64,000 nucleotides of DNA, taken from NCBI RefSeq assembly GCF_000186345.1, contig NC_014962.1:1860001-1924000 (forward strand), given 5' to 3'. Below, in pieces: positions 1-64,000 of this stretch (within the stretch, counting starts at the first letter, position 1; every line of letters starts with the position of its first letter). The translations under genes were made by a program, and so were the position numbers. The stretch comes from Isosphaera pallida ATCC 43644 (GTDB lineage: Bacteria > Planctomycetota > Planctomycetia > Isosphaerales > Isosphaeraceae). Below the pieces are notes generated by a model. The model did no database searches. It worked only from the letters and a program-made list of their open reading frames with translations, and was not told the DNA's origin.

Positions 1-786
1 GCGGTCGGCAACTTTAACATGGTCGAGAACCTGAAGTCCCAGATTGTTTTCGACCATGACCCGTTCGGCCGTCACGGCCTTGAAGTAGGCGTTGATGCCC
101 CAGAAGTCTTTTTGCTTCCAGTCGTTGGACGGGTGGTCGTGGCACTGGGTGCATTGGATCTGTTGCCCCAGGAACAGGCGGGTGGTGTAACTGGTGAGAT
201 TGACGGCTCCATCGCCCCGATGGGCCAACACGAAGTTGACCGCTCCATTATCCTTGTTCGAGCCTTCGCCTGCGATCAGTTCGGTGACGATCTCGTTCCA
301 AGGCCGATTGGCCGCGAACTGACGCCTCAACCATGTCTCGAGCGCTGCGGGGTCTACTTCCTGGTTGTCCATCATTGAGCGACCAATCAGTGCCACACGC
401 CACACCGTGGCGAAGTGGGCCGCGTAGTCCGGATCTTCCAGCAGGGTCTCGATCAGCTTCTCGCGTTTCGTCTTCTCCTTGGAAAGCAGGAACTCCCTGG
501 TCTCGTCGATGCTGGGAATGCGCCCCAGGAAGTCGAGGTAGGCGCGACGAACGAATTCCGAATCCGGCGCGATGGGCGAGGGCTTGACGCCTTCGGCTTC
601 CCAAGCTTGAGCCAACAGGTCGTCAATTTCGCTCGGTTGAACCGACGACAACACCTTTTTTGGTTCCTGGGCCATCGTCACCGAACCGATGGACCACGCT
701 CCCCACGCCAACGCCACTGCCCAACTCAACCAAGGCCGCGACGCTCTGAAGAACTCAAAGCAACCACTCGGGGCACCGCGCGTCAT
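1..786 (-). CDS. DUF1549/DUF1553-family secreted protein, N-terminal part only
   Basis: The reading frame is open from an ATG at 786 down to the left window edge (262 codons, no stop), so the C-terminal part lies outside. Residues 1-39 look like a signal peptide (basic start, Trp/Ala-rich core, ending near TMAQ). After it come features of the planctomycete DUF1549 domain: EFVRRAYLDFLGRIPS near residue 75 and a CTQCHDHP motif near residue 210, followed by DWKQKDFWGINAYF. In this family the CxxCH-like motif sits in large exported proteins often found with DUF1501 partners; the biochemical role is unknown. It is the last of a run of minus-strand genes from 4262. Family call is confident; function is not. 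Confidence 0.85.
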   Translation of the reverse strand, partial: MTRGAPSGCFEFFRASRPWLSWAVALAWGAWSIGSVTMAQEPKKVLSSVQPSEIDDLLAQAWEAEGVKPSPIAPDSEFVRRAYLDFLGRIPSIDETREFLLSKEKTKREKLIETLLEDPDYAAHFATVWRVALIGRSMMDNQEVDPAALETWLRRQFAANRPWNEIVTELIAGEGSNKDNGAVNFVLAHRGDGAVNLTSYTTRLFLGQQIQCTQCHDHPSNDWKQKDFWGINAYFKAVTAERVMVENNLGLQVLDHVKVADR

Positions 787-1196
787 GGTCCGGACTCCTT
801 GACCTGATGACAACCATCGAACCAACCTACCTGATTGATCTTGGAAACCAACAACCCGGCATCCAACCGCTCCTCTCCCCAAATCGAGCGCTTTCGGGAC
901 GCACTCACGTCAGGCCAGGGGCAAAGGTTGACCATACTCTCCGAGGTTCAACCCAGGTCGTCCGGGATGAACTCGACACGATCAAATTAAGCGTCCGGCA
1001 CTCGACCCGACAGAACCGAACCAACGACGTGATGAATGCATGGGAGCGGGCTGGAATGGATCGCATTCAAGCCTAGAGGCCAATTCCGGCCGGGTCAAGA
1101 GGTTGGCGACGAACCCTTGTGGTTTAGTGGTTTAAAGTCATCCAAGCGCGATTTGCGACCGTTTTCAAAACACGCTCCAGCTTCGTTGGTTGGGTT
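787..1196. other. intergenic, no gene seen
   Basis: This 410-bp stretch lies between two minus-strand genes. Short open frames exist on both strands, but none has a ribosome binding site or a recognisable protein. It probably carries the promoter of the DUF1549 gene. No clear terminator hairpin was found. Confidence 0.5.
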
Positions 1197-1769
1197 TTAT
1201 CGTGGCATGGGGGGCGGGGGGTCTTGTTGGTTCGCGTCCAAGGCGAAGCGGTCGAGGTCATTGAATGGCGGTTCTGAAGTGCCGCCGGCCTCGAGCAGCG
1301 TGGCGTCGAGGCGATCGCGTTCGGAATCCCGAGCGGTTGGGAAAACGTCGGCTTGAACGACTCGGCGCAGTTGGTCGTAAGCGTTGGTCATGCGGGTGAT
1401 GTCGCGTTGGAGTCCTTCGATGGTGGATTCGAGGCGGCGGTTGCGTTCTACCAGCAGCGCACGCTCGATTTCGTCAGCTCCATTGCGACGGGCGAGATCG
1501 GCGTTGCGGGTGCGAAGGCGTTGTTCGAGATCTCGCAACGCTGCGTTTTCAGCCAGGAGTGCTCGGTTGAGGTTGGCGCACTCGTTGAGTCGGCTGACTG
1601 GAACAAACCCGCATCCGCTTATTCCCCCGAGGACGCCGGGACACACCATGATCCCGACCAAGAGGCGTAGGGAAGCGAGCCAGTGGGACGCCTTTTCGAC
1701 AGGGCGGGAGTGGGACGCCGGGCGAAGAGAGCGAATGTGGCTACGAGAATGGTTCCAACCTGGGGGCAT
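1197..1769 (-). CDS. coiled-coil lipoprotein, unknown function
   Basis: A 190-residue protein. The start was placed at 1769 because GGGAG stands about 9 bases before this ATG; an open frame continues upstream to 1955 but without support. Residues 35-54 are hydrophobic and end in a lipobox-like ISGC, so the mature protein would be lipid-anchored at Cys54. From about residue 60 to 135 the sequence is a strong heptad-type coiled coil (LLAENAALRDLEQRLRTRN and following), ending in a Pro-rich tail. This architecture resembles short Lpp- or OmpH-like envelope spacers, but no named family was recognised. It lies downstream of the helix-turn-helix protein gene on the same strand (201-bp gap). Confidence 0.7.
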   Translation of the reverse strand: MPPGWNHSRSHIRSLRPASHSRPVEKASHWLASLRLLVGIMVCPGVLGGISGCGFVPVSRLNECANLNRALLAENAALRDLEQRLRTRNADLARRNGADEIERALLVERNRRLESTIEGLQRDITRMTNAYDQLRRVVQADVFPTARDSERDRLDATLLEAGGTSEPPFNDLDRFALDANQQDPPPPMPR

Positions 1770-1970
1770 CCGTGCGACTCCCAAGGGGTCGGAAGGAAAA
1801 GAATGAGGATCAGCAAAGAGAGTAACCGAGGGAGGTGATCCGATCGACCAGTCGCAAGCCTGATCGATCGGACCCGAGTTTCCACGGCCACGATCGTAAA
1901 GCCAGGGCAAAAGGAAGAGAGGACGGCTTGAACTTGAAGGACAAGAGGGAGCCAAGTCAAGTCGGCGGGA

Positions 1971-3605
1971 TCAACCCAGCAAGTCGGCGATCGTTTGAAT
2001 CAAGCCGGAGGCGACCGGGGTCTCGCCGTTGAATTCGCTCATATTGCGGGCCAGGTCGATGCCGAGGAACGACAGCAGCATCAGGAGGGCGGCTCCTACT
2101 CCAAGCAGACCGACCCAGACACCGCCCCACTCCGCCTGCGCGACGCCGCGAGGCTTACCCACGGCGGGACCGGCTTCGGCGGAGGCGGCCATCAGTGCCC
2201 CGGCGGCCGCTCCGGCTCCGGCCATCGTCCCCACCTGGGCAAGTTCGGGGCCAGTGCCCAACACCACATCGGCCTCGTCGCCGGAGGGTTCCTCGTTGAT
2301 CAGGTCCACCTCGACGCTTTCGTCTTCGCTTAGACCCTTGCGCAACGAGGTGGCCGCGGAGGCATCCACTGCCGGTTCGTCGTCCAACGAAATCACCGAA
2401 CGGCTATCGTCCGACATCCCTAGGTCGGAATCCGAATCCATCGACACATTCGCGGTTCGATCGTCGTCCGGTCCCAAACCGATCTCCACGTCGAACCCGG
2501 TGTCATCGAACAGGTTGTCGCCACCTGGCTTTGGTGCCTCACCTGCCGAAACCGATCCGGCCATCGCCGGAATCTGCGCGGAGGAATCCGAGAACGGTTT
2601 GGCTTGGAACTCGTCGAACCCGTCGGAATCAGCCAGCAGATTGATCCCCGAACCGGACGGCCTACCCAAATTGATCCCTGAGGAAGCCATGCCCCCGGCG
2701 GTCACATCCAGGTCGGAGGTGTTCTTGAGAGGGGTCGGCTCGAGCTCGTCAAGGTGGTCCATGGCCGACACTTCAAAATCGCTGCCTTGGTCGGGAGCCG
2801 ACACAGCGCTGGCGGGTCCGAAATCCACATCACTGGAGGAATCGGCTGGGGGGAATTTCGCCAGGGTTTGCGAGTCGGTCGGTTCAACAGGGAAGCTTGC
2901 GCCGGTGTCCGAGGCCAAGGGGTCGAGCAGTTCCGCCTCGGAGTCGGTGGGAGATTGACCCGAGCCGATCGGGGCGAATCCGGGATCGTCGTCGGCGATC
3001 GGTAGATCGAAATCCGAGGTCAGTGGAGACGAGGGTTCCTCCTGAGCGACAGGCGGCGATTCCATCACCGGTTCAGCCGGTTTGACGGCCTCAGAAGCGG
3101 CAGGTGAAATCCGCACGTCCGAGTCGCTTACGAGGTTGGACCCGTTTGGAACCATCCGCACGTCCGAGTCGGCCGAGCCGGTCTCGACTCCTTCGAGTTC
3201 GGTGTTGATGACTTTAGAACTCGACGAGGTCGTGAGGTTGTCGGACTCATCGAATAACAACACGTCGTCCAGGTCGTCGAGGTTATCCAGCGCGGAAGAA
3301 CCTTCGCCTGCTGGCGTCGCCGCGCTGGCGATGGGCGAACCCAGGGGTTCGTTGAAACCGAGATTCAAATCGAGATCGATCCCGGAATCGTCGGTCTCAG
3401 CACCGCTCAGATTGGGCAGGTTCAGTTCCGGGCTGGATCCCTGACCCATCTGGCGGGCGTACTCCTCAATGTCTGCGGAGCGGAACTGCCAGGAATTGTC
3501 ACCCATGTAGCCGACGATTTCGCGGTTTTGGACCTTGTCCCGAAGTTCCTCGGGGGTGATGCCCAACACGCGGGCGGCTTCCTCAAGGCTAATGAATTGA
3601 GCCAT
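1971..3605 (-). CDS. membrane-anchored helix-turn-helix domain protein
   Basis: A 544-residue protein. Residues 1-55 form a MerR/excisionase-type winged helix (ISLEEAARVLGITPEELRDK, then SWQFRSADIEEYAR). About 400 residues of very acidic, Ser/Asp-rich low-complexity sequence follow, with repeated short motifs such as SDSDVRI and SGINL. Near residues 500-520 is a single transmembrane segment (VWVGLLGVGAALLMLLSFLG). N-terminal DNA-binding-like domain, long disordered linker and C-terminal membrane anchor form a layout seen repeatedly in planctomycetes. The HTH may bind protein or peptide rather than DNA. An ATG at 3605 opens directly on the HTH, which supports this start. The linker composition differs strongly from its neighbours. 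Confidence 0.8.
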   Translation of the reverse strand: MAQFISLEEAARVLGITPEELRDKVQNREIVGYMGDNSWQFRSADIEEYARQMGQGSSPELNLPNLSGAETDDSGIDLDLNLGFNEPLGSPIASAATPAGEGSSALDNLDDLDDVLLFDESDNLTTSSSSKVINTELEGVETGSADSDVRMVPNGSNLVSDSDVRISPAASEAVKPAEPVMESPPVAQEEPSSPLTSDFDLPIADDDPGFAPIGSGQSPTDSEAELLDPLASDTGASFPVEPTDSQTLAKFPPADSSSDVDFGPASAVSAPDQGSDFEVSAMDHLDELEPTPLKNTSDLDVTAGGMASSGINLGRPSGSGINLLADSDGFDEFQAKPFSDSSAQIPAMAGSVSAGEAPKPGGDNLFDDTGFDVEIGLGPDDDRTANVSMDSDSDLGMSDDSRSVISLDDEPAVDASAATSLRKGLSEDESVEVDLINEEPSGDEADVVLGTGPELAQVGTMAGAGAAAGALMAASAEAGPAVGKPRGVAQAEWGGVWVGLLGVGAALLMLLSFLGIDLARNMSEFNGETPVASGLIQTIADLLG

Positions 3606-3791
3606 CCACCCATCTCCCTCGCGCCGACGCTGCGGACGCGAACGCCTTAGACAGTGCGTGGGATGGGTCCGACGACCGGAATGGATTCACCAATCCATGT
3701 TCGACGCGGGATCCCGCGGCCGCGATCTATTGCGGGTGAAGCCCCGCCGTCCCACGCGAACCCTTCGGCAAACCGCGACCCATCCACCAAC

Positions 3792-4262
3792 TCAGGGGGT
3801 TCTGACGCCACGACCGGAAGTGACCATGGACTCGATCGCACCAACGGCCGGGTCCATGTTGTTGTATTCGGAGAGCTTCAAATCCCAGCGGTAGTTCCGA
3901 ACCGATTCCAGTTTCAGAGTGCCGGGAGTCAACCCGGTTCCTTCCGAGCCGATTCGATATACCGCCAAGGTCTGCGCTCGCGTGTCGATGAGGAACAACC
4001 GCGATCCATTGGGGCCGAGGGGATTGGTGAACGCAAACACGCCGGAGTCGCCGCCACCGTTGGATTCTCCGCGGAACGCCGAGGAAACCCCTGGTCCCTG
4101 AGCCCAAGCTTCGGGAGGACGGGGTGAACCGGACGCGATGAGCCACCCCAACGCCACGCCGTTGAACAGCGTCAGGAGCAACGACCAGCTTGGGATTCGT
4201 TTGACGGAACTCGAAACACCCGACGGAGTCACCGACCGATCCGGTTGCGAACCCATCACCAT
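3792..4262 (-). CDS. planctomycete membrane-anchored hypothetical protein
   Basis: A 156-residue protein. The ATG at 4262 is chosen because AAGGAGG stands 5 bases before it; the longer open frame starting at 4322 has no such site. One hydrophobic segment (about residues 25-45, SWSLLLTLFNGVALGWLIAS) serves as anchor or uncleaved signal. The C-terminal 80 residues hold a compact domain with FLIDTRAQTLAVYRI, LKLESVRNYRWDLKLSEYNN and a final AIESMV stretch. I associate this pattern with conserved planctomycete proteins of unknown function, from memory. It is 186 bp upstream of the helix-turn-helix membrane protein gene on the same strand and could be co-transcribed with it. Confidence 0.75.
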   Translation of the reverse strand: MVMGSQPDRSVTPSGVSSSVKRIPSWSLLLTLFNGVALGWLIASGSPRPPEAWAQGPGVSSAFRGESNGGGDSGVFAFTNPLGPNGSRLFLIDTRAQTLAVYRIGSEGTGLTPGTLKLESVRNYRWDLKLSEYNNMDPAVGAIESMVTSGRGVRTP

Positions 4263-4746
4263 GACCGCCTCCTTGCCAACCGATGCCAATCCTGGATCAC
4301 GCCACGGCCCTGGATCTTGCAACGAGATTGCGTTGAGGATCGAGGCGTGATCGGTCTTTCCCTAGGTTACCACACGATGCACGTGATTTCGCGTACTCAC
4401 GCGATTCCCAACCCTCATGCCTCGCCGGGTCGTCCGAGGAGTCGTGTCGCATGAGTCGCCACGATGGTGACGATGAGCGCGAATTCACTGTGGCCATCGT
4501 TTATCATAGCGGACTGCTCCATCCCGACAATGGGGATCGTGTTGGTCCTGATCCTCACGCGGGATGCGGGAGATGTTTCGTGGTTTCTTATGAAATATCA
4601 CGCCCCCAAACGAAACGACCGCCTTTCCACACCCTCCAGGCAGGAAAGACGGTCTTGGGGACCTTGGTCCCACGCGACTCGACATTGCATCGAAGTTCGG
4701 AATCAGGTTCCTCGCCCAACGTCCAAACCGTGAATCGGAGTTCCGC
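4263..4746. other. intergenic with terminator
   Basis: This 484-bp stretch separates two minus-strand genes. Its right part holds the terminator of the YHS/TRASH-like gene (4617-4654); the left part should hold the promoter of the gene starting at 4262. No convincing coding sequence was seen. Confidence 0.5.
4617..4654 (-). terminator. hairpin terminator after the YHS/TRASH-like gene
   Basis: Read on the minus strand, GACCGTCTTTCC and GGAAAGGCGGTC form a 12-bp stem with one G-T or mismatch position and a 14-base loop. It is followed by GTTTCGTTTGGG, which is T-rich but not a clean U-run. It lies 92 bp beyond the stop of the gene at 4747. Confidence 0.65.
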
Positions 4747-5187
4747 TCACCTGGCTAGCTTGAACGCCTTGGCAAACGCGGCTGGAGCGAAGACAATTTT
4801 GAGCTTCTCATCCTTTTCAGCCTGGTCCACCTTGCCCTTGCAGTTGAAGCAGCAGAAGCAGACCTCCACACCGTCCACTTCAGTCTTGGTCTCTTCGTTG
4901 AGGGCCTGACCAGAGATTGGGCAGCCCTTTTGGACGTATTGCTTGGTGGCGACCAATTGGGCGTTGGCCTTCGTCTCGAACGGCTTGCTGTCCTTCTCGA
5001 ACTTGCCCTTGCAGTTGTTGCAGCAGAAGTAGACCTTGGCGTCCTTGTAATCGACCGAAGCCTCTTCGGAGACCGGCTGACCGGAGACCGGGCACTTCGC
5101 CTTCTCCAGATCGACGTCGGCGGCGGAGACCGGCGACACGAAGGCAGCGAAAGCGAACAGAGCGACAACGACGGCAAAACGATTCAT
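4747..5187 (-). CDS. secreted tandem YHS/TRASH-like Cys-rich protein
   Basis: A 146-residue protein with a signal peptide (MNRFAVVVALFAFAAF, cleavage near VSAAD). The mature part has two copies of one module: KCPVSGQPVSEEASVDYKDA then VYFCCNNCKGKF, and GCPISGQALNEETKTEVDGV then VCFCCFNCKGKV. The C-P-[VI]-S-G plus F-C-C-x-N-C pattern is that of YHS/TRASH-type metal-binding modules, so binding of a soft metal such as copper, or of zinc, outside the cytoplasm is a reasonable inference. The start at 5187 is preceded by GGAAGGAAGGAAGAGG. It is transcribed divergently from the bacterioferritin-like gene. Confidence 0.85.
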   Translation of the reverse strand: MNRFAVVVALFAFAAFVSPVSAADVDLEKAKCPVSGQPVSEEASVDYKDAKVYFCCNNCKGKFEKDSKPFETKANAQLVATKQYVQKGCPISGQALNEETKTEVDGVEVCFCCFNCKGKVDQAEKDEKLKIVFAPAAFAKAFKLAR

Positions 5188-5861
5188 AGACCTCTTCCTT
5201 CCTTCCAAGTCGAACGACAGACGCCGGAAAACCAGGCTCCTCTCGATTCAGAAATCGGGAACCTGCGATGACGCCTTCTTGAAACAAGCAAATCACTGTA
5301 TGGTTCAATCCCACAAAACCGCGTCTAGGAACCGCATATCAATCCATGCTGGACGGGGGTGTGAGATTCAACCTCAATTTGACATCGACTATCATGGAAC
5401 CTTTGCGGCCCGCGTCAAGATGGCGCGCGGCGCCCGGGGAGTGAATTTTGCGACGGGTTTGGAAGAGGACAGGGGTTGAAGCACGCCCCAATCCTTCAAC
5501 GAGATCGACGTTCAACGAGATCGACGTTCCCGTGACGCGTTGCAACACCCCGCTGTCCATCCATCCGTGATGTCAAAACCCGATCACGTCGGAAACACGA
5601 TCGTGTGAGGAATCGGTTGCTTCGCCGTTCTGTTTGGTCCACAACAGGTTGGGTTCACTGAGGGTGTTTGACTCGCGCGACGTCGCCAAGGTCACCGGTC
5701 GCGTCGGGCTGATTTCAAGACCACGGGAACACGTTGGCACGTTGGATGGACGGCCTTACTACAATATCCGCTAGCCCTATGTGGTCCCGCGAAACCTGGT
5801 CTCTGGTCCCGGCTGGTTCAGTGGACCCCATCAACAACCTCCGTCTCTTGGGAGCCTTTCC
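5188..5861. other. divergent intergenic region
   Basis: This 674-bp stretch lies between the YHS/TRASH-like gene (minus) and the bacterioferritin-like gene (plus) and should carry both promoters. It contains a 16-bp direct repeat at 5495-5526. A TACAAT at 5760-5765 could be a -10 element for the plus gene, but no well-spaced -35 was found. No coding sequence is supported. Confidence 0.5.
5495..5526. repeat. 16-bp tandem direct repeat, two copies
   Basis: The unit TTCAACGAGATCGACG occurs twice back to back and is followed by another TTC. It lies between two divergent metal-related genes, so it could be a regulator-binding site or a slippage product. Confidence 0.7.
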
Positions 5862-6326
5862 ATGAACAACAACGCGATGATTCAGAAGCTCAACGAAATT
5901 CTGAAGTGGGAATACGCTGGGCTGATTCAGTACACGCAATTCAGCTTCCTCGTCTCCGGTCTGCACCGCGAAGTCTACGAGAAGTTCTTCCGCAAGAATG
6001 GCGAGGAGGCTCTCAGCCACGCCCAGCAGGTTGGTGATCGAATCGTGACCCTGGGCGGGATTCCCACTGTCGAGCGTGGCGAAGTCAATGTCTCCAACGA
6101 CCTGGTCGAAATGCTCAAGCTCTCGCACGAACTGGAATCACGTCATGCTCGCCTTTATGCCGAAGCTCTGGCGATGTGCGGCGAATCTAACCTGGCTCTG
6201 CGGCTGATGCTTGAAGAGATTGGCCGGGATGAGCAGGAGGGGGCCGATCACATCGAGAAGCTGCTCAAGGGGTTGGACGCGGCCGACACCACCGCCGCTC
6301 AACCAAGCGCGGTTCGCTCTGCCTAA
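5862..6326 (+). CDS. bacterioferritin-like ferritin-superfamily protein
   Basis: A 154-residue protein, close to the usual bacterioferritin length, beginning at ATG 5862 with GGGAG about 8 bases upstream. Helix A has LNEILKWEYAGLIQYTQF, matching the LNxxLxxEYxxxxQY start of bacterioferritins. Helix C/D features include MLKLSHELESRHARLYAEAL and LMLEEIGRDEQEGADHIEKL. Oddly, the ExxH ligand pairs of helices B and D read EALSH and EGADH, so the expected Glu three residues before each His is Ala or Gly. The usual haem Met is also absent (Leu). Iron storage or an oxidative-stress role is family knowledge; ferroxidase activity is uncertain. A terminator follows at 6420. Confidence 0.85.
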   Translation: MNNNAMIQKLNEILKWEYAGLIQYTQFSFLVSGLHREVYEKFFRKNGEEALSHAQQVGDRIVTLGGIPTVERGEVNVSNDLVEMLKLSHELESRHARLYAEALAMCGESNLALRLMLEEIGRDEQEGADHIEKLLKGLDAADTTAAQPSAVRSA

Positions 6327-6419
6327 GTGTTCAGGAACCGCTGCGACCGTATTTAGGTGATTCCATCCGTTTTTGACCCCGGAGGCACCGTCCCTCCGCT
6401 TTCAACAGCGCATCTTGCA

Positions 6420-6475
6420 AGGCTTTGGAGTGCGTCCTCCTGATGATGAGGAACGCATCCCAAAGCCTTTCTTTA
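6420..6475 (+). terminator. rho-independent terminator after the bacterioferritin-like gene
   Basis: AGGCTTTGG-A-GTGCGT pairs with ACGCAT-C-CCAAAGCCT, with further pairing inside. The stem is followed by TTCTTTATGG. It lies about 94 bp after the stop at 6326 on the plus strand. Confidence 0.85.
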
Positions 6476-6562
6476 TGGTTTAGAAGACTTCGCTTTGCTT
6501 CTGGTGTGAGCGGTTTGCAACCGTCGTAGACCGTCAATGGTCAAGCATCCAGCCGAGTTGGA

Positions 6563-6850
6563 TCAGAAGTTCACGGCCGCTCGGCCAACTCCACCCGATC
6601 CCGAACGTCCACGCGGCTTGAACGGTTTGCGGTTGGCTTGGGCGAACGAGAGCGTCACCGGCTCGTCCCGAGCCACCTCCTCCTCCGACCGCCGCATCTC
6701 CTCGCGCCAGCTCGGTGTGGCCTTCGGTCCTCCCAGCAACTCCGCGAGCGCCTCGATTTGCGCCGTTTCCAACCGTATCGCTTTTTGATCAAACCAACCA
6801 ATCCCTGCCGCGTGGTACTGCTCCCGCAGCTCCACCACCAAGCGCCCGGT
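6563..6850 (-). pseudogene. 3' fragment of the PC4-like gene, repeat copy 1
   Basis: It encodes the same C-terminal sequence as the intact gene at 7203-7583 (LVVELREQYHAAGIGW onward to GRAAVNF and stop) but lacks the first roughly 35 codons and the ribosome binding site. A TTG at 6841 could in principle start a 92-residue product. Confidence 0.75.
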
Positions 6851-6882
6851 CCGTCAATGGTCAAGCATCCAGCCGAGTTGGA

Positions 6883-7170
6883 TCAGAAGTTCACGGCCGC
6901 TCGGCCAACTCCACCCGATCCCGAACGTCCACGCGGCTTGAACGGTTTGCGGTTGGCTTGGGCGAACGAGAGCGTCACCGGCTCGTCCCGAGCCACCTCC
7001 TCCTCCGACCGCCGCATCTCCTCGCGCCAGCTCGGTGTGGCCTTCGGTCCTCCCAGCAACTCCGCGAGCGCCTCGATTTGCGCCGTTTCCAACCGTATCG
7101 CTTTTTGATCAAACCAACCAATCCCTGCCGCGTGGTACTGCTCCCGCAGCTCCACCACCAAGCGCCCGGT
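6883..7170 (-). pseudogene. 3' fragment of the PC4-like gene, repeat copy 2
   Basis: Identical to the fragment at 6563-6850. It lacks the native start and lies just after the stop of the intact copy, so it is probably untranslated, though transcription may run through it. Confidence 0.75.
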
Positions 7171-7202
7171 CCGTCAATGGTCAAGCATCCAGCCGAGTTG
7201 GA

Positions 7203-7583
7203 TCAGAAGTTCACGGCCGCTCGGCCAACTCCACCCGATCCCGAACGTCCACGCGGCTTGAACGGTTTGCGGTTGGCTTGGGCGAACGAGAGCGTCACCG
7301 GCTCGTCCCGAGCCACCTCCTCCTCCGACCGCCGCATCTCCTCGCGCCAGCTCGGTGTGGCCTTCGGTCCTCCCAGCAACTCCGCGAGCGCCTCGATTTG
7401 CGCCGTTTCCAACCGTATCGCTTTTTGATCAAACCAACCAATCCCTGCCGCGTGGTACTGCTCCCGCAGCTCCACCACCAAGCGCCCGGTCCGTTGACGA
7501 GCTAGCACCACCACGGTTCGGCGATCCGACTCCGAACCCGCCAACGTCGCAAGCACAGTTTCGGCAAGGTGCGATCGGTCCAT
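7203..7583 (-). CDS. PC4-like small protein (intact copy)
   Basis: A 126-residue protein. The ATG at 7583 has GAGGG about 10 bases upstream. The central part, RLVVELREQYHAAGIGWFDQ followed by KAIRLETAQIEALAELLG, resembles the bacterial PC4/p15-like single-strand-nucleic-acid-binding fold (VDIREYY...KGISLT...W). I infer this from pattern only. The C-terminus is basic (KPFKPRGRSGSGG), consistent with nucleic acid binding. Its last 96 codons lie in the third copy of the 320-bp triplication, so only this copy keeps a proper N-terminus and ribosome binding site. It is divergent from the secreted-protein gene at 7988. Confidence 0.6.
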   Translation of the reverse strand: MDRSHLAETVLATLAGSESDRRTVVVLARQRTGRLVVELREQYHAAGIGWFDQKAIRLETAQIEALAELLGGPKATPSWREEMRRSEEEVARDEPVTLSFAQANRKPFKPRGRSGSGGVGRAAVNF

Positions 7584-7987
7584 GAGTGACGACCCTCGGC
7601 GGAATGCAATTGAGACTCGGTGTCAACAGTCCTCTAAACTCTACCGCTCTGGTCGAACGGCGTCAATGCCTGTCTGGAGGCGTGGGTCGGTTTTTCGAGT
7701 GGCTCACTGAAGGGATGAAACCGGAGCGGACACTGGGGAGTATCCTGGCTGACGAGGACGGAATGCGGCGACACGGTAGGAGTTCGGGCGTTCGAGCTCA
7801 CCGCGTCGTGCCGAGTGTTTCATCTTCCGAATCTGTCCCGAGGGATGGAACGGAATCGCCAAGTTGAAATGGGGAGAAGAGACAGCGTCCAGCGTCACTC
7901 TCCGCCGTCCGATTTGGATCGTTTCGATTGTTGATCGTTCGATCCTTCTTCACATTCCCGATTCCTAAGGCATCAGGAGCTTGTTCG
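7584..7987. other. divergent intergenic region
   Basis: This 404-bp stretch between the PC4-like gene (minus) and the secreted-protein gene (plus) shows no convincing gene and should carry both promoters. Confidence 0.5.
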
Positions 7988-9826
7988 ATGTCGCCGAAGC
8001 TTGCGCGCGCTTGGTCCGCGGTCGCGTTGGCAGCCGCCTGGACATGGTTATTGATTCTCGCGGAGACGATCCACTCGGCCCGCGCCGAACCCCCCATTCC
8101 CGAAGCGTCTCGTTGGGTCTCGGCCGACGCGCTGATTTATGTGGAATGGCATCGGCTCGACACTCTGCTCGATCGTCTGGAGGATCCCCGGCTCCAAGCT
8201 CGTCTGAATGCCTTCCCAGGCTATGCCCAAGCGTTCTCCAACAACGCGGAACTCATTCAGGCCCGCAGGATTGCCGAATTGGTGGCCGCCCAGGTCGGCG
8301 TGACCTGGCGTGAGGGTCTGGCTGACCTTGTTCGAGGCGGGGCGGTGATCGCCTTCGACCTGGAAGGATTCCAGCCGGTCTTGACGATCATCGTCAAGCC
8401 CAAGGATGACGCCGTTTTGCGCCGGACGCTCCAGGTGATTCTCCAAGGCATGCAGGACGACGCCCGCAGCAAGGGCAACCCCGACCCAGTTCGGCAATCC
8501 ACCCGCGACGGTGTGACGATCTACGCTCTGAACGATCAGGCGGCCTACGCCGTCCACCAAGGACATTTGCTGATCTCGAATGGCGTTCAACCGTTGAGTA
8601 TTTTGCTGGACCGGGTCTCGGGACGTGCTCCAGCTCGTTTTAAAACGATGGCCGACTCCTCGTCATTGCGTGAGCGTCGGGCCGGTCTGCCCGATGACGC
8701 CATCATCTTTGGAATGGTCAATCTGGAACGACTCCGCGCGTTCAATCCGCGCGCCTTCGAGTTGCCGGCCGATCAAGTCAATCCCCTCCTGTCGATCTTG
8801 TTCGCGCCCTGGGTCGAATCGGCTCGGAAGGGAAACTGGGTCGCCGCCCACCTGGTTTGGACCCCTGAACATCTCGAGTTGGGCGTCAATTTGGCCACGC
8901 CTCCCAACGGCTATGACCCGGCGTTCGCTTCCTTGGTGCCTGCGTCCGGGCAAGGAGCGGCCGCGCCGTTGAGCCCTCCCGGCGCGATCGCCTCGCTCTC
9001 GCTGCGCCGCGATCTGGCCGAGGTCTGGAAGAACCGCATGACGCTGTTACCGCCGGAGACGCTGCAAGGGCTGTCTCAACTCGACGCGACCACCGGCGTG
9101 TTCTTTGGCGGCCGCGACTTCGAGAACGGCGTGCTGGCCGCCCTGGGCAGTGATTGGCGTATCGTGGCTGCGCGTCCCGCGCCGTTTGCTCAGGATCAAC
9201 CCCGTCCCGACGTGACGCTGCCCTCTTTCGCCCTGGTGGGCGGTCTGAATCCCCAGGACAAGGACTTTCCGCTTCGCCTGGAGTTGGGTTTCCAGTCGCT
9301 GGTGGGCATCTTGAATCTTCAGGCTAACATGAATCAAACCCCGCCGTTGCTGATGAGCTTGGAGCGAGACGGCAACGTGTCGATGACCACCACCCGGTTC
9401 ATGCCTCCGGCCCCTGACGCGCCTCCGCCCGACGACGCCGTGGTGCCGGTCCAGTACAACTTCACCCCCTCTTTCGCGTCGTTGGGCGACCGCTTCGTGC
9501 TGGGTTCGACCGCGCCTCTGACCCGCGCTTTAGTGGAAGCGTTGCGCGACCCCAAGGCCAGTGAACCGAGTCAACCGACCCTAGTAGGTTGGATCGATCT
9601 GAACGCCGTCGCCGACCTGCTCGCGGCCAACCGCGATGCGCTCGTCGCTCAGAATATGACCGAGCAGGGCAACGACCGGGAAACCGCCCAGGCCACCATC
9701 GACGCTCTCACCGGCTTCGTTCACGATCTGGGCCGTTTCGACCTGAGCGTGGAGGACACCCCCAACGCAGTTCGTTTCCGTCTTGGGTTCACTTTCCAAC
9801 CCCAACCGGGAGGAACTCAACCGTGA
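7988..9826 (+). CDS. large secreted protein, unknown function (DUF3352-like layout)
   Basis: A 612-residue protein starting at ATG 7988 with AGGAG about 9 bases upstream; the frame opens earlier at 7928 without support. Residues 1-33 form a signal peptide ending near HSARA. The rest alternates sequences such as ADALIYVEWHRLDTLLDRLE, AVIAFDLEGFQPVLTIIVKP and GHLLISNGVQPLSILLDRV. This resembles planctomycete DUF3352-type exported proteins with repeated alpha/beta units. No catalytic motif was recognised. Its stop overlaps the GTG start of the DUF1800 gene by four bases (GTGA), so the two are translationally coupled, with DUF1501 next. The shared operon suggests a shared envelope function. Confidence 0.75.
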   Translation: MSPKLARAWSAVALAAAWTWLLILAETIHSARAEPPIPEASRWVSADALIYVEWHRLDTLLDRLEDPRLQARLNAFPGYAQAFSNNAELIQARRIAELVAAQVGVTWREGLADLVRGGAVIAFDLEGFQPVLTIIVKPKDDAVLRRTLQVILQGMQDDARSKGNPDPVRQSTRDGVTIYALNDQAAYAVHQGHLLISNGVQPLSILLDRVSGRAPARFKTMADSSSLRERRAGLPDDAIIFGMVNLERLRAFNPRAFELPADQVNPLLSILFAPWVESARKGNWVAAHLVWTPEHLELGVNLATPPNGYDPAFASLVPASGQGAAAPLSPPGAIASLSLRRDLAEVWKNRMTLLPPETLQGLSQLDATTGVFFGGRDFENGVLAALGSDWRIVAARPAPFAQDQPRPDVTLPSFALVGGLNPQDKDFPLRLELGFQSLVGILNLQANMNQTPPLLMSLERDGNVSMTTTRFMPPAPDAPPPDDAVVPVQYNFTPSFASLGDRFVLGSTAPLTRALVEALRDPKASEPSQPTLVGWIDLNAVADLLAANRDALVAQNMTEQGNDRETAQATIDALTGFVHDLGRFDLSVEDTPNAVRFRLGFTFQPQPGGTQP

Positions 9827-11322
9827 GAACGGCAACGATGCGAACCACTCTCAAGCCGCAAGGCCTTGACGATTCCCCAAGACACGCCTTCGCCGTGGCT
9901 GCCCTCAATCCGTCCCGATGGTGGGAACCGTGGACCCCTGACGAAAGCAACCCCTGGGACCGCGACGCGGTCGCTCATTTGCATCGTCGCGCTGGCTTCA
10001 TGCCTAACACGTCCACCCTGGAACGCGACCTCAACCGAACGCCTGACGAGGCGATTGAAAGTCTCCTCCTCGGCGACGAACAGGGCCCCGATGGTCAACA
10101 CGCCGACGACCTGGACGCTCAGGCCGACCAACTGGATCGTCGGGTAGGCCGCAACCTCGAGGGGCTCCAGTCCTGCTGGCTGCACCGGATGATTCATACC
10201 GCCCGCCCTTTGCGGGAACGGATGACCCTATTTTGGCATGACCATTTCGCCACTTCGTTCGACAAGGTGGGCGACGCCACCTTGATGCGTCATCACATCG
10301 CGTTATTGCGCCGGCATGCCTTGGGTCGATTTGGACCGCTGCTCAAAGCAATCGGCCGCGATCCGGCGATGCTGATCTGGCTTGACTCGGCCGCCAACCG
10401 CAAACGCCGTCCCAACGAGAATTACGCCCGCGAGGTCATGGAACTCTTCACGCTGGGGATCGGCCACTACACCGAAGCGGATATCCAGGAGGCCGCCCGC
10501 GCCTTCACCGGGCGTTTCGTGGTCAATGGCCGTTACGTCGAACGTCCCGAGGAATTCGATGATCGTCCCAAGCGGGTTCTCGGCAAAACGGCTCCCTTTG
10601 ATGGCGATTCGCTGGCTGACTGGTTACTGGAGCAACCCGCCTGCGCCCAGTTCCTGGCTGCCAAGCTCGCCTCCTGGTTCCTCTCCGACCTTCCCGAAGA
10701 CCTGGGCGGCGAGGCCAGCTCGGGCTCCGACTGTCTGGCCCCACTGGCCGAGACTTTGCGAACCACGCGGTACGACCTGACCGCGACGCTTCGGTTCCTG
10801 CTCCGCTCCCGGATCTTCTTCGATCCCGCGATGCGTCGGCGCAAGGTCAAGAGTCCAGTCGAGTTCACCGTGGGGATGGTCCGCTCGCTCGATCTCATCA
10901 AACCAACGTTGCGACTCAACGAACTGGCACAGGCCAACAACACGATGGGTCAACGTCTGTTCGCGCCACCCGGCGTGGCGGGCTGGGATGGTGGCCCAGC
11001 TTGGTTGGGAACCACGGCCACCCTCGCCCGGCTCAACTTCGCGTTGGCCTTGGTCGGCGCGGGTCCGGGCGACAACCCATTCGGCCGCGGGCACCAGCCC
11101 GAGCCGGTCGCCATCAACCAACTCGCCGACCTAGTCGATCGCTACGCCGACCTTTGGTTGCAAGCCGGAGCCAGTCCCTCAGCGCGTCGGAGCATCGTCG
11201 AGCAGGTTGTCACCTTGGAACGCGACCCGACCAACACGCCCGCCGATGCCGATCCTGGTCGCGCCCGCGCGCGGGCGGCTCTGGGATTGCTCGTGGCGCT
11301 TCCGGAGTTCCAACTGGCTTGA
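9823..11322 (+). CDS. DUF1800 family protein
   Basis: A 499-residue protein. The GTG at 9823 is preferred because GGGAGGAA stands about 9 bases before it and it overlaps the upstream stop; the ATG at 9838 is an alternative. Family features are clear: AVAHLHRRAGFMP near the start, RERMTLFWHDHFATS, RRPNENYAREVMELFTLGIG, YTEADIQEAARAFTGR and RSRIFFDPAMRRRKVKSPVE. DUF1800 proteins are almost always encoded just before a DUF1501 protein, as here. The joint function is not established. No signal peptide is evident at this start; DUF1800 proteins are sometimes thought to travel with their Tat-exported DUF1501 partner (inference). Confidence 0.9.
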   Translation: MRTATMRTTLKPQGLDDSPRHAFAVAALNPSRWWEPWTPDESNPWDRDAVAHLHRRAGFMPNTSTLERDLNRTPDEAIESLLLGDEQGPDGQHADDLDAQADQLDRRVGRNLEGLQSCWLHRMIHTARPLRERMTLFWHDHFATSFDKVGDATLMRHHIALLRRHALGRFGPLLKAIGRDPAMLIWLDSAANRKRRPNENYAREVMELFTLGIGHYTEADIQEAARAFTGRFVVNGRYVERPEEFDDRPKRVLGKTAPFDGDSLADWLLEQPACAQFLAAKLASWFLSDLPEDLGGEASSGSDCLAPLAETLRTTRYDLTATLRFLLRSRIFFDPAMRRRKVKSPVEFTVGMVRSLDLIKPTLRLNELAQANNTMGQRLFAPPGVAGWDGGPAWLGTTATLARLNFALALVGAGPGDNPFGRGHQPEPVAINQLADLVDRYADLWLQAGASPSARRSIVEQVVTLERDPTNTPADADPGRARARAALGLLVALPEFQLA

Positions 11323-11472
11323 ACCATTCGCGCCCGCGACGGCTCAACACGCCCCTCCTCGCGCCCACCTGCCCTCGTTTTGGCTTCGAGAAGAATGAGA
11401 ATGCAAGTTGTCATCCCTCTTCCGCTTCCGTAACCCGCCATTTCCCCCCTTCGCGTTCCAGGTGAAACTCCG

Positions 11473-12759
11473 ATGACTCCTTCGAGATGCGATCGCCGCG
11501 ACTTCCTCCGCCGCTCGCTGGCGACCGGCGGGCTTTTGTCTCTGGGTGGGACGACGATCCCCGGTTTCCTGGCCGACACCGCGCGGGCCGCTCGGCTCAG
11601 ATCCAACCCCGCCGAAGGGCGGCGGCGTCTGGTGGTCATTCAACTACTCGGCGGCAACGACGGCCTTAATACCGTCGTTCCCCACACCCACGACCTCTAC
11701 AAACAAGCTCGCAAAGCGCTCCGCATCGAGTCCAACCGCGCTTTAACCATCACTCCGGAAATTGGTCTCCACCCCGATCTGAAAGGACTGGCCGACCTTC
11801 TCGAGAACCATCGTTTGGCGATCGTCCAGGGGGTAGGCTACCCTAATCCCGACCGTTCCCACTTCCGCTCAATGGAGATTTGGGAAACCGCGCGGCGGGA
11901 TGCCCATCCCGACGCTCTAGAACGCGGTTGGCTGGGGCGGGCGATCGAGTCGAGGCGGGACCTGAGCGAACCCAGCGATCCGCCCGGCTTGCAGATTGGT
12001 CGCGCCACCCGTTCGTTGGCCCTCAAATCGTCCCGTGTCGAGGTGCCGGCGGTGACCGACCTGGCTCAATACCGTCTACGTCTCAGCGGCGACGAGGCGA
12101 CCCGTGCCAAAGCCCGCGCGGCTTTAGAGGCGATCGCGCGAGGTTCGACGCCCGCCGACATCCCGAACCCCCCCGCTAACCCGTTGCTCGGCTTTGCCCG
12201 CCGGGCCACAATCAGCGCGCTGGGGTCAAGCCGCCGTCTGGAGGAGGTGGGACCAGCCCCTGACTCGCTTTCCGGCTCGCGGTTTGGTCTCGCTCGGCGT
12301 CTGGGCGAGATCGCCCGGGTAATCCGCGCGGGTTTTTCCACCCCAATCTTCTACACCACTCTAGATGGGTTCGACACCCACGCCAATCAGTTTCAAATCC
12401 ACGCCAACCTGTTGCGGGAGTTGGCCGACTCGGTCGCTGCCTTCCACGCAGCCTTGAGCGAGTCGGGCCACCAGGACGAAACGGCGATCCTGATTTTCAG
12501 CGAGTTCGGCCGACGGGTGGCCGAAAACGCCTCGCTCGGCACCGACCACGGCGCGGCCGCGCCAGTCTTCGTAATCGGTCCAGTCGCCCAATCCGGCCTG
12601 ATCGGCGATCATCCCCGGCTCGATGATCTGGACGACGGCGATCTTAAGCATCACACCGACTTCCGGCGGATCTACGCCGCCCTTCTGGAACACTGGCTTA
12701 AAATCCCCGCGCAACCCGTGCTGGGCGACTTCATACCCTTGAACTTATTCGCAGTGTAA
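11473..12759 (+). CDS. DUF1501 family protein, Tat-exported
   Basis: A 428-residue protein. The N-terminus has a twin-arginine signal, CDRRDFLRRSLATGGLLSLG, ending near ARAA. DUF1501 motifs follow: VVIQLLGGNDGLNTVVP near residue 55, GVGYPNPDRSHFRSMEIWET near 120, FDTHANQF near 300, FSEFGRRVAENASLGTDHGA near 345 and a final HTDFRRIYAALLEHWL. The family belongs to the alkaline-phosphatase/sulfatase-like fold and is abundant in planctomycetes; its substrate is unknown. It lies 150 bp after the DUF1800 gene and is the last gene of the operon. It is paralogous to the DUF1501 gene at 40432. Confidence 0.92.
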   Translation: MTPSRCDRRDFLRRSLATGGLLSLGGTTIPGFLADTARAARLRSNPAEGRRRLVVIQLLGGNDGLNTVVPHTHDLYKQARKALRIESNRALTITPEIGLHPDLKGLADLLENHRLAIVQGVGYPNPDRSHFRSMEIWETARRDAHPDALERGWLGRAIESRRDLSEPSDPPGLQIGRATRSLALKSSRVEVPAVTDLAQYRLRLSGDEATRAKARAALEAIARGSTPADIPNPPANPLLGFARRATISALGSSRRLEEVGPAPDSLSGSRFGLARRLGEIARVIRAGFSTPIFYTTLDGFDTHANQFQIHANLLRELADSVAAFHAALSESGHQDETAILIFSEFGRRVAENASLGTDHGAAAPVFVIGPVAQSGLIGDHPRLDDLDDGDLKHHTDFRRIYAALLEHWLKIPAQPVLGDFIPLNLFAV

Positions 12760-12849
12760 CTTAATTACAAGCTAATGCTCCCTAATATCAACTGTTACCT
12801 ACTCTTAAAGCAAGACTAATCCCAACAACCCCACGACCGTGAAAAGAAA

Positions 12850-12902
12850 GAAAAAAGCACCGGGGCGGATTCCGGGTCGATCAACGACCAGGGATCCGCC
12901 CC
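12850..12902 (-). terminator. rho-independent terminator of the DUF1559 gene
   Basis: GGGGCGGAT and ATCCGCCCC form a 9-bp perfect stem around a 23-base loop that can pair further. On the minus strand the stem is followed by GGTGCTTTTTTCTTTCTTTT, a strong U-run. It lies 45 bp beyond the stop at 12947. Confidence 0.88.
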
Positions 12903-12946
12903 AACCTGTTGGCGGTCACACGCGAACCGCAAGAAACGAGACGATA

Positions 12947-13996
12947 TTAAAGACCGTCGGCGCTGATGACCTCGCCACCAGCGCGGGTGGAAAGCGCCTG
13001 GTAGATCTGGGGAAGAGCGCTGCCCTGAACGTAACCGCTGTAGGCAGGAGTGGTGGAACAGTTGACCAGAGCGTAGCCCACCGGCAACCCGGAGTTGTCC
13101 AGCGGCCACGTGGCGATGGTTTCCTTGATGAACCGCACCGAGCCGTCGCACATGGCGAAGTTGGCCCCACCGGGGTGGAAGCTGGAGGCGGCGGTGACGG
13201 AATGCCACTCGGAGCGGGTCTTCCTGGGCCAGGCGTTGATCGTGGCGGTGGTGTCGAAGAAGGCGTCCTCCATCCAACCGGAGTGCCACCAGTGGTTCCA
13301 GGTCTGGCGGCTAGGCGACAGAATCCCGTGAGCCTGCTCGCCGAACAGGAAAGTGTTGGAGGTGCCGTCGGTGATCTCGGCTAGACGAGTGCGACTGTTT
13401 TCGTAGATGACCCCGGTGGCCGTTGCGGTGATCGGCTGATAGCAGGGGTGCTGCATGTTGTAACGGAAGTCGGTCATCCAGAAGGTGCCGCGGTTAGCGC
13501 AGTAGCTGCGGGCCGATTGGACAAAGCCGGGCGGTTGCAGGTCGTACCAGGAATCCAACGGCCGGGTCTGAGCCGCGGCCGGGTCGCTCGGGCACCAGAA
13601 AATGCTCAGGCTGGTGGCGGCGGCGGTGACGTTGGAAGAGTGCCGCATTGAGTGGCTATAGTTGTATGTGTTGAACAACGAACCCTGCTCAATGAAGCCC
13701 AGCATAAAGGCGAAGGCGTTGACCCCGGTGTACCAAATGCCTCCCCCGCGATCGAACCAGCGCTGAGGCAGGTGGCCCGGCGGTAGCGACTGATAGGCCG
13801 ATTCATAGTTGTTGGCCGCCAACGCCCACTGCTTGAGGGTGTTGACGCACTGCGCCCGGCGGGCCGCTTCCCGCGCTGCCTGCACCGCCGGCAACAGCAG
13901 CGCGATCAGCACCGCGATGATGGCGATCACAACGAGAAGCTCGATCAACGTAAAACCGCGGCGGGGCCGCGGAGCTGTCAATCCCCGAATGAACAT
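12947..13996 (-). CDS. DUF1559 prepilin-like protein with H-x9-DG motif
   Basis: A 349-residue protein. The N-terminus has a type IV prepilin/pseudopilin leader: [15 protein letters not shown], then a hydrophobic helix running into [18 protein letters not shown]. Next comes the DUF1559 body, with [13 protein letters not shown] and, near the C-terminus, [17 protein letters not shown], the H-x9-DG signature. Planctomycete genomes hold many such genes; they are presumed surface or secretion-linked pseudopilins. Cleavage after Gly in RRG-FT is expected. A small lipoprotein gene lies 164 bp upstream on the same strand, a common pairing in this phylum although usually in the reverse order. A strong terminator follows. 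Confidence 0.93.
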
Positions 13997-14160
13997 GATG
14001 TGACGAACCTTTCACAGTGTGGGAACCCTGAAGCTCAAGGGGCGGAAGCTCCAGGCAAAGGGATCGAATCTGACATTCCTAGATGCTCAAGCTCAGCTTT
14101 GAGCCTCAGCCAAGAGATGACGACGAAGCGCAGGTGGTGCGCCTCGCGGTTGGGTTGACT

Positions 14161-14358
14161 TCACTTGCTGGAGGGATCAACCGATCCCGGTAAGGTCGGT
14201 TGCGACTTCGGCAGTTCATCGGCCTTGGTTTTGGGCGGCTCCGCGTTCACACCCTCGGGAGGTGAAGCGGCCCCCCCTTCACAGCCCCCCATTCCGACAA
14301 TCAAGGCCAGGAAACCCAGCGCTGTTGCCACCGCTCGACTCAATCGTGGTCGCGTCAT
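14161..14358 (-). CDS. small lipoprotein next to DUF1559
   Basis: A 65-residue protein: signal MTRPRLSRAVATALGFLALI with a lipobox region VGMGGC at Cys26, then a short Pro/Lys/Ser-rich tail ending in SVDPSSK. Such lipoproteins commonly accompany DUF1559 pseudopilin genes in planctomycetes. Function unknown. Confidence 0.75.
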   Translation of the reverse strand: MTRPRLSRAVATALGFLALIVGMGGCEGGAASPPEGVNAEPPKTKADELPKSQPTLPGSVDPSSK

Positions 14359-14703
14359 GGTTTCAACTCGCTTCTCTCTCGATGCCGTGCCATTCCATGC
14401 TTTTGATAGGTCGTCAATTCAAAACGAACGAACTTCACCCCACCAAAGCCGCTCCATACTAATCGAACTGACCACCCGACTGTGCAACGTCTTCGCCAAA
14501 ACTTGATGAAACTTTGATGAATCCCATGCTCAATTAGCTCGCCTGACTCAACCCTTGTGGTTTTCAATCTTCATGCAAGTCGCCGTTCATCGACACCTTC
14601 CCAATCTGGACTTGCGTTCCCTTCGACAAGGAACTAAACTTTCGTTCAGGATACAGTGATTGTGCGTGTTCGACCGAGGGAACCGAAATGAAGGGTGAAA
14701 GCG
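14359..14703. other. divergent intergenic region
   Basis: This 345-bp stretch separates the lipoprotein (minus) from the Y-family polymerase (plus). It should carry both promoters and contains the alternating GTTCC/GGAAC elements at 14616-14647. No gene was seen. Confidence 0.5.
14616..14647. promoter_or_regulatory. possible damage-response operator upstream of the polymerase
   Basis: GTTCC (14616-14620), GGAAC (14630-14634) and GTTC (14644-14647) form alternating inverted half-sites about 60-90 bp before the polymerase start. Gram-positive-type LexA boxes use GAAC/GTTC half-sites, but the spacing here (9 bases) is longer than the classic 4. The regulatory role is a guess. Confidence 0.25.
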
Positions 14704-15969
14704 ATGGCGAGGCGGCGCGGGATTGGACATCTGGACGCGGATTGTTTTTACGTTTCGGCGGAGCGGGTGCGGGACCGTTTTTTGGTGGGCAAGGCGGTGG
14801 GGGTGCTGGGCAATCAAGGGGCGTGTGTGATCGCCAAGAGTTATGAGATGAAGGCGGCGGGGGTGAGGACAGGTCAACCGATTTGGGAGGCGCGGCGGTT
14901 GTGCCCCTGGGGGGTGTATCTCAAGCGGGATTTTCGGTGGTACGAGGTGTTGAGCCGTCGGATGTTGGAGGTGACGCGGCGCTGGTCAGCGAAGGTGGAA
15001 TATTATTCGATCGACGAATTTTTCTTCGAGGTGGAATGGAACGACGCGGAGACCACTGTTGACGACCCGGCGACGTGGGCTCGGGAGTGGGGTCGGCGGC
15101 TCCGGGACGCGATTTGGGAGGAGGTGGGGGTACCGGTGACGATGGGGATCGCGCCGAGTCGGACCCTCGCCAAACTTTTGTCCGACACCGCTAAGCCGTT
15201 CGGGGTGGCCGCGGCGTTCGCAGAGGCTGAACTTGAGAAGGTGCTGGCACGAACGGCGATCACCGAAGTCAGTGGCATCGCCGGGCGTCGGGCGCGTCGT
15301 CTGGCTCCCTGGGGGGTGGAGACCTGTTGGGATTTCGTTCAGTTGAACCGTGCGACGGTTCGACGGCTTTTGACCTGTCGGGGTGAAGCGCTTTGGTGGG
15401 AGCTGCGGGGTCAGCCGGTGGAACCGCTTCAACCGCAGCGTCCCCCTCACCGCGCGATTTCCCGGGGCGGTTCGTTGGGGGCTGGAGGCGACGACTCGGC
15501 CTACCTACACGGCTGGCTGGTCCGTAACCTGGAACGTCTCATCGAGGAGTTGGAGTTTCACGAGGTGCGTGCGGGTCGTTTGACGCTTTGGCTGGGGTTC
15601 CGGGATGGACGTTGGGGCCGGCGGACTCATGTGCCCATCGCGCCTACCGACCGTTTCGACTGGCTCTTGGAAGGGACTGCGCCGCTTTTGGAGGCGATCC
15701 TCAAGGCCCATCCCCGAGGCTGGGCCAATCGAATGCACTTGATCGCCGAGGAATTGGAACCGCGGGGCGTGGTCCAGCTTGGCTTGTTCGATCCTCCCCA
15801 GGTTCGCGCGCGGGCCGAAACAATCGCCGACCTCAAGCGGCGGGTCAATCAGCGTCATGGGCGGTTCGCGCTGCGAAGCGGAGCGACCCTGGCTTTGGGA
15901 AGGGAGCTGTATCACGACCCCGCCCATCAGTACGACATTTGCGACGTGCGCGGCAAGTTCTGCTTTTGA
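14704..15969 (+). CDS. Y-family (translesion) DNA polymerase
   Basis: A 421-residue protein. The ATG at 14704 is preceded by AAGGG; a GTG three codons earlier is an alternative. Y-family catalytic features are present: GHLDADCFYVSAERV near residue 10 (first metal-binding Asp and the FY steric-gate region) and YYSIDEFFFEV near residue 100 (S-I-D-E second metal site). TMGIAPSRTLAKLLSDTAKP and a helix-hairpin-helix-like VSGIAGRRARRLAPWGV follow, then the little-finger region. The length suits DinB/UmuC-like enzymes. Translesion synthesis after DNA damage is the expected role. A divergent SRAP-like gene follows 75 bp downstream on the same strand. Confidence 0.93.
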   Translation: MARRRGIGHLDADCFYVSAERVRDRFLVGKAVGVLGNQGACVIAKSYEMKAAGVRTGQPIWEARRLCPWGVYLKRDFRWYEVLSRRMLEVTRRWSAKVEYYSIDEFFFEVEWNDAETTVDDPATWAREWGRRLRDAIWEEVGVPVTMGIAPSRTLAKLLSDTAKPFGVAAAFAEAELEKVLARTAITEVSGIAGRRARRLAPWGVETCWDFVQLNRATVRRLLTCRGEALWWELRGQPVEPLQPQRPPHRAISRGGSLGAGGDDSAYLHGWLVRNLERLIEELEFHEVRAGRLTLWLGFRDGRWGRRTHVPIAPTDRFDWLLEGTAPLLEAILKAHPRGWANRMHLIAEELEPRGVVQLGLFDPPQVRARAETIADLKRRVNQRHGRFALRSGATLALGRELYHDPAHQYDICDVRGKFCF

Positions 15970-16044
15970 CACGAGTGGTTCATCGTTCACGTTCGGACAC
16001 GCATAGCGAACGCGGTTGTTGACCCATGTTCTTCCGATGCGATC

Positions 16045-16518
16045 ATGTGTCGAGCGGTGGCATTGGCAGCCGACGAGGTGTCGGCCCAGACCTGGGCGCG
16101 ATGGAGCAATTGGTTGGCGGCGCGGCGTCATGATCGGGGAGGCGAGGCGGAATACCGCTTCGACGCCTGGGATCGTTGTCCCAAGTTGCCGATTCTGCGG
16201 GACGGTCACTTGACCCTGGCGCGCTGGGGCAACCTTCGCGGTCAAAGCCGCCACCTGCCCCGCACCGCCTGGACCTGGCTCCGCACCGTGGAACAAGGTT
16301 CTTGGCGGCATCTGGACCCATTAGAGGTGGTCATTCCCGCCACCCTCGCGTTCGAGCGTGGGGTCTGGTATCGGGTACGCCAGGGTATCCGCGGCCTGCT
16401 CGTTCCCGACGAACGCGGTTGGGCGGTCTGTTACATGATCTGCCAACCTTCAAGTCATTATTACTATGTCATGACGCGAAGTGCTCATATGCCGGTCTTG
16501 ATTGGCGAGACCATTTAA
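16045..16518 (+). CDS. divergent SRAP (YedK/HMCES)-like protein
   Basis: A 157-residue protein beginning Met-Cys-Arg, so Met removal would expose Cys as in SRAP proteins, which use Cys2 to crosslink abasic sites in single-stranded DNA. Further SRAP-like marks occur in family order: LARWGNL (compare RWGL), EVVIPATLAFERGVWY (compare CLIPADGFYEW) and SAHMPVLI near the end (compare HxRMPVIL). The NARAET segment is not recognisable, and the protein is shorter than the usual 200-230 residues. It follows a Y-family polymerase gene by 75 bp, a context that fits DNA-damage tolerance. No clear ribosome binding site precedes the start. Family membership is likely but not certain. Confidence 0.55.
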   Translation: MCRAVALAADEVSAQTWARWSNWLAARRHDRGGEAEYRFDAWDRCPKLPILRDGHLTLARWGNLRGQSRHLPRTAWTWLRTVEQGSWRHLDPLEVVIPATLAFERGVWYRVRQGIRGLLVPDERGWAVCYMICQPSSHYYYVMTRSAHMPVLIGETI

Positions 16519-16540
16519 CCGGCGGCGGAGACGGCCGGTT
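16517..16540 (+). terminator. weak hairpin between convergent genes
   Basis: AACCGGC and GCCGGTT form a 7-bp stem around 10 bases directly at the stop of the SRAP-like gene. No U-run follows on either strand, so its activity is doubtful. Confidence 0.35.
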
Positions 16541-16569
16541 ATCACCGTCTCAATCCAGCGCGTCGTGCT

Positions 16570-17400
16570 TCAATTGGGTTCCATAAGCTGGTCGGGGAGG
16601 AAATGATGAGCGGGCCAGGGACCGGACCATTCCAGCACGAGACCGTCGGCGAGCAAGGCGGTGGCCAGGGATTCGAGACGTTCCAGGAAGCGGTTTTGGG
16701 ACGCTCGTTTGAGCAGGATCGCGCGTCGGAACACGGGAATCTCGCCGGCAGGGTTGTCGGTTCCAGCCGCCTTAGCGCGGAGGGGCAGGGGGACGACCTT
16801 GCGAATCAGGTCGCCGAGGCGTTCTACAAGGTGGTCGGCGTGGGCCAGCGCGTCGCGTTGGAGGGTCTGATCGAGGTCGCGATGGAAGGCTTTTTCCTGA
16901 AGGTAGCGTGCGCCGGGGGAGCTGGGCAGGGCGTGGAAACGCGCGCGCCAGACGGGGTCGTGGGCGACGCGGGCAGCGCGGGCGTGGGTCGAATCGAGCA
17001 GTCCAGCGAGGGTCCATTCAACCGAGTCGGCCACTGTGTCGAGGGCGTCGCGCCAGGAATCGGCATGGTCCGTGATGCGTTGCCGCAAGGCGTCGCGCGA
17101 ACCAAAGACCAGGCCGAACCGGGCCGGGACCAGCGAGGCATGTTGGAGAACCAGCTCTTGAAGGGCGGCGTGACGAGCAGCGCGGGGAGCGATCCAGAGG
17201 GGATCGGGTCCCTCGGAGCGATTGAGGGCAGCATCGATCGACCGGGCATCGACTCGGCAGGTCAAGGCGATCAAGCCGGGACCGCATTCCACTTGGTCCA
17301 ACGGGGTGGGACGATCCGGCTCGAAGGAGGGAGCAGCGGCGAGGAGCGAGAGATCGAGCGGTCGGTCGATCAGGCCGACCAGCCAATAGGCGTTGTTCAT
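16570..17400 (-). CDS. GvpL/GvpF-family gas vesicle protein
   Basis: A 276-residue protein starting at MNNAYWLVGLIDRPL; the frame opens earlier at 17451 but family proteins begin with this strand. Matching features are GLIALTCRVDARSIDAALNR, RHAALQELVLQHASLVPARF-GLVFGS (family: VLPLRFGTVF), VEWTLAGLLD and SPGARYLQEKAFHRDL (family: GxxYL..K). GvpF/GvpL are minor structural or accessory proteins of gas vesicles. No other gvp gene (gvpA, gvpN, gvpK) is in the window, so the function here cannot be settled from context. It lies 61 bp behind the rhomboid gene on the same strand, probably in one operon. Confidence 0.85.
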   Translation of the reverse strand: MNNAYWLVGLIDRPLDLSLLAAAPSFEPDRPTPLDQVECGPGLIALTCRVDARSIDAALNRSEGPDPLWIAPRAARHAALQELVLQHASLVPARFGLVFGSRDALRQRITDHADSWRDALDTVADSVEWTLAGLLDSTHARAARVAHDPVWRARFHALPSSPGARYLQEKAFHRDLDQTLQRDALAHADHLVERLGDLIRKVVPLPLRAKAAGTDNPAGEIPVFRRAILLKRASQNRFLERLESLATALLADGLVLEWSGPWPAHHFLPDQLMEPN

Positions 17401-17461
17401 GGCGGAGGCGCGACCTTTCGGAGCGAGACAAGACCACACGCGTCGATCCAACCCGGCGGGG

Positions 17462-19465
17462 TTAGCGGGGATTCATCCGAATGGCGTGGGTTTGCGCGTA
17501 GGCTCGCACGCTCTCTTGATAACGTTGGTTAAGCTCTTGAAACTCGCGTTGAGCCCGTTTCCACTGAAGGGAACTGTTCACGAGGGTGGAGAGGGTTTCA
17601 GCCCGAATCGACTCGCGCATCCACTTGAGGGCTTCGGCCAGGCGAGCAACCGCTTCGTCGAGTTCCGCCGCGGTGGCGGTCAACTCGGGACCGGGTGCCT
17701 GGAGTTTGCGGGTTTGGGCCTGGATTGACTCCACCTCCTCCAGAAGACGGCGGTGATCTTGCCACATTTGAATGTCGAGGGTGCCCAGATCGCCTCGATG
17801 GCGGTTTTTCTGACGGACGATCCGTTCAGAAAGCTGGTTGTATCGCCGGATCACGTGATTGATGTCACGTTCCAGAGGCTCGACCTGTTCCAAAAAGCCG
17901 ATCAAGCGGGTGTGGGGATCTTCCCAGGCGTGATGGACCACGAAACGCCAGCTTTGCAGCACGAAGGCAGCAAGGGCCAACGCGCCGAGGGGACGCATCA
18001 CGTTCCAGAAAACGACCCGGCGTGAGGGAACCCCACCAGAGGGCGACTCCCCGGCGTCCGCTGGCGTTTCGGTTGGCGTCGAAGCGGATGGTGCCGCGTT
18101 GAGTAGGGTTCCTTTGGGAAACAGAATGGCCCCAGCCAGAAATCCGCACACCAACCCCCCGAGATGAGCGGCGTTGTCAATCATGGGCAAGCTCAGGCCA
18201 ATCGCCAAATTCAGCGCCACGAATCCCCAAACCGCCCGACTCAGAGTTCGCGCCACCAACGGGGGAATAGACTGGGGGCGGTGAAGCGAGGCGGCTCCTA
18301 ACGCGCCGATCAAACCAAAGACCGCGCCGGAAGCTCCTGCGCTGAGGTTGATGGGATGCCAGGCCAGCGAGGCAGTCGCACCGCCTAGCCCGGCGATGAG
18401 ATAGATTGCCAAAAACGAACCGTGACCGAACATCCGCTCAATGAGAGGGCCCACCACCCAAAGACACCAGGCGTTCATGGCCAGATGAAGGATGCCGACA
18501 TGCAAGAACATCATGGTCAAAGCGCGCCAGGATTCGTCAAACAACGCGACCCGGGGTCCGTACAGACAACCCCAGGCGATCAGATCCTCCGGATCGGGGT
18601 GGAGGGGCGAGACCCCGCTGATCGTCATCACCCCAAAGACCATAACGCATAATAATAAAATGAGATAGGTAATGATCACATGGGGGGTACGTTGTCGAAG
18701 AGCGCAGGCGAAGAGGTGGAGTTGGTTCTGGTAGGCGCGCAGGCGGTCGCTGAGGTGAGCGGCTGCCTTGAGATCGTCGAGGGCCTGGTCGATCGACTCG
18801 GCTCCGGCCCCTTCCAAGCGCAACCGCCTCCCGAGGCGAAGCAGGCCGTCCCGCGCCTCCTGAGGAAGATGAGCCAAAATCCGTCGCGGAGTTCGGGACC
18901 AGGCGGAGGCGCTGGTGGCGGGGTCGTTGAGGGACCAGAGGTCATGAAAGGGGATGCGAACCGGTCCCCGCACGGTGTGGCCGCGGTGTTTGGTCCGCGT
19001 GGAATGTGGGCAAGCGGCTTGAAGTCCCCGGTTGGTGACGGCCAGGAGGGGACGGTCCAACACGCGGTCGCGGAAGCGACGGCGCTGAACAACCAAAGCG
19101 AGCAACTGCTCGTCCTCGTCAAGTCGAACCACCCCGCAGCGGAAGGCGTTAAGGGCCGAGCGCCAGGAAATCGCCGGAGCCAGCCGAACCGAGGAAATCC
19201 CCATCAACTCCAGACGACAGCAGGCCAGAACCAAAGCGTCAGCCTGGCGAGGACAAAGAGGCGAGACCACGGGCGATCTGGGAACTTCGGAGAGCCTTGG
19301 CGAGGCAGCGGAGGACACAACGTCTCTGACTCCCACGGACGACCAAGGGATCAAGGACGAGTGGTTGATCGATTGGGATAGTGCGTCCGGCTCGCCATTG
19401 GCGCTGCGGGAACAGGAGTCGGTCGGATTCGGGGAGGTCGGATCAACCGAGCCATCCGACATCAT
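17462..19465 (-). CDS. rhomboid-family intramembrane serine protease with long extra-membrane ends
   Basis: A 667-residue protein. ATG 19465 is chosen because GAGGA stands 8 bases upstream; an open frame continues to 19546. About 250 cytosolic-looking residues precede a membrane core from VIITYLILLLCVMVFGVM. The core contains WRALTMMFLHVGILHLAMNA (HxxxHxxxN-type), SAGASGAVFGLIGAL with the catalytic Ser near residue 375, and IDNAAHLGGLVCG with the catalytic His near residue 433. A C-terminal tail of about 210 residues has coiled-coil character (LLEEVESIQAQTRKLQ). Typical rhomboids are 200-300 residues, so both extensions are unusual. It probably forms an operon with the GvpL/F gene. Confidence 0.88.
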   Translation of the reverse strand: MMSDGSVDPTSPNPTDSCSRSANGEPDALSQSINHSSLIPWSSVGVRDVVSSAASPRLSEVPRSPVVSPLCPRQADALVLACCRLELMGISSVRLAPAISWRSALNAFRCGVVRLDEDEQLLALVVQRRRFRDRVLDRPLLAVTNRGLQAACPHSTRTKHRGHTVRGPVRIPFHDLWSLNDPATSASAWSRTPRRILAHLPQEARDGLLRLGRRLRLEGAGAESIDQALDDLKAAAHLSDRLRAYQNQLHLFACALRQRTPHVIITYLILLLCVMVFGVMTISGVSPLHPDPEDLIAWGCLYGPRVALFDESWRALTMMFLHVGILHLAMNAWCLWVVGPLIERMFGHGSFLAIYLIAGLGGATASLAWHPINLSAGASGAVFGLIGALGAASLHRPQSIPPLVARTLSRAVWGFVALNLAIGLSLPMIDNAAHLGGLVCGFLAGAILFPKGTLLNAAPSASTPTETPADAGESPSGGVPSRRVVFWNVMRPLGALALAAFVLQSWRFVVHHAWEDPHTRLIGFLEQVEPLERDINHVIRRYNQLSERIVRQKNRHRGDLGTLDIQMWQDHRRLLEEVESIQAQTRKLQAPGPELTATAAELDEAVARLAEALKWMRESIRAETLSTLVNSSLQWKRAQREFQELNQRYQESVRAYAQTHAIRMNPR

Positions 19466-19720
19466 AGAGCGTTCCTCGTCATACAAACGCCAAGTGGAGG
19501 CGGGCCAGTTAGAATACCCCAGAAACGTCGTTTTCGCCCACCCCATACCGGTTCTCCTTCGAGATTGCTTGATCGAAGTCGCGGTTTAAGCGGGGTTGGG
19601 GAGGAAAGGTTCGGGTCCCACCCGCCTCAAGGAAGAAGACGAGCCCAGCCTGGGATGGCCGACGAGCCCCCCGACTTGTCATCAAGCAAAACGGGAGCAG
19701 GGAAGGAAAGCCACCTTGCA

Positions 19721-20284
19721 ATGAGCGACTCCTCCACGATTCATCCAGCGCAGTGGGACGCCGCATCCCTGCAACGGCAGTGCGACACGACTCGGACTCG
19801 CCGATCCGGTCCGGGTGGTCAAAACCGAAACAAAGTCGAAACCGCGATCGTGCTGGTTCATCGCCCCACCGGGATCAAGGTCGAGGCGAACGAACGACGC
19901 CGCCAAGGAGAAAACCTCCAGGTGGCGCTGTTTCGGCTCCGCATCGCCCTGGCCCTCGCTGTGCGGTTGCCACGCGACCTCGCCCAGGGGCCCTCAGCGC
20001 TGTGGCGTGGCCGCTGTCGCCAGGGACGACTTCAAATCAACCCTACCCACAACGACTTCCCCGCGCTGCTGGCCGAGGCGTTGGATGTCCTCCAGCTTCA
20101 CCAGGACAATCCCGCCGCCGCCGCCCAATTTCTGGGCTGTACAACCTCACAGTTCGTGAAATTCCTCAAGCTCGAACCCCGCGCGTTCGTTGCATTCAAC
20201 CAACGTCGCGCCACCATCGGCAGTCCACCATTACGATCGTTGGAAATCACCCCCAAGCGCGTCGATACTACGGAAGCGGGGTGA
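19721..20284 (+). CDS. peptide-chain-release-factor-like GGQ protein
   Basis: A 187-residue protein. The GGQ motif is clear (RRSGPGGQNRNKVETAIVLV, near residue 35), followed by TGIKVEANERRRQGENLQVAL, as in class-I release factor domain 3. Codon-recognition domain 2 is absent, and the C-terminus lacks the Lys/Arg-rich tail of ArfB, ending in RVDTTEAG. It therefore belongs with the release-factor-like proteins whose ribosome-rescue role is presumed rather than shown. The ATG at 19721 is taken as start, with GGAAAG upstream; ATG 19655 is possible. The gene is divergent from the rhomboid gene and 261 bp before the giant gene. Confidence 0.82.
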   Translation: MSDSSTIHPAQWDAASLQRQCDTTRTRRSGPGGQNRNKVETAIVLVHRPTGIKVEANERRRQGENLQVALFRLRIALALAVRLPRDLAQGPSALWRGRCRQGRLQINPTHNDFPALLAEALDVLQLHQDNPAAAAQFLGCTTSQFVKFLKLEPRAFVAFNQRRATIGSPPLRSLEITPKRVDTTEAG

Positions 20285-20545
20285 TTTGGGAAATCGGCGC
20301 GGATGAGTCCGCCCACCTTCCAACTCCGTGTCATGATGGATTGGGAAGGAGACCTCGTCTGCGGTTTCCAGTGAAACTGGGTTGACTGCGGTTCATGTAC
20401 TATGCTTGATTGAGTGGATGCAGCCGCTCACCGATCATGGATCGAGGTCCAACGGTTGAAGCGTTTCCAGGATGGGGTGAGTTGGGGGATCGGGCCCGAG
20501 TGGGGTTGGTCCAGGTCGGTTTCATGCGGGGTGTTGGGGTCATCA

Positions 20546-23500
20546 ATGATGCGTCGCCTGAATACGCTGAATCGCCGTCGTCGGGGACTCCGCAACGTCA
20601 CGCGGCCGACGTTGGAGTCGATGGAGGTTCGTCAGTTGTTGACGGTGTTCACCGTCACCAGCCAGTATGATTTGCCGGACGACCCCAACGACGGTTTCTT
20701 GACGCTCCGAGAAGCCATTCAACTGAGCAACGCGAACGTCTCGACCACCCCGGATACGATCCGGTTCAACATCGCCACCTCGCAGCCGGTTCAGGTGGGC
20801 AGCGCGGCGGCCGCGGCGTTGCCGACCGCTCCCCGGAGCTTGACGATTGCTTCGGATAACTTCATCTACTTCACCACCTTCGACAATCGGATTGGCCGCT
20901 CCAACCTGACTGGCACGATCAACCAGTTCTTCAACGTGCCCGGCCTGCCCGCCGACGCGGAACTCAACGAAATCCGCGCGGTCGGCGACCAAGTGTTTTT
21001 CTCGGTCGCGGGATCGGGTCAGCCTCTGGGCCGAATCGCTAACCTTGCCGCCCCCGCACCCACGCTGGTGAACCTGGGACCGGCGGCGCTGGGCGGCTCA
21101 GTGACGCTTGACATTGATCCTCAACGCGGGTTGCTCTGGCTGGCGCGGGGCGACCAGGTGTTGAGAGTCTCCGATCTCGCCGCGCCGGGACCGGGCAACA
21201 CCACGGTCATCAACTTGCCGCCAGGCACCTTGGGCGATCCAAACCTGAACATCGACCCGGTGGTCGGCTTCCCCGGCGCAAATATTCAGGATGTGGCGGT
21301 GGGTGAGGATGGTCGGTTGTGGTTCACCGACGCGGGAACGGATTTCAACTCCGAGGGATCGTTCAATCGCTTGGGCTGGATTAACCCCAACGGCACGGTG
21401 GTCGAGCCCGATTTGATCATCAACCTCGACAACCCGGATGCGGGGCTTTTCTTGCGGCCCGGTCAGATCACGCGGGGTCCGGCTGGTTTCCCGCCCACAA
21501 TGTGGTTCACCCTGTTCAGTTCCGATCAAGGAGCGCAAATTGGTCGAGTCCAGACCATTAGCGCTGCCGTGACTCGCCAAAACGTGAGGGTGCCGAGCGA
21601 CCCAGCCGGCGCAAACCTCACGCTCAACGATCTCATCATTGGCTCGGACAGCAACTTGTATGTCACCGTCGGCGGCAACGTACCAAGCATCCGACGGATC
21701 GGGACCGGTTTCGACACCGATCCGGTCAACCCGGTCCCAGCCGGACAGGTGACCAGTTTCGCGATTTTTACTCAAGAGTTCAATCTTCAGCATGTGGCGA
21801 CGGGTCGCACCAATCCTTTCGGCATCGTCCGCGCTCCCGCCAACTTCACCTTCGAGAACCAATTCCTGTTCTTCGCCGAACCGGTGACTCGGCGCATCGG
21901 GCGGTTTGAGTCGCCCAGCGTACGGGAGAACCGGTTTGTTTTGGGTCAGAATGCGCCCCTCCCCGCGATCACGGATCCTCTTTATATCGACGGCTATGCC
22001 AACTATGTTCCGTCGCCGGGAGCTGTGGCTGGTCCCGTGTTCGCGCGGCTCAATACGGATCCCGTTTTCTTCAACGCCGTGATTCCGATCGTGGTCAGCG
22101 GCAGCGCGCGGTTCCAGCCGTTTGTGACGGCGGCAGCCCAACGCGAAATTGGTTTTGACATCCGTAGCTCCAACGTCCTGATTCAAGGATTAGAGATCCG
22201 GGAGTTCGGGCGGGTCGGCGTCGAGGTGGCTTCGGCGGGCGTTCAGGGAGTCGCGCTTCAAGGCAACCGGATCATCCTCAATGGTTTGAATCCGGCGATC
22301 CCGGAGACATTCAAGGCCGGGGTTCGGGTCGTGGGGTCAAACAACTTCGTCGGGGTTTCCAGTCAACAGTTGCCCGGCACCCAGCTTTCGGTGATTCAAA
22401 AGCGCAGCGAGATTGGCGATAATTTCCGCGGCGTGCTGATCGGCGACGACAACGCCGCGACCAGCTCGGCCAGCGGCAATCGCGTGCTGAACAACTGGAT
22501 TCGTGACAACAACGCCGAAGGCGTTCTCATCATCGGTTCCAACAACAGCGTTGGCGATCGCGCTTCGGGCACATCCAACCTGATTGTCCGCAACAGTACG
22601 GGGGTGTTGATTCGTTCCGAGCTGACCGCCAACCCAGCCCCCTCACGGTCTAACGAGGTGGTCAATAACGTCATCGGCCTTGATTTGACGACGGGCGGCA
22701 GCCTGATCGCGGGCAACCGCAATTCGGGCGTCGAGATTCTCAACAGCACCCAGAACTTGCTCGAGGGCAACACGATCTCGGGCAACGACCTGTTTGGCGT
22801 TTGGATTCGCCAGACCTCCAATCAGGTTCCCTCAACTGGTAACCGGCTGATCCGCAACCGGATCGGCGTCGACGTCACCGGCAACGGCCTGTTCCTAGGC
22901 AATGCGCTGGACGGTGTGCGGATCGAAGCGGGGTTCAACACGATCGGCGGCCTGACCGAGGAGGAGGCCAACGTCATCTCGGCCAACCGTCGAGACGGCG
23001 TGGCGATTGCCTTCTCGCCCACGGCCAATGTGACCGGCAACTTGATTCAAGGCAACTTGATCGGTACCGACGGCGACGGCATCATCGACCTGGGCAATGT
23101 CGGGGCCGGAGTGCGGATCACTGGCTCCTCGGGGAACACCCTGGGCGGCGTGGCCGAGGGGGCAGGCAACACCATCTCGGGCAACGAGTGGGGTGTGTAT
23201 CTGTCCAACTCCGCTGCCAACAACCTGATTCAAGGCAACCGAATCGGCACCGATCTGGAAGCCTTGGTCGATCTGGGCAATTCCCGCGAAGGGATCGTGC
23301 TGGACGGGGCACCCAACAACACCATTGGCGGCACAATCGCCACGGCGGCCAATATCATTTCGGGCAACCTCGCCGGGGTCCGGATTCTGGGCCCCGGTTC
23401 CACCGGCAACCGGCTTCAGGGCAATTTCATCGGCACGAACCCCGCCGGTTCGACGGTCATGGGGAATGCCACCCAGGGGGTTCGGATCGACGGCGGTGCG

Positions 23501-26500
23501 TCCAACAACACCGTCGGCGGAACGACCAACGGCGCGGGCAACACGATTGCCTTCAATGCGTTGGAGGGGATTCGCGTCGAAGGCGGCGCGTCGCTAGGCA
23601 ATACCTTGGCCCGCAACGTGATCCTCCGCAACGGTTCGCCCGCCAACAGTGCTCCGACTCAGGCAATTAATCTGGTCGGCGGCGGCAACGCCAATCAACC
23701 GGCCCCCACGATCACTTCGGTCGAGATTCAGGGTTCCACCTTGCGGATCATCGGCAACGTGGCCAATCCGGTGGGTGGGACGGTGCGTCTGGAGTTCTTC
23801 GCCAACGACCCGGCGATTCCGGGTTCGGTCCAAGCGCAAACCTTCTTGGGGTCAGCGATCGTCAATCCTGGTCCCTTCGATCTGACCCTGGCCGCGGCCG
23901 TGCCCCAAGGACGCCTGATCACCGCCACAGCCACCTCGCTAGCCGCCCCGACCAACACCTCGGCCTTCTCGGCCCCAGCCACCGTCCAGTTCGCCCCCGC
24001 GCCGATCATCGTCACCACCACCGCCGATCTCGTGGACCCCAACGACGGCCAGACCTCGTTGCGCGAAGCGATTTTGCTGGCCAACGCCCGTCCTGGTCCC
24101 GACACGATCCTCTTCGCCATTCCTGGGGCCGGTCCGCACACGATCCTACCCACCTCGCCGCTGCCAGCGATCACCGACGCGGTCTTCATCGACGGCTTCT
24201 CGCAAAGCGGCGCAGTGCCCAACACCTCGACCGTCGCGCTGCTCAACGCCAACCTTCAGATCGTGATTTCCGGCGGCTTGGCCGGTCCGGGTGCTAATGG
24301 TTTGGTCATCAATTCCTCGAACACCTTCATCCGCGGCTTAGTCATCAACGCCTTCTCCGGGGACGGCGTCGTGATCGCGGGTGAGAATGCCAACGGCAAC
24401 GTCATCGCGGGCAACTACATCGGCACCGATGTCAGCGGCGCGGTCATTTCCGGCCAGAGCAACGGCGGGGCCGGGGTGCGGGTCACGACCTCCAACAACG
24501 TCATCGGTGGTCTCACTCCCGACGCCCGCAACTTCATCGCCAACAGCGCGATCGGCGTGGTGATCGAAGGGGCCGACGGGGTGGGCAACCGCATTCAAGG
24601 CAACACAATCCGCACCAACCAGGGCGACGGCGTGCGGGTCACCAGCCCCAACAACGTCATCGGCGCAATTCAGCCCGAGGGCGGCAACGTGATCGCGGGC
24701 AACTCCCGAGGCGTTGTGATCTCCGGCGATGGGCGCAATGTCGAAGTGGTGAACAACCTCATTGGCGCGGTGCTGAACGAGGCAGGCGGCCTGGTGATTC
24801 CGGGCAACGCTGCCGTCGGCGTCGAGATCGACAACGCCCGCAACAACGCGATCGGCCGTCCAGGCGCGGGCAACACCATCTCGGGCAATGGTCTCGGGGT
24901 GCGGATTTCCGGTCCCCAGGCGCGCGACAACGTTTTGGCTAGCAACCGGATCGGCACCACCCCCGACGGCGCATTGAGCGGGATTTTCACCCGCAACGCC
25001 TCCGACGGCGTGGTGATCCAGAACCAGGCCACCGGCAACGTAGTGGGTCCGGGCAACACCATCTCGGGCAACGTGGGAGCGGGAGTCCGCATCACTGGCG
25101 TCGGCACCGAGTTCAACCAGGTCGTGGGTAACCGGATCGGCACCGACCTCGCTGGCACAATCGACTTGGGCAATACCGCCGAAGGGGTCATTGTGGCGTT
25201 AGGCGCGTCGTTCAACACCATCGGCGGCGTGCAGGCGGGTCTGGGCAACCTGATCTCAGGCAACCAACGCGGGGTGGTGATCGCCAACCCCGGTAGCACT
25301 TCCAACCTCGTCCAGGGCAACACAATCGGTCTTTCGGCTGGTGGAACTGATCTGGGCAACGCGCTGGAAGGGTTGGTGATCGACAACGCGCCGGGCAACA
25401 CCGTCGGCGGCACCACCGCGGCGGCGGCCAACATCATCGCGGGCAACGACCTAGGGATTCGCATCTCAGGCGGTTCAGCAACCAACAACCAAGTGTTGGG
25501 CAACCGCGTCGGGGTCAATGCTGCCAACACCCTTGTCGCCAATGTGTTGGAAGGAATCCGAATCGACTCGGGAGCCGCCTCCAACACGATCGGCGGTCTT
25601 GCCGCCGGTGCGGGCAACACGATCGGCGGTAACGATTTTGGCATACGGATCGACAACGCCAACGGCAACGCCTTGCTTGGCAACTTCATCGGAGTTGATG
25701 CAACCGGAACGATTCCGTTGCCTAACAACTTCGACGGGGTGCAGATCGTCAACGCCTCGAACAACCGGGTGGGTGGTCCCGAAACCACGGCGGGCAATCT
25801 GATCGCGTTCAACCGCGAGTACGGCGTCAACGTGGTCTCGGGTCTGGGCAACCTGATCCTGGGCAATCGAATCTTCAGCAACTTCCCGACAGCGCTGTTG
25901 CGACCAGTCCCGGTGTTGAACCCGGGGATTCGACTAGGCAGCGGAGCCAACAACGCGCAACCAGCTCCGCAACTCATCGACGCCTTGACCACGCCGACCT
26001 CGACGACGATCCGGGGCGTGCTGAACGCCACGCCTGGCACCTACACCGTCGAGTTCTTCTCCAACGACCCAACCGACAACCCGCTCCAAGGGCGGCGTTT
26101 GGTGGGCCGTCAAGAGGTGGTGGTCGGTCCTGATGGTTCGGAGGTGTTCACCGCCACCTTCGTCAATCGGGTTCCCCCCGGCTTGTTGATCACCGCCACG
26201 GCGACCTCTTCGACCGGCAACACCTCGGAATTCTCCAACCAGGTCGTGCCGGTGCTGGATCGTCCCGCTGGGCCGTTCCTGGTGGTTAACACCACCGCCG
26301 ACGTGGTGGACCCTAACGACGGGGTATTGTCGCTGCGCGAGGCCATTCTCATCTCCAACACCACGGCCGCCGACGAGACCATCATCTTCAACATTCCTGG
26401 AGTGGGTCAGCAGGTCATTACCTTGACCTCGCCCTTGCCGGAGATAACCGATACGGTTATCTTCCGGGGCTTCACCCAGCCGGGTTCCTCGCCCAACACC

Positions 26501-29500
26501 CTGATCGACGGCAACAACAACGCGGTTTACAACGTCGTCATCGATGGCGCGGGTCTGCCGGCAGGAACCGATGGATTCGTGTTCACCGACGCGGGCCAAT
26601 CGGCGGCGAACTCGATCGTCGAGGGCCTGTTGTTCCGCAACTTCCCTGGCTCGGCGATCAAGGTGGTCGCCTCCGACGCCAACCCCCTGGACGTGTCGGA
26701 TGTGATCATTCAAGGCAACGCCTTCATCAATAACGCCCGCGCCCCGCTCAATCCGGCCAATCCTCAAGCGGCGATCTTCCTGGCCTCGCCGTTCAACCAA
26801 GTGGGCGGGGTGCGTCCCGAGCAGTCTAACTTCCTCCAAAACAACCAGATCGGCGTGCGCATCGCCGACCTCAACCCGCCGCCTCTGTTCAACACGATCG
26901 TCGGCAACCTGTTCGACGGCAACGTGGATCAAGGGTTATTGATTGAAGACTCCAACAACCTGGTCGGCGGCGCGTCCCCATCGGCGGCGAATACCTTCAT
27001 CCGCAACCGCATCGGCATCGAGATCCGCGACGGGGTCTCCCCGGCGCGGGGCAACGTGGTCCAGGGCAACTACATCGGCACGAACCTTTTGGGCAACGCC
27101 AACCTCGGCAATATCGAAGCGGGTGTGATCATCCGCTCGGTCAACAATACGATCGGCGGTTTGGCCGAAGGCGAAGGCAACTCGATCGCAAGCAACGGGA
27201 TCGGCGTGGTGCTGGCCAACCTTCAAGCCCAAGGTAACTTGGTGGCGGGCAACCGGATCGGTTTCCATCAGATCGACGAAACGACCTTCTTCCCGTTGGG
27301 CAACACCGAAGCGGGCGTGAGCATCACGGGCCCCAACAACCAACTGATCGCCAACCGGATCGCAAGCAACGAAGGTCAGGGGTTGCGGATCAGCGGGACG
27401 GCTGCGTCGGGCAACCTGGTTCGGTCCAACCAAATCGGCCTGATTTTGGGCGACAACAGCAACCTCGCTGTACCAGGCAACGTGGGTGAAGGCATTCTGA
27501 TCGAAGGAGGCGCGACCGCTAACCGGATCGACCTCAACCAAATCACCGCCAACCTGCACGGGGTGCGGATCACCGGCCCCAACTCGGTCAACAACCGGAT
27601 CACCGGCAACGTGATTGGCTTGAACCTGGATGGGCTGGACTCGTTGGTGACGCCTCAGGGAATCGTGCTGTTCGGCAATCGCCAGGACGGGGTTCTCATC
27701 GAGTCGCCCAACAACTTCGTGGGTTCGGCGCTGGTTGGTCAGGGGGTCATTGGTCAAGGCAACACGATCTCAGGCAACCGCCGGCACGGGGTTCACCTCA
27801 CCGGCGTGGCGGCCAGCGGCAACGTGCTGGCAGGCAACCGGATCGGTTCCGATCCCGAGGGACTGATCGACCGGGGTAACGTTTCTGACGGCGTGCGGAT
27901 CGCCAACGGCGCGGCCAACAACGTGGTGGGCGGCCCCAACGGTCAAGGCAACCTCATTGGCGGCAATGCCAACGGTGTCCAACTGGTTACGGCGGGAGCC
28001 AACAATCGTCTCGAATCCAATCTCATTGGTTTCAATTCGATCGGTCTGGCCGAACTTCCCAACAGTTCCAACGGCGTGGTCATCACCAACACGCCAGGAA
28101 CCCTGCTCATCAACAACACGATCGCTCTTAACGAGCGGGGTGTGCGGATCGAAGGGGCGCTCTCGACCGGCAACCAGCTCCAAGGCAACCGGATCGGCAC
28201 CAGTCCCGACGGCACGCGGGCTCTCCCGAACATTAATGAGGCGGTGCGAATCACTGCCGGGGCCTCCAACAACACCATCGGCGGCGCGACCCCGGCGCAG
28301 GGCAACCTGATCGCCTTCAACCGTTCAGCCGGCGTGGTGGTGGATGGTCCGGCGACCTTGGGCAACCGCATTCTCACGAACCTGATCCGCGACAACCAAG
28401 GCGGTACCGGCTTGCTGCCGGCCATCGATCTGCTCAACGGCGGCAATGCCAGTCAAGCCGCGCCAGTGTTGCAATCCATCGAGGTTCTCAACAACGCCAC
28501 CACGATCCGCTTCAACTTCCCCGGCCCGGCTCCAGCGGTTCCGTTCACGGTTCAGGTCTTCCAAAGCGCGCCGGGCGATCTGCAAGCCGGCGTTCCCCAA
28601 GCTCGCGCCTTCTTGGGTCAGCGGATCTTCGGAGCGGGCGATCCGCTGGAAGTGGTTCTGGGAGGTTCGCTGCCGCCCGGCACCGTGGTGACCGCAACCG
28701 TCACCGACGCCAACGGCAACACCTCGGAACTCTCCAACGCGCTGGCGGTGCCCCAAATTGGCGGCACGACGTTGGTGGTCAACACCACCGACGATCCGGC
28801 AGATGCCCAAATCAACTTCAATGACAACATCATGAGTTTGCGCGAGGCGATCTTGATCGCCAACGCCAACCCCGACCGCAACCAGATCGTCTTCGCCATT
28901 CCTGGCACCGGCGTCCAGACAATTCGAGTGACCCGCCAATTGCCGGTCGTGACTCAGCCGGTGGAGATTCTGGGCTTCACTCAGCCAGGTTCTTCCTTGA
29001 ACACGATCGACAACGGTTTCAATTCGGTCTTGCAAGTCGTGATTTCGGGTTCGAACCTGGTCTCGACGACGAATCCCGACGGCACGCCGGTCAATGGTCT
29101 GGTGTTGACGTCGGACAACAGCTATGTCATCGGCCTGGTGATCAACCAGTTCCCCGGCGATGGGATTCTCATCAGCGACGAGGCAGGTCAAGGCCGCAAC
29201 AATCTGATCCGCGGCAACATCATCGGAGCCGACGAAACCGGCACAAACTTGCTAGGCAACGGCGGGGCCGGGGTGCGGATCCTCGCCCCCAACAACAGCT
29301 TGGGCGGTAATGTCGCCAATGCCAAGAACCTGATTTTGGGCAACACGGTGGGTGTGGCGGTCGGTTACCGGGTCACTCCATCCGGCCAGATGATCGCGGT
29401 GCCGAGTGCGACTGGCAACCTGATCGAAGGGAACTTCGTGGTTTCCAACCGCGAGGATGGCGTGCTCATCCGTTCGTCCAACAACGCGTTAGGTGGTGCC

Positions 29501-32500
29501 GACGCGAATGAAGGCAACGTGATCGCGGGCAACGGCTTCCTCTCCAACCGCGTCTGGCGCGATTCGGCCAACCGCGAACTACGCGGCTTCAGCGGCGTGC
29601 GGGTCACCGGCATTGACGACAACGGCGCGCCCTTGGTCGATCGCAACGGCCAACCGGTCAACGTGGCGGGCAACCTGATCCTGTCCAATCTCATTGGCAC
29701 CACCACCCGGGATGACTCGGTCGCGCGGTTCCGCCTGGGCAACGCCCGCGACGGCATCCGCATCGAGGATGCCGCCGGCACCCGTGTGGGTGGCCCCTCC
29801 GAAAACCAACGAAACATCGTGGCCGACAGCGGACGAGGGGCGCGTGATGCCACCGGAGCCTCGGGCGCGTTCGATCCTCGAACCGCTGGGATTTACATTT
29901 TGGGCGAGCGGGCTCGCAACACGGTGGTTCAGTCCAATTTCGTAGGCTTCGATTTGCAGGGGAACATCCTGGTCATCCTACCCAACCGCAACGGCATTCG
30001 GGTCGAATCGGCTCAGAACACCATCGGCGGCGCGACCACAGAGCAAGGCAACACGGTCTCCTTCAACTTTGAAAACGGCATCCTCTTGTCTGGGGCGGGG
30101 GCCAACACCAACGTCATTCAGGGTAACTTCATAGGAATCAACAACTTGGGCATCACCCCGGCGAGCAACACCCTTTCGGGCATTCTGTTGGACAACGCGC
30201 CCAACAATCTGATCGGTGGTGCCGGCCCGGCCCGCAACGTGATCTCGACCAACAATTGGGGAATCAGTCTGGTGGGGGCGGGCTCGTTCGGCAACCGTCT
30301 GGTTGGCAACTGGATCGGCTTGGCCAACGACGGCACGACCGATCTGGGCAACGCCCAGGACGGCGTGCGAATCATCGACGCGCCTCGCAACACCATTGGC
30401 GGTCTCAACCCCGATGACGCCAACGTGATCGCGGGCAACAACGTCGGTGTGAGGATCTCCGGCTCCAGCGCCACCGGCAACCTCGTCCGGGGCAACCTGA
30501 TCGGCGTGGGGGCGGACCGAACCACCAATGTCGCCAACAACCGCGACGGTGTTCGGATTGAAAACAATGCCCGGGAGAATACGATTGGTGGTCTCGACCC
30601 GGCCGCGGCCAATATCATCGCCAACAACCTGGCCAACGGTGTGGCAGTAGACGGCCCTGGTTCGATCTTCAACGCGATTTTGTCCAACTCGATCTTCAAC
30701 AACGCCGCGCTTGGCATCGACCTGACCAACGGTGGTAACTTCGAACCAAACTTCGCGCGAGTGATTCTCGAACCGTTCTTCCTAGACGCGAACGGGGTCA
30801 CGATCACCGGACGTTTGGAAGGCCAACCTAATGCCTCCTTCTTGGTGCAGTTCTTCGCCGACCCAGCCCCAACGGCGGCTCAAGCCCAAGGTCGTCGATT
30901 GATCGGCTCCACCGTGGTCAACACCGACGCCTCGGGTCGGGCGAGCTTCCAGGTCGTCACCTCCGAGCCGATCGCCGCCAGCGAGTTCTTGACCGCCACA
31001 GCCTCGGACTCGATCGGCAGCGACCTGCGCAACACCTCGGAGTTCTCCAACCCGGTTCGCTCCTCCAACCAGCAGACCCAACCGGGTGTCTTCGTGGTCA
31101 ACACCGTGTTGGATATCGTGGACCCCAACGATGATCTGCTCTCGTTGCGCGAGGCCATTCTGCTAGCCAACGCTAACCCTGGTCTGGATCTGATCCGGTT
31201 CAACATTCCGGGCGACGGCGTGCAGGTGATTCGTCCTTTGAGCCCCCTGCCGGCGATCACCGACTCGGTGACGATCGATGGCTTTTCCCAACCCGGCAGC
31301 GTACCTCCGGTGGCCGGCGACGATCCCAGTCGTTTGACCGCGACTCTGCGGGTCGTGGTCTCGGGCGGTCTGGCGGGCGCGGGGGTGGACGGCTTGGTCG
31401 TCAACGCCCCTAACACCACGATCCGCGGCTTAGTCATCAACCAATTCTCGGGCAACGGCGTGGTGATCCGAGGCGCGACCTCAGTGGGCAACGTGCTGGA
31501 AGGCAACTTCATCGGCACCGACGCCACTGGCACCGTCTTCCTCGGTCAAGGCAACGGCCTGGCTGGGGTGCGGATCGAATCGTCCAACAACTTGGTTGGC
31601 GGTTTGACGACCTCCTCACGCAACCTGATCGCGGGCAACCTCCGAGGCGTCGAGATTGCCGCAGGCGCGGCTGGTAACCAAGTGCGGGGCAACGTCATCC
31701 GCAACAACACCCGCGACTTCAACCAGGGCGGCCAGGGGGTGCTGATCCAAGGCACGAACAATACGGTCGCCTCCAACGTGATCGCGGCCAACCGCCAGGG
31801 CGTGGTCGTCCAAGGCTTCCAGGCTCGCGGTAACGATGTGGTGAACAATACCATCGGCGCGGTGTTGCGGGAGGATTCTTCGGCCGTGTTGGCTACCAGC
31901 AACAGCGGCGAGGGGGTTCTGATCGACAATTCGCCCGACAACCGGGTGGGACCGGGCAACACCATCTCGGGCAACGGCTTCGGGGTGGCGGTGCGTGGTC
32001 CCCAAGCGACTGGCAACCTGATCCGGGGCAATCGGATCGGCACGAACGCCGACGGCACGCTGGCCAATGTCTTCACCCGCAACTTGTTCGACGGAGTACG
32101 GATCGAGCCGGACGCCGCAGGCAGCCCACGCAACACGATCGTGGACGGCAACGTGGTCTCGGGCAACGGTCGCAACGGGGTGGTCATTACCGCCAATGAC
32201 CGCAACGGAGTTCGCGTCGCGGGCAATGGCCCCAGCGGTAACATTCTCCGCAACAACCTGATCGGGGTCGGTTCACAAGGCACTCTCGATCTGGGCAATG
32301 TCCAAAGCGGCGTGGTGATCGAGGACCTCACCGGTGGAGCTGTCACTGGCACTCGCGCCAACGTGATCGGTCCCAACAACATGATCTCGGGCAACAACAT
32401 CGGGATTTTGCTCAACGGCGCGGGAGTCCGCGACAACCGGGTGATCGGCAACCGGATCGGCGTGACGGCGGATGGCCAAAACGACCTGGGCAACTCGCTG

Positions 32501-34843
32501 GACGGCGTGCGGATCATCGACGCGATCAACAACACGATCGGCGGCAATAGCCCCACCGACGGCAACGTCATCGGCGGCAACAACCGCGGTGTGGTGGTCA
32601 TCGCCTCCAACGTCCTGCTGCCGTTGGGCAACGCGATCTCGGCCAACTTCATCGGCACCGACTCTAGCCGGACCCTGAACCTGGGCAACAAGGCCGACGG
32701 GGTGCGGATCGAGAATGCCTCGGGCAACGTCATCGGCGGCTTCGACCCCAACCAGGGCAACATCATTCGGTTCAACAACGGCTTGGGCGTGCAAGGTCAA
32801 CAGGTGGTCATCACCACCGGCTTCGGCAACGCGATCCTATCCAACAGCATCGTGGCCGACGGTGGACCTGGCATCGACCTGGGCAACGACGGCCCCACTC
32901 CCAACGATCCCGCTCCCGACTCCGACGTGGGGCCCAACAACCTCCAGAACAAGCCGGAGTTGCTTTCACTCACCGTCGCCAACGGTGTGACCACGGTGCG
33001 AGGCCGGCTCATCAGTGCGCCCCAGGTTTCGTTCCTCCTCCAGTTTTTCCGCAACTCCGACACCACACCGTTCGGACAGGGCGAGGAATTGATCATTCCC
33101 AACGAAGCGGCGCTGGACATCACGAACGTGCGCCGGTTCGTGGTCACCACCAACGCCAACGGGGTGGCCGAGTTCACGGTCACCTTCAATCGGGTGATTG
33201 CCCTGGGCGAGAACATCACCGCCACCGCCACTGCGCTTCAGAACTCGCCGACCACGGCAATCAACGACACCTCCGAGTTCTCCGACCCAATCTCGGACCG
33301 GGTAGGTGACTTCGAGTTCGCGGTCACCAACGCGGTGGTCAGCGAGTCGGCGGGCGTCGCCCGGGTGGTGGTGCGGCGCAATGCTTCGGGTGGACTGGCT
33401 TCGGTGGTCGTCTCGACCGTGCCACCGGGTCTAATTCCTCCCGGCTCAGCCGTGCCGCCCGGCACCGCGATTCCCAACATTGACTTCATCCCGACCAGTC
33501 GCGAGATCGTTTTCCAGCCGGGTCAAACCGAGGCGGTCTTCGAGTTTCCGATCCTGAACAACGACCGGATCGACGGCGACCGCACCGTGGTGGTGGCTCT
33601 CTCCAACCCGCAACCCCAGGGTCAGGCCGGTCTGGGCAACAACTCGGCGGCCACCGTGCTGATTCAGGACGACGACGCGGTGGCGGCTCAGTTCCGCATC
33701 CGCGACATCGTGGTGCGGGAGGATCAGAATGAAGCGCTGGTGTTGGTCGAACTGGTGGGCAACGACGGACAGCTCAAGCCGGCTCCATCACCGGTCTCGG
33801 TTCGGTTCCGCACCGAAGACCTCACCGGCGTCGCCTTCGTCGATTATCTGCCGGTCGATGTTGTCCTTAACTTCCCCACCGGCGTCGCCACCCAAGTGGT
33901 CCGGGTGCCAATCCTCCGCACCCCCAACGATACTGCCGACAAGACGGTGCGTCTGGTCCTTTCCAACCCGACCAACGGTGCGACCTTGGGCCGTTCCGAA
34001 GCGGTGCTGACCATCCTCAACACCTCGGGTCCCACCATCATCGGCATCGACGCGGTGGTGGGCGATTTCGGACGGGGTCGCAACCGTCACCAGGCCATCA
34101 CTCATCTCGAAGTCTTCTTCAACACCGACATGGATCGAGCGTCGGTCGAGGACCTAAACAACTACAGCTACTCGGTTCAGGGTCCCGGCCGCGACGGGCG
34201 ATTCAACACGGTCGATGACGAACTCGGCTTCTTCTCGGAGGCGGTCTACAACCCCGTCACCCAGTCGGTTCGACTCCGTTTGATTCGTCCGCTGGCCACC
34301 AACGTCTTCTTCCAGGTTACGATCAATCAGATCGTTCTCAATCCGGCCTCGGTGGGCGGCATTCGCGACGTCAACGGCAATCTGCTCGACCCCGACGGCG
34401 ACGGCGTGGCTGGTGGACGGTTCCAGAGCCTCATCGCGGTGGGCAACAACCTTACCTACCTCGACGGCGACAGCGACCGCGTCAACCTGCGGATCACTAA
34501 CAATGGTCTGATTCAGGTCACGCGTGATGTCAACGGCGAAGGAATCGACTTGCGGGTGGTTCGTGGCAATCGTCGTGCAACCCTCTCCGGCGCGATTAAT
34601 CTGATCACTCGTCCGGGCCGACGACCACGCCCAATTCCCACTCCAGGCAACAGCGTGACCACCTTCCAGACCGGTCGCGGGTTGGAGCGGGTTCGCAACA
34701 CCTTGTCTCCCGCTCGCTTCCGCTTCCAGGAAATTCTGCCCGCTTCCATCCGGGCCACCTCAGCCCTGACAGCGGAGATGATTCGTCCAGCCCACGACTC
34801 CACCCCTCGGATCGCGTCGCCTTCCCCGTTCCGTCGGCGCTGA
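20546..34843 (+). CDS. giant modular CSLREA / right-handed beta-helix surface protein
   Basis: About 4,765 residues. Start MMRRLNTLNRRRR at 20546, followed by PTLESMEVRQLL, a planctomycete LEPR-x-LL-like N-terminal signature of giant exported proteins. Layout (approximate residues): CSLREA-like DPNDGFLTLREAIQLSNAN at 46-65; a beta-propeller-like region with virginiamycin-B-lyase-type strands at 105-460; the first beta-helix to 1050; then four more CSLREA plus beta-helix modules starting near 1155, 1910, 2745 and 3515. The helix rungs follow N-x-I-x-G-N-x-x-G-V-x-I and IGTD..G..LGN patterns. Each module ends in a TATATS..NTSEFSN-type beta-domain. Two Calx-beta-like domains (near 4250 and 4380) and a C-terminal Ca-binding-rich region with a basic end finish the protein. 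Cell-surface adhesion or structure is inferred. Confidence 0.92.
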   Translation: MMRRLNTLNRRRRGLRNVTRPTLESMEVRQLLTVFTVTSQYDLPDDPNDGFLTLREAIQLSNANVSTTPDTIRFNIATSQPVQVGSAAAAALPTAPRSLTIASDNFIYFTTFDNRIGRSNLTGTINQFFNVPGLPADAELNEIRAVGDQVFFSVAGSGQPLGRIANLAAPAPTLVNLGPAALGGSVTLDIDPQRGLLWLARGDQVLRVSDLAAPGPGNTTVINLPPGTLGDPNLNIDPVVGFPGANIQDVAVGEDGRLWFTDAGTDFNSEGSFNRLGWINPNGTVVEPDLIINLDNPDAGLFLRPGQITRGPAGFPPTMWFTLFSSDQGAQIGRVQTISAAVTRQNVRVPSDPAGANLTLNDLIIGSDSNLYVTVGGNVPSIRRIGTGFDTDPVNPVPAGQVTSFAIFTQEFNLQHVATGRTNPFGIVRAPANFTFENQFLFFAEPVTRRIGRFESPSVRENRFVLGQNAPLPAITDPLYIDGYANYVPSPGAVAGPVFARLNTDPVFFNAVIPIVVSGSARFQPFVTAAAQREIGFDIRSSNVLIQGLEIREFGRVGVEVASAGVQGVALQGNRIILNGLNPAIPETFKAGVRVVGSNNFVGVSSQQLPGTQLSVIQKRSEIGDNFRGVLIGDDNAATSSASGNRVLNNWIRDNNAEGVLIIGSNNSVGDRASGTSNLIVRNSTGVLIRSELTANPAPSRSNEVVNNVIGLDLTTGGSLIAGNRNSGVEILNSTQNLLEGNTISGNDLFGVWIRQTSNQVPSTGNRLIRNRIGVDVTGNGLFLGNALDGVRIEAGFNTIGGLTEEEANVISANRRDGVAIAFSPTANVTGNLIQGNLIGTDGDGIIDLGNVGAGVRITGSSGNTLGGVAEGAGNTISGNEWGVYLSNSAANNLIQGNRIGTDLEALVDLGNSREGIVLDGAPNNTIGGTIATAANIISGNLAGVRILGPGSTGNRLQGNFIGTNPAGSTVMGNATQGVRIDGGASNNTVGGTTNGAGNTIAFNALEGIRVEGGASLGNTLARNVILRNGSPANSAPTQAINLVGGGNANQPAPTITSVEIQGSTLRIIGNVANPVGGTVRLEFFANDPAIPGSVQAQTFLGSAIVNPGPFDLTLAAAVPQGRLITATATSLAAPTNTSAFSAPATVQFAPAPIIVTTTADLVDPNDGQTSLREAILLANARPGPDTILFAIPGAGPHTILPTSPLPAITDAVFIDGFSQSGAVPNTSTVALLNANLQIVISGGLAGPGANGLVINSSNTFIRGLVINAFSGDGVVIAGENANGNVIAGNYIGTDVSGAVISGQSNGGAGVRVTTSNNVIGGLTPDARNFIANSAIGVVIEGADGVGNRIQGNTIRTNQGDGVRVTSPNNVIGAIQPEGGNVIAGNSRGVVISGDGRNVEVVNNLIGAVLNEAGGLVIPGNAAVGVEIDNARNNAIGRPGAGNTISGNGLGVRISGPQARDNVLASNRIGTTPDGALSGIFTRNASDGVVIQNQATGNVVGPGNTISGNVGAGVRITGVGTEFNQVVGNRIGTDLAGTIDLGNTAEGVIVALGASFNTIGGVQAGLGNLISGNQRGVVIANPGSTSNLVQGNTIGLSAGGTDLGNALEGLVIDNAPGNTVGGTTAAAANIIAGNDLGIRISGGSATNNQVLGNRVGVNAANTLVANVLEGIRIDSGAASNTIGGLAAGAGNTIGGNDFGIRIDNANGNALLGNFIGVDATGTIPLPNNFDGVQIVNASNNRVGGPETTAGNLIAFNREYGVNVVSGLGNLILGNRIFSNFPTALLRPVPVLNPGIRLGSGANNAQPAPQLIDALTTPTSTTIRGVLNATPGTYTVEFFSNDPTDNPLQGRRLVGRQEVVVGPDGSEVFTATFVNRVPPGLLITATATSSTGNTSEFSNQVVPVLDRPAGPFLVVNTTADVVDPNDGVLSLREAILISNTTAADETIIFNIPGVGQQVITLTSPLPEITDTVIFRGFTQPGSSPNTLIDGNNNAVYNVVIDGAGLPAGTDGFVFTDAGQSAANSIVEGLLFRNFPGSAIKVVASDANPLDVSDVIIQGNAFINNARAPLNPANPQAAIFLASPFNQVGGVRPEQSNFLQNNQIGVRIADLNPPPLFNTIVGNLFDGNVDQGLLIEDSNNLVGGASPSAANTFIRNRIGIEIRDGVSPARGNVVQGNYIGTNLLGNANLGNIEAGVIIRSVNNTIGGLAEGEGNSIASNGIGVVLANLQAQGNLVAGNRIGFHQIDETTFFPLGNTEAGVSITGPNNQLIANRIASNEGQGLRISGTAASGNLVRSNQIGLILGDNSNLAVPGNVGEGILIEGGATANRIDLNQITANLHGVRITGPNSVNNRITGNVIGLNLDGLDSLVTPQGIVLFGNRQDGVLIESPNNFVGSALVGQGVIGQGNTISGNRRHGVHLTGVAASGNVLAGNRIGSDPEGLIDRGNVSDGVRIANGAANNVVGGPNGQGNLIGGNANGVQLVTAGANNRLESNLIGFNSIGLAELPNSSNGVVITNTPGTLLINNTIALNERGVRIEGALSTGNQLQGNRIGTSPDGTRALPNINEAVRITAGASNNTIGGATPAQGNLIAFNRSAGVVVDGPATLGNRILTNLIRDNQGGTGLLPAIDLLNGGNASQAAPVLQSIEVLNNATTIRFNFPGPAPAVPFTVQVFQSAPGDLQAGVPQARAFLGQRIFGAGDPLEVVLGGSLPPGTVVTATVTDANGNTSELSNALAVPQIGGTTLVVNTTDDPADAQINFNDNIMSLREAILIANANPDRNQIVFAIPGTGVQTIRVTRQLPVVTQPVEILGFTQPGSSLNTIDNGFNSVLQVVISGSNLVSTTNPDGTPVNGLVLTSDNSYVIGLVINQFPGDGILISDEAGQGRNNLIRGNIIGADETGTNLLGNGGAGVRILAPNNSLGGNVANAKNLILGNTVGVAVGYRVTPSGQMIAVPSATGNLIEGNFVVSNREDGVLIRSSNNALGGADANEGNVIAGNGFLSNRVWRDSANRELRGFSGVRVTGIDDNGAPLVDRNGQPVNVAGNLILSNLIGTTTRDDSVARFRLGNARDGIRIEDAAGTRVGGPSENQRNIVADSGRGARDATGASGAFDPRTAGIYILGERARNTVVQSNFVGFDLQGNILVILPNRNGIRVESAQNTIGGATTEQGNTVSFNFENGILLSGAGANTNVIQGNFIGINNLGITPASNTLSGILLDNAPNNLIGGAGPARNVISTNNWGISLVGAGSFGNRLVGNWIGLANDGTTDLGNAQDGVRIIDAPRNTIGGLNPDDANVIAGNNVGVRISGSSATGNLVRGNLIGVGADRTTNVANNRDGVRIENNARENTIGGLDPAAANIIANNLANGVAVDGPGSIFNAILSNSIFNNAALGIDLTNGGNFEPNFARVILEPFFLDANGVTITGRLEGQPNASFLVQFFADPAPTAAQAQGRRLIGSTVVNTDASGRASFQVVTSEPIAASEFLTATASDSIGSDLRNTSEFSNPVRSSNQQTQPGVFVVNTVLDIVDPNDDLLSLREAILLANANPGLDLIRFNIPGDGVQVIRPLSPLPAITDSVTIDGFSQPGSVPPVAGDDPSRLTATLRVVVSGGLAGAGVDGLVVNAPNTTIRGLVINQFSGNGVVIRGATSVGNVLEGNFIGTDATGTVFLGQGNGLAGVRIESSNNLVGGLTTSSRNLIAGNLRGVEIAAGAAGNQVRGNVIRNNTRDFNQGGQGVLIQGTNNTVASNVIAANRQGVVVQGFQARGNDVVNNTIGAVLREDSSAVLATSNSGEGVLIDNSPDNRVGPGNTISGNGFGVAVRGPQATGNLIRGNRIGTNADGTLANVFTRNLFDGVRIEPDAAGSPRNTIVDGNVVSGNGRNGVVITANDRNGVRVAGNGPSGNILRNNLIGVGSQGTLDLGNVQSGVVIEDLTGGAVTGTRANVIGPNNMISGNNIGILLNGAGVRDNRVIGNRIGVTADGQNDLGNSLDGVRIIDAINNTIGGNSPTDGNVIGGNNRGVVVIASNVLLPLGNAISANFIGTDSSRTLNLGNKADGVRIENASGNVIGGFDPNQGNIIRFNNGLGVQGQQVVITTGFGNAILSNSIVADGGPGIDLGNDGPTPNDPAPDSDVGPNNLQNKPELLSLTVANGVTTVRGRLISAPQVSFLLQFFRNSDTTPFGQGEELIIPNEAALDITNVRRFVVTTNANGVAEFTVTFNRVIALGENITATATALQNSPTTAINDTSEFSDPISDRVGDFEFAVTNAVVSESAGVARVVVRRNASGGLASVVVSTVPPGLIPPGSAVPPGTAIPNIDFIPTSREIVFQPGQTEAVFEFPILNNDRIDGDRTVVVALSNPQPQGQAGLGNNSAATVLIQDDDAVAAQFRIRDIVVREDQNEALVLVELVGNDGQLKPAPSPVSVRFRTEDLTGVAFVDYLPVDVVLNFPTGVATQVVRVPILRTPNDTADKTVRLVLSNPTNGATLGRSEAVLTILNTSGPTIIGIDAVVGDFGRGRNRHQAITHLEVFFNTDMDRASVEDLNNYSYSVQGPGRDGRFNTVDDELGFFSEAVYNPVTQSVRLRLIRPLATNVFFQVTINQIVLNPASVGGIRDVNGNLLDPDGDGVAGGRFQSLIAVGNNLTYLDGDSDRVNLRITNNGLIQVTRDVNGEGIDLRVVRGNRRATLSGAINLITRPGRRPRPIPTPGNSVTTFQTGRGLERVRNTLSPARFRFQEILPASIRATSALTAEMIRPAHDSTPRIASPSPFRRR
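24006..33290 (+). repeat. four tandem CSLREA-beta-helix modules inside the giant gene
   Basis: Modules begin near 24006, 26277, 28773 and 31090 and end near 33290, about 2.2-2.5 kb each. Every module opens with SLREAIL(L/I)(A/S)N, continues with a long beta-helix rung array, and closes with an Ig-like NTSEFSN-type segment. Short DNA words such as GGCAACACCATCTCGGGCAA recur many times. A fifth, more complex first module lies before 24006. Confidence 0.85.
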
Positions 34844-34929
34844 GGTCCATAGTCAACTTGGATCGGTGGGATTAATCCCTCAGAGGATCCCGCTCTCACC
34901 TCCATCCCGACACTCGATCTTTTTCCGTT

Positions 34930-34963
34930 GCGACCCTCGGGGATCCTCTTTCCCGAGGGTCGC
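34930..34963 (+). terminator. hairpin terminator of the giant gene
   Basis: GCGACCCTCGGG and CCCGAGGGTCGC form a perfect 12-bp stem with a 10-base loop, 87 bp after the giant gene's stop. The tail GGTGGTTTGTTGCC is only moderately T-rich. Confidence 0.7.
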
Positions 34964-35181
34964 GGTGGTTTGTTGCCGTCGCCCGTGCGAGTCCTTGGTC
35001 GTCTCAATAGGAATTCACCAGGAGTTCACCACTTGCCCCGACCCGCGTGACGTTTTTGGTGAACTCGCCGAAGATCGGAAGGAGGCCAATCCGATCAAGA
35101 ACAAGCAAAGGCGCGATTTTCTCGAATCGGCCAGGAAATCGAGGAGCGATTCCACCGAGCGTGAACGAGGTGTCTTATATC

Positions 35182-35210
35182 ATTGCGTCGCGTTGTTGGT
35201 CCGACGCAAT
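35182..35210. promoter_or_regulatory. inverted repeat in the leader of the outer-membrane-type gene
   Basis: ATTGCGTCG and CGACGCAAT are perfect inverted 9-mers separated by 11 bases, ending 36 bp before the ATG at 35246. This may be an operator or a leader hairpin; there is no U-run, so it is not a plain terminator. Confidence 0.4.
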
Positions 35211-35245
35211 TGACTTTCATCGTTGTTTCCAGGAAGGAAACCCTT

Positions 35246-36439
35246 ATGAGAAACGCATGGATGCGTCTGGGGTTCTCGGTTGGCGTGATGCTCGCGTCAT
35301 CCCCCTCGGCTTGGTCTCAAGAGCCTTTGCCCAATCCCCCGGCGGGCTTTGATCAACCTGTTTCGGTCACCGAGGCGTTCTCGTCTCCACAACCACCCGC
35401 GCAAGGCTCCAACTCGACAGCGGTGTTGGGTGGTTCGTCGCCCATGATCACACCGGCCTCCCCAGTCTTCGGCTCGGGTCAGCACCTGGTACCGTCCTAC
35501 CAGGGCACGACCCCGTCGAGTCAGGGGGGATTTGACCAAACCAACTGGGATCGTTATTCGTTCTTGGGTCGCGTGGCGTTGTTCCAGGAAACCTTCCCCG
35601 AAGGCGCTCCGCTGTCAGTGGTGCAACACCTGCGGGGTCGCAAGCCGTTTGAGTCGGATCACCAGTTCGACGGCTTCATCGCGCCGATTTCCAACCCGGT
35701 CTTCTCCAAAGAGCCGAGGATGATGACCGAGTTGCGTCCTTTGTTCGTCGCGGGTTGGACCCGTCCGGGAACGCCGGTTGTGGGGCGTGGCGACTTTCAG
35801 TTGTACGCCGCACAAGCGCGGATCGCCTTGAGCGAGCGTTTGGCGATCATCGCCGAGAAGGATGGCATTCTTGTAATCAACCCCGAGGGCGGTCGCCGTC
35901 TGACCGGCCTAGCCAAGCTCTCGGTAGGGGCTAAGTATGCCTTGATCCGCGACGTGGAGAATCAGTTCCTCTTGACCAGCGGCGTTCAAGTCGAGGTTCC
36001 CAGCGGCACCGACGACGTGTTCGAGGACCGTGGTTCCAACCTGGCGTTGTTTGGCAGCTTCGGCAAGGCGTTCGGCGACAACTACCACTTTCTGGGCACC
36101 TTCGGCCAGAACTTCCAGCTGGGAGATCAAACCTCCGGTTTCTTTTTCACCAGTCTCCACTTGGACAAGCAGATTGGTTGGTTTTACCCCTTGGTCGAAG
36201 TCAACTGGTTCTACTATAACCAACCAGGCAACCGTCTGCCGATCAACCTCGAAGGCGACGGCCTGCTGAACCTGGGGGCGGCCAACGTCAACGGCAAGAA
36301 CCTCGTGAGCTTGGCCGTAGGCGCTAAGGCGCGGCTGACCCAACGGGCCTGGCTGGGCACCGCCTACGAATTCCCGCTCTCGACTCAAACCGACCTGCTG
36401 GGCAACCGTTTGCTCGTCGAGTTGGTCTTGCAATATTGA
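35246..36439 (+). CDS. putative outer-membrane beta-barrel protein
   Basis: A 397-residue protein. The ATG at 35246 has an excellent site (AGGAAGGAAAC). The signal peptide is MRNAWMRLGFSVGVMLASSP, ending near SAWSQ. A Ser/Pro/Gln-rich stretch is followed by alternating amphipathic strands: FQLYAAQARIALSERLAIIA, KLSVGAKYALI, FLLTSGVQVEVPSG, FFFTSLHLDKQIGWFYPLVE and VSLAVGAKARLTQRAWLGTA. The last residues, NRLLVELVLQY, end in an aromatic as in outer-membrane barrels. It resembles planctomycete transporter-like barrels. Position behind the giant secreted protein is suggestive but they are separated by a terminator. No specific family was recognised. Confidence 0.72.
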   Translation: MRNAWMRLGFSVGVMLASSPSAWSQEPLPNPPAGFDQPVSVTEAFSSPQPPAQGSNSTAVLGGSSPMITPASPVFGSGQHLVPSYQGTTPSSQGGFDQTNWDRYSFLGRVALFQETFPEGAPLSVVQHLRGRKPFESDHQFDGFIAPISNPVFSKEPRMMTELRPLFVAGWTRPGTPVVGRGDFQLYAAQARIALSERLAIIAEKDGILVINPEGGRRLTGLAKLSVGAKYALIRDVENQFLLTSGVQVEVPSGTDDVFEDRGSNLALFGSFGKAFGDNYHFLGTFGQNFQLGDQTSGFFFTSLHLDKQIGWFYPLVEVNWFYYNQPGNRLPINLEGDGLLNLGAANVNGKNLVSLAVGAKARLTQRAWLGTAYEFPLSTQTDLLGNRLLVELVLQY

Positions 36440-36612
36440 TCGACCAACGCCATTCTGCGCCGCTTGACGCAAGCATTTCCAACGGATACCACCGCCACTG
36501 CCACCGGTGCGGTTCCCCCAACGCGCTCCGCCCCCGTTCCTTGACAGGAACGGCGGGCGGTCTCGTCGTTGTTCCGACAACCAACCCCACCAACGACAAG
36601 GAGGTTGTCCCC

Positions 36613-38022
36613 ATGAATTGTCGCTTCCTCCCAGCCGCGCGGCTTTGGGTGGGTCCGCACGCTCGGCTCGTTGCGTTGGGAATGCTCGGAACCCTCGGCT
36701 GTGCAATCGTCCCGCCCCTTCCACGCGCCCACGCCCAAGCGGTCGCCGACGTCGTGGTGGGCGACAAGCTCCAAACCCTCACCGACGATCTCGATCGCAT
36801 CGTGGATCAGGCCGCTCGCGCTGGGGATCATCTCGTGGAAAAGAACGGTCGAATGCTCATGATTCTGACCGACAACCTGAAATTCCACCTTGACGACCAG
36901 AAGACCCAAGCGCTTGACCGCCTCTCAGCCGAAGCTCAAAAAGCCTTGGCGACAGTCGATCGACTGGTGGAAGAAACCCGCGCCGCCCAGGGACGGATGC
37001 TCAACCTAGAGGACTACCTAGCGCTTGACCTGGCCGACACGCTGAGCTTCTTACCACTGAATCTCTCCAAAGGCAAGGCAGCGAGCCTGCGACGCATCGA
37101 TGGATACTCGCAAATTTATCAACCTGAGGGTGTCTACACCTTTCGCTTAGTCGGCAATGCGTTTGGCCCGGGGTTCGTCACGCGGGTGACGGTCAACCAG
37201 GTCGAGGTCCGGGCTCTGGATATGCGGGTTAACAAAGCCCATACCCTGGAGTTTGACCTGCCATGCGCAGCGGTCAATGGACTCTTTCTGGACGACCGCC
37301 TCAATCGAGTCGATCTGGAGATCACCTCCTACAAGGCGGGCGACTCAACCGAAGGCCAGCCCTACTTCAGCCACAAGGCCAAGATTCTGCTTTTGCCTCG
37401 GTTTCCGGTAGAATACACCTTGGTCGAACATCGCGCTGAACGCGCTTGGTCGCGGGAAACTTACTGGACCGCCGAGGGCCGCGGCCACATCGGGCGGCGG
37501 GGGTCAGTCGTGGTCTCGGCCCGCATCCCCGACGGCTGCTTGATGCTCAAGGACACGGTGACGGTCTCACCCACCCCTGACTGGATCGAGCGCGAGAACT
37601 ACCGGGTTCAACTCTACCAAAAGAATGGACGGGTGTTGGCCTGGGCTGATGACCTTCGCTTCACCGACGAGGACCGGGTGGTGAGTCGCACCCTGCAATT
37701 CTTTGGCGCGATCCGTCAGCCCGCCGTTCCCGTCTCCATCAAGGTCCAGTACCGTAAGCCGACGACCCAGATTGTCGATCACCCTGCCTTCTTCGACTCC
37801 GACCCCGAATCCCCCGCCCCCGTAGGTCGGCTACCATTCGGCGTTTCCTTCGCCCGCATGGCCCCCAACACGCAGTCGCACACCCTCACGCTCAAATGGT
37901 TCAATGGTCGCAAAGAGATTCTCACTCCTACCCGAACTTCAGCCCCCGGCATCAAGACCGACCTGGAAACCCTTTCCCAGTTCCGCCGGCTGGTTCTCAC
38001 CCTCAGTTGGCCCGACCGTTGA
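36613..38022 (+). CDS. exported protein with coiled coil and beta-rich domain
   Basis: A 469-residue protein. The ATG at 36613 has AAGGAGG about 9 bases upstream; the frame opens at 36436 without support. The N-terminus has a hydrophobic segment with LGMLGTLGC (possible lipobox) followed by PRAHAQ (possible signal-peptidase I site), so either anchoring mode is possible. Residues 45-125 are a long amphipathic helix (VADVVVGDKLQTLTDDLDRI onward). The remainder is beta-rich, with FRLVGNAFGPGFVTRVTVNQ and VDLEITSYKAG, like IPT/TIG-type or Ig-like folds. It follows the barrel-type gene by 173 bp on the same strand. No named family or catalytic residues were seen. Confidence 0.68.
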   Translation: MNCRFLPAARLWVGPHARLVALGMLGTLGCAIVPPLPRAHAQAVADVVVGDKLQTLTDDLDRIVDQAARAGDHLVEKNGRMLMILTDNLKFHLDDQKTQALDRLSAEAQKALATVDRLVEETRAAQGRMLNLEDYLALDLADTLSFLPLNLSKGKAASLRRIDGYSQIYQPEGVYTFRLVGNAFGPGFVTRVTVNQVEVRALDMRVNKAHTLEFDLPCAAVNGLFLDDRLNRVDLEITSYKAGDSTEGQPYFSHKAKILLLPRFPVEYTLVEHRAERAWSRETYWTAEGRGHIGRRGSVVVSARIPDGCLMLKDTVTVSPTPDWIERENYRVQLYQKNGRVLAWADDLRFTDEDRVVSRTLQFFGAIRQPAVPVSIKVQYRKPTTQIVDHPAFFDSDPESPAPVGRLPFGVSFARMAPNTQSHTLTLKWFNGRKEILTPTRTSAPGIKTDLETLSQFRRLVLTLSWPDR

Positions 38023-38411
38023 ACACCAACCACGCCGCACGCAACGCGAACCAAACCGTTGAACCGGTTCGGGCCTCAGTTTAGCCACGGCCTGGGGTTG
38101 TGCGGCTGTGCTACCAATGACCACCTCGACCGTTCAAGTCCCCAAAGGGGGAAAAACGAGCCGCTCCCCAAATGGTCGGCAGACTTCAATCTCATACCAC
38201 AAAACGTGCCCTCCCTCCAAAAACGTCACCCCGCGCTCGTTTTCCGACCCTCTTGACAAGCCAACTTCAGCTTAATGAAAATAATGTCTCAAACTCAGAG
38301 GGAAGACCTCGTTGGGCCGCGCGTTCGCTCTTTCAAGTTGTTGGGGATAGTGGTTGACAACAGTGAGATGGTCTCCCGGCTTGCGGGCGTTCCCGGCGTG
38401 GTCGGCGTGGG
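38023..38411. other. intergenic, nothing recognised
   Basis: This 389-bp stretch between the exported protein and the small lipoprotein is more AT-rich around 38260-38350. It has no supported gene and probably carries the promoter of the second DUF1800-DUF1501 operon. Confidence 0.45.
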
Positions 38412-38624
38412 TTGGTACCGCTGATGGTGGCGGCGGGGTTGATCGCTGGAGGCTGTGGACGATCCGAACTCGACCCTTCCGCCCATCCTGGACGACTGAT
38501 TAGCGCCGAGGAATACGTGGGAATGGACAAGGAGCACGAGGACGATCTGTACGTTCAGAATGACCTTGATCCCTCGGTCAAGGCGGCCAACGCGACCGCC
38601 AAGCTAAACCGCGCCGGGCGTTGA
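38412..38624 (+). CDS. small lipoprotein at the head of a DUF1800-DUF1501 operon
   Basis: About 70 residues: LMVAAGLIAGGC is a good lipoprotein signal core with lipobox IAGGC, then an acidic tail (KEHEDDLYVQNDLDPSVKAA). The start is uncertain: TTG 38412 and ATG 38424 are in frame, but both leave a short signal without a basic start. The codons just upstream in the same frame read as Arg-rich sequence, which would suit a signal n-region, yet no in-frame start codon occurs there. Either a non-standard start is used or the 5' end has suffered a frameshift. It lies 155 bp before the DUF1800 gene. Confidence 0.5.
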   Translation: MVPLMVAAGLIAGGCGRSELDPSAHPGRLISAEEYVGMDKEHEDDLYVQNDLDPSVKAANATAKLNRAGR

Positions 38625-38779
38625 ACCCGGTTTGTCTGTGCATTTCATCGTGGATGTTCACCAGTGGGTTGATGAATGAACGAGTCAACGCCTCGGCAAC
38701 CGGTTTCGTCGAATTCGCGCTCGTCGCGCGGGTCCAACGAGCCGGAGCATCAACCCCCGTTTTTGGGAGTCTGGTTTCG

Positions 38780-40363
38780 ATGAGAACCTCTAACCCGTCC
38801 TTCTGGGACGAGCGAGCCGCTACCCACTTGGTGGGTCGTTGCGCGTTTGGCGACACCCCGGGCGCACCGAAACGTTTGGCGTCCCGTCCCATCGAAGAAG
38901 TCGTTGACGAGATGATGTCCGAGGCAATCGCGGTTTCGCCACCGGCGGCTCCCGCTTGGGTCAAGGAGCCCTGGGTCAATACCGAGCGGGTCTATCCCGA
39001 CACCACCCCCGAGCAACGCCTGGAGAATCACCGTCGAACCGGGCAACGCCAAAACACCGAGCGCGAGGATCTGCGTTGTTGGTGGCTCAATCAGATGATT
39101 CAAACTCAAGCCCCCTTGCGCGAGGTGATGACGCTCTTCTGGCATGGTTACTTCACCACCAGCGACAACAAGGTGACGATTTCGCAAGCGCTTTATCAGC
39201 AGAATGTCACCCTTCGAGCCCACGCGCTAGGTCGCTTCCGCGACTTGCTCAAGGCGATCAGCCTCGACGCGGCGATGATGATGTATTTGGACATGGAGGA
39301 CAGCGACCGTAGGCAACCCAACGAAAACTTCGCCCGCGAACTGTTGGAGCTCTTCACGCTCGGTGAAGGCTACTACACTGAGCGCGACGTGAAGGACGTC
39401 GCGCGGGCGTTGACCGGTTGGACGCTGGACGCCCCAGAAGGAACGCCGCCCCGTCCTCCTGCTCCTCCCAACACGCCCCGATCATTCACTCGGGATGGTC
39501 TAATAGCCAAATTCCTGCCCGAACGTCACGACGACGGCGAGAAGAGGATTCTGGGACGAACCGGCCGGTTTGGTCTGGACGACGTCGTCACCATCCTGGC
39601 CGAGCATCCCCGCACCGCCGAGTTCGTCGTCGAACGCTTAATGACTTTCTTCGGCGTGGTGGAACCTGAAGGGCAGACCGTGTTGCGGGATCGGTTGGTG
39701 GAACGCTTCCGTGAGACCTCCGGTTCGATCGCCGCGGTCGCCCGAGAGCTGTTTATCGCTCCCGAGTTCTACGCCCCCGCCTCACGCGCCAACCTCGTGA
39801 AAAGTCCAGTTCAGCTTGTCGTCAACACCTGTCGGCTACTGGAACTCGACGTCAACGTGACTCCGCCGTTGGCGCGGTCGCTTGGCCTCATGGGTCAAGA
39901 CTTATTCCGACCACCCAACGTCAAAGGTTGGCCAGGTGGAACTGCCTGGATCACCAGCGGCACCTTGGCGGCTCGTTACCATCTGGCCGAAACCTTGCTG
40001 GACGGCCGTGAACCCATCGGCCTCACGCCTCTGGGTCGGGAACGGTTCCTGCCGCTGCCATCCAACCCCACCGAGCGTCGCAATCTCATGGAGGCAATGG
40101 CAGATTTCGACGAGCGTCAACAGCAGGATCGCACCCGAGGCGGCATCCAGGTGCGCGTCCATGTCGATCGGCTTTTCCCCCGCGGCGTCCCCGAATCCTC
40201 CCAAGCCGTGGTCGATTCCCTCATCGACCGTCTTCAAGTTGTGGCCATTCGACCAGGCACCCGCTCCTCCCTGATCGAGTCGGCCAGCGCCGTTCCCCCG
40301 GTCGATCGCCCGATTCTCGTGACGCGACTGCTGATGAACACGCCCGAGTTCCAACTCCTCTGA
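38780..40363 (+). CDS. DUF1800 family protein (second copy)
   Basis: A 527-residue protein. The ATG at 38780 is preceded by GGGAG; an open frame reaches back to 38621. Family motifs are THLVGRCAFGDTPG, REVMTLFWHGYFTTSDNKVT, RRQPNENFARELLELFTLGE, YTERDVKDVARALTGWTLD and a C-terminal FRPPNVKGWPGGTAWI. It is paralogous to the gene at 9823 but has a different linker between the last motif and the C-terminus. DUF1501 follows 68 bp downstream, the standard pairing. Role unknown. Confidence 0.92.
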   Translation: MRTSNPSFWDERAATHLVGRCAFGDTPGAPKRLASRPIEEVVDEMMSEAIAVSPPAAPAWVKEPWVNTERVYPDTTPEQRLENHRRTGQRQNTEREDLRCWWLNQMIQTQAPLREVMTLFWHGYFTTSDNKVTISQALYQQNVTLRAHALGRFRDLLKAISLDAAMMMYLDMEDSDRRQPNENFARELLELFTLGEGYYTERDVKDVARALTGWTLDAPEGTPPRPPAPPNTPRSFTRDGLIAKFLPERHDDGEKRILGRTGRFGLDDVVTILAEHPRTAEFVVERLMTFFGVVEPEGQTVLRDRLVERFRETSGSIAAVARELFIAPEFYAPASRANLVKSPVQLVVNTCRLLELDVNVTPPLARSLGLMGQDLFRPPNVKGWPGGTAWITSGTLAARYHLAETLLDGREPIGLTPLGRERFLPLPSNPTERRNLMEAMADFDERQQQDRTRGGIQVRVHVDRLFPRGVPESSQAVVDSLIDRLQVVAIRPGTRSSLIESASAVPPVDRPILVTRLLMNTPEFQLL

Positions 40364-40431
40364 TCCCAATCCCTCCTTTGAATCCAACTGGTTCGTCACC
40401 TTGACGAACGAGGTCCTCCAACGAGGCTTCA

Positions 40432-41679
40432 ATGATGAACAACCACGTGATTTCCCATCTCGACCGGCGGCGCTTTCTCAGTGTCGCCGCTCTTACCACC
40501 ACGCTTCCCAGCTTCCTCGCGCGAACCGGGTTGGCGATGCAACCTGACGACGAGGGGACCGATCCGTTTTCGACCTGGCCCAACGACCGCGTTTTGGTCG
40601 TGGTCCAACTCGCTGGTGGCAATGACGGCCTCAACACCCTGATTCCTTACGAAAACGACGCCTACTATCAGGCTCGCCCCAAGCTGGCTATTCCGGCTTC
40701 GGAAACCCTCAAGCTCAACGATCAACTGGGACTTCATCCCCGAATGGATGACTTCCTTCATCTCTACGATGAGGGGGGACTCGCCATTCTTAACAATGTC
40801 GGCTATCCCAACCCCAACCGCTCCCACTTCCGAGCCACCGAAATTTGGGAGACCGCCGCTCCTCAACCAGGCGGGCCGACCACCGGATGGATTGGCCGCT
40901 ACTTCGACCATGAATGCCGCGGCATGGACAGTCCCATGCTCGGTCTCCAAATCGGCGATCGCATGGCCCAAACCTTCGAGCATCCCCAACCGAGGGCCGT
41001 CACGATCCCTCATCCCGATCTCTTCACCTGGCCCGACGAGCCGACAATCGCCCAAGGGTTACGACGGCTCAACAACGTGCAACCCACCACCAACTCGACC
41101 CTTGACTTCATCCAACGCGTCTCCAACCAAACGCTCGACCTGTCGCGTCGCATTCAACACGCCTTGGCCAATGATTCCAGCTCCAACGATTACCTCCCCT
41201 TCGCATTCCAGCAAGCCTTGCGGTTGGTCGCGCGGATGATCGTGAACCGAATTCCCACCCGCGTCTACTACGTCAGTTTGGGCGGCTTCGACACCCACGC
41301 GAACCAGAGCATCCGCCACGCCGCGCTGCTTCAGGAAGTCAGCCAAGGGTTGACCGCTTTCCGCAACGACCTGCTCAAGTCGGGCCATTGGGATCGAACC
41401 TTGGTGATGACCTTCTCCGAATTCGGTCGGCGGGTTGCGGAAAATCAATCCGGTGGCACCGATCACGGCGCGGCGAACACTATGTTCATGTTGGGGGGCA
41501 AGATCCGTCCCGGCATCTATGGCGGCCCCCCTGATCTCGAACACCTTGACGAGGGTGATCTCAAGCATCGGCTCGACTTCCGATCCGTTTACGCAACCAT
41601 TCTCCGGGATTGGCTGACCACCGACCCGAAGGCGATCCTAGGCGAGGATCAACCCACCTTGCCGCTGCTAACGACCTAA
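40432..41679 (+). CDS. DUF1501 family protein, Tat-exported (second copy)
   Basis: A 415-residue protein with a Tat signal (SHLDRRRFLSVAALTTTLPS). Family motifs are VVVQLAGGNDGLNTLIPYEN, NVGYPNPNRSHFRATEIWET, GGFDTHANQSIRH, FSEFGRRVAENQSGGTDHGA and LKHRLDFRSVYATILRDWL. It is clearly paralogous to 11473-12759. It is last in its operon and followed by a strong inverted-repeat terminator at 41745-41803. Confidence 0.93.
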   Translation: MMNNHVISHLDRRRFLSVAALTTTLPSFLARTGLAMQPDDEGTDPFSTWPNDRVLVVVQLAGGNDGLNTLIPYENDAYYQARPKLAIPASETLKLNDQLGLHPRMDDFLHLYDEGGLAILNNVGYPNPNRSHFRATEIWETAAPQPGGPTTGWIGRYFDHECRGMDSPMLGLQIGDRMAQTFEHPQPRAVTIPHPDLFTWPDEPTIAQGLRRLNNVQPTTNSTLDFIQRVSNQTLDLSRRIQHALANDSSSNDYLPFAFQQALRLVARMIVNRIPTRVYYVSLGGFDTHANQSIRHAALLQEVSQGLTAFRNDLLKSGHWDRTLVMTFSEFGRRVAENQSGGTDHGAANTMFMLGGKIRPGIYGGPPDLEHLDEGDLKHRLDFRSVYATILRDWLTTDPKAILGEDQPTLPLLTT

Positions 41680-42030
41680 CCAATTGTCAACCTCGCCAAA
41701 ACGTCCCGCGTCCCAGTTTGACCGTTTGATCGCAATCACCAATCCGCTCGCTTAATCGTCTTGGTGTTCCCGTCGGACAGGACACCATGCGGTTAAGCGA
41801 GCGAGTTTGTTATCTTGAAGAGGGAGTCCGACACTCGAACTGACTCACCACGCCATATCGGATAGACGAGGGCAGAGCGGAATTGGAAAAAAGTGAGATG
41901 AAGACGAAAAACGAACTCTAGGAAAGCGGAGTCCTGTCAACTGGTCCTCCTTGGCTCGGTCCTCCGTGGGCCATCATCTCAACGCCGTGAATGGACTGAA
42001 AATCAGATCGTTTTCTTGAACCCGCCCGTC
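41680..42030. other. intergenic with terminator
   Basis: This 351-bp stretch has the DUF1501 terminator in its first third, then AT-richer sequence with AAAAAAGTGAGATGAAGACG that may belong to the promoter of the HAD gene. No gene was seen. Confidence 0.5.
41745..41803 (+). terminator. terminator after the second DUF1501 gene
   Basis: CGCTCGCTTAA and TTAAGCGAGCG are perfect 11-bp inverted repeats enclosing a second small stem (GGTGT/ACACC). AGTTTGTTATC follows. Confidence 0.75.
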
Positions 42031-42849
42031 ATGAACCGCAACCAACCTCCCCGCCAATCTCGAGATTCCTCGACTCCGCGAGCCGTCCTGTTCGACTTCG
42101 ACGGCGTGGTGGCCGACACCGCCAACCTCCACGTGGCCGCTTGGGGCCGAACCTTCAGCGAACTTGGATGGCCGATCAAACCCAACGATTTGGAATCGTC
42201 CGCGTGGCTCGACGACGTCACCTGGCTCAACACCATTTTGAGGAAAGCAGGGTGTTTCACGCCACACCCCACCGAAGCGGACGACGATTCAGCCAGGGTC
42301 CACGCCAACTCCACCCTTACCGTCCCGAGCAATTCGGCATCCTTGGATTCGGCGGTCCCCCCACCACCGCTCGATCACTGGGTCGCGCGGAAGCGTCGGA
42401 TCGCTCGCCGAATCGTGGCGACCTCGCAGCCCGACCGCTGGTTGTCTGCCGGCGTCGCGGCCTTGATTCAACACCTTCGTGGTCGAGACGGACTGCGGTT
42501 GGGCTTGGTGACTTCGGCGCTACGTGAGGATGTCGAATTGATTCTCGCACCGGCTGGCTTGTTTGGCCTGTTTGATCAGATGGTCACCCGCGACGATCCC
42601 ACCCCCACTAAGCCTGATCCTGCACCGTATCTCCTCGCGCTTGAACGGTTAGACGTATCCGCCGATCAAGCCGTGGCGTTGGAGGATTCTCCCGCCGGAA
42701 TCGCCTCGGCCCACGCCGCCGGTTTGAAGGTGGTCGCGGTGGGGGCCGCGGCCTTTCAGGGGGACGGGAACCAGAGGGTCGCCCCGTCGTGTCATCTGAC
42801 TGATCTCCGCGACCTTCCCAGCGTCTTGGAGGCGTTGGGGTTGGAATGA
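42031..42849 (+). CDS. HAD-superfamily phosphatase (beta-phosphoglucomutase-like)
   Basis: A 272-residue protein. HAD motif I is AVLFDFDGVVADTANLH near residue 20, motif II LGLVTSA near 160, motif III with Lys in TPTKPDPAPYLLAL near 195, and motif IV ALEDSPAGIASAHAAGLKVV near 218. These are typical of the PGM-like subgroup with a helical cap. A segment of about 45 residues in the cap (from TPHPTEADDDS) is low-complexity and looks like a lineage insertion. Substrate unknown. The start at 42031 has no good ribosome binding site; a TTG at 42016 is possible. Its stop overlaps the next gene's start (ATGA), implying co-expression with the methyltransferase. Confidence 0.85.
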   Translation: MNRNQPPRQSRDSSTPRAVLFDFDGVVADTANLHVAAWGRTFSELGWPIKPNDLESSAWLDDVTWLNTILRKAGCFTPHPTEADDDSARVHANSTLTVPSNSASLDSAVPPPPLDHWVARKRRIARRIVATSQPDRWLSAGVAALIQHLRGRDGLRLGLVTSALREDVELILAPAGLFGLFDQMVTRDDPTPTKPDPAPYLLALERLDVSADQAVALEDSPAGIASAHAAGLKVVAVGAAAFQGDGNQRVAPSCHLTDLRDLPSVLEALGLE

Positions 42850-45707
42850 GCCGCAGCGATCACACCAATCCGGGAACGCGGACGCCCGCCCGACGACTTA
42901 GGACGACTTGGCGTCGGCGACGGAATATGTTGATTGATGCGTTAGGATTGTTGGTTCGCGTTTTGGATCGTGCGCATCGAGAGTGTCTCCCTTCTTCGGA
43001 AGTGGATACGTCGCTTGCAAACCTCCGTCAACGCGCGGTGAGACTGCTTCTGGACATCGCGTTTTTCAGCACCATCGCGCGCCAGGAACTTGACCCGATC
43101 TCGGAAACCGCCGACCGCACAACCGACCTGAAACGCCAACGTCAACACGCCGAATCCGACCAAAGCGCTCCTCCGTCCAGCGGCGGGTTGGAAGCCGATG
43201 AGCCTCCGCAGATCTGGAGGCATCCGTTTTTGGAGGACGGCAATGATTGGTTCAAATTATTACTTAAAAACAACGATCTCGACCATCGTATTCTCCACCT
43301 GGTGATTCAAGCCGTGGACGAGACCGTTGCCCGGAACCATCCTTTCAGCGAAGCCGAGTGGCTTGGCACGATTTACGAACATGTGATCGATGGGACGATC
43401 CATCGTGCGCAAGAACCACTGGTAGAACTCGAGGACGGCGAAGCGTGTCGTCCGGTTCCCCTGGCGGAGTTGGAGTTGGAGTTGAAGACCAAAGGCGATT
43501 CCTTTGCCACGAGGTCGGGTGACGTCTCGTCGGAGGAGGATTCCGTTCTTTGGAGGGATTCCGATTCCTTTTGGAACGCGGAGGGGGACCGCGAGCTGAT
43601 TCGCCGAGTCGGCCCCTTTCTCGACCGGATTCGACGGGACGGGCTTGGTCGTCCGCTGATCGTCCCGGCAGGATCGGCGTATGTGACCACGGGTGAGATC
43701 CGTCGCGCCCAGGGAAGTCACTACACCCCGCGGGAACTGACAGAACCGATCATTCGTGAAACTCTAGAACCACTGGTCTATCATGGTCCCTCACAGGGAC
43801 TGCCGCGCGAGCGCTGGAGGCTGAAATCCCCGTCGGACCTGCTCCGCCTCAAGGTCTGCGACCCCTCTTGCGGTTCAGGCGCATTTCTGATCGAAGCGTG
43901 TCGATTTCTCGCCGATCGGTTGATTGAATCCCTGCATGAAGGTAAAGAGGAAGATGGGGACGCGAAGGAACTCCATTCGACGAGTCCACGCGATCGTTTG
44001 AGTTTCGATTTGAGCCAAGCCCGCCGTCTGGTAGCCACGCGATGCCTTTACGGAGTCGATGTGGATCCGATTGCCGTGAGAATAGCACGCTTGTCGCTGT
44101 GGCTGCTGATTCAGGATCCCAGCCAACCCCTCACCTTGATGGATCACGCCATTCGTCAGGGAGACTCTCTGGTGGGACCAACCACATGGTCAGACCGGAA
44201 GGCTTGCCCACTCCACGGCTTCAGCTCGGGAATGTCGCGTCTCCGTCCATTCGACTGGGTTCAGGAGTTTCCGGAGGTGTTCACCGCTTCCAAGGGATTC
44301 GACGCCGTGGTGGGCAACCCACCCTTCATGGGAGGTCAGAAGATCACTGGGCGATTCTGCAAAGCCTATCGAGAAACGTTGATTCATTGTCTGGCTGGAG
44401 GTCGTCGCGGCAGCGCGGATCTTTGCGCCTATTTCATGCTGAGGTTGCGCGATCTGGTTCGCCCGGGAGGCCAGGTGGGGTTGGTGGCCACCAACACGAT
44501 CGCGCAAGGTGACACCCGCGAGGTGGGCCTGGATCAACTTCTCGACGCGGGTTGGGTGATTCGTCGAGCGGTTTCGAGCCGCCGTTGGCCCGGGGTCGCA
44601 GGGTTGGAGGTGGTTCGTCTTTGGATGAGTCGTGGGGAGTGGAATGGTCCAATCGTGCTGGATGACCAGCCGGTGACGGGAATCTCCGCCGGGTTGTACG
44701 CTTGCGACCCGCGGGCGAGCCCTCCGCGGCGATTGAACGCCAACCGAGGACGCTCGTTTCAGGGTTCGATCGTGTTGGGCCGGGGGTTCATTCTGTCCCC
44801 GGAGGAGGCGGCCGCCCTGATGGCCCGCGATCCCCGCAATCAAGAGGTGCTTTGCCCCTACTTAAGTGGTCGAGACCTCAACAACCGTCATGATCGAATG
44901 CCCGGACGTTGGGTCATCAATTTTCGGGACTGGCCCGAAGCGCGGGCGACGTCCTATCCAGATTGTCACCGGATCGTGGTCCATCGCGTCAAGCCTGAAC
45001 GTGATCGAAGCAACCGCAGAGTCTATCGAGAGCGATGGTGGCAATACGCGGAAAAACGCCCCGAACTGCTCCGCATCCTCGCCAGAATGAGCAGAGTCCT
45101 GGTTGGTGTTCTGCACACCCACCATTGGGCGGTCCATTTTTGCCCGACCCAATGGGTCTTTTCGCATGGCTTAGTCGTCTTCGCCCATGACGATTTTGCG
45201 ACCTTCGCCTTGCTCAGCTCCTCGCTTCACGAAGAATGGGCCCGGCGTTATTCGGGCACGCTGGGACGCGCTCTTCGTTACGCTCCTTCGGATTGTTTCG
45301 AGACCTTTCCTTTTCCGCCGGTTTGTGACCGTTGGCGAAGCCTTCTGGCCGTGGTCGGCCAGCAGGAGGACACCCTACGGGAACAAGCTCTTCGAGAAAG
45401 GGGCCAAGGGTTGACTGCGACTCTCAACCGACTCCACGACCCCAAGGAACACGCGGCCGTTCTGGTCGCCTGGCGCGATCTGGCGGTCGAACGGGATCGC
45501 GCCGTCGCCTCCGCCTATGGTTGGGATGACCTCAAGCTGGGTCATGGCTTCCATCCAACTCCACGTGGTCTACGGTTCCTTCCAAGCGAATCGGCTCGAA
45601 CGGAGCTTCTGGAACGTCTTTTGAGGCTGAACCATGACCAAGCCCGCGAGGAAATCGAGGCCGGGCTTGATGATCAACAACCAGATCCTTGGGATGTTCG
45701 ATCCTGA
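42846..45707 (+). CDS. Eco57I/MmeI-type DNA N6-adenine methyltransferase
   Basis: A 953-residue protein. Residues near 290 read GSHYTPRELTEPIIRETL (motif X type), near 337 VCDPSCGSGAFLIEACRFLA (SAM-binding motif I), near 398 RCLYGVDVDPIAVRIARLSL (motif II), and near 490 VVGNPPFMGGQ (catalytic NPPF). The C-terminal third has YLSGRDLNNRHDRMPGRWVI and RVYRERWWQYAEKRP, then FPFPPV, as in the target-recognition part of type IIG/IIL enzymes. No PD-(D/E)xK nuclease motif was seen in the first 280 residues, which are shorter and more helical than in MmeI-like enzymes. It could be methylation-only or have lost its nuclease. Its start overlaps the HAD stop. Confidence 0.88.
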   Translation: MSRSDHTNPGTRTPARRLRTTWRRRRNMLIDALGLLVRVLDRAHRECLPSSEVDTSLANLRQRAVRLLLDIAFFSTIARQELDPISETADRTTDLKRQRQHAESDQSAPPSSGGLEADEPPQIWRHPFLEDGNDWFKLLLKNNDLDHRILHLVIQAVDETVARNHPFSEAEWLGTIYEHVIDGTIHRAQEPLVELEDGEACRPVPLAELELELKTKGDSFATRSGDVSSEEDSVLWRDSDSFWNAEGDRELIRRVGPFLDRIRRDGLGRPLIVPAGSAYVTTGEIRRAQGSHYTPRELTEPIIRETLEPLVYHGPSQGLPRERWRLKSPSDLLRLKVCDPSCGSGAFLIEACRFLADRLIESLHEGKEEDGDAKELHSTSPRDRLSFDLSQARRLVATRCLYGVDVDPIAVRIARLSLWLLIQDPSQPLTLMDHAIRQGDSLVGPTTWSDRKACPLHGFSSGMSRLRPFDWVQEFPEVFTASKGFDAVVGNPPFMGGQKITGRFCKAYRETLIHCLAGGRRGSADLCAYFMLRLRDLVRPGGQVGLVATNTIAQGDTREVGLDQLLDAGWVIRRAVSSRRWPGVAGLEVVRLWMSRGEWNGPIVLDDQPVTGISAGLYACDPRASPPRRLNANRGRSFQGSIVLGRGFILSPEEAAALMARDPRNQEVLCPYLSGRDLNNRHDRMPGRWVINFRDWPEARATSYPDCHRIVVHRVKPERDRSNRRVYRERWWQYAEKRPELLRILARMSRVLVGVLHTHHWAVHFCPTQWVFSHGLVVFAHDDFATFALLSSSLHEEWARRYSGTLGRALRYAPSDCFETFPFPPVCDRWRSLLAVVGQQEDTLREQALRERGQGLTATLNRLHDPKEHAAVLVAWRDLAVERDRAVASAYGWDDLKLGHGFHPTPRGLRFLPSESARTELLERLLRLNHDQAREEIEAGLDDQQPDPWDVRS

Positions 45708-45825
45708 GAGACGTGGTCTCGACCTTGCAAGATCGCAATTGGTCGCGGCGCGGCTTTGAACCCTTTGGGGACGCAAACACGCCGCCACGAGAATGTTCAA
45801 AACAAGGCTCTCAATTAGCTTGGTT

Positions 45826-48800
45826 TTAGATATGCTCGACTTGACTCTCGTTGGGAATGGTCATCAGCGTGGGGTCGATGTGGAACGACTGGCCGCGGGG
45901 TCCCACGAAGCGAAGGTTACCGCGGCCAAGAATGGCCTCCAGGTCGCGGAGCAGGGCGGGATCGAAGCGAATGGCGTTGGTTTGTCCGGCCTTGTAGAGA
46001 ACACGGCGGTATTCAGACAGCCCCACCAGTTCGAGATACAGACTCAGCGGGCCGGGGCTGCGCGCGACGAGTTGCTTGATCCGGTCTAGGTCGGACGGTC
46101 CCAAAAGCGCGCGGGACAAGGAGAGCACCACGCCGGCTGAAAACTCAGAGGCGGCTCGCTCTAGGGGAACGAACCGACTGACGATCAACTCAGCGGGGTC
46201 GCGGCGGCGGTCGAGCGTTCCTTTGACGAACCCCAACGCATCCTCCTTGACCACCGCCTCAAGTTTGGCGAATTCCTCGGGCCAGAGCATTGCGGGCATC
46301 GAGCCGGTCAAATCCTCAAAGGTAAGCTTGGCCATGCGCGTCAGACCGGATCGACTCTTCTGCACCGTCTTAATCTGCATGGAGGCGATCATCCCGCCGA
46401 GGATGATCTCGGTTTTCTCGGGTACGTCGGCGAGTTGGTCAATCGAATGGCTGGCCAAGGCCCGGATCATAGCGGCGTGGCGAGTTAGGGGATGGCTGGA
46501 CATATAAAAGCCCAGCACCTTTTTTTCCTCGGCCAATTTGAGGGAGTCAGCCAGTTCAGGAAGGTTAGGGAGATTCAGAAGCGCCGCGATCTCCTCGGAC
46601 CGGCCATGAGAGTCGGTGGCGGCAGCGACTGCCGATCCGTTGGCATGACGAGAGCCGTTGCCCTGAACGTGGGCGGAACCGTTGGCGTGGGGATGACCGT
46701 TGGCGTCTACTTTGGCGGTCTTGCCGCGGAATGGTTTGGGGGGATCGTCGGCGATGGCGTCGAAGAGGTTGCGTTGACCCCGCTTGCGATCTTCCTGGGC
46801 GGTTTGAGCAGCCTGAACCAACCGAGGCAACGCCGCCAGCAACTGGGCACGGTTGCCGCCCAGGTGGTCAAACGCCCCCGCTTTGATGAGAATTTCCACG
46901 GTGCTTGAGGTTACCACCTGGGATGGAACCCGCTCCAGAAAGTCGCCGATGTGGGCGAAGGGGCCCCGCTCGTTGCGTTCCTTGACGATCGCCTCGACTG
47001 CCTTGATTCCCACTCCCTTGATCGCTGCCAGACTGAAAGCGATTTTGCCCTGATCGACCACCGCGAACTCCGCCTCGCCGCTGTTGATGTCCGGCGGCAG
47101 CACCTCGATTCCCATGCGCCGGCAGTCCTCGATGTGTTCCACCAGCTTGTCGCGCTCCGCGCCGTCGATCTCTGAGGAGAGCAGCGCCGCCATGTACTCG
47201 GTCGGGAAGTGGGCTTTGAGGTAGGCGGTTTGATAGGCCACCAGCGCGTAGGCGGTCGAATGTGACTTATTGAAGCCATAGCCGCCGAAATATTCGATCA
47301 GGTCGAAAATTTCCTCCGCCTTTTCCTTAGCCAGTCCGCGTTCGACGGCTCCAGCAACGAACTGGGCCTTGTTCTTGGCGATGACTTCGGTTTTTTTCTT
47401 GGAGATGGCTTTGATGCACTGATAGGCGGCCGAGAGTTCGATGCCTCCGAGGCGATTGAGAATCCGCATGACCTGTTCCTGGTAGACCATCACCCCATGG
47501 GTCTCTTCCAGGATTTCGCGCATCACCGGATGCGGATAATTCGGCTGTTTGCGTCCATGTTTGCAATCGATGTAGTCATCCACCATACCGCCGTTGAGTG
47601 GGCCGGGACGATAAAGCGCGTTGGTAGCGATGATGTCGTTGAAAACGTCCGGCTTCATTTTGATGAGCAGGTCACGGATGCCCGCCGACTCGAGTTGAAA
47701 TACCCCTTTGGTCTCCCCCTTTTGCAACAGCGCGAAGGTGTCCGGGTCATCCAATGGCAGGTTTTCGATTCGGAAGTCCAGGCGAGGGTGACGAGCGCGG
47801 ATCAGCCGCACCGCGCGATCCAGGATGGTCAGGTTGCGCAGACCCAGGAAGTCCATCTTGAGCAACCCGGCCTTCTCTACATCCCCCATATCCCATTGAG
47901 TGGTGACAACTTCCTTTTCTTTATCTTTGTTCGGTAGCTTTTGCAATGGCACCAACTCGATGAGCGGTCGGTCGGCGATCACTACGCCGGCCGCGTGAGT
48001 GCCAACGTTGCGCACCAGTCCCTCCAAGCGTCGTCCGTAGTCGAGCATCCGACCGACCTCGGGGTCCAGCTCGCCGAGACGTCGCAACTCCGGCTCCTGC
48101 TTAATCGCCTGATCCAGCGAGATGTTCAACACTTGGGGAACAAGCTTGGCGACCTGATCGACCTTGGACAAGGGAATTCCCAAGACTCGCCCCACGTCGC
48201 GGAGAACCGCGCGGGCGGCCAGAGTGCCGAACGTGCCGATCTGGGCGACGTTCTCCACGCCGTACTTGTTGCGAACGTATTCGATGACCTCGTAACGCCG
48301 TTCCTGGCAAAGGTCGATGTCGATATCGGGCGCTTCGGAGCGGTTGGGATCGAGGAACCGCTCGAACAGCAGATCGTATGTCAGGGGATCGACGTGCGAG
48401 AGATGAAGCACATAACTCACCAACGCGCCACAGGCCGAACCACGCGCCGAGTTGGGAATGCCGCGTTCGCGGGCAAAGCGGACGAAGTCCCAGACGATCA
48501 GAAAGTAGGACGCAAACCCCATGCGTAGGATGATCTCAAGTTCATGCTCCAAACGTCGCGTCGCCTCGGGGGGAGGGTTGTTGCCATAGCGTTCGACCAG
48601 GCCGCGTTGGCAAAGAGCGCGAAGGTACTCTTCGGGAGTCTGACCAGTGGGCGGCTTGAAGACAGGAAAGCGGCGGGTGCCCAGGTCTAGACCGGAATAG
48701 TCGATCCTCGCGGCGATGTCGGCGGAGCGCTTGAGGGCGTCCTCGTGTCCGGGCATCGCACGGTACATTTCCTCAGGCGACCGAATGAAAAATTCGTCGG

Positions 48801-49533
48801 TCTCAAACCGCATCCGCGTCGGGTCATTGAACGTCTTGCCGGTGTTGATGCAAAGCAGAACATCGTGGGCGGGAGCGTCCTCCCGCGTGAGATAGTGGGC
48901 GTCACTGGTGGCGACCAAAGGAAGGCCCATGCGTCGCGCCAGGTCGATCGACTTCTCCTCGCATTCCTTTTGAATAGCGACTCCGTTGTTCTGAATCTCA
49001 ATAAAGAAATTCTCAGGCCCGAATACCTTGAGATACCAGGCGGCCAGACGCTCGGCTTCCTCAAAACGATCGTGCAACAGGAAATCTGAGAACTCGCTGG
49101 AGGCGCAGCCCGAGAGACAGATTAGGCCTTTGGAGTGACGTTCGAGAATCTCTTTGTCGATGCGGGGCTTGTAATAAAACCCTTCGAGGAATGCCTTGGA
49201 AGACAGCCGCATCAGGTTGCGGAATCCCTCAGCATCCCGCGCCAGCAAGGTCAGGTGAAACGAGGTTTCCTGGCCGTTACAGCCTCCGGGAATCTTGGAG
49301 GCGCGGTGTCCGGGCGCGACGTAGGCTTCCAGGCCGATGATCGGTTGGAAATCGGCCGCTTTGCTCTCACGCAAGAACTCCATCGCGGCATGAAGGTTGC
49401 CGTGATCGGTCACCGCCAGTGCATTCATCCCGAGCGATTTGGCGCGCGCGATCAGGTCCGGGATCTTACTGGCCCCATCTAGGAGGCTATAGTGGGAGTG
49501 GCAGTGCAGATGAACGAACGGCCTGTGCGACAT
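45826..49533 (-). CDS. dnaE: DNA polymerase III alpha subunit
   Basis: A 1,235-residue replicative polymerase subunit, of normal DnaE length. The start at MSHRPFVHLHCHSHYSLLDG is chosen because DnaE proteins open on the PHP domain; GGGAG lies about 12 bases upstream. The PHP domain occupies residues 1-270. The catalytic palm shows NSARGSACGALVSYVLHLSH and APDIDIDLCQERRYEVIEYV near 400. Thumb, fingers and HhH-type sequence GVGIKAVEAIVKERNERGPF follow, then an OB fold (ILGGMIASMQIKTVQKSRSG). Near residue 945-975 there is an unusual His/Asn/Gly/Ser-rich insertion with repeated HANGS. It converges with the methyltransferase gene and follows the ATPase gene on the same strand. Confidence 0.97.
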   Translation of the reverse strand: MSHRPFVHLHCHSHYSLLDGASKIPDLIARAKSLGMNALAVTDHGNLHAAMEFLRESKAADFQPIIGLEAYVAPGHRASKIPGGCNGQETSFHLTLLARDAEGFRNLMRLSSKAFLEGFYYKPRIDKEILERHSKGLICLSGCASSEFSDFLLHDRFEEAERLAAWYLKVFGPENFFIEIQNNGVAIQKECEEKSIDLARRMGLPLVATSDAHYLTREDAPAHDVLLCINTGKTFNDPTRMRFETDEFFIRSPEEMYRAMPGHEDALKRSADIAARIDYSGLDLGTRRFPVFKPPTGQTPEEYLRALCQRGLVERYGNNPPPEATRRLEHELEIILRMGFASYFLIVWDFVRFARERGIPNSARGSACGALVSYVLHLSHVDPLTYDLLFERFLDPNRSEAPDIDIDLCQERRYEVIEYVRNKYGVENVAQIGTFGTLAARAVLRDVGRVLGIPLSKVDQVAKLVPQVLNISLDQAIKQEPELRRLGELDPEVGRMLDYGRRLEGLVRNVGTHAAGVVIADRPLIELVPLQKLPNKDKEKEVVTTQWDMGDVEKAGLLKMDFLGLRNLTILDRAVRLIRARHPRLDFRIENLPLDDPDTFALLQKGETKGVFQLESAGIRDLLIKMKPDVFNDIIATNALYRPGPLNGGMVDDYIDCKHGRKQPNYPHPVMREILEETHGVMVYQEQVMRILNRLGGIELSAAYQCIKAISKKKTEVIAKNKAQFVAGAVERGLAKEKAEEIFDLIEYFGGYGFNKSHSTAYALVAYQTAYLKAHFPTEYMAALLSSEIDGAERDKLVEHIEDCRRMGIEVLPPDINSGEAEFAVVDQGKIAFSLAAIKGVGIKAVEAIVKERNERGPFAHIGDFLERVPSQVVTSSTVEILIKAGAFDHLGGNRAQLLAALPRLVQAAQTAQEDRKRGQRNLFDAIADDPPKPFRGKTAKVDANGHPHANGSAHVQGNGSRHANGSAVAAATDSHGRSEEIAALLNLPNLPELADSLKLAEEKKVLGFYMSSHPLTRHAAMIRALASHSIDQLADVPEKTEIILGGMIASMQIKTVQKSRSGLTRMAKLTFEDLTGSMPAMLWPEEFAKLEAVVKEDALGFVKGTLDRRRDPAELIVSRFVPLERAASEFSAGVVLSLSRALLGPSDLDRIKQLVARSPGPLSLYLELVGLSEYRRVLYKAGQTNAIRFDPALLRDLEAILGRGNLRFVGPRGQSFHIDPTLMTIPNESQVEHI

Positions 49534-49855
49534 CGCGTCCGGTTTCTCCCATCCCATCCCACGCCCTTGGCGTTCCATCCCTAAACCGAGTCACTTCAAG
49601 GCACGGCGACGACAAGTCGTCATCGCCAGGGTCGCCGGAGGGCCGGGTTGGCTAGTCTCGACGCTCCCACTCGACTTGGTTTGGTTCAACGTCACACGAC
49701 ATGGGGTGGATCATTCCTAACCCGTCCCCCGCTTGGTCGCAGCATCGTTCCCCGTTGCAAGCGTTGGGGAACGACCCGCGTGTCGGGCGATTCCTTTCAG
49801 CACCTTCAAGTTTATCCCAAATCGAACCAAGGGCCATTTCTCTCGATCGTTCGGA
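49534..49855. other. intergenic upstream of dnaE
   Basis: This 322-bp stretch between the ATPase stop and the dnaE start (both minus) should hold the dnaE promoter. Open frames here overlap neither a ribosome binding site nor a known family. Confidence 0.45.
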
Positions 49856-51748
49856 CTAATCCCGACCACGAGGGGATCGACCCTGAAAGAGGCGTCCATA
49901 CGGGGCAAAGCTCTGCTGGTCCTCGCGCCAGATGGTGGGACCGAATCGAGAGCCGGGACCAATCGGCTGCACGTCGCGGATCGGACCAGAAGCGGTTTGA
50001 GTCTCGAGCGGAGGCGGAGACTCGCAACGAGTTGCTCCCGGTTCGTCGGAACTGGATCGAATCTGAACCTCGTCGGCGTCGCGGTGGCGTGAGACGGCTG
50101 CTCTCTGCGCGGCCTTCCAAGCGCGATCCAGATCACCGCCCAGACGCCACTCATTTTGAGCCTGGATCAAGGCGTAACGATCCATCACGACCTCTTCGCC
50201 GACCACCTCCTCACCGGCGGGGAGGCTGCTTGCCCTTTGCGAATCGCCTGGCTCGACTGTAGGCGAACGATTCCAAAGTATTGAGTCAAGGGCCGGGACC
50301 TCGGGCACGACGGTTTCGAGTCGATCCTCGTTCCCGTCACCGCGGGCGTGGATCGTCGCTGAGCTTGCCTGAACCTCAGTGGTCGCAACCCACTCGGAGG
50401 TTGCAGGGACGTCTGCAGACGTTGGTTGGATGGAATGACTTGTCTGATCCGAGATCTCCACCACGTCTGAATCGTCCATTTCCGTCTCAATGTCGAGCGG
50501 GCACGACTCGCCGATGGTGCCGGAACCAGTGGGCGCGAGGGGAAGTTGGTGATGGGAATCCTCCTCGCGTTCCACGTCGGAATCGGAGTCGGAACTAACG
50601 CCCCAACCGACCTCGACGCTATGTTCCCCGATGCGGATGCCGGTGCCGGGTCGTTCCGAGGAAGCGTCGCGGAACCATTGGGCAAGCAGGCGGGGCAGTT
50701 CGTCGGCCTGGGGCGTGATTTGAGGCGACGAAGAGGACGCGGTTGGTTGCGAGCCTTGTGGCTCTTCATGGTCCGCGTGTGGTGACACCGCGGGTTGGCC
50801 AGCGGCCAAGGAAGAGGCCGTGTCGAAGCGAGGCGGATCCTGAGACGCCGCAGCGACAGGGTGGCGGGCCGGGACCTCGTTTCGGAAACCAACCCAGGGC
50901 AGGCTCACCCCGAAGGTTTCAATGCGTGGCAGACGGTGATACTCGCAAGCCGCCAGACTCAAAAGCGCGCGGGGGTTGCCGCGGGCTTCCTCGTAGAGTC
51001 GCTCGAGAATCGGTTGATGCCAGTTGGCTTCGGGCCACCGCGTGGTCAGCAGGTGACGGGCTTCGTCGAGGGTGAGCGGGGGAAGTTGGAGATGACACCC
51101 CAAGCGAGTTTCCAACGGCTGGTAGGGACGGGTCCGAAGCAAACGAACCAAAGGAGTTTGGCCAATCAGCCAAATCGACGCGAACCCGTCAGGCCGCGCA
51201 ATTCGATTGGACAGGACACGGATCACCTCGGCGGCAGCGGGGCTGAGGTTTTGCGCCTCTTCAACCAGAAGGCTCCAACGCTGGCCCTCGGACGTCTGGT
51301 CGGTCAACAGATCGGCTAATCGGGAGGGGAGGTCGCCCTGAAACACCGCCGACGAGTCCGCGGTCTCATCCCAACAGGTCCCGGTCGAATCGTTTGACGC
51401 CGCCGGATCGCCCAATTGGCGCAAAAGGCGCGCCAGGAGGTCGCGGGGACGGGTAGCCGGGTGGATTTCCACGACGAGCGGTCGGGTTGTCATCGGTGGG
51501 ACGGTGGGAGAGGGCGTGCCCCACTGTGGTTTGAAGGGGGGCGCGGGCAGACGCCCAGCCAGCCAGGACTTGCCCGAACCAGCCGCGCCGGTGATCAATC
51601 CCAATCCCATCCCATGATCCAAAGCGCGGGCCGCGGTTTCTAAGAGGCACCGACGCGAGACCAGAACGAGGGAGTGGAACTCCTCCGAGTGGTCGCGGGG
51701 TTGGGTGGCCTCCGCCTCGGTTTGAACCGGCCCGTTGGCGCGATCCAT
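49856..51748 (-). CDS. ExeA/GspA-like AAA ATPase with long acidic tail
   Basis: A 630-residue protein. ATG 51748 is taken as start; a TTG at 51799 is an alternative. The N-terminal 280 residues form an ATPase of the ExeA/TniB type: LITGAAGSGKSWLAGR near residue 60 (Walker A), RWSLLVEEAQNLSPAAAEVI near 165 (Walker B), WLIGQTPLVRLLRTRPYQPL, and TLDEARHLLTTRW as the lid. Such ATPases usually begin FxxxPDPxFL..S..H; here it is SLVLVSRRCLLETAARALDH. The remaining 330 residues are low-complexity, acidic and Ser/Pro/Gln-rich, without recognised domains or peptidoglycan-binding repeats. It may serve secretion or surface assembly; this is inference. It is upstream of dnaE on the same strand. Confidence 0.75.
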   Translation of the reverse strand: MDRANGPVQTEAEATQPRDHSEEFHSLVLVSRRCLLETAARALDHGMGLGLITGAAGSGKSWLAGRLPAPPFKPQWGTPSPTVPPMTTRPLVVEIHPATRPRDLLARLLRQLGDPAASNDSTGTCWDETADSSAVFQGDLPSRLADLLTDQTSEGQRWSLLVEEAQNLSPAAAEVIRVLSNRIARPDGFASIWLIGQTPLVRLLRTRPYQPLETRLGCHLQLPPLTLDEARHLLTTRWPEANWHQPILERLYEEARGNPRALLSLAACEYHRLPRIETFGVSLPWVGFRNEVPARHPVAAASQDPPRFDTASSLAAGQPAVSPHADHEEPQGSQPTASSSSPQITPQADELPRLLAQWFRDASSERPGTGIRIGEHSVEVGWGVSSDSDSDVEREEDSHHQLPLAPTGSGTIGESCPLDIETEMDDSDVVEISDQTSHSIQPTSADVPATSEWVATTEVQASSATIHARGDGNEDRLETVVPEVPALDSILWNRSPTVEPGDSQRASSLPAGEEVVGEEVVMDRYALIQAQNEWRLGGDLDRAWKAAQRAAVSRHRDADEVQIRSSSDEPGATRCESPPPLETQTASGPIRDVQPIGPGSRFGPTIWREDQQSFAPYGRLFQGRSPRGRD

Positions 51749-52332
51749 GTGTGAGGTGACTCCCGGCCCGCCGTCCCAGTTGGAGAGTCCGCGCTCCAAG
51801 TCCGCGGAATCGAACCAATCGAGGCTCGGTCCGCGTCTCCTCGGCTTGACGTGTTACCACACGCGGCCTTCTCCTGTCCCATTCGTCCGCGGGTCGGGCG
51901 AATGGGATAAGTGTGGGTCCAACAACGCGACGGCGCGTCCGGTTGGAGATCCCATTCCGTCGGCTTCCGTCCGGTATAGTGTCGGATCGGGTCGGTTCCG
52001 CGCTTGAGACCCAGAAGAACGAGTCGCCACAAGGCGACGTGATGGCAACAACCAGGCGACCTAGAGGGTTTCGGACTGGGTTTCAATCCGGGAGGACCGG
52101 AGGGTTGCCGCTGTGGGTTCGGTCGCTCGCGGGGTTCCCAATCGATCGAAATGGGCAATCGGACGCCGGACCATCTGGTCCAAGTTTCCGGGCGTCGTCG
52201 GAAACGCTACAATTATGAGCAATCGCGCGTTGCCGTCGTGGGGACGGAGACCGGCACGGCATTGCCGGTTGCCGGTGCGGAGATTTGCTTCCCCGAACCT
52301 TTTCGGTCCGAACTCCACGGAACCCGCCGACC
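51749..52332. other. divergent intergenic region
   Basis: This 584-bp stretch between the ATPase (minus) and the Pro-rich protein (plus) holds only unsupported open frames. A 14-bp palindrome GGACCATCTGGTCC lies at 52168-52181, and a TATAGT at about 51976 could be a -10 element. Both promoters should be here. Confidence 0.45.
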
Positions 52333-53328
52333 ATGACCCCCCACACTCCCGGCCCGACGTCCACGACGCCCGCCACTCTGCCGCTCAAGAGGGACTGCGT
52401 ATGGTGTCGGTTGTGGCTGCCCCCCTTGATGGTAGCCACGGCCGGTTTGGTGATTTTGGCCGATCGGATGCTCAACGACTTGGCCGGCTCCGAACCCTTC
52501 GACTTGGCCTCGTTGGCCGGTACCCTGGAACGTGAGGCGGGATTCGACGCGAGCGGTCCCCAAGACCCAGATGGGACGAATGGTTTGCCCACCATCCCAG
52601 GTCTCCGCCCCAATCCCGCCCGTCGCCTCCCCGACCTGTTGGTGGGCGACTCGCCCGACGAATTCCGACCGTTTGATCGCCGCGACGACGCCTTCGACGG
52701 ACAAACCCCAACGCGACCCCCCAACCGGAACGCGCCCCTGCTGGGCTTCGACCCCGACTTCGAACCCCCTCCCCGCGGTCTGGACGGTGCCAACATGGCA
52801 CAACGAGCGGGAAAAGCCAACCCCGACCCCGACCGCTTCGACCAAGGACAACCCGGCGGGGTCTTCGACCCCTTCGCCGGACGACCTGGATTTCCTGTCC
52901 CCAACCCCAACGCCGATCCACTCGAACCCCAGCCTGGTCTCGATCCCGACGAGTTCGATCGCCTTCAACGGCGGGATTTCCACCGCGAACTTCGCAACGT
53001 CCTGCGACGCGCCCACCGCGATGTGGACCAAACCGCACGCGAGATTCAGGCGCTTGGGATCCAATTCCGCACCCCCATGAACGAAGAGACCCGTCAGAAG
53101 GCTCGCCAGGTCATTCGCTCCCAGGCTCCGCGGTTGCCGTTGGATCGCCAAATTTTGCTGTTCCGTCGGCTCGGTCTGCCCGAACCCACCATCCTGGAAT
53201 ACCTGGTATCCAACGAGGTCCGCAACCTCGGCGGACGAACCGGCCCCCGCTCGGCTGCCGAAGCCTGGATTCTCTCGGCACGCCGTCTGATCGCCTCGCC
53301 GATTGATCCCGCTGATCCCCCACCTTGA
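52333..53328 (+). CDS. membrane-anchored Pro/Asp-rich hypothetical protein
   Basis: About 331 residues from MTPHTPGPTS at 52333; the upstream part of the frame (to 52285) looks non-coding. One hydrophobic segment, LWLPPLMVATAGLVILAD near residues 27-45, is a likely anchor. A disordered Pro/Asp/Asn/Arg-rich middle follows, and a folded C-terminal part of about 110 residues has EFDRLQRRDFHRELRNVLRR and LPLDRQILLFRRLGLPEPTI. No family recognised. The codon pattern matches its neighbours, and the low-complexity middle explains the many overlapping open frames on both strands. Confidence 0.6.
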   Translation: MTPHTPGPTSTTPATLPLKRDCVWCRLWLPPLMVATAGLVILADRMLNDLAGSEPFDLASLAGTLEREAGFDASGPQDPDGTNGLPTIPGLRPNPARRLPDLLVGDSPDEFRPFDRRDDAFDGQTPTRPPNRNAPLLGFDPDFEPPPRGLDGANMAQRAGKANPDPDRFDQGQPGGVFDPFAGRPGFPVPNPNADPLEPQPGLDPDEFDRLQRRDFHRELRNVLRRAHRDVDQTAREIQALGIQFRTPMNEETRQKARQVIRSQAPRLPLDRQILLFRRLGLPEPTILEYLVSNEVRNLGGRTGPRSAAEAWILSARRLIASPIDPADPPP

Positions 53329-53483
53329 ACCGATTCAAGCGGGTTCGAGACAAGGCACCGCTTGGTCCCTCCCAGCTGAGCACGCTACCGGGCGATCCCA
53401 TCGAGTCGAGTTTCCGTGTGAACGTTTCTCACCAATTCCCCTTCTTTCCTGATTGATAATCGTCAAATAAGGATATGATTCTG

Positions 53484-55082
53484 ATGCGACTTCTTTGCGT
53501 CCGCCGTTTCGTCGGGTTCGACCAACTCAAATGGGTCGCTTGCGGGTTGGTTCTGGTTCTGACCTTCGGGGCCAACGCCGCGCCGCCAACGTCAGGTCAA
53601 CCACCCGCCGCCCCAACTCAACTCCCGATCGACTCTCCGTCTTCGGCCAAGCCCAAGGCCAAGGTCGATTTCCCTGAACCCAACGTCCGCGAAGCTAACC
53701 GGGAACTCGGCCTGCGTTTCCTCCAGGAAGGGGATGAACTGGCCGACCAGGGTAGGATCAACGACGCGCAACTCAAATATAAGGAAGCCTTTGAGCAAAT
53801 TCTCCCTGGCATGAGACGAATCAACTTCCTCCGCGAAGTTGGCGTCGATGTCACCGAGCGGGCCAAACTCGCTGACTTCTTGCTGGACGAATTCAACGAG
53901 CAGATGACCCCGGAAGAGATCAAAACGACCGAACAGTGGCTCAAAGCGCTATCGTTAATCCCCAAAGATATGAACTTCAAAGCGTTCATGATCGAACTGC
54001 TGACGGAGGAGATCGCCGCCTTCTACGACCCCCGCACCGGCAAGATGCATTTCATTGAGGAACCCCCGCCCGACCCCAACGCCAAGAAACCTGGGTTCCT
54101 GGAAAAACTCTTCGGCGGCGGGCCCAAGATCTTCGACAAGGAGGAGAGCAAGATTGTCATCGCCCACGAACTGACCCACGCCCTCGCTGATCAAAACTAT
54201 GACTTTATGGCGATGGACGAGGCGGTCAAAGGGGACGACGACCGCTTGACTGCTTGGACGGCTCTGGTGGAAGGCGAGGCCACCCTGACGATGATGGCCG
54301 CCGGTCAAGGCGACTGGGATGGGGAACAGATCATTCACCTCCCCGCCGACATGCTCGATCGCGCCTTCAGCTTGATGGGTCCGATTCTGACGGTCGGTGG
54401 TGGCAAAGCCATGAAAAAAGCTCCGCCAATTCTGGCCGAAGGTCTAATCTTCCCCTACATCCGGGGCTTGATCTTCACTGCCCGTCTGGTCAACGCCAAG
54501 GGTTGGCAAGGGATCGACGAGGCTTACCAGAATCCGCCTGTTTCGACCGAACAGATTCTGCACCCGGAAAAGTATCTTGACCCCGTCCTTCAAGACCTTC
54601 CCCTAGCGATCGACTTGAGCGGTCTAGAGACCCCCGAGGGTTTTGCGAAGATCGGGTCCAACACATTCGGCGAGTTTCAGATTGAGGTTCTTTTGCGCAA
54701 ACATCAGGGCAAAACGGCCGCTGCCGGTTGGGACGGCGACACCTTCACCGTCTATGAAACCGCGGGGGGCGTCCCGGCCTTGGTCTGGGCCACCACTTGG
54801 GATTCCGAGGAAGACGCGCGGGAGTTCGCCGCGGCCTATCAAGCCGCCCGCGACGCCCGCCCCGCCGACTCCTCACCCCCCGAAGCCACCCGGCTTCTCG
54901 AACGTCGCGGGGTGGATGTTGTGATTGTGGAAGGCTTTCCCAAAGAGGCCGCCCTGCGCCTCCTCGACCAAGCGTTTCAGGCCCCCAAGACCGAGAAGAC
55001 GCCATTTCCGCTTAAGTCCCGCGATCCCCGCAAAGTTGAAGCCGACGCCAAGGCGGGGGCCGGCACCCAGCACCAACACTGA
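53484..55082 (+). CDS. exported HELTH-motif putative zinc metallopeptidase
   Basis: About 532 residues. AAGG stands 11 bases before ATG 53484; ATG 53475 is too close to it. A signal peptide runs to about residue 32 (KWVACGLVLVLTFGANAAPP). A helical region with NRELGLRFLQEGDELADQGR, TPR-like, comes next. Near residue 227 is SKIVIAHELTHALADQNYDF, a HExxH zinc-binding helix, and 30 residues later WTALVEGEATLTMMAAG supplies a plausible Glu third ligand, as in gluzincins. The C-terminal 200 residues have no recognised domain. Periplasmic or secreted proteolysis is inferred; substrate unknown. The protein ends in a basic tail. Confidence 0.75.
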   Translation: MRLLCVRRFVGFDQLKWVACGLVLVLTFGANAAPPTSGQPPAAPTQLPIDSPSSAKPKAKVDFPEPNVREANRELGLRFLQEGDELADQGRINDAQLKYKEAFEQILPGMRRINFLREVGVDVTERAKLADFLLDEFNEQMTPEEIKTTEQWLKALSLIPKDMNFKAFMIELLTEEIAAFYDPRTGKMHFIEEPPPDPNAKKPGFLEKLFGGGPKIFDKEESKIVIAHELTHALADQNYDFMAMDEAVKGDDDRLTAWTALVEGEATLTMMAAGQGDWDGEQIIHLPADMLDRAFSLMGPILTVGGGKAMKKAPPILAEGLIFPYIRGLIFTARLVNAKGWQGIDEAYQNPPVSTEQILHPEKYLDPVLQDLPLAIDLSGLETPEGFAKIGSNTFGEFQIEVLLRKHQGKTAAAGWDGDTFTVYETAGGVPALVWATTWDSEEDAREFAAAYQAARDARPADSSPPEATRLLERRGVDVVIVEGFPKEAALRLLDQAFQAPKTEKTPFPLKSRDPRKVEADAKAGAGTQHQH

Positions 55083-55295
55083 TCCGCCCCCTCGCCTCGC
55101 TCGTTTCATGTGAGATCCCATGCGGTTGCGTGACCCAGGTCGGATGACCTCCGGTCAAGAGGTGAACTCGTCGTGGATCGCCGCGGGCATCCCCCCCCCC
55201 AGTGATCCGAGACCCTGCTCCGTGAGACGTTCAACCGCCCTTTCCACGCGACCGCTCCCCAACCATCGTCAACTGATGGATCGACCGAGTGACCG

Positions 55296-56348
55296 ATGAG
55301 TATGTCTTCTTCTGATCTTAATGGGTCGGAGCCCCGCCGCCCCGCGGGCGCGCCGTCTGAATCCCCTGTCGCTCGCCCGGCCCGCTTGGCCTTAGGGTCG
55401 CACGACGAAGACCGGATCATCGACGAATTGACCCGGCGCTTGGTGGAGACCTACGACGAATGCCAGGGAATCAATCATTTCGACCACCTTCCACTGCCCA
55501 GCTACGAGGCCGTGGTGTCCATCCTGAACGACTTGATGGAACTGCTCTTTCCGGGCTATGGCAAGCGTCAGTCGGTCAAGCTGGCTCAAGCCTCTTACTT
55601 CGTGGGAGGGTTGTTGGGGGATCTTCATCCCCGCATCGCCAGCCAAATCCGTCGGGCGTTTCGCCACGACTGCCGCAGCCCCGTCGAGGATCAAGACTTC
55701 GAGGTGGTATCCCGTGACCTGGCTTATCGCTTGCTCGACCAATTGCCCGAAATCCGCCGCATTCTCAAGGAGGATGTTCAAGCTGCCTACGATGGCGACC
55801 CCGCCGCGTCGGGTCTCGATGAAATCATCTTCTGCTATCCTGGTCTCAAAGCGATTGCCATCCACCGCATCGCCCATGTCCTGCACAACGCCGGGGTGCC
55901 GCTCATTCCTCGTATGATGACCGAACATGCCCACACCCTCACGGGCATCGATATCCATCCCGGCGCGACCATTGGACCTCGGTTCTTCATCGACCACGGG
56001 ACCGGGGTGGTCATTGGTGAAACCACGGTGATTGGTTCCAATGTGAAACTCTATCAAGGTGTTACCTTAGGTGCGCTGAGCTTCCCCCGCGACGAGGCCA
56101 CCGGCAAACTCATCCGGGGTCAAAAGCGGCACCCAACCTTGGAAAACGACGTGGTGATTTACGCCAACGCCACCATTTTGGGAGGCCAGACGGTGATTGG
56201 TCATCATTCGGTGATTGGCTCGTCGTGCTGGATCACCCGGAGCGTCGCTCCCCATTCCACCATCCTGATCGAACCGCCGCCGCTTCGCACTAAAGTTCGG
56301 CTCGACGCCAGCGGTCAACTTCAACCTGCGCTTGATTATCAGATTTGA
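55296..56348 (+). CDS. epsC: serine O-acetyltransferase (EpsC-type)
   Basis: A 350-residue enzyme making O-acetylserine from serine and acetyl-CoA for cysteine synthesis. The N-terminal 180 residues form a helical domain (LVETYDECQGINHFDHLPLP and RLLDQLPEIRRILKEDVQAA). The C-terminal left-handed beta-helix holds PGLKAIAIHRIAHVLHNAGV, MMTEHAHTLTGIDIHPGATI, FFIDHGTGVVIGETTVIG and VKLYQGVTLGALSFPRD, with the catalytic His in IDIHPG and DHGTG. The extended N-terminal domain and the RGQKRHPTLEN segment are those of the EpsC subgroup. The start at 55296 has no strong ribosome binding site. Confidence 0.93.
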   Translation: MSMSSSDLNGSEPRRPAGAPSESPVARPARLALGSHDEDRIIDELTRRLVETYDECQGINHFDHLPLPSYEAVVSILNDLMELLFPGYGKRQSVKLAQASYFVGGLLGDLHPRIASQIRRAFRHDCRSPVEDQDFEVVSRDLAYRLLDQLPEIRRILKEDVQAAYDGDPAASGLDEIIFCYPGLKAIAIHRIAHVLHNAGVPLIPRMMTEHAHTLTGIDIHPGATIGPRFFIDHGTGVVIGETTVIGSNVKLYQGVTLGALSFPRDEATGKLIRGQKRHPTLENDVVIYANATILGGQTVIGHHSVIGSSCWITRSVAPHSTILIEPPPLRTKVRLDASGQLQPALDYQI

Positions 56349-56638
56349 TCCGGAGGCGAACCGTCAACCCGGTGGGGTTGGTTTTGGGATCGCCCGATGG
56401 TTGACTTGAACCTGTCGGGCTTCTATTGTCTCACGCAGCGCGCTCTTGAGGGAAACCGACCGGAAAGCCATGACGGGGAGGGGAGGGCGGAAACCAAGTC
56501 TGCCTGGCTCCCACGGTTGGCTCCCACCGGCGGTCGTGGGATGCGGGGCCGGGTTCGCGTGTGATCCCCGGTCCGGCCGACATCAGACTCGCGCCGGGCG
56601 TCCCGCCCAACCCCCAGGAGGCGGGGAGACCACCTCTC

Positions 56639-57643
56639 ATGAACCGTCCCGTCACCCTGTTCACCGGCCAGTGGGCCGACCAACCACTCGAACATTGGGT
56701 GCCCAAAATCAAGTCCTGGGGTTACGACGGCATTGAACTGCCCTGTTGGGGCGGCCATTTCGACGTCCAAGCCGCCCTCAAGGACGATTCCTACTGTCCG
56801 AAACGACTTGATCTGTTGGCGCAACACGGCTTGAAGTGTTTTGCGATTTCGACCCACCTTGTCGGCCAACTGGTCCTTGACCCGCTCGACGCCCGCACCG
56901 ACGATTGGGTGCCGGCCGAGTGCCGAGGTGACTCGGAAAAGAAGCGCGCCTGGGCGATTCAGGAACTCAAGGATACCGCTCGTGCCGCGAAGAAACTGGG
57001 CGTCTCGGTGGTCAACGGCTTCACGGGCAGTTCAATCTGGCACCTCTTCTACTCGTTCCCGCCCGTGCCCGACGCGATGATCGAGGAGGGCTTCCGCCTC
57101 TTCGCCGAACGCTGGAATCCGATTCTGGATGTCTTCGACGAATGCGGGGTCAAGTTCGCGCTGGAAGTCCACCCCACTGAGATCGCTTTCGACATTTACA
57201 CCGCCGAACGAGCCTTGGCGGCGATCAACCGCCGCCCCGCCTTTGGGTTCAACTTCGACCCCAGCCACCTGCACTGGCAAATGGTCGATCCCGTGAAGTT
57301 TCTTGAGACCTTCCCCGACCGCATCTATCACGTCCACGTCAAAGACGCTGCGCGGACGTTGGACGGCAAGTCGGGCATCCTCGCCTCGCACTTGAATTTC
57401 GGTGACCCCCGACGCGGTTGGGACTTCCGCTCGCCGGGCCGCGGCCAAATCGATTTCGACGCGATCGCCCGCGCCCTCAACGTGATCGGCTACAATGGCC
57501 CGCTCTCGGTTGAGTGGGAAGACGCCGGGATGGATCGGGAATACGGAGCCGCCGAAGCCGCCGAGTTCGTCAAGCGACGCATGGGCTTCACCCCCTCTGG
57601 TCGCGCCTTCGACGCCGCCTTCTCCGAAGCCCAAGCACGCTGA
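56639..57643 (+). CDS. sugar phosphate isomerase/epimerase family protein
   Basis: A 334-residue TIM-barrel protein (xylose isomerase-like). ATG 56639 has GGGGAG upstream. Barrel features are VTLFTGQWADQPLEHW, IKSWGYDGIELPCWGGHFDV, VNGFTGSSIW, GVKFALEVHPTEIAFDIYTA (metal Glu), FGFNFDPSHLHWQMVDP (Asp and His), RIYHVHVKDAA (His) and GPLSVEWEDAGMDREYGA (Glu). All four expected metal ligands are present. Planctomycete genomes hold many members; the substrate cannot be told from sequence. Neighbours give no clear pathway. Confidence 0.9.
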   Translation: MNRPVTLFTGQWADQPLEHWVPKIKSWGYDGIELPCWGGHFDVQAALKDDSYCPKRLDLLAQHGLKCFAISTHLVGQLVLDPLDARTDDWVPAECRGDSEKKRAWAIQELKDTARAAKKLGVSVVNGFTGSSIWHLFYSFPPVPDAMIEEGFRLFAERWNPILDVFDECGVKFALEVHPTEIAFDIYTAERALAAINRRPAFGFNFDPSHLHWQMVDPVKFLETFPDRIYHVHVKDAARTLDGKSGILASHLNFGDPRRGWDFRSPGRGQIDFDAIARALNVIGYNGPLSVEWEDAGMDREYGAAEAAEFVKRRMGFTPSGRAFDAAFSEAQAR

Positions 57644-57809
57644 CCCCCCGATTCAATTCCGCCCCCCCTTGCGACCATGACCGCTTCCCCCGGTTCCCCC
57701 CTCGGCTCCGCCACCCCCGCGATCGAGGGGCGAACCACGTCAACCCGGGGAACCCACGACCTCTTCAGGCACCTTTCACTGTTCATCCACCCTTGAGGGA
57801 ATCTTGAAC

Positions 57810-58034
57810 ATGAGTGGTCCCATCGTCCGCCGATATGGTTTCCCGAACTACGAAAAGATTTTCGGCAAGAAGGAACTAGCGCACGGCGTTGAGGGCCCCA
57901 ACGCTCCCTCCGCCGAGGCCCAAATCGCCAAAGCCGCCGGCGTAGCCCCCCCCACAGGCTCGACGACGGCTCCGTCCAGTTCCCCGACCGCGTCGTCTCC
58001 CTCGACGGACTCGAACACCCCTTCGAACACATGA
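57810..58034 (+). CDS. small planctomycete protein, unknown function
   Basis: A 74-residue protein from ATG 57810 with GAGGGAA about 8-10 bases upstream. The N-terminal 29 residues, MSGPIVRRYGFPNYEKIFGK followed by KELAHGVEG, are well ordered and I recall similar small planctomycete proteins. The rest is Ser/Thr/Pro/Ala-rich and probably disordered. A small lipoprotein gene starts 12 bp downstream, so the two are likely co-transcribed. Confidence 0.65.
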   Translation: MSGPIVRRYGFPNYEKIFGKKELAHGVEGPNAPSAEAQIAKAAGVAPPTGSTTAPSSSPTASSPSTDSNTPSNT

Positions 58035-58046
58035 TACCCAAAGAAG

Positions 58047-58274
58047 ATGACCCCTCATCATCTTAATTGGACGGAGCATCGCTTTCGATCCCGAGTAGTC
58101 GGCTCACTTTTGTGGAGCTTGACGGTCGGTTTGGGGACAGTCGGTTGCGACACTGGTTCGTCGTCGCCGCGGAGGGTCGTACCCAAGGCGGTGGACGCTC
58201 CCGCGGCGGCCAACCCGTCGAAAGCGGCTGAAGACGGATTCTCGCACGCCCCCAAACGAATCGCGACCCACTGA
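58047..58274 (+). CDS. small putative lipoprotein
   Basis: A 75-residue protein: basic N-terminus, hydrophobic VVGSLLWSLTVGLGTVGC with Cys34 as lipidation site, then a short Ala/Pro-rich tail. The lipobox has Thr at -3, which is tolerated. It starts 12 bp after the previous small gene. No family recognised. Confidence 0.55.
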   Translation: MTPHHLNWTEHRFRSRVVGSLLWSLTVGLGTVGCDTGSSSPRRVVPKAVDAPAAANPSKAAEDGFSHAPKRIATH

Positions 58275-58341
58275 GCGGAGGCTCGGGTGGCCTCGAAATG
58301 GCTCTGAACCCCTCGTCAACCCAAACCATGAGATTCGTCGA

Positions 58342-59490
58342 TTGAAACCATTGTCTGATCGTGCGGCGACGGCGGCCGCTTTGACGTCGGAGGCGCCCTC
58401 GTCACTCGTTCTCACGCTGGGCGACGTCGCGGGGATTGGTCCCGAAGTGCTGGTCAAAGCGTGGGCGCGTTCGGATCTGACTACTTGGGCGCGGGTGGTG
58501 GTGGTCGGAAACGCGACGGTCATCCGGCGCGCGGTGGAGCGGTTTTTATCCCCGAGCGAGCGGTTCGCCGTCGAAGTGGTGGAGGATCTCCGCGACGATC
58601 GACCCGCTCGCGCGTCGGGTCCGGGCCGGGAGGTGTTGCGATGTTGGGAGCCTCCCGGGGTCCCCGACACCTCCAAAGTGGCTCCCGCGACCATCGACCC
58701 CCGAGCCGGCAAAGCGGCCCATGATTGGTTGGTCGCGGCCATTGACGCGACTGGCGCGGGATTCTTCGAGGGCATCGTCACCCTGCCGCTGCACAAGGAA
58801 GCGCTTCGCGCTGGCGGGATCGAGGCGCCTGGGCACACCGAAATTCTCGCTCGCCGCTGCGGCTTGGCGGACGATCACACAGCGATGATGTTGTACCTTC
58901 CTCCGGGAAATCGGCCGCCTAAACAGGGGTTGGGAGTCATTCACGTCACCCTCCACTGTGCCCTGCGGGAGGTGTTTGATCAAATCACGATCCCCAATGT
59001 TGAACGTAAGATCGCCTTGGCGGCCAACGGGTTGAAACCATTGTTGGGACGCGATCACCCCACGGGTCGGGTCCGATTGGCGGTGGCGGGATTGAATCCG
59101 CACGCAGGGGAAAATGGTCTGTTCGGATCCGAGGAATCGGTTATCCTAGCCCCCGCCGTCGCGTCGGCTCGTTCGCGGGGTTTGGACGTGGTCGGCCCGA
59201 TCGCCGCCGATACGCTGTTCGCCCGCGCGGTGGATGGTGAATTCGACGGCGTGGTGGCGATGTATCACGACCAAGGCCACGTCGCGCTCAAGACCCTAGG
59301 TTTCGACCGCGCGGTGAATGTCACCCTGGGTCTGCCGATTGTGCGGACCAGCGTGGCTCACGGTACCGCGTTCGATCGGGCCTGGCCGGCGAGCGGACCT
59401 GGTTCGGCCCGGTTCGAGAGCCTGCTCGCAGCGGTCCGGGTGGCCGACCTGTTGGCGCGCTCACGTCGCGCGGCAGGGGCGGCGACCTGA
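58342..59490 (+). CDS. pdxA: 4-hydroxythreonine-4-phosphate dehydrogenase
   Basis: A 382-residue enzyme of vitamin B6 (pyridoxal phosphate) biosynthesis, acting with PdxJ. Motifs are LVLTLGDVAGIGPEVLVKA near the start, VTLPLHKEALRAGGIEAPGH (metal His), VRLAVAGLNPHAGENGLFG, VVAMYHDQGHVALKTLGFD (metal His) and LPIVRTSVAHGTAFDRAW. The frame has no ATG before the first motif, so a TTG at 58342 (or 58351) must be the start; no good ribosome binding site precedes it. Position suggests co-transcription with the small genes upstream. Confidence 0.95.
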   Translation: MKPLSDRAATAAALTSEAPSSLVLTLGDVAGIGPEVLVKAWARSDLTTWARVVVVGNATVIRRAVERFLSPSERFAVEVVEDLRDDRPARASGPGREVLRCWEPPGVPDTSKVAPATIDPRAGKAAHDWLVAAIDATGAGFFEGIVTLPLHKEALRAGGIEAPGHTEILARRCGLADDHTAMMLYLPPGNRPPKQGLGVIHVTLHCALREVFDQITIPNVERKIALAANGLKPLLGRDHPTGRVRLAVAGLNPHAGENGLFGSEESVILAPAVASARSRGLDVVGPIAADTLFARAVDGEFDGVVAMYHDQGHVALKTLGFDRAVNVTLGLPIVRTSVAHGTAFDRAWPASGPGSARFESLLAAVRVADLLARSRRAAGAAT

Positions 59491-59797
59491 CCGAACGCCA
59501 ACCCCGGTGCGCTCACGCGATGGCCATGCGTGTTTGGGATGACTCGCGGGTGGTTTGTCCCTCTCCAAGGGATTCGATGACGGAACGATCGATCAGAGGC
59601 GGTCGCCCCCTGACCGTGGGACGACCAAGCTTCACGCCTGAAGTCGTTTCCGTTCGGCCGACGGCTCCGAATCCCGACGACGGACGAACGCTCGTTTCCC
59701 GTTCCAGGTGGAGCGCAGCCGGCATGGCGATCCTTCCGCGCCCGACTCCGGCGCCGCGATGGTCCCGTCGTTCCACCTGAGCCGAGGTGACGCGCTT

Positions 59798-60562
59798 ATG
59801 GTCTCATCCGTCACGGTTGTCAAGTCGTCACGGCCGGGGACGGTTCGGTCGTCGGATGACCACTCATCGGTGGATCCAATCGCGGCGCGCTCTGTTTCAT
59901 TGGGAGCGGCCGATGTGAGCAAGCCCCCTGTCCGCACGACCTGGATCTATCTCTTGCGTCACGGCGCAACGGCCGCGAACCGCGCGGTGCCTTATCGCAT
60001 CCAAGGACGAGGCAGCGACCTCGATTTAGATGAGTTGGGACGTTGTCAAGCCCTCCGCGCTGCCGAAGTGTTGCGGACAATCGCATTGGAGGCGGTTTAC
60101 TCCTCACCCCTGCGACGGGCGCGTCAAACCGCCGCCGAAATCGCCCGGCTTCACCGCTTGGAGGTGCGTGTGGTTCCGGAACTCGTTGAAGCCGACGTTG
60201 GAGCCTGGGAAGGACTCACCTGGGAGGAGGTCGAACAGCGCGACCCCGACCATTTCGCCTTCTTCCTGGCCAACCCCGGCACGGTTCCCTACCTAGGCGG
60301 CGAGTCGTTCCAGGATGTGCAAGCCCGCGTCTTGCCCGCGTTGAACGCCCTGGCCACCCTTCATCCTGGCGGACGCATCGCGGTGGTGGCGCACAATGTC
60401 GTCAACCGCGCCTATCTGGCGGCGCTTCTCAACCTGCCCATCTCCCAGGCCCGCGGACTCCCCCAGGCCAATGGCGGCATCAACCTGATCCGCCATGACG
60501 GTCACCCCCCCGGACGAATCGTCACCCTGAACGCCGCCCTGCATCTCGAAGGGTTGGAGTGA
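59798..60562 (+). CDS. histidine phosphatase family protein (phosphoglycerate-mutase-like)
   Basis: A 254-residue protein from ATG 59798, with GAGGTGA about 10 bases upstream; the frame opens at 59708. About 45 disordered residues precede WIYLLRHGATAANRAVPYRI, which holds the catalytic RHG. LEAVYSSPLRRARQTAAEIA, a Glu region ELVEADVGAWEGLTWEEVEQ and the second His in RIAVVAHNVVNRAYLAALL follow. These fit the GpmB/CobC-like branch of phosphatases; the substrate is not known. A hairpin follows at 60635. Confidence 0.9.
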   Translation: MVSSVTVVKSSRPGTVRSSDDHSSVDPIAARSVSLGAADVSKPPVRTTWIYLLRHGATAANRAVPYRIQGRGSDLDLDELGRCQALRAAEVLRTIALEAVYSSPLRRARQTAAEIARLHRLEVRVVPELVEADVGAWEGLTWEEVEQRDPDHFAFFLANPGTVPYLGGESFQDVQARVLPALNALATLHPGGRIAVVAHNVVNRAYLAALLNLPISQARGLPQANGGINLIRHDGHPPGRIVTLNAALHLEGLE

Positions 60563-60634
60563 AGGATCGATACTGAGCCAAGCCGCCTTAAATCATGGCT
60601 CGGCGATCCCTTCCCGAGACACTCCCTCCCTCAG

Positions 60635-60674
60635 ACGCCTCCGCGGAGTCCCAAGAATGACTCCGTGGAGGCGT
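60635..60674. terminator. bidirectional hairpin between convergent genes
   Basis: ACGCCTCCGCGGAGTC and GACTCCGTGGAGGCGT form a 16-bp stem with one mismatch and an 8-base loop. It sits between the histidine phosphatase (plus) and the DUF4914 gene (minus). No U-run follows on either side, so the mechanism is uncertain. Confidence 0.6.
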
Positions 60675-60704
60675 AGGGAGAGAAAAGGGAATGCTGTGTT
60701 GTGT

Positions 60705-62636
60705 TTAGGTATTGACGGGCGTGAACGCGGCGTACTCTTCAAGCGACGCGCCGTCGAGACACGCCTGAATCATGTCCCGTCCCAGAGGATCCAGATCGGG
60801 GTGAAGGAACTGGCGCAGCTGTTGGTGGAAGAAATCGGTCAGGAGGCGTGCGCCGGCGAAATACGCCTCTTCGCCGACCTCCGGTTGAGACGACACGTCG
60901 AAGAACCAGGTTCCGATCGTCTGCCCCTCGACTTGGATTGTATGACGGTGGTAGCCCAGCAACGCGCAGCGCGAGGGAATCAGTTCATCCTTGCGGAACA
61001 AACTGGAACCACGACGCGCCAGGTATTCCCGGGCGATCCACTGAGGCGCGAAGCCGACCTTCCAGCTCCCAATGTGTTGGTTAGGAATCAACACAAAGAG
61101 GGTTGACGTGGTCTCCATAATCTGGCGCAATAAAATGTTGGCCTGATCGACCCGCCGTCCAGTGGCAAATGGCCAGTAGGATCCCACCCCTTCGGACTGC
61201 ATCCCTTCGGTGGCGACGATCGAAGGGTTGCCGTGGCCACGCGGGGCGACCAGCCGCCACAGCCACGCTAGCGCTGGCGGCAGCACGTGGAACAGCCCCA
61301 GAATCCCATATGTGGGCTGATGACGGGTGCAGGGCGGACACCGGACCCCAAAACTGCGAATGCCGACCGTCACCGGCTCGTTGACCACGCCAGGCACGTA
61401 GTGCCGGGGCAGAATCACCCGCGGATTGGGACACGGCGAGCCGGGAGCGTCCAGGGTGTGTTGCCAGATCAACGCAGTGGAATCCGGCACCGCGTCGATA
61501 TTGAGAAACAGCAGCGGTCCAGGTGGGTCGATAGTCAAACCTTCGAGATTGGGATCGGTTCCATAATGGGTGATATGATTCACCCTGACAAACCACCCTT
61601 GTTCAGCATCAATCAGGGTCAGCTTCCGCGGCGCTCCTTCCGCCTGCTGGAGCTTGGGGTGACACAACGCCATGTCGTCGGTGACGGGCCGCAGTTCGCA
61701 GCCGCGAGGTATCGTGAGAAACCGCTGGTCGCCCGTGATGACGTTCGTGCCCAGACGAATCTGGCCGTCGAGTTCGCGGTGCATCACTTCGAGCATCTCG
61801 CTCTTGCCGCCCCCGGAGGCTCCTTCGTGCATGATCGTCGTCGTGTTGTCGTAAGGCGTGATAACCTGAACGGTAGAGCAGTGGGCAGTCGTCCAGGGCT
61901 CCTCGGCTTTCTCACCCAGGGTCAGCAGCATCCCATAAACCCCCTTCTTGGCCGAGGGGCCGGGATAGAGATTATAGCTGAAGAGTTCGTGAATGCCCAC
62001 TTCTTCCAATCGACGGTTGTGGACCACCACCTGCTTGCCGTCGAAATGGGTGTGGCGGAACACCGGCGCTGTGTAAACAACCGCACCAAAGCGGTAGTCC
62101 TCCCCTTGGCATTGGAGGTGCGACAGCGGTTTGATCCCCTGCAGCATCGCCAGCCCCAGGGCAAAAAAGCCTGCGTTGGCCGGACAAATCGCAAGCGCGT
62201 TGAGGGTGTGCCCGGGCAGCCCGCTTTCAAAGAAAAAGCAGGCCAGCGGCTGGGTCTTGAGCCATTCCAAGGTCTCCAGCCTCAGCGGGGCAAAGTCGGT
62301 TCCAAACCGTCCTCGAAACGTTGGCTTGTCGGTGGCCTTGTCGTCGGCGATCACCATGCAATCAGGGTCGCGGCGGCGCATGTAAGGCTCGAGGTAGTTG
62401 GCCGCGATCCCGTTGCGGACCCGACAGACCTTCGCCTCGGGCACGAAACCACGCCCAGGCACGTCATATCCAACAGTGAAATAGCCCCGAGGGTCGCAAC
62501 GATCGGCCGGGGCCGCGAGTTCCACCAACTCTTCAACCGACTCCACAAAAGTCAGACGATTGGCATCCTCGGCGGCTTGCAACACATCAAGCGCCGAGCG
62601 GGAAATGTAGCACTGCCGCAGCTGGTTCACCAACAT
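60705..62636 (-). CDS. DUF4914 family protein with PEPCK-like kinase features
   Basis: A 643-residue protein. ATG 62636 is chosen because AGGAGGGAG lies about 9 bases upstream; the frame extends to 62774. The central P-loop IMHEGASGGGKSEMLEVMHR near residue 315 resembles the kinase-1a loop of ATP-dependent phosphoenolpyruvate carboxykinases (GxSGTGKT-like). RKLTLIDAEQGWFVRVNHI and PPGPLLFLNIDAVPDSTALI fit a nucleotide/metal site downstream, and FGVRCPPCTRHQPTYG holds two close Cys. I recognise the overall pattern as DUF4914. Reaction and substrate are unknown. The length is close to the family's, and it lies convergent with the histidine phosphatase gene. Confidence 0.8.
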   Translation of the reverse strand: MLVNQLRQCYISRSALDVLQAAEDANRLTFVESVEELVELAAPADRCDPRGYFTVGYDVPGRGFVPEAKVCRVRNGIAANYLEPYMRRRDPDCMVIADDKATDKPTFRGRFGTDFAPLRLETLEWLKTQPLACFFFESGLPGHTLNALAICPANAGFFALGLAMLQGIKPLSHLQCQGEDYRFGAVVYTAPVFRHTHFDGKQVVVHNRRLEEVGIHELFSYNLYPGPSAKKGVYGMLLTLGEKAEEPWTTAHCSTVQVITPYDNTTTIMHEGASGGGKSEMLEVMHRELDGQIRLGTNVITGDQRFLTIPRGCELRPVTDDMALCHPKLQQAEGAPRKLTLIDAEQGWFVRVNHITHYGTDPNLEGLTIDPPGPLLFLNIDAVPDSTALIWQHTLDAPGSPCPNPRVILPRHYVPGVVNEPVTVGIRSFGVRCPPCTRHQPTYGILGLFHVLPPALAWLWRLVAPRGHGNPSIVATEGMQSEGVGSYWPFATGRRVDQANILLRQIMETTSTLFVLIPNQHIGSWKVGFAPQWIAREYLARRGSSLFRKDELIPSRCALLGYHRHTIQVEGQTIGTWFFDVSSQPEVGEEAYFAGARLLTDFFHQQLRQFLHPDLDPLGRDMIQACLDGASLEEYAAFTPVNT

Positions 62637-63329
62637 CGAGCGGATCTCCCTCCTGTTAGGCGCGGTCTCCCTCAGCGACGCCCCAATGAGGACGCCCCCA
62701 AGGCCGGAAGAGCGGGAACCGGTTGATCCTTCCCGGTCCGGTCTGAATGTAGCATCCCAGTAGGCCACCCGCAACCATCATTCCGAAGCGTCTCCGCGTG
62801 TTCCGCGAAGTCGGAAATGACTAAACTGAATAAGTGGATGGGAATTGCTGGAAGATCAATCAGCTTTAATGCATCATTTTTTATGTTTCTTCAATATGCA
62901 ACAAATGGTGGTGGAACCCTTGCCCATGACTCCTTTGGACGTGACCTCGACCAGCGCAAGCCTGAACCATCCCCGCCAAGACCAACCCATAATCATGATG
63001 CTCAGACGTCATACCCAAGTCGTTCAGGTTGGTCGGCCTCGCCTTGAGGCCACGCTTTGACCTGCAGCTGGCCAACGCCATCGACTCGGCGACTGACGGC
63101 TGCACCAGCGCAAAGCGACGCACGCCAGAGGCATGCGGCGCTCCAGCTGCGGCTCGATGTGCCGGACCGCTCACACGACACGATCGCCCCATTGACGTGA
63201 ACGTGTTTGAGGTTTCACAACCTGTTTAGCAGCCGTGGGTTACCGCCGACGGCGACATCAAACTGGGACTTCTTGAACTATCCGCATCAGTGGTTGTCTT
63301 GACAGTGGACTTCTTGTCCACAACATGCG
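62637..63329. other. gene-poor stretch beside the tRNA, partly AT-rich
   Basis: No supported gene. 62815-62920 is clearly more AT-rich than the surroundings, and open frames here (for example 62817-63047) lack homology I can name. At 63299 a TTGACA is followed by a GTGGAC-TTCTT-GTCCAC inverted repeat and AACATG, spaced like a promoter with an internal operator, but no gene follows it on that strand. The stretch may be a decayed insertion at the tRNA 3' flank. Confidence 0.4.
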
Positions 63330-63357
63330 AAAACCCTTCGACGCACTCGCCGAAGGG
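63330..63357 (-). terminator. rho-independent terminator of tRNA-Pro
   Basis: On the minus strand, CCCTTCG and CGAAGGG form a 7-bp stem around a 10-base loop that can pair further, followed by TTTTCGC. It lies 24 bp beyond the tRNA 3' end. Confidence 0.85.
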
Positions 63358-63378
63358 CTAGTATCTGAAAGGAAAAGC

Positions 63379-63455
<77 letters not shown>

Positions 63456-63707
63456 TCCACGTTGGTTGGAGAGTCAACCTCCCCCAAAGGTTCGGTCGGT
63501 TGACTACGATCAACCGCGATCATCTTATCGGTTCCTTCGGTCTTGTCAATTGAGATCAACCCGGCGGCGAGGGCGTTTTTCACGCGGGGGGATCAGTTCG
63601 GATTGACCAACAGGGCGAGTTCGCCACAATCGCAGGCCCTGGCGCGCAATGATAATGGGTCGGGTGCGTCAGGACGTTGACGGAACGCGCAAGGGAGGCC
63701 GACGACG

Positions 63708-64000
63708 ATGACGACCGCGCACCCCCTGTCGGCCTGGAGGCGACGCCTCGGGACGTCGTTGAAGTCCAAACGGAACGCCAGAGGAATAAGCCGCAGGCTC
63801 GCCGACCGCTTGGTGTATGTGGCGGTACGTTGCCTGGTTATGGTGGTGCAGGCGTTGCCTATCGAGGCCGCCTACCAACTCGCCGACGCGCTAGCTTGGC
63901 TGGCGTATCGGGTCGATCGTCGTCACCGTGTGGTGGGTCTGGAGAATCTGGAAAAGGCATTTGGCGATCAGTATGAGGTCGAACAACGAGAGGCGATCAT
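63708..64000 (+). CDS. LpxL/HtrB-family lipid A acyltransferase, N-terminal part
   Basis: The frame is open from ATG 63708, with AAGGGAGG about 10 bases upstream, to the window end (97 codons). A basic N-terminus is followed by LVYVAVRCLVMVVQALPIEA, a membrane-associated helix. DALAWLAYRVDRRHRVVGLE then NLEKAFGD match the start of LpxL/LpxM acyltransferases (RRxxVxxNLxxAFP). The catalytic HxxxxD/E lies beyond the window, so the call rests on the N-terminal pattern only. These enzymes add secondary acyl chains to lipid A or act in related lipid pathways at the inner membrane. Confidence 0.8.
   Translation, partial: MTTAHPLSAWRRRLGTSLKSKRNARGISRRLADRLVYVAVRCLVMVVQALPIEAAYQLADALAWLAYRVDRRHRVVGLENLEKAFGDQYEVEQREAI

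Follow-up and report, generated by a model that had tools for sequence, protein, structure and literature searches.

A truncated SRAP-fold protein encoded beside a Y-family polymerase in Isosphaera pallida and other Planctomycetia

A polymerase gene followed by a small open reading frame

We analysed a window of 64,000 nucleotides from the genome of Isosphaera pallida ATCC 43644, a member of the family Isosphaeraceae. In this window, the gene of a translesion DNA polymerase is followed by a small open reading frame that begins 75 bp downstream on the same strand (Table 1). The coordinates and the order of the two genes agree with the initial annotation of this stretch.

Table 1. Coordinates of the gene pair, of its motifs and residues, and of neighbouring genes in the window
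Feature	Position	Strand	Basis or remark
Y-family (UmuC/DinB-type) translesion DNA polymerase	14704..15969	+	Pfam IMS, IMS_C
QLGLFD, beta-clamp-binding-like motif, polymerase C-terminus	15781..15798 (approximate)	+	Read by eye
Conserved polymerase C-terminal tail HQYDICDVRGKFCF	15919..15966 (approximate)	+	Candidate binding site of the small protein
SRAP-fold small protein, 157 aa	16045..16518	+	AF2 model, SRAP structure matches, family conservation
Cys2, equivalent of SRAP catalytic Cys2	16048..16050	+	Structural alignment
Trp61-Gly62-Asn63, RWG-type motif	16225..16233	+	Trp61 invariant (84/84)
Glu104, equivalent of YedK Glu105	16354..16356	+	Same Pro-to-Glu spacing as IPADGFYE
Ser146, at YedK His160 position	16480..16482	+	Profile alignment
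His148, histidine of the initial annotation, at YedK Arg162 position	16486..16488	+	Profile alignment
DUF1501 protein	11473..12759	+	
DUF1559 protein	12947..13996	-	N-terminal methylation motif
GvpL/GvpF gas-vesicle family protein	16573..17451	-	Directly after the pair, opposite strand
Rhomboid protease domain in a 694-aa protein	17465..19546	-	

The polymerase starts at the ATG at 14704 or, alternatively, at an upstream GTG at 14695, and it matches the Pfam families IMS (E 5e-35) and IMS_C (E 2e-6). Among 72 polymerase relatives, the catalytic residues D14, D16, D107 and E108 show a conservation of 95% or more, and judged by its sequence the polymerase is catalytically intact. In the alignment of the polymerases (A4), the LF of the clamp-type motif is nearly invariant; a QxxLF consensus has been described for Y-family groups (PMC12926913). 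The extreme C-terminal end is nearly invariant as well. UmuC binds UmuD' with its tail (PMC6511836), and by analogy this end may serve as a binding site for the small protein. A RecA-NT motif could be aligned at the expected place in the tail, but 89 of 150 shuffles scored as high, and the search for DUF4113 gave no match.

At the loci L044, L049, L051, L052, L053, L057 and L058, the polymerase is preceded by a strong promoter, TTGACNTGTYC-N4-GTNCANACTA, whose spacer is shared. We considered this conserved pattern as a sign of an SOS regulon; in five genomes it occurs once per genome and only at the polymerase, so that it shows no regulon.

Recognition of the small protein as an SRAP-fold protein

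The small protein of the window has no family match in Pfam or NCBIfam, and at the gathering cut-off of the Pfam SRAP family (PF02586) no match was obtained for the window protein, for 48 members or for 8 further relatives. We nevertheless take the open reading frame to be more than a chance one, because it is kept in 40 of the 45 genomes of the Isosphaeraceae, its profile scores above shuffled profiles and its fold match is unambiguous. The genome of the window encodes the small protein once and lacks a PF02586 SRAP protein.

We modelled the small protein with AlphaFold (AF2) from an alignment of 48 relatives (A2), which resulted in a mean pLDDT of 93.5 and a pTM of 0.88. The top three PDB matches of the model in Foldseek were SRAP proteins. 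With VIA-align, 15 solved SRAP entries reached Z-scores of 8.7–11.0 and the next, unrelated entry reached 2.6; the best entry, 2f20, was aligned over 141 residues at 2.9 Å. For the relative L199, in which both Cys2 and Glu are missing, the model was again confident (pLDDT 96.5) and the fold unchanged (Z 8.7–10.5). According to these models, the assignment of the small protein to the SRAP fold is unambiguous, and the comparison with YedK that had been proposed from the sequence returned the predicted fold of SRAP. The model covers residues 2–169 of YedK and stops after the MPV strand, without the C-terminal part of SRAP. The small protein is thus indeed shorter than SRAP, as the initial annotation had stated, and mainly by ending at this strand.

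A relation is also suggested by the sequence. As described earlier, the protein contains Met-Cys at its start, RWG and IPA....E, with the Glu six residues past the Pro as in SRAP, and the NARAET segment is absent as such. The profile of A2 aligned to that of 33 canonical SRAPs from planctomycetes (A3) with a score of 29.6, and a profile led by the relatives that keep HxRxP (A6) aligned to the canonical SRAP profile with a score of 33.5. Both exceed all shuffles, with 150 shuffles per run (maxima of 26.8 and 24.6 for A2 and 24.3 for A6). In hhalign, the P-values were 7e-4 (A2) and 1.6e-4 (A6), above 150 of 150 shuffles, at a probability of 27–51%. Without the accuracy filter, the profile alignment spans the proteins from end to end, with Met-Cys on Met-Cys and MPV on MPV. 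As far as the sequences tell, the similarity of the small protein to canonical SRAP is weak but beyond chance.

Two other matches, the only ones from sequence searches of solved structures, were discarded. Protocatechuate dioxygenase appeared with an E-value of about 1. The match to beta-lactamase inhibitor protein II rests on WG motifs that recur, and we dismissed it in view of the predicted SRAP fold.

Pairing with the polymerase and linkage to canonical SRAP genes

To describe the co-occurrence of the two genes, we used 198 genomes of Planctomycetia, where the polymerase was counted by its characteristic C-terminus and a strong E-value; six weak or partial matches to other polymerases were set aside. 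The small protein was found in 75 genomes and the polymerase in 74. Both genes are present in 73 genomes and one alone in three, which gives 73 pairs among 76 carriers (Fisher p about 9e-51, a value that ignores shared ancestry). The small protein occurs without the polymerase in G015, where its gene sits near the end of a short contig, and in G456; the third exception is G026, with a broken polymerase. The near-constant co-occurrence in planctomycetes suggests that the small protein is probably a subunit of the polymerase. Together with the structural matches, it also bears out the proposal of a reduced, divergent SRAP-fold protein beside a translesion polymerase.

The genes are adjacent at 76 of 89 loci, and two arrangements are found. 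The polymerase lies upstream on the same strand at 65 loci (spacing of 3–425 bp) and is divergent at 11 loci (spacing of 59–142 bp); the adjacency thus survives rearrangement. At the remaining 13 loci, no polymerase was found within 1 kb. Some of these are second copies, and at least four genomes (G017, G025, G039 and G041) carry the polymerase gene elsewhere. No third gene is constant in a general survey of the neighbours, in which antisense open reading frames prevail.

Canonical SRAP genes, or fragments of them, occur near the small gene at 12 loci in 8 genomes, within about 5.5 kb and mostly at less than 3 kb. At L213 and L201, for example, the polymerase, the small protein and SRAP lie in a row. 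This linkage is far above chance, for which we expect well under one locus by a rough estimate based on one to a few SRAP genes per 5–10 Mb. A canonical SRAP is present in nine of the 45 genomes of the Isosphaeraceae and in most carriers from other families.

The association of SRAP genes with genes of translesion polymerases has been known since 2013, when they were described near DinB, UmuC and ImuB (PMC3765255). Furthermore, a survey from 2026 includes a UmuC-like polymerase with an SRAP-like protein as one of 11 modules, and modelled complexes of all module types, the SRAP-like one included, score well at the interface (PMC12926913). That module likewise combines a Y-family polymerase with a small SRAP-related partner, for which a regulatory subunit role is proposed, and the pair described here is probably the same module. 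The earlier suggestion of an unrecognised subfamily is therefore weakened; it holds insofar as the family libraries contain no match. The main text of the survey gives neither taxa nor residues, and neither the erosion of residues nor relatives that retain the catalytic triad appear there. Our analysis contributes the distribution of the pair among Planctomycetia, the series of residue states, the proximity of canonical SRAP genes and a correction of the histidine.

Loss of active-site residues and a proposed role of the small protein

In the 33 canonical SRAPs of A3, Cys2, Asn75, Glu105 and His160 are invariant. We compared these positions with 84 distinct relatives of the window protein. Residue 2 of the model aligns with chain residue 2 of most SRAP structures; it is Cys in the window protein and in 66 of the relatives. 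Position 104 is Glu or Asp in 68 relatives. At the position of His160, where the window protein has Ser, only six relatives carry His. All six also have Cys2 and Glu or Asp104, and their motifs read HDRMP, HERMP, HDRAP or HHRMP. The initial annotation had read an H-MPV motif and made the conservation of the C-terminal His among homologues a criterion. The His of this motif, His148, aligns with the Arg of HDRMP, and its column contains Arg in 64, Trp in 14 and His in two of the 84 relatives. It is thus neither conserved nor the catalytic one, and at the catalytic position His is absent from the window protein and from nearly all relatives. We also considered His138 as a relocated catalytic His; it is conserved in 61 relatives but replaced by Arg in 17. 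Low-confidence alignments put Asn63 or the region of Trp76 at the position of Asn75. The scaffold residues E36, F39, W61, W108 and P150 are invariant.

We left columns 1, 2 and 104 out of the alignment used for a tree, on which Cys2 changes its state about 11 times and E/D104 about four times; this is a quick tree with weak support in places and several open forks, and one of the Cys2 cases, L042, has no clear start codon. Cys2 was lost in about ten lineages, in which the pairing with the polymerase is mostly intact. A large clade in which Cys2 is mostly retained has lost Glu104, and both residues are kept in most Isosphaeraceae. The initial annotation had linked crosslinking through Cys2 to lesion bypass. 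As Cys2 was lost repeatedly while the pair remained, crosslinking is not the core function of the pair everywhere. Nor does the presence of a canonical SRAP gene at another site account for the losses, since G006, G505 and G532 lost Cys2 and have no SRAP, and G023, G024, G040 and G041 have both. In genus g18 (L069, L071, L072 and L079), Ser or Ala replaces Cys2, and a canonical SRAP is present in three of four genomes.

We favour, with moderate confidence, the explanation that the small protein descends from the SRAP superfamily and now serves the adjoining polymerase as a dedicated accessory subunit while its covalent chemistry erodes. Prediction and comparison show the fold, the lost residues, the pairing and, at some loci, a linkage with canonical SRAP genes. 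A subunit explains the data better than an enzyme because of the near-obligate pairing, the kept scaffold and the repeated loss of catalytic residues. For the small protein itself we infer physical binding, DNA binding and a role at lesions. It would most likely retain the SRAP surface that holds single-stranded template, would dock on the polymerase, perhaps where the C-terminal tail is conserved, and would position or license the polymerase at an abasic or gapped template. By analogy with UmuD' and YqjX (PMC6511836, PMC12926913), docking on the tail may steer the polymerase to template that is damaged or abasic, although these partners have an SH3-type core whereas the small protein has the SRAP fold. 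The chemistry would erode from distant relatives with Cys2, Glu and His to the window protein with Cys2 and Glu, and to others with neither. Members that retain Cys2 and Glu may still crosslink. That Cys2 is kept in most relatives counts against the subunit explanation and argues that the chemistry matters in most lineages; the 13 loci with no polymerase within 1 kb also count against a subunit.

This conservation leads to a rival explanation, which we consider possible though clearly less probable, namely that the window protein is a working crosslinker. Cys2 would form a thiazolidine with the aldehyde of the abasic (AP) site, aided by Glu104, the polymerase would later bypass the lesion or take over, and selection would act on the chemistry. 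It agrees with the retention of both residues in the Isosphaeraceae, which mostly lack canonical SRAP, and with the six relatives that retain Cys, Glu/Asp and His. Mutants of YedK point in the same direction: the effect of N75A is very modest, that of E105D modest and that of E105A the largest, and H160A retains crosslinking at a rate at least 10-fold lower (PMC9436759). By analogy, a slower reaction of the window protein with AP sites could therefore persist. Speaking against a crosslinker are the losses of Cys2 with the pair mostly intact, also in the SRAP-less genomes named above, the loss of Glu in a large clade, the near-complete loss of His160 and the replacement of the NARAET segment.

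Two further explanations appear very improbable to us. SRAP was first proposed as a thiol autopeptidase beside mutagenic polymerases (PMC3765255), and the small protein might accordingly be a regulatory switch that controls the polymerase by self-cleavage; yet nearly all members have lost the His and many lineages the Cys, and most sequences start at Met-Cys without a propeptide. Just as improbably, the resemblance could be one of fold only, with an unrelated job, such as transcription or the maintenance of a mobile element, and the polymerase as a fellow traveller. The missing Pfam and NCBIfam matches, the low profile-profile probability and the multiple copies and fragments in some genomes would fit this. 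Against it speak the near-obligate pairing, the canonical SRAP genes in the vicinity and the presence of an H-D/E-R-M-P motif in distant members.

Returning to the accessory subunit, we compared the small protein with the SRAP superfamily, whose proteins protect abasic sites (PF02586; YedK, HMCES and BT_1218, 2f20). Common to both are the fold, the Met-Cys start, the RWG strand, the spacing of IPA....E, the MPV strand and the vicinity of translesion polymerase genes. In contrast to the superfamily, the small protein lacks the part after the MPV strand and a family match, its NARAET segment is replaced, His160 is Ser in the window protein, and Cys2 and Glu are not universal. More tentatively, the clade may be an SRAP lineage that was captured as a subunit of the polymerase and displays the steps from a crosslinker with Cys, Glu and His via Cys-Glu proteins, among them the window protein, to a scaffold with no catalytic residues, such that the polymerase of some lineages carries its own covalent clamp for abasic sites.

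Natural members range from the full catalytic triad to none of its residues. This residue series could be used to test directly if covalent shielding excludes lesion bypass as an alternative fate or cooperates with it, and to separate the SRAP features for binding single-stranded DNA or a polymerase from those for chemistry. HMCES reportedly inhibits mutagenic translesion synthesis and covers AP sites (PMC9436759); in the present case, the gene of an HMCES relative is coupled with the gene of a translesion polymerase.

Lastly, we describe copies and decayed pairs. We found no relatives of the small protein on viral contigs or plasmids. In G026 (L217), the polymerase is fragmented with internal stops and the small protein was not found, which represents a decayed pair. 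G455 (L192, L198 and further fragments) has nine matches to the small protein, several of them short or with stops. In G040, multiple copies of the small gene, the polymerase and canonical SRAP, some of them broken, are spread over contigs C1–C4 (L061–L064 and L076), which suggests mobility.
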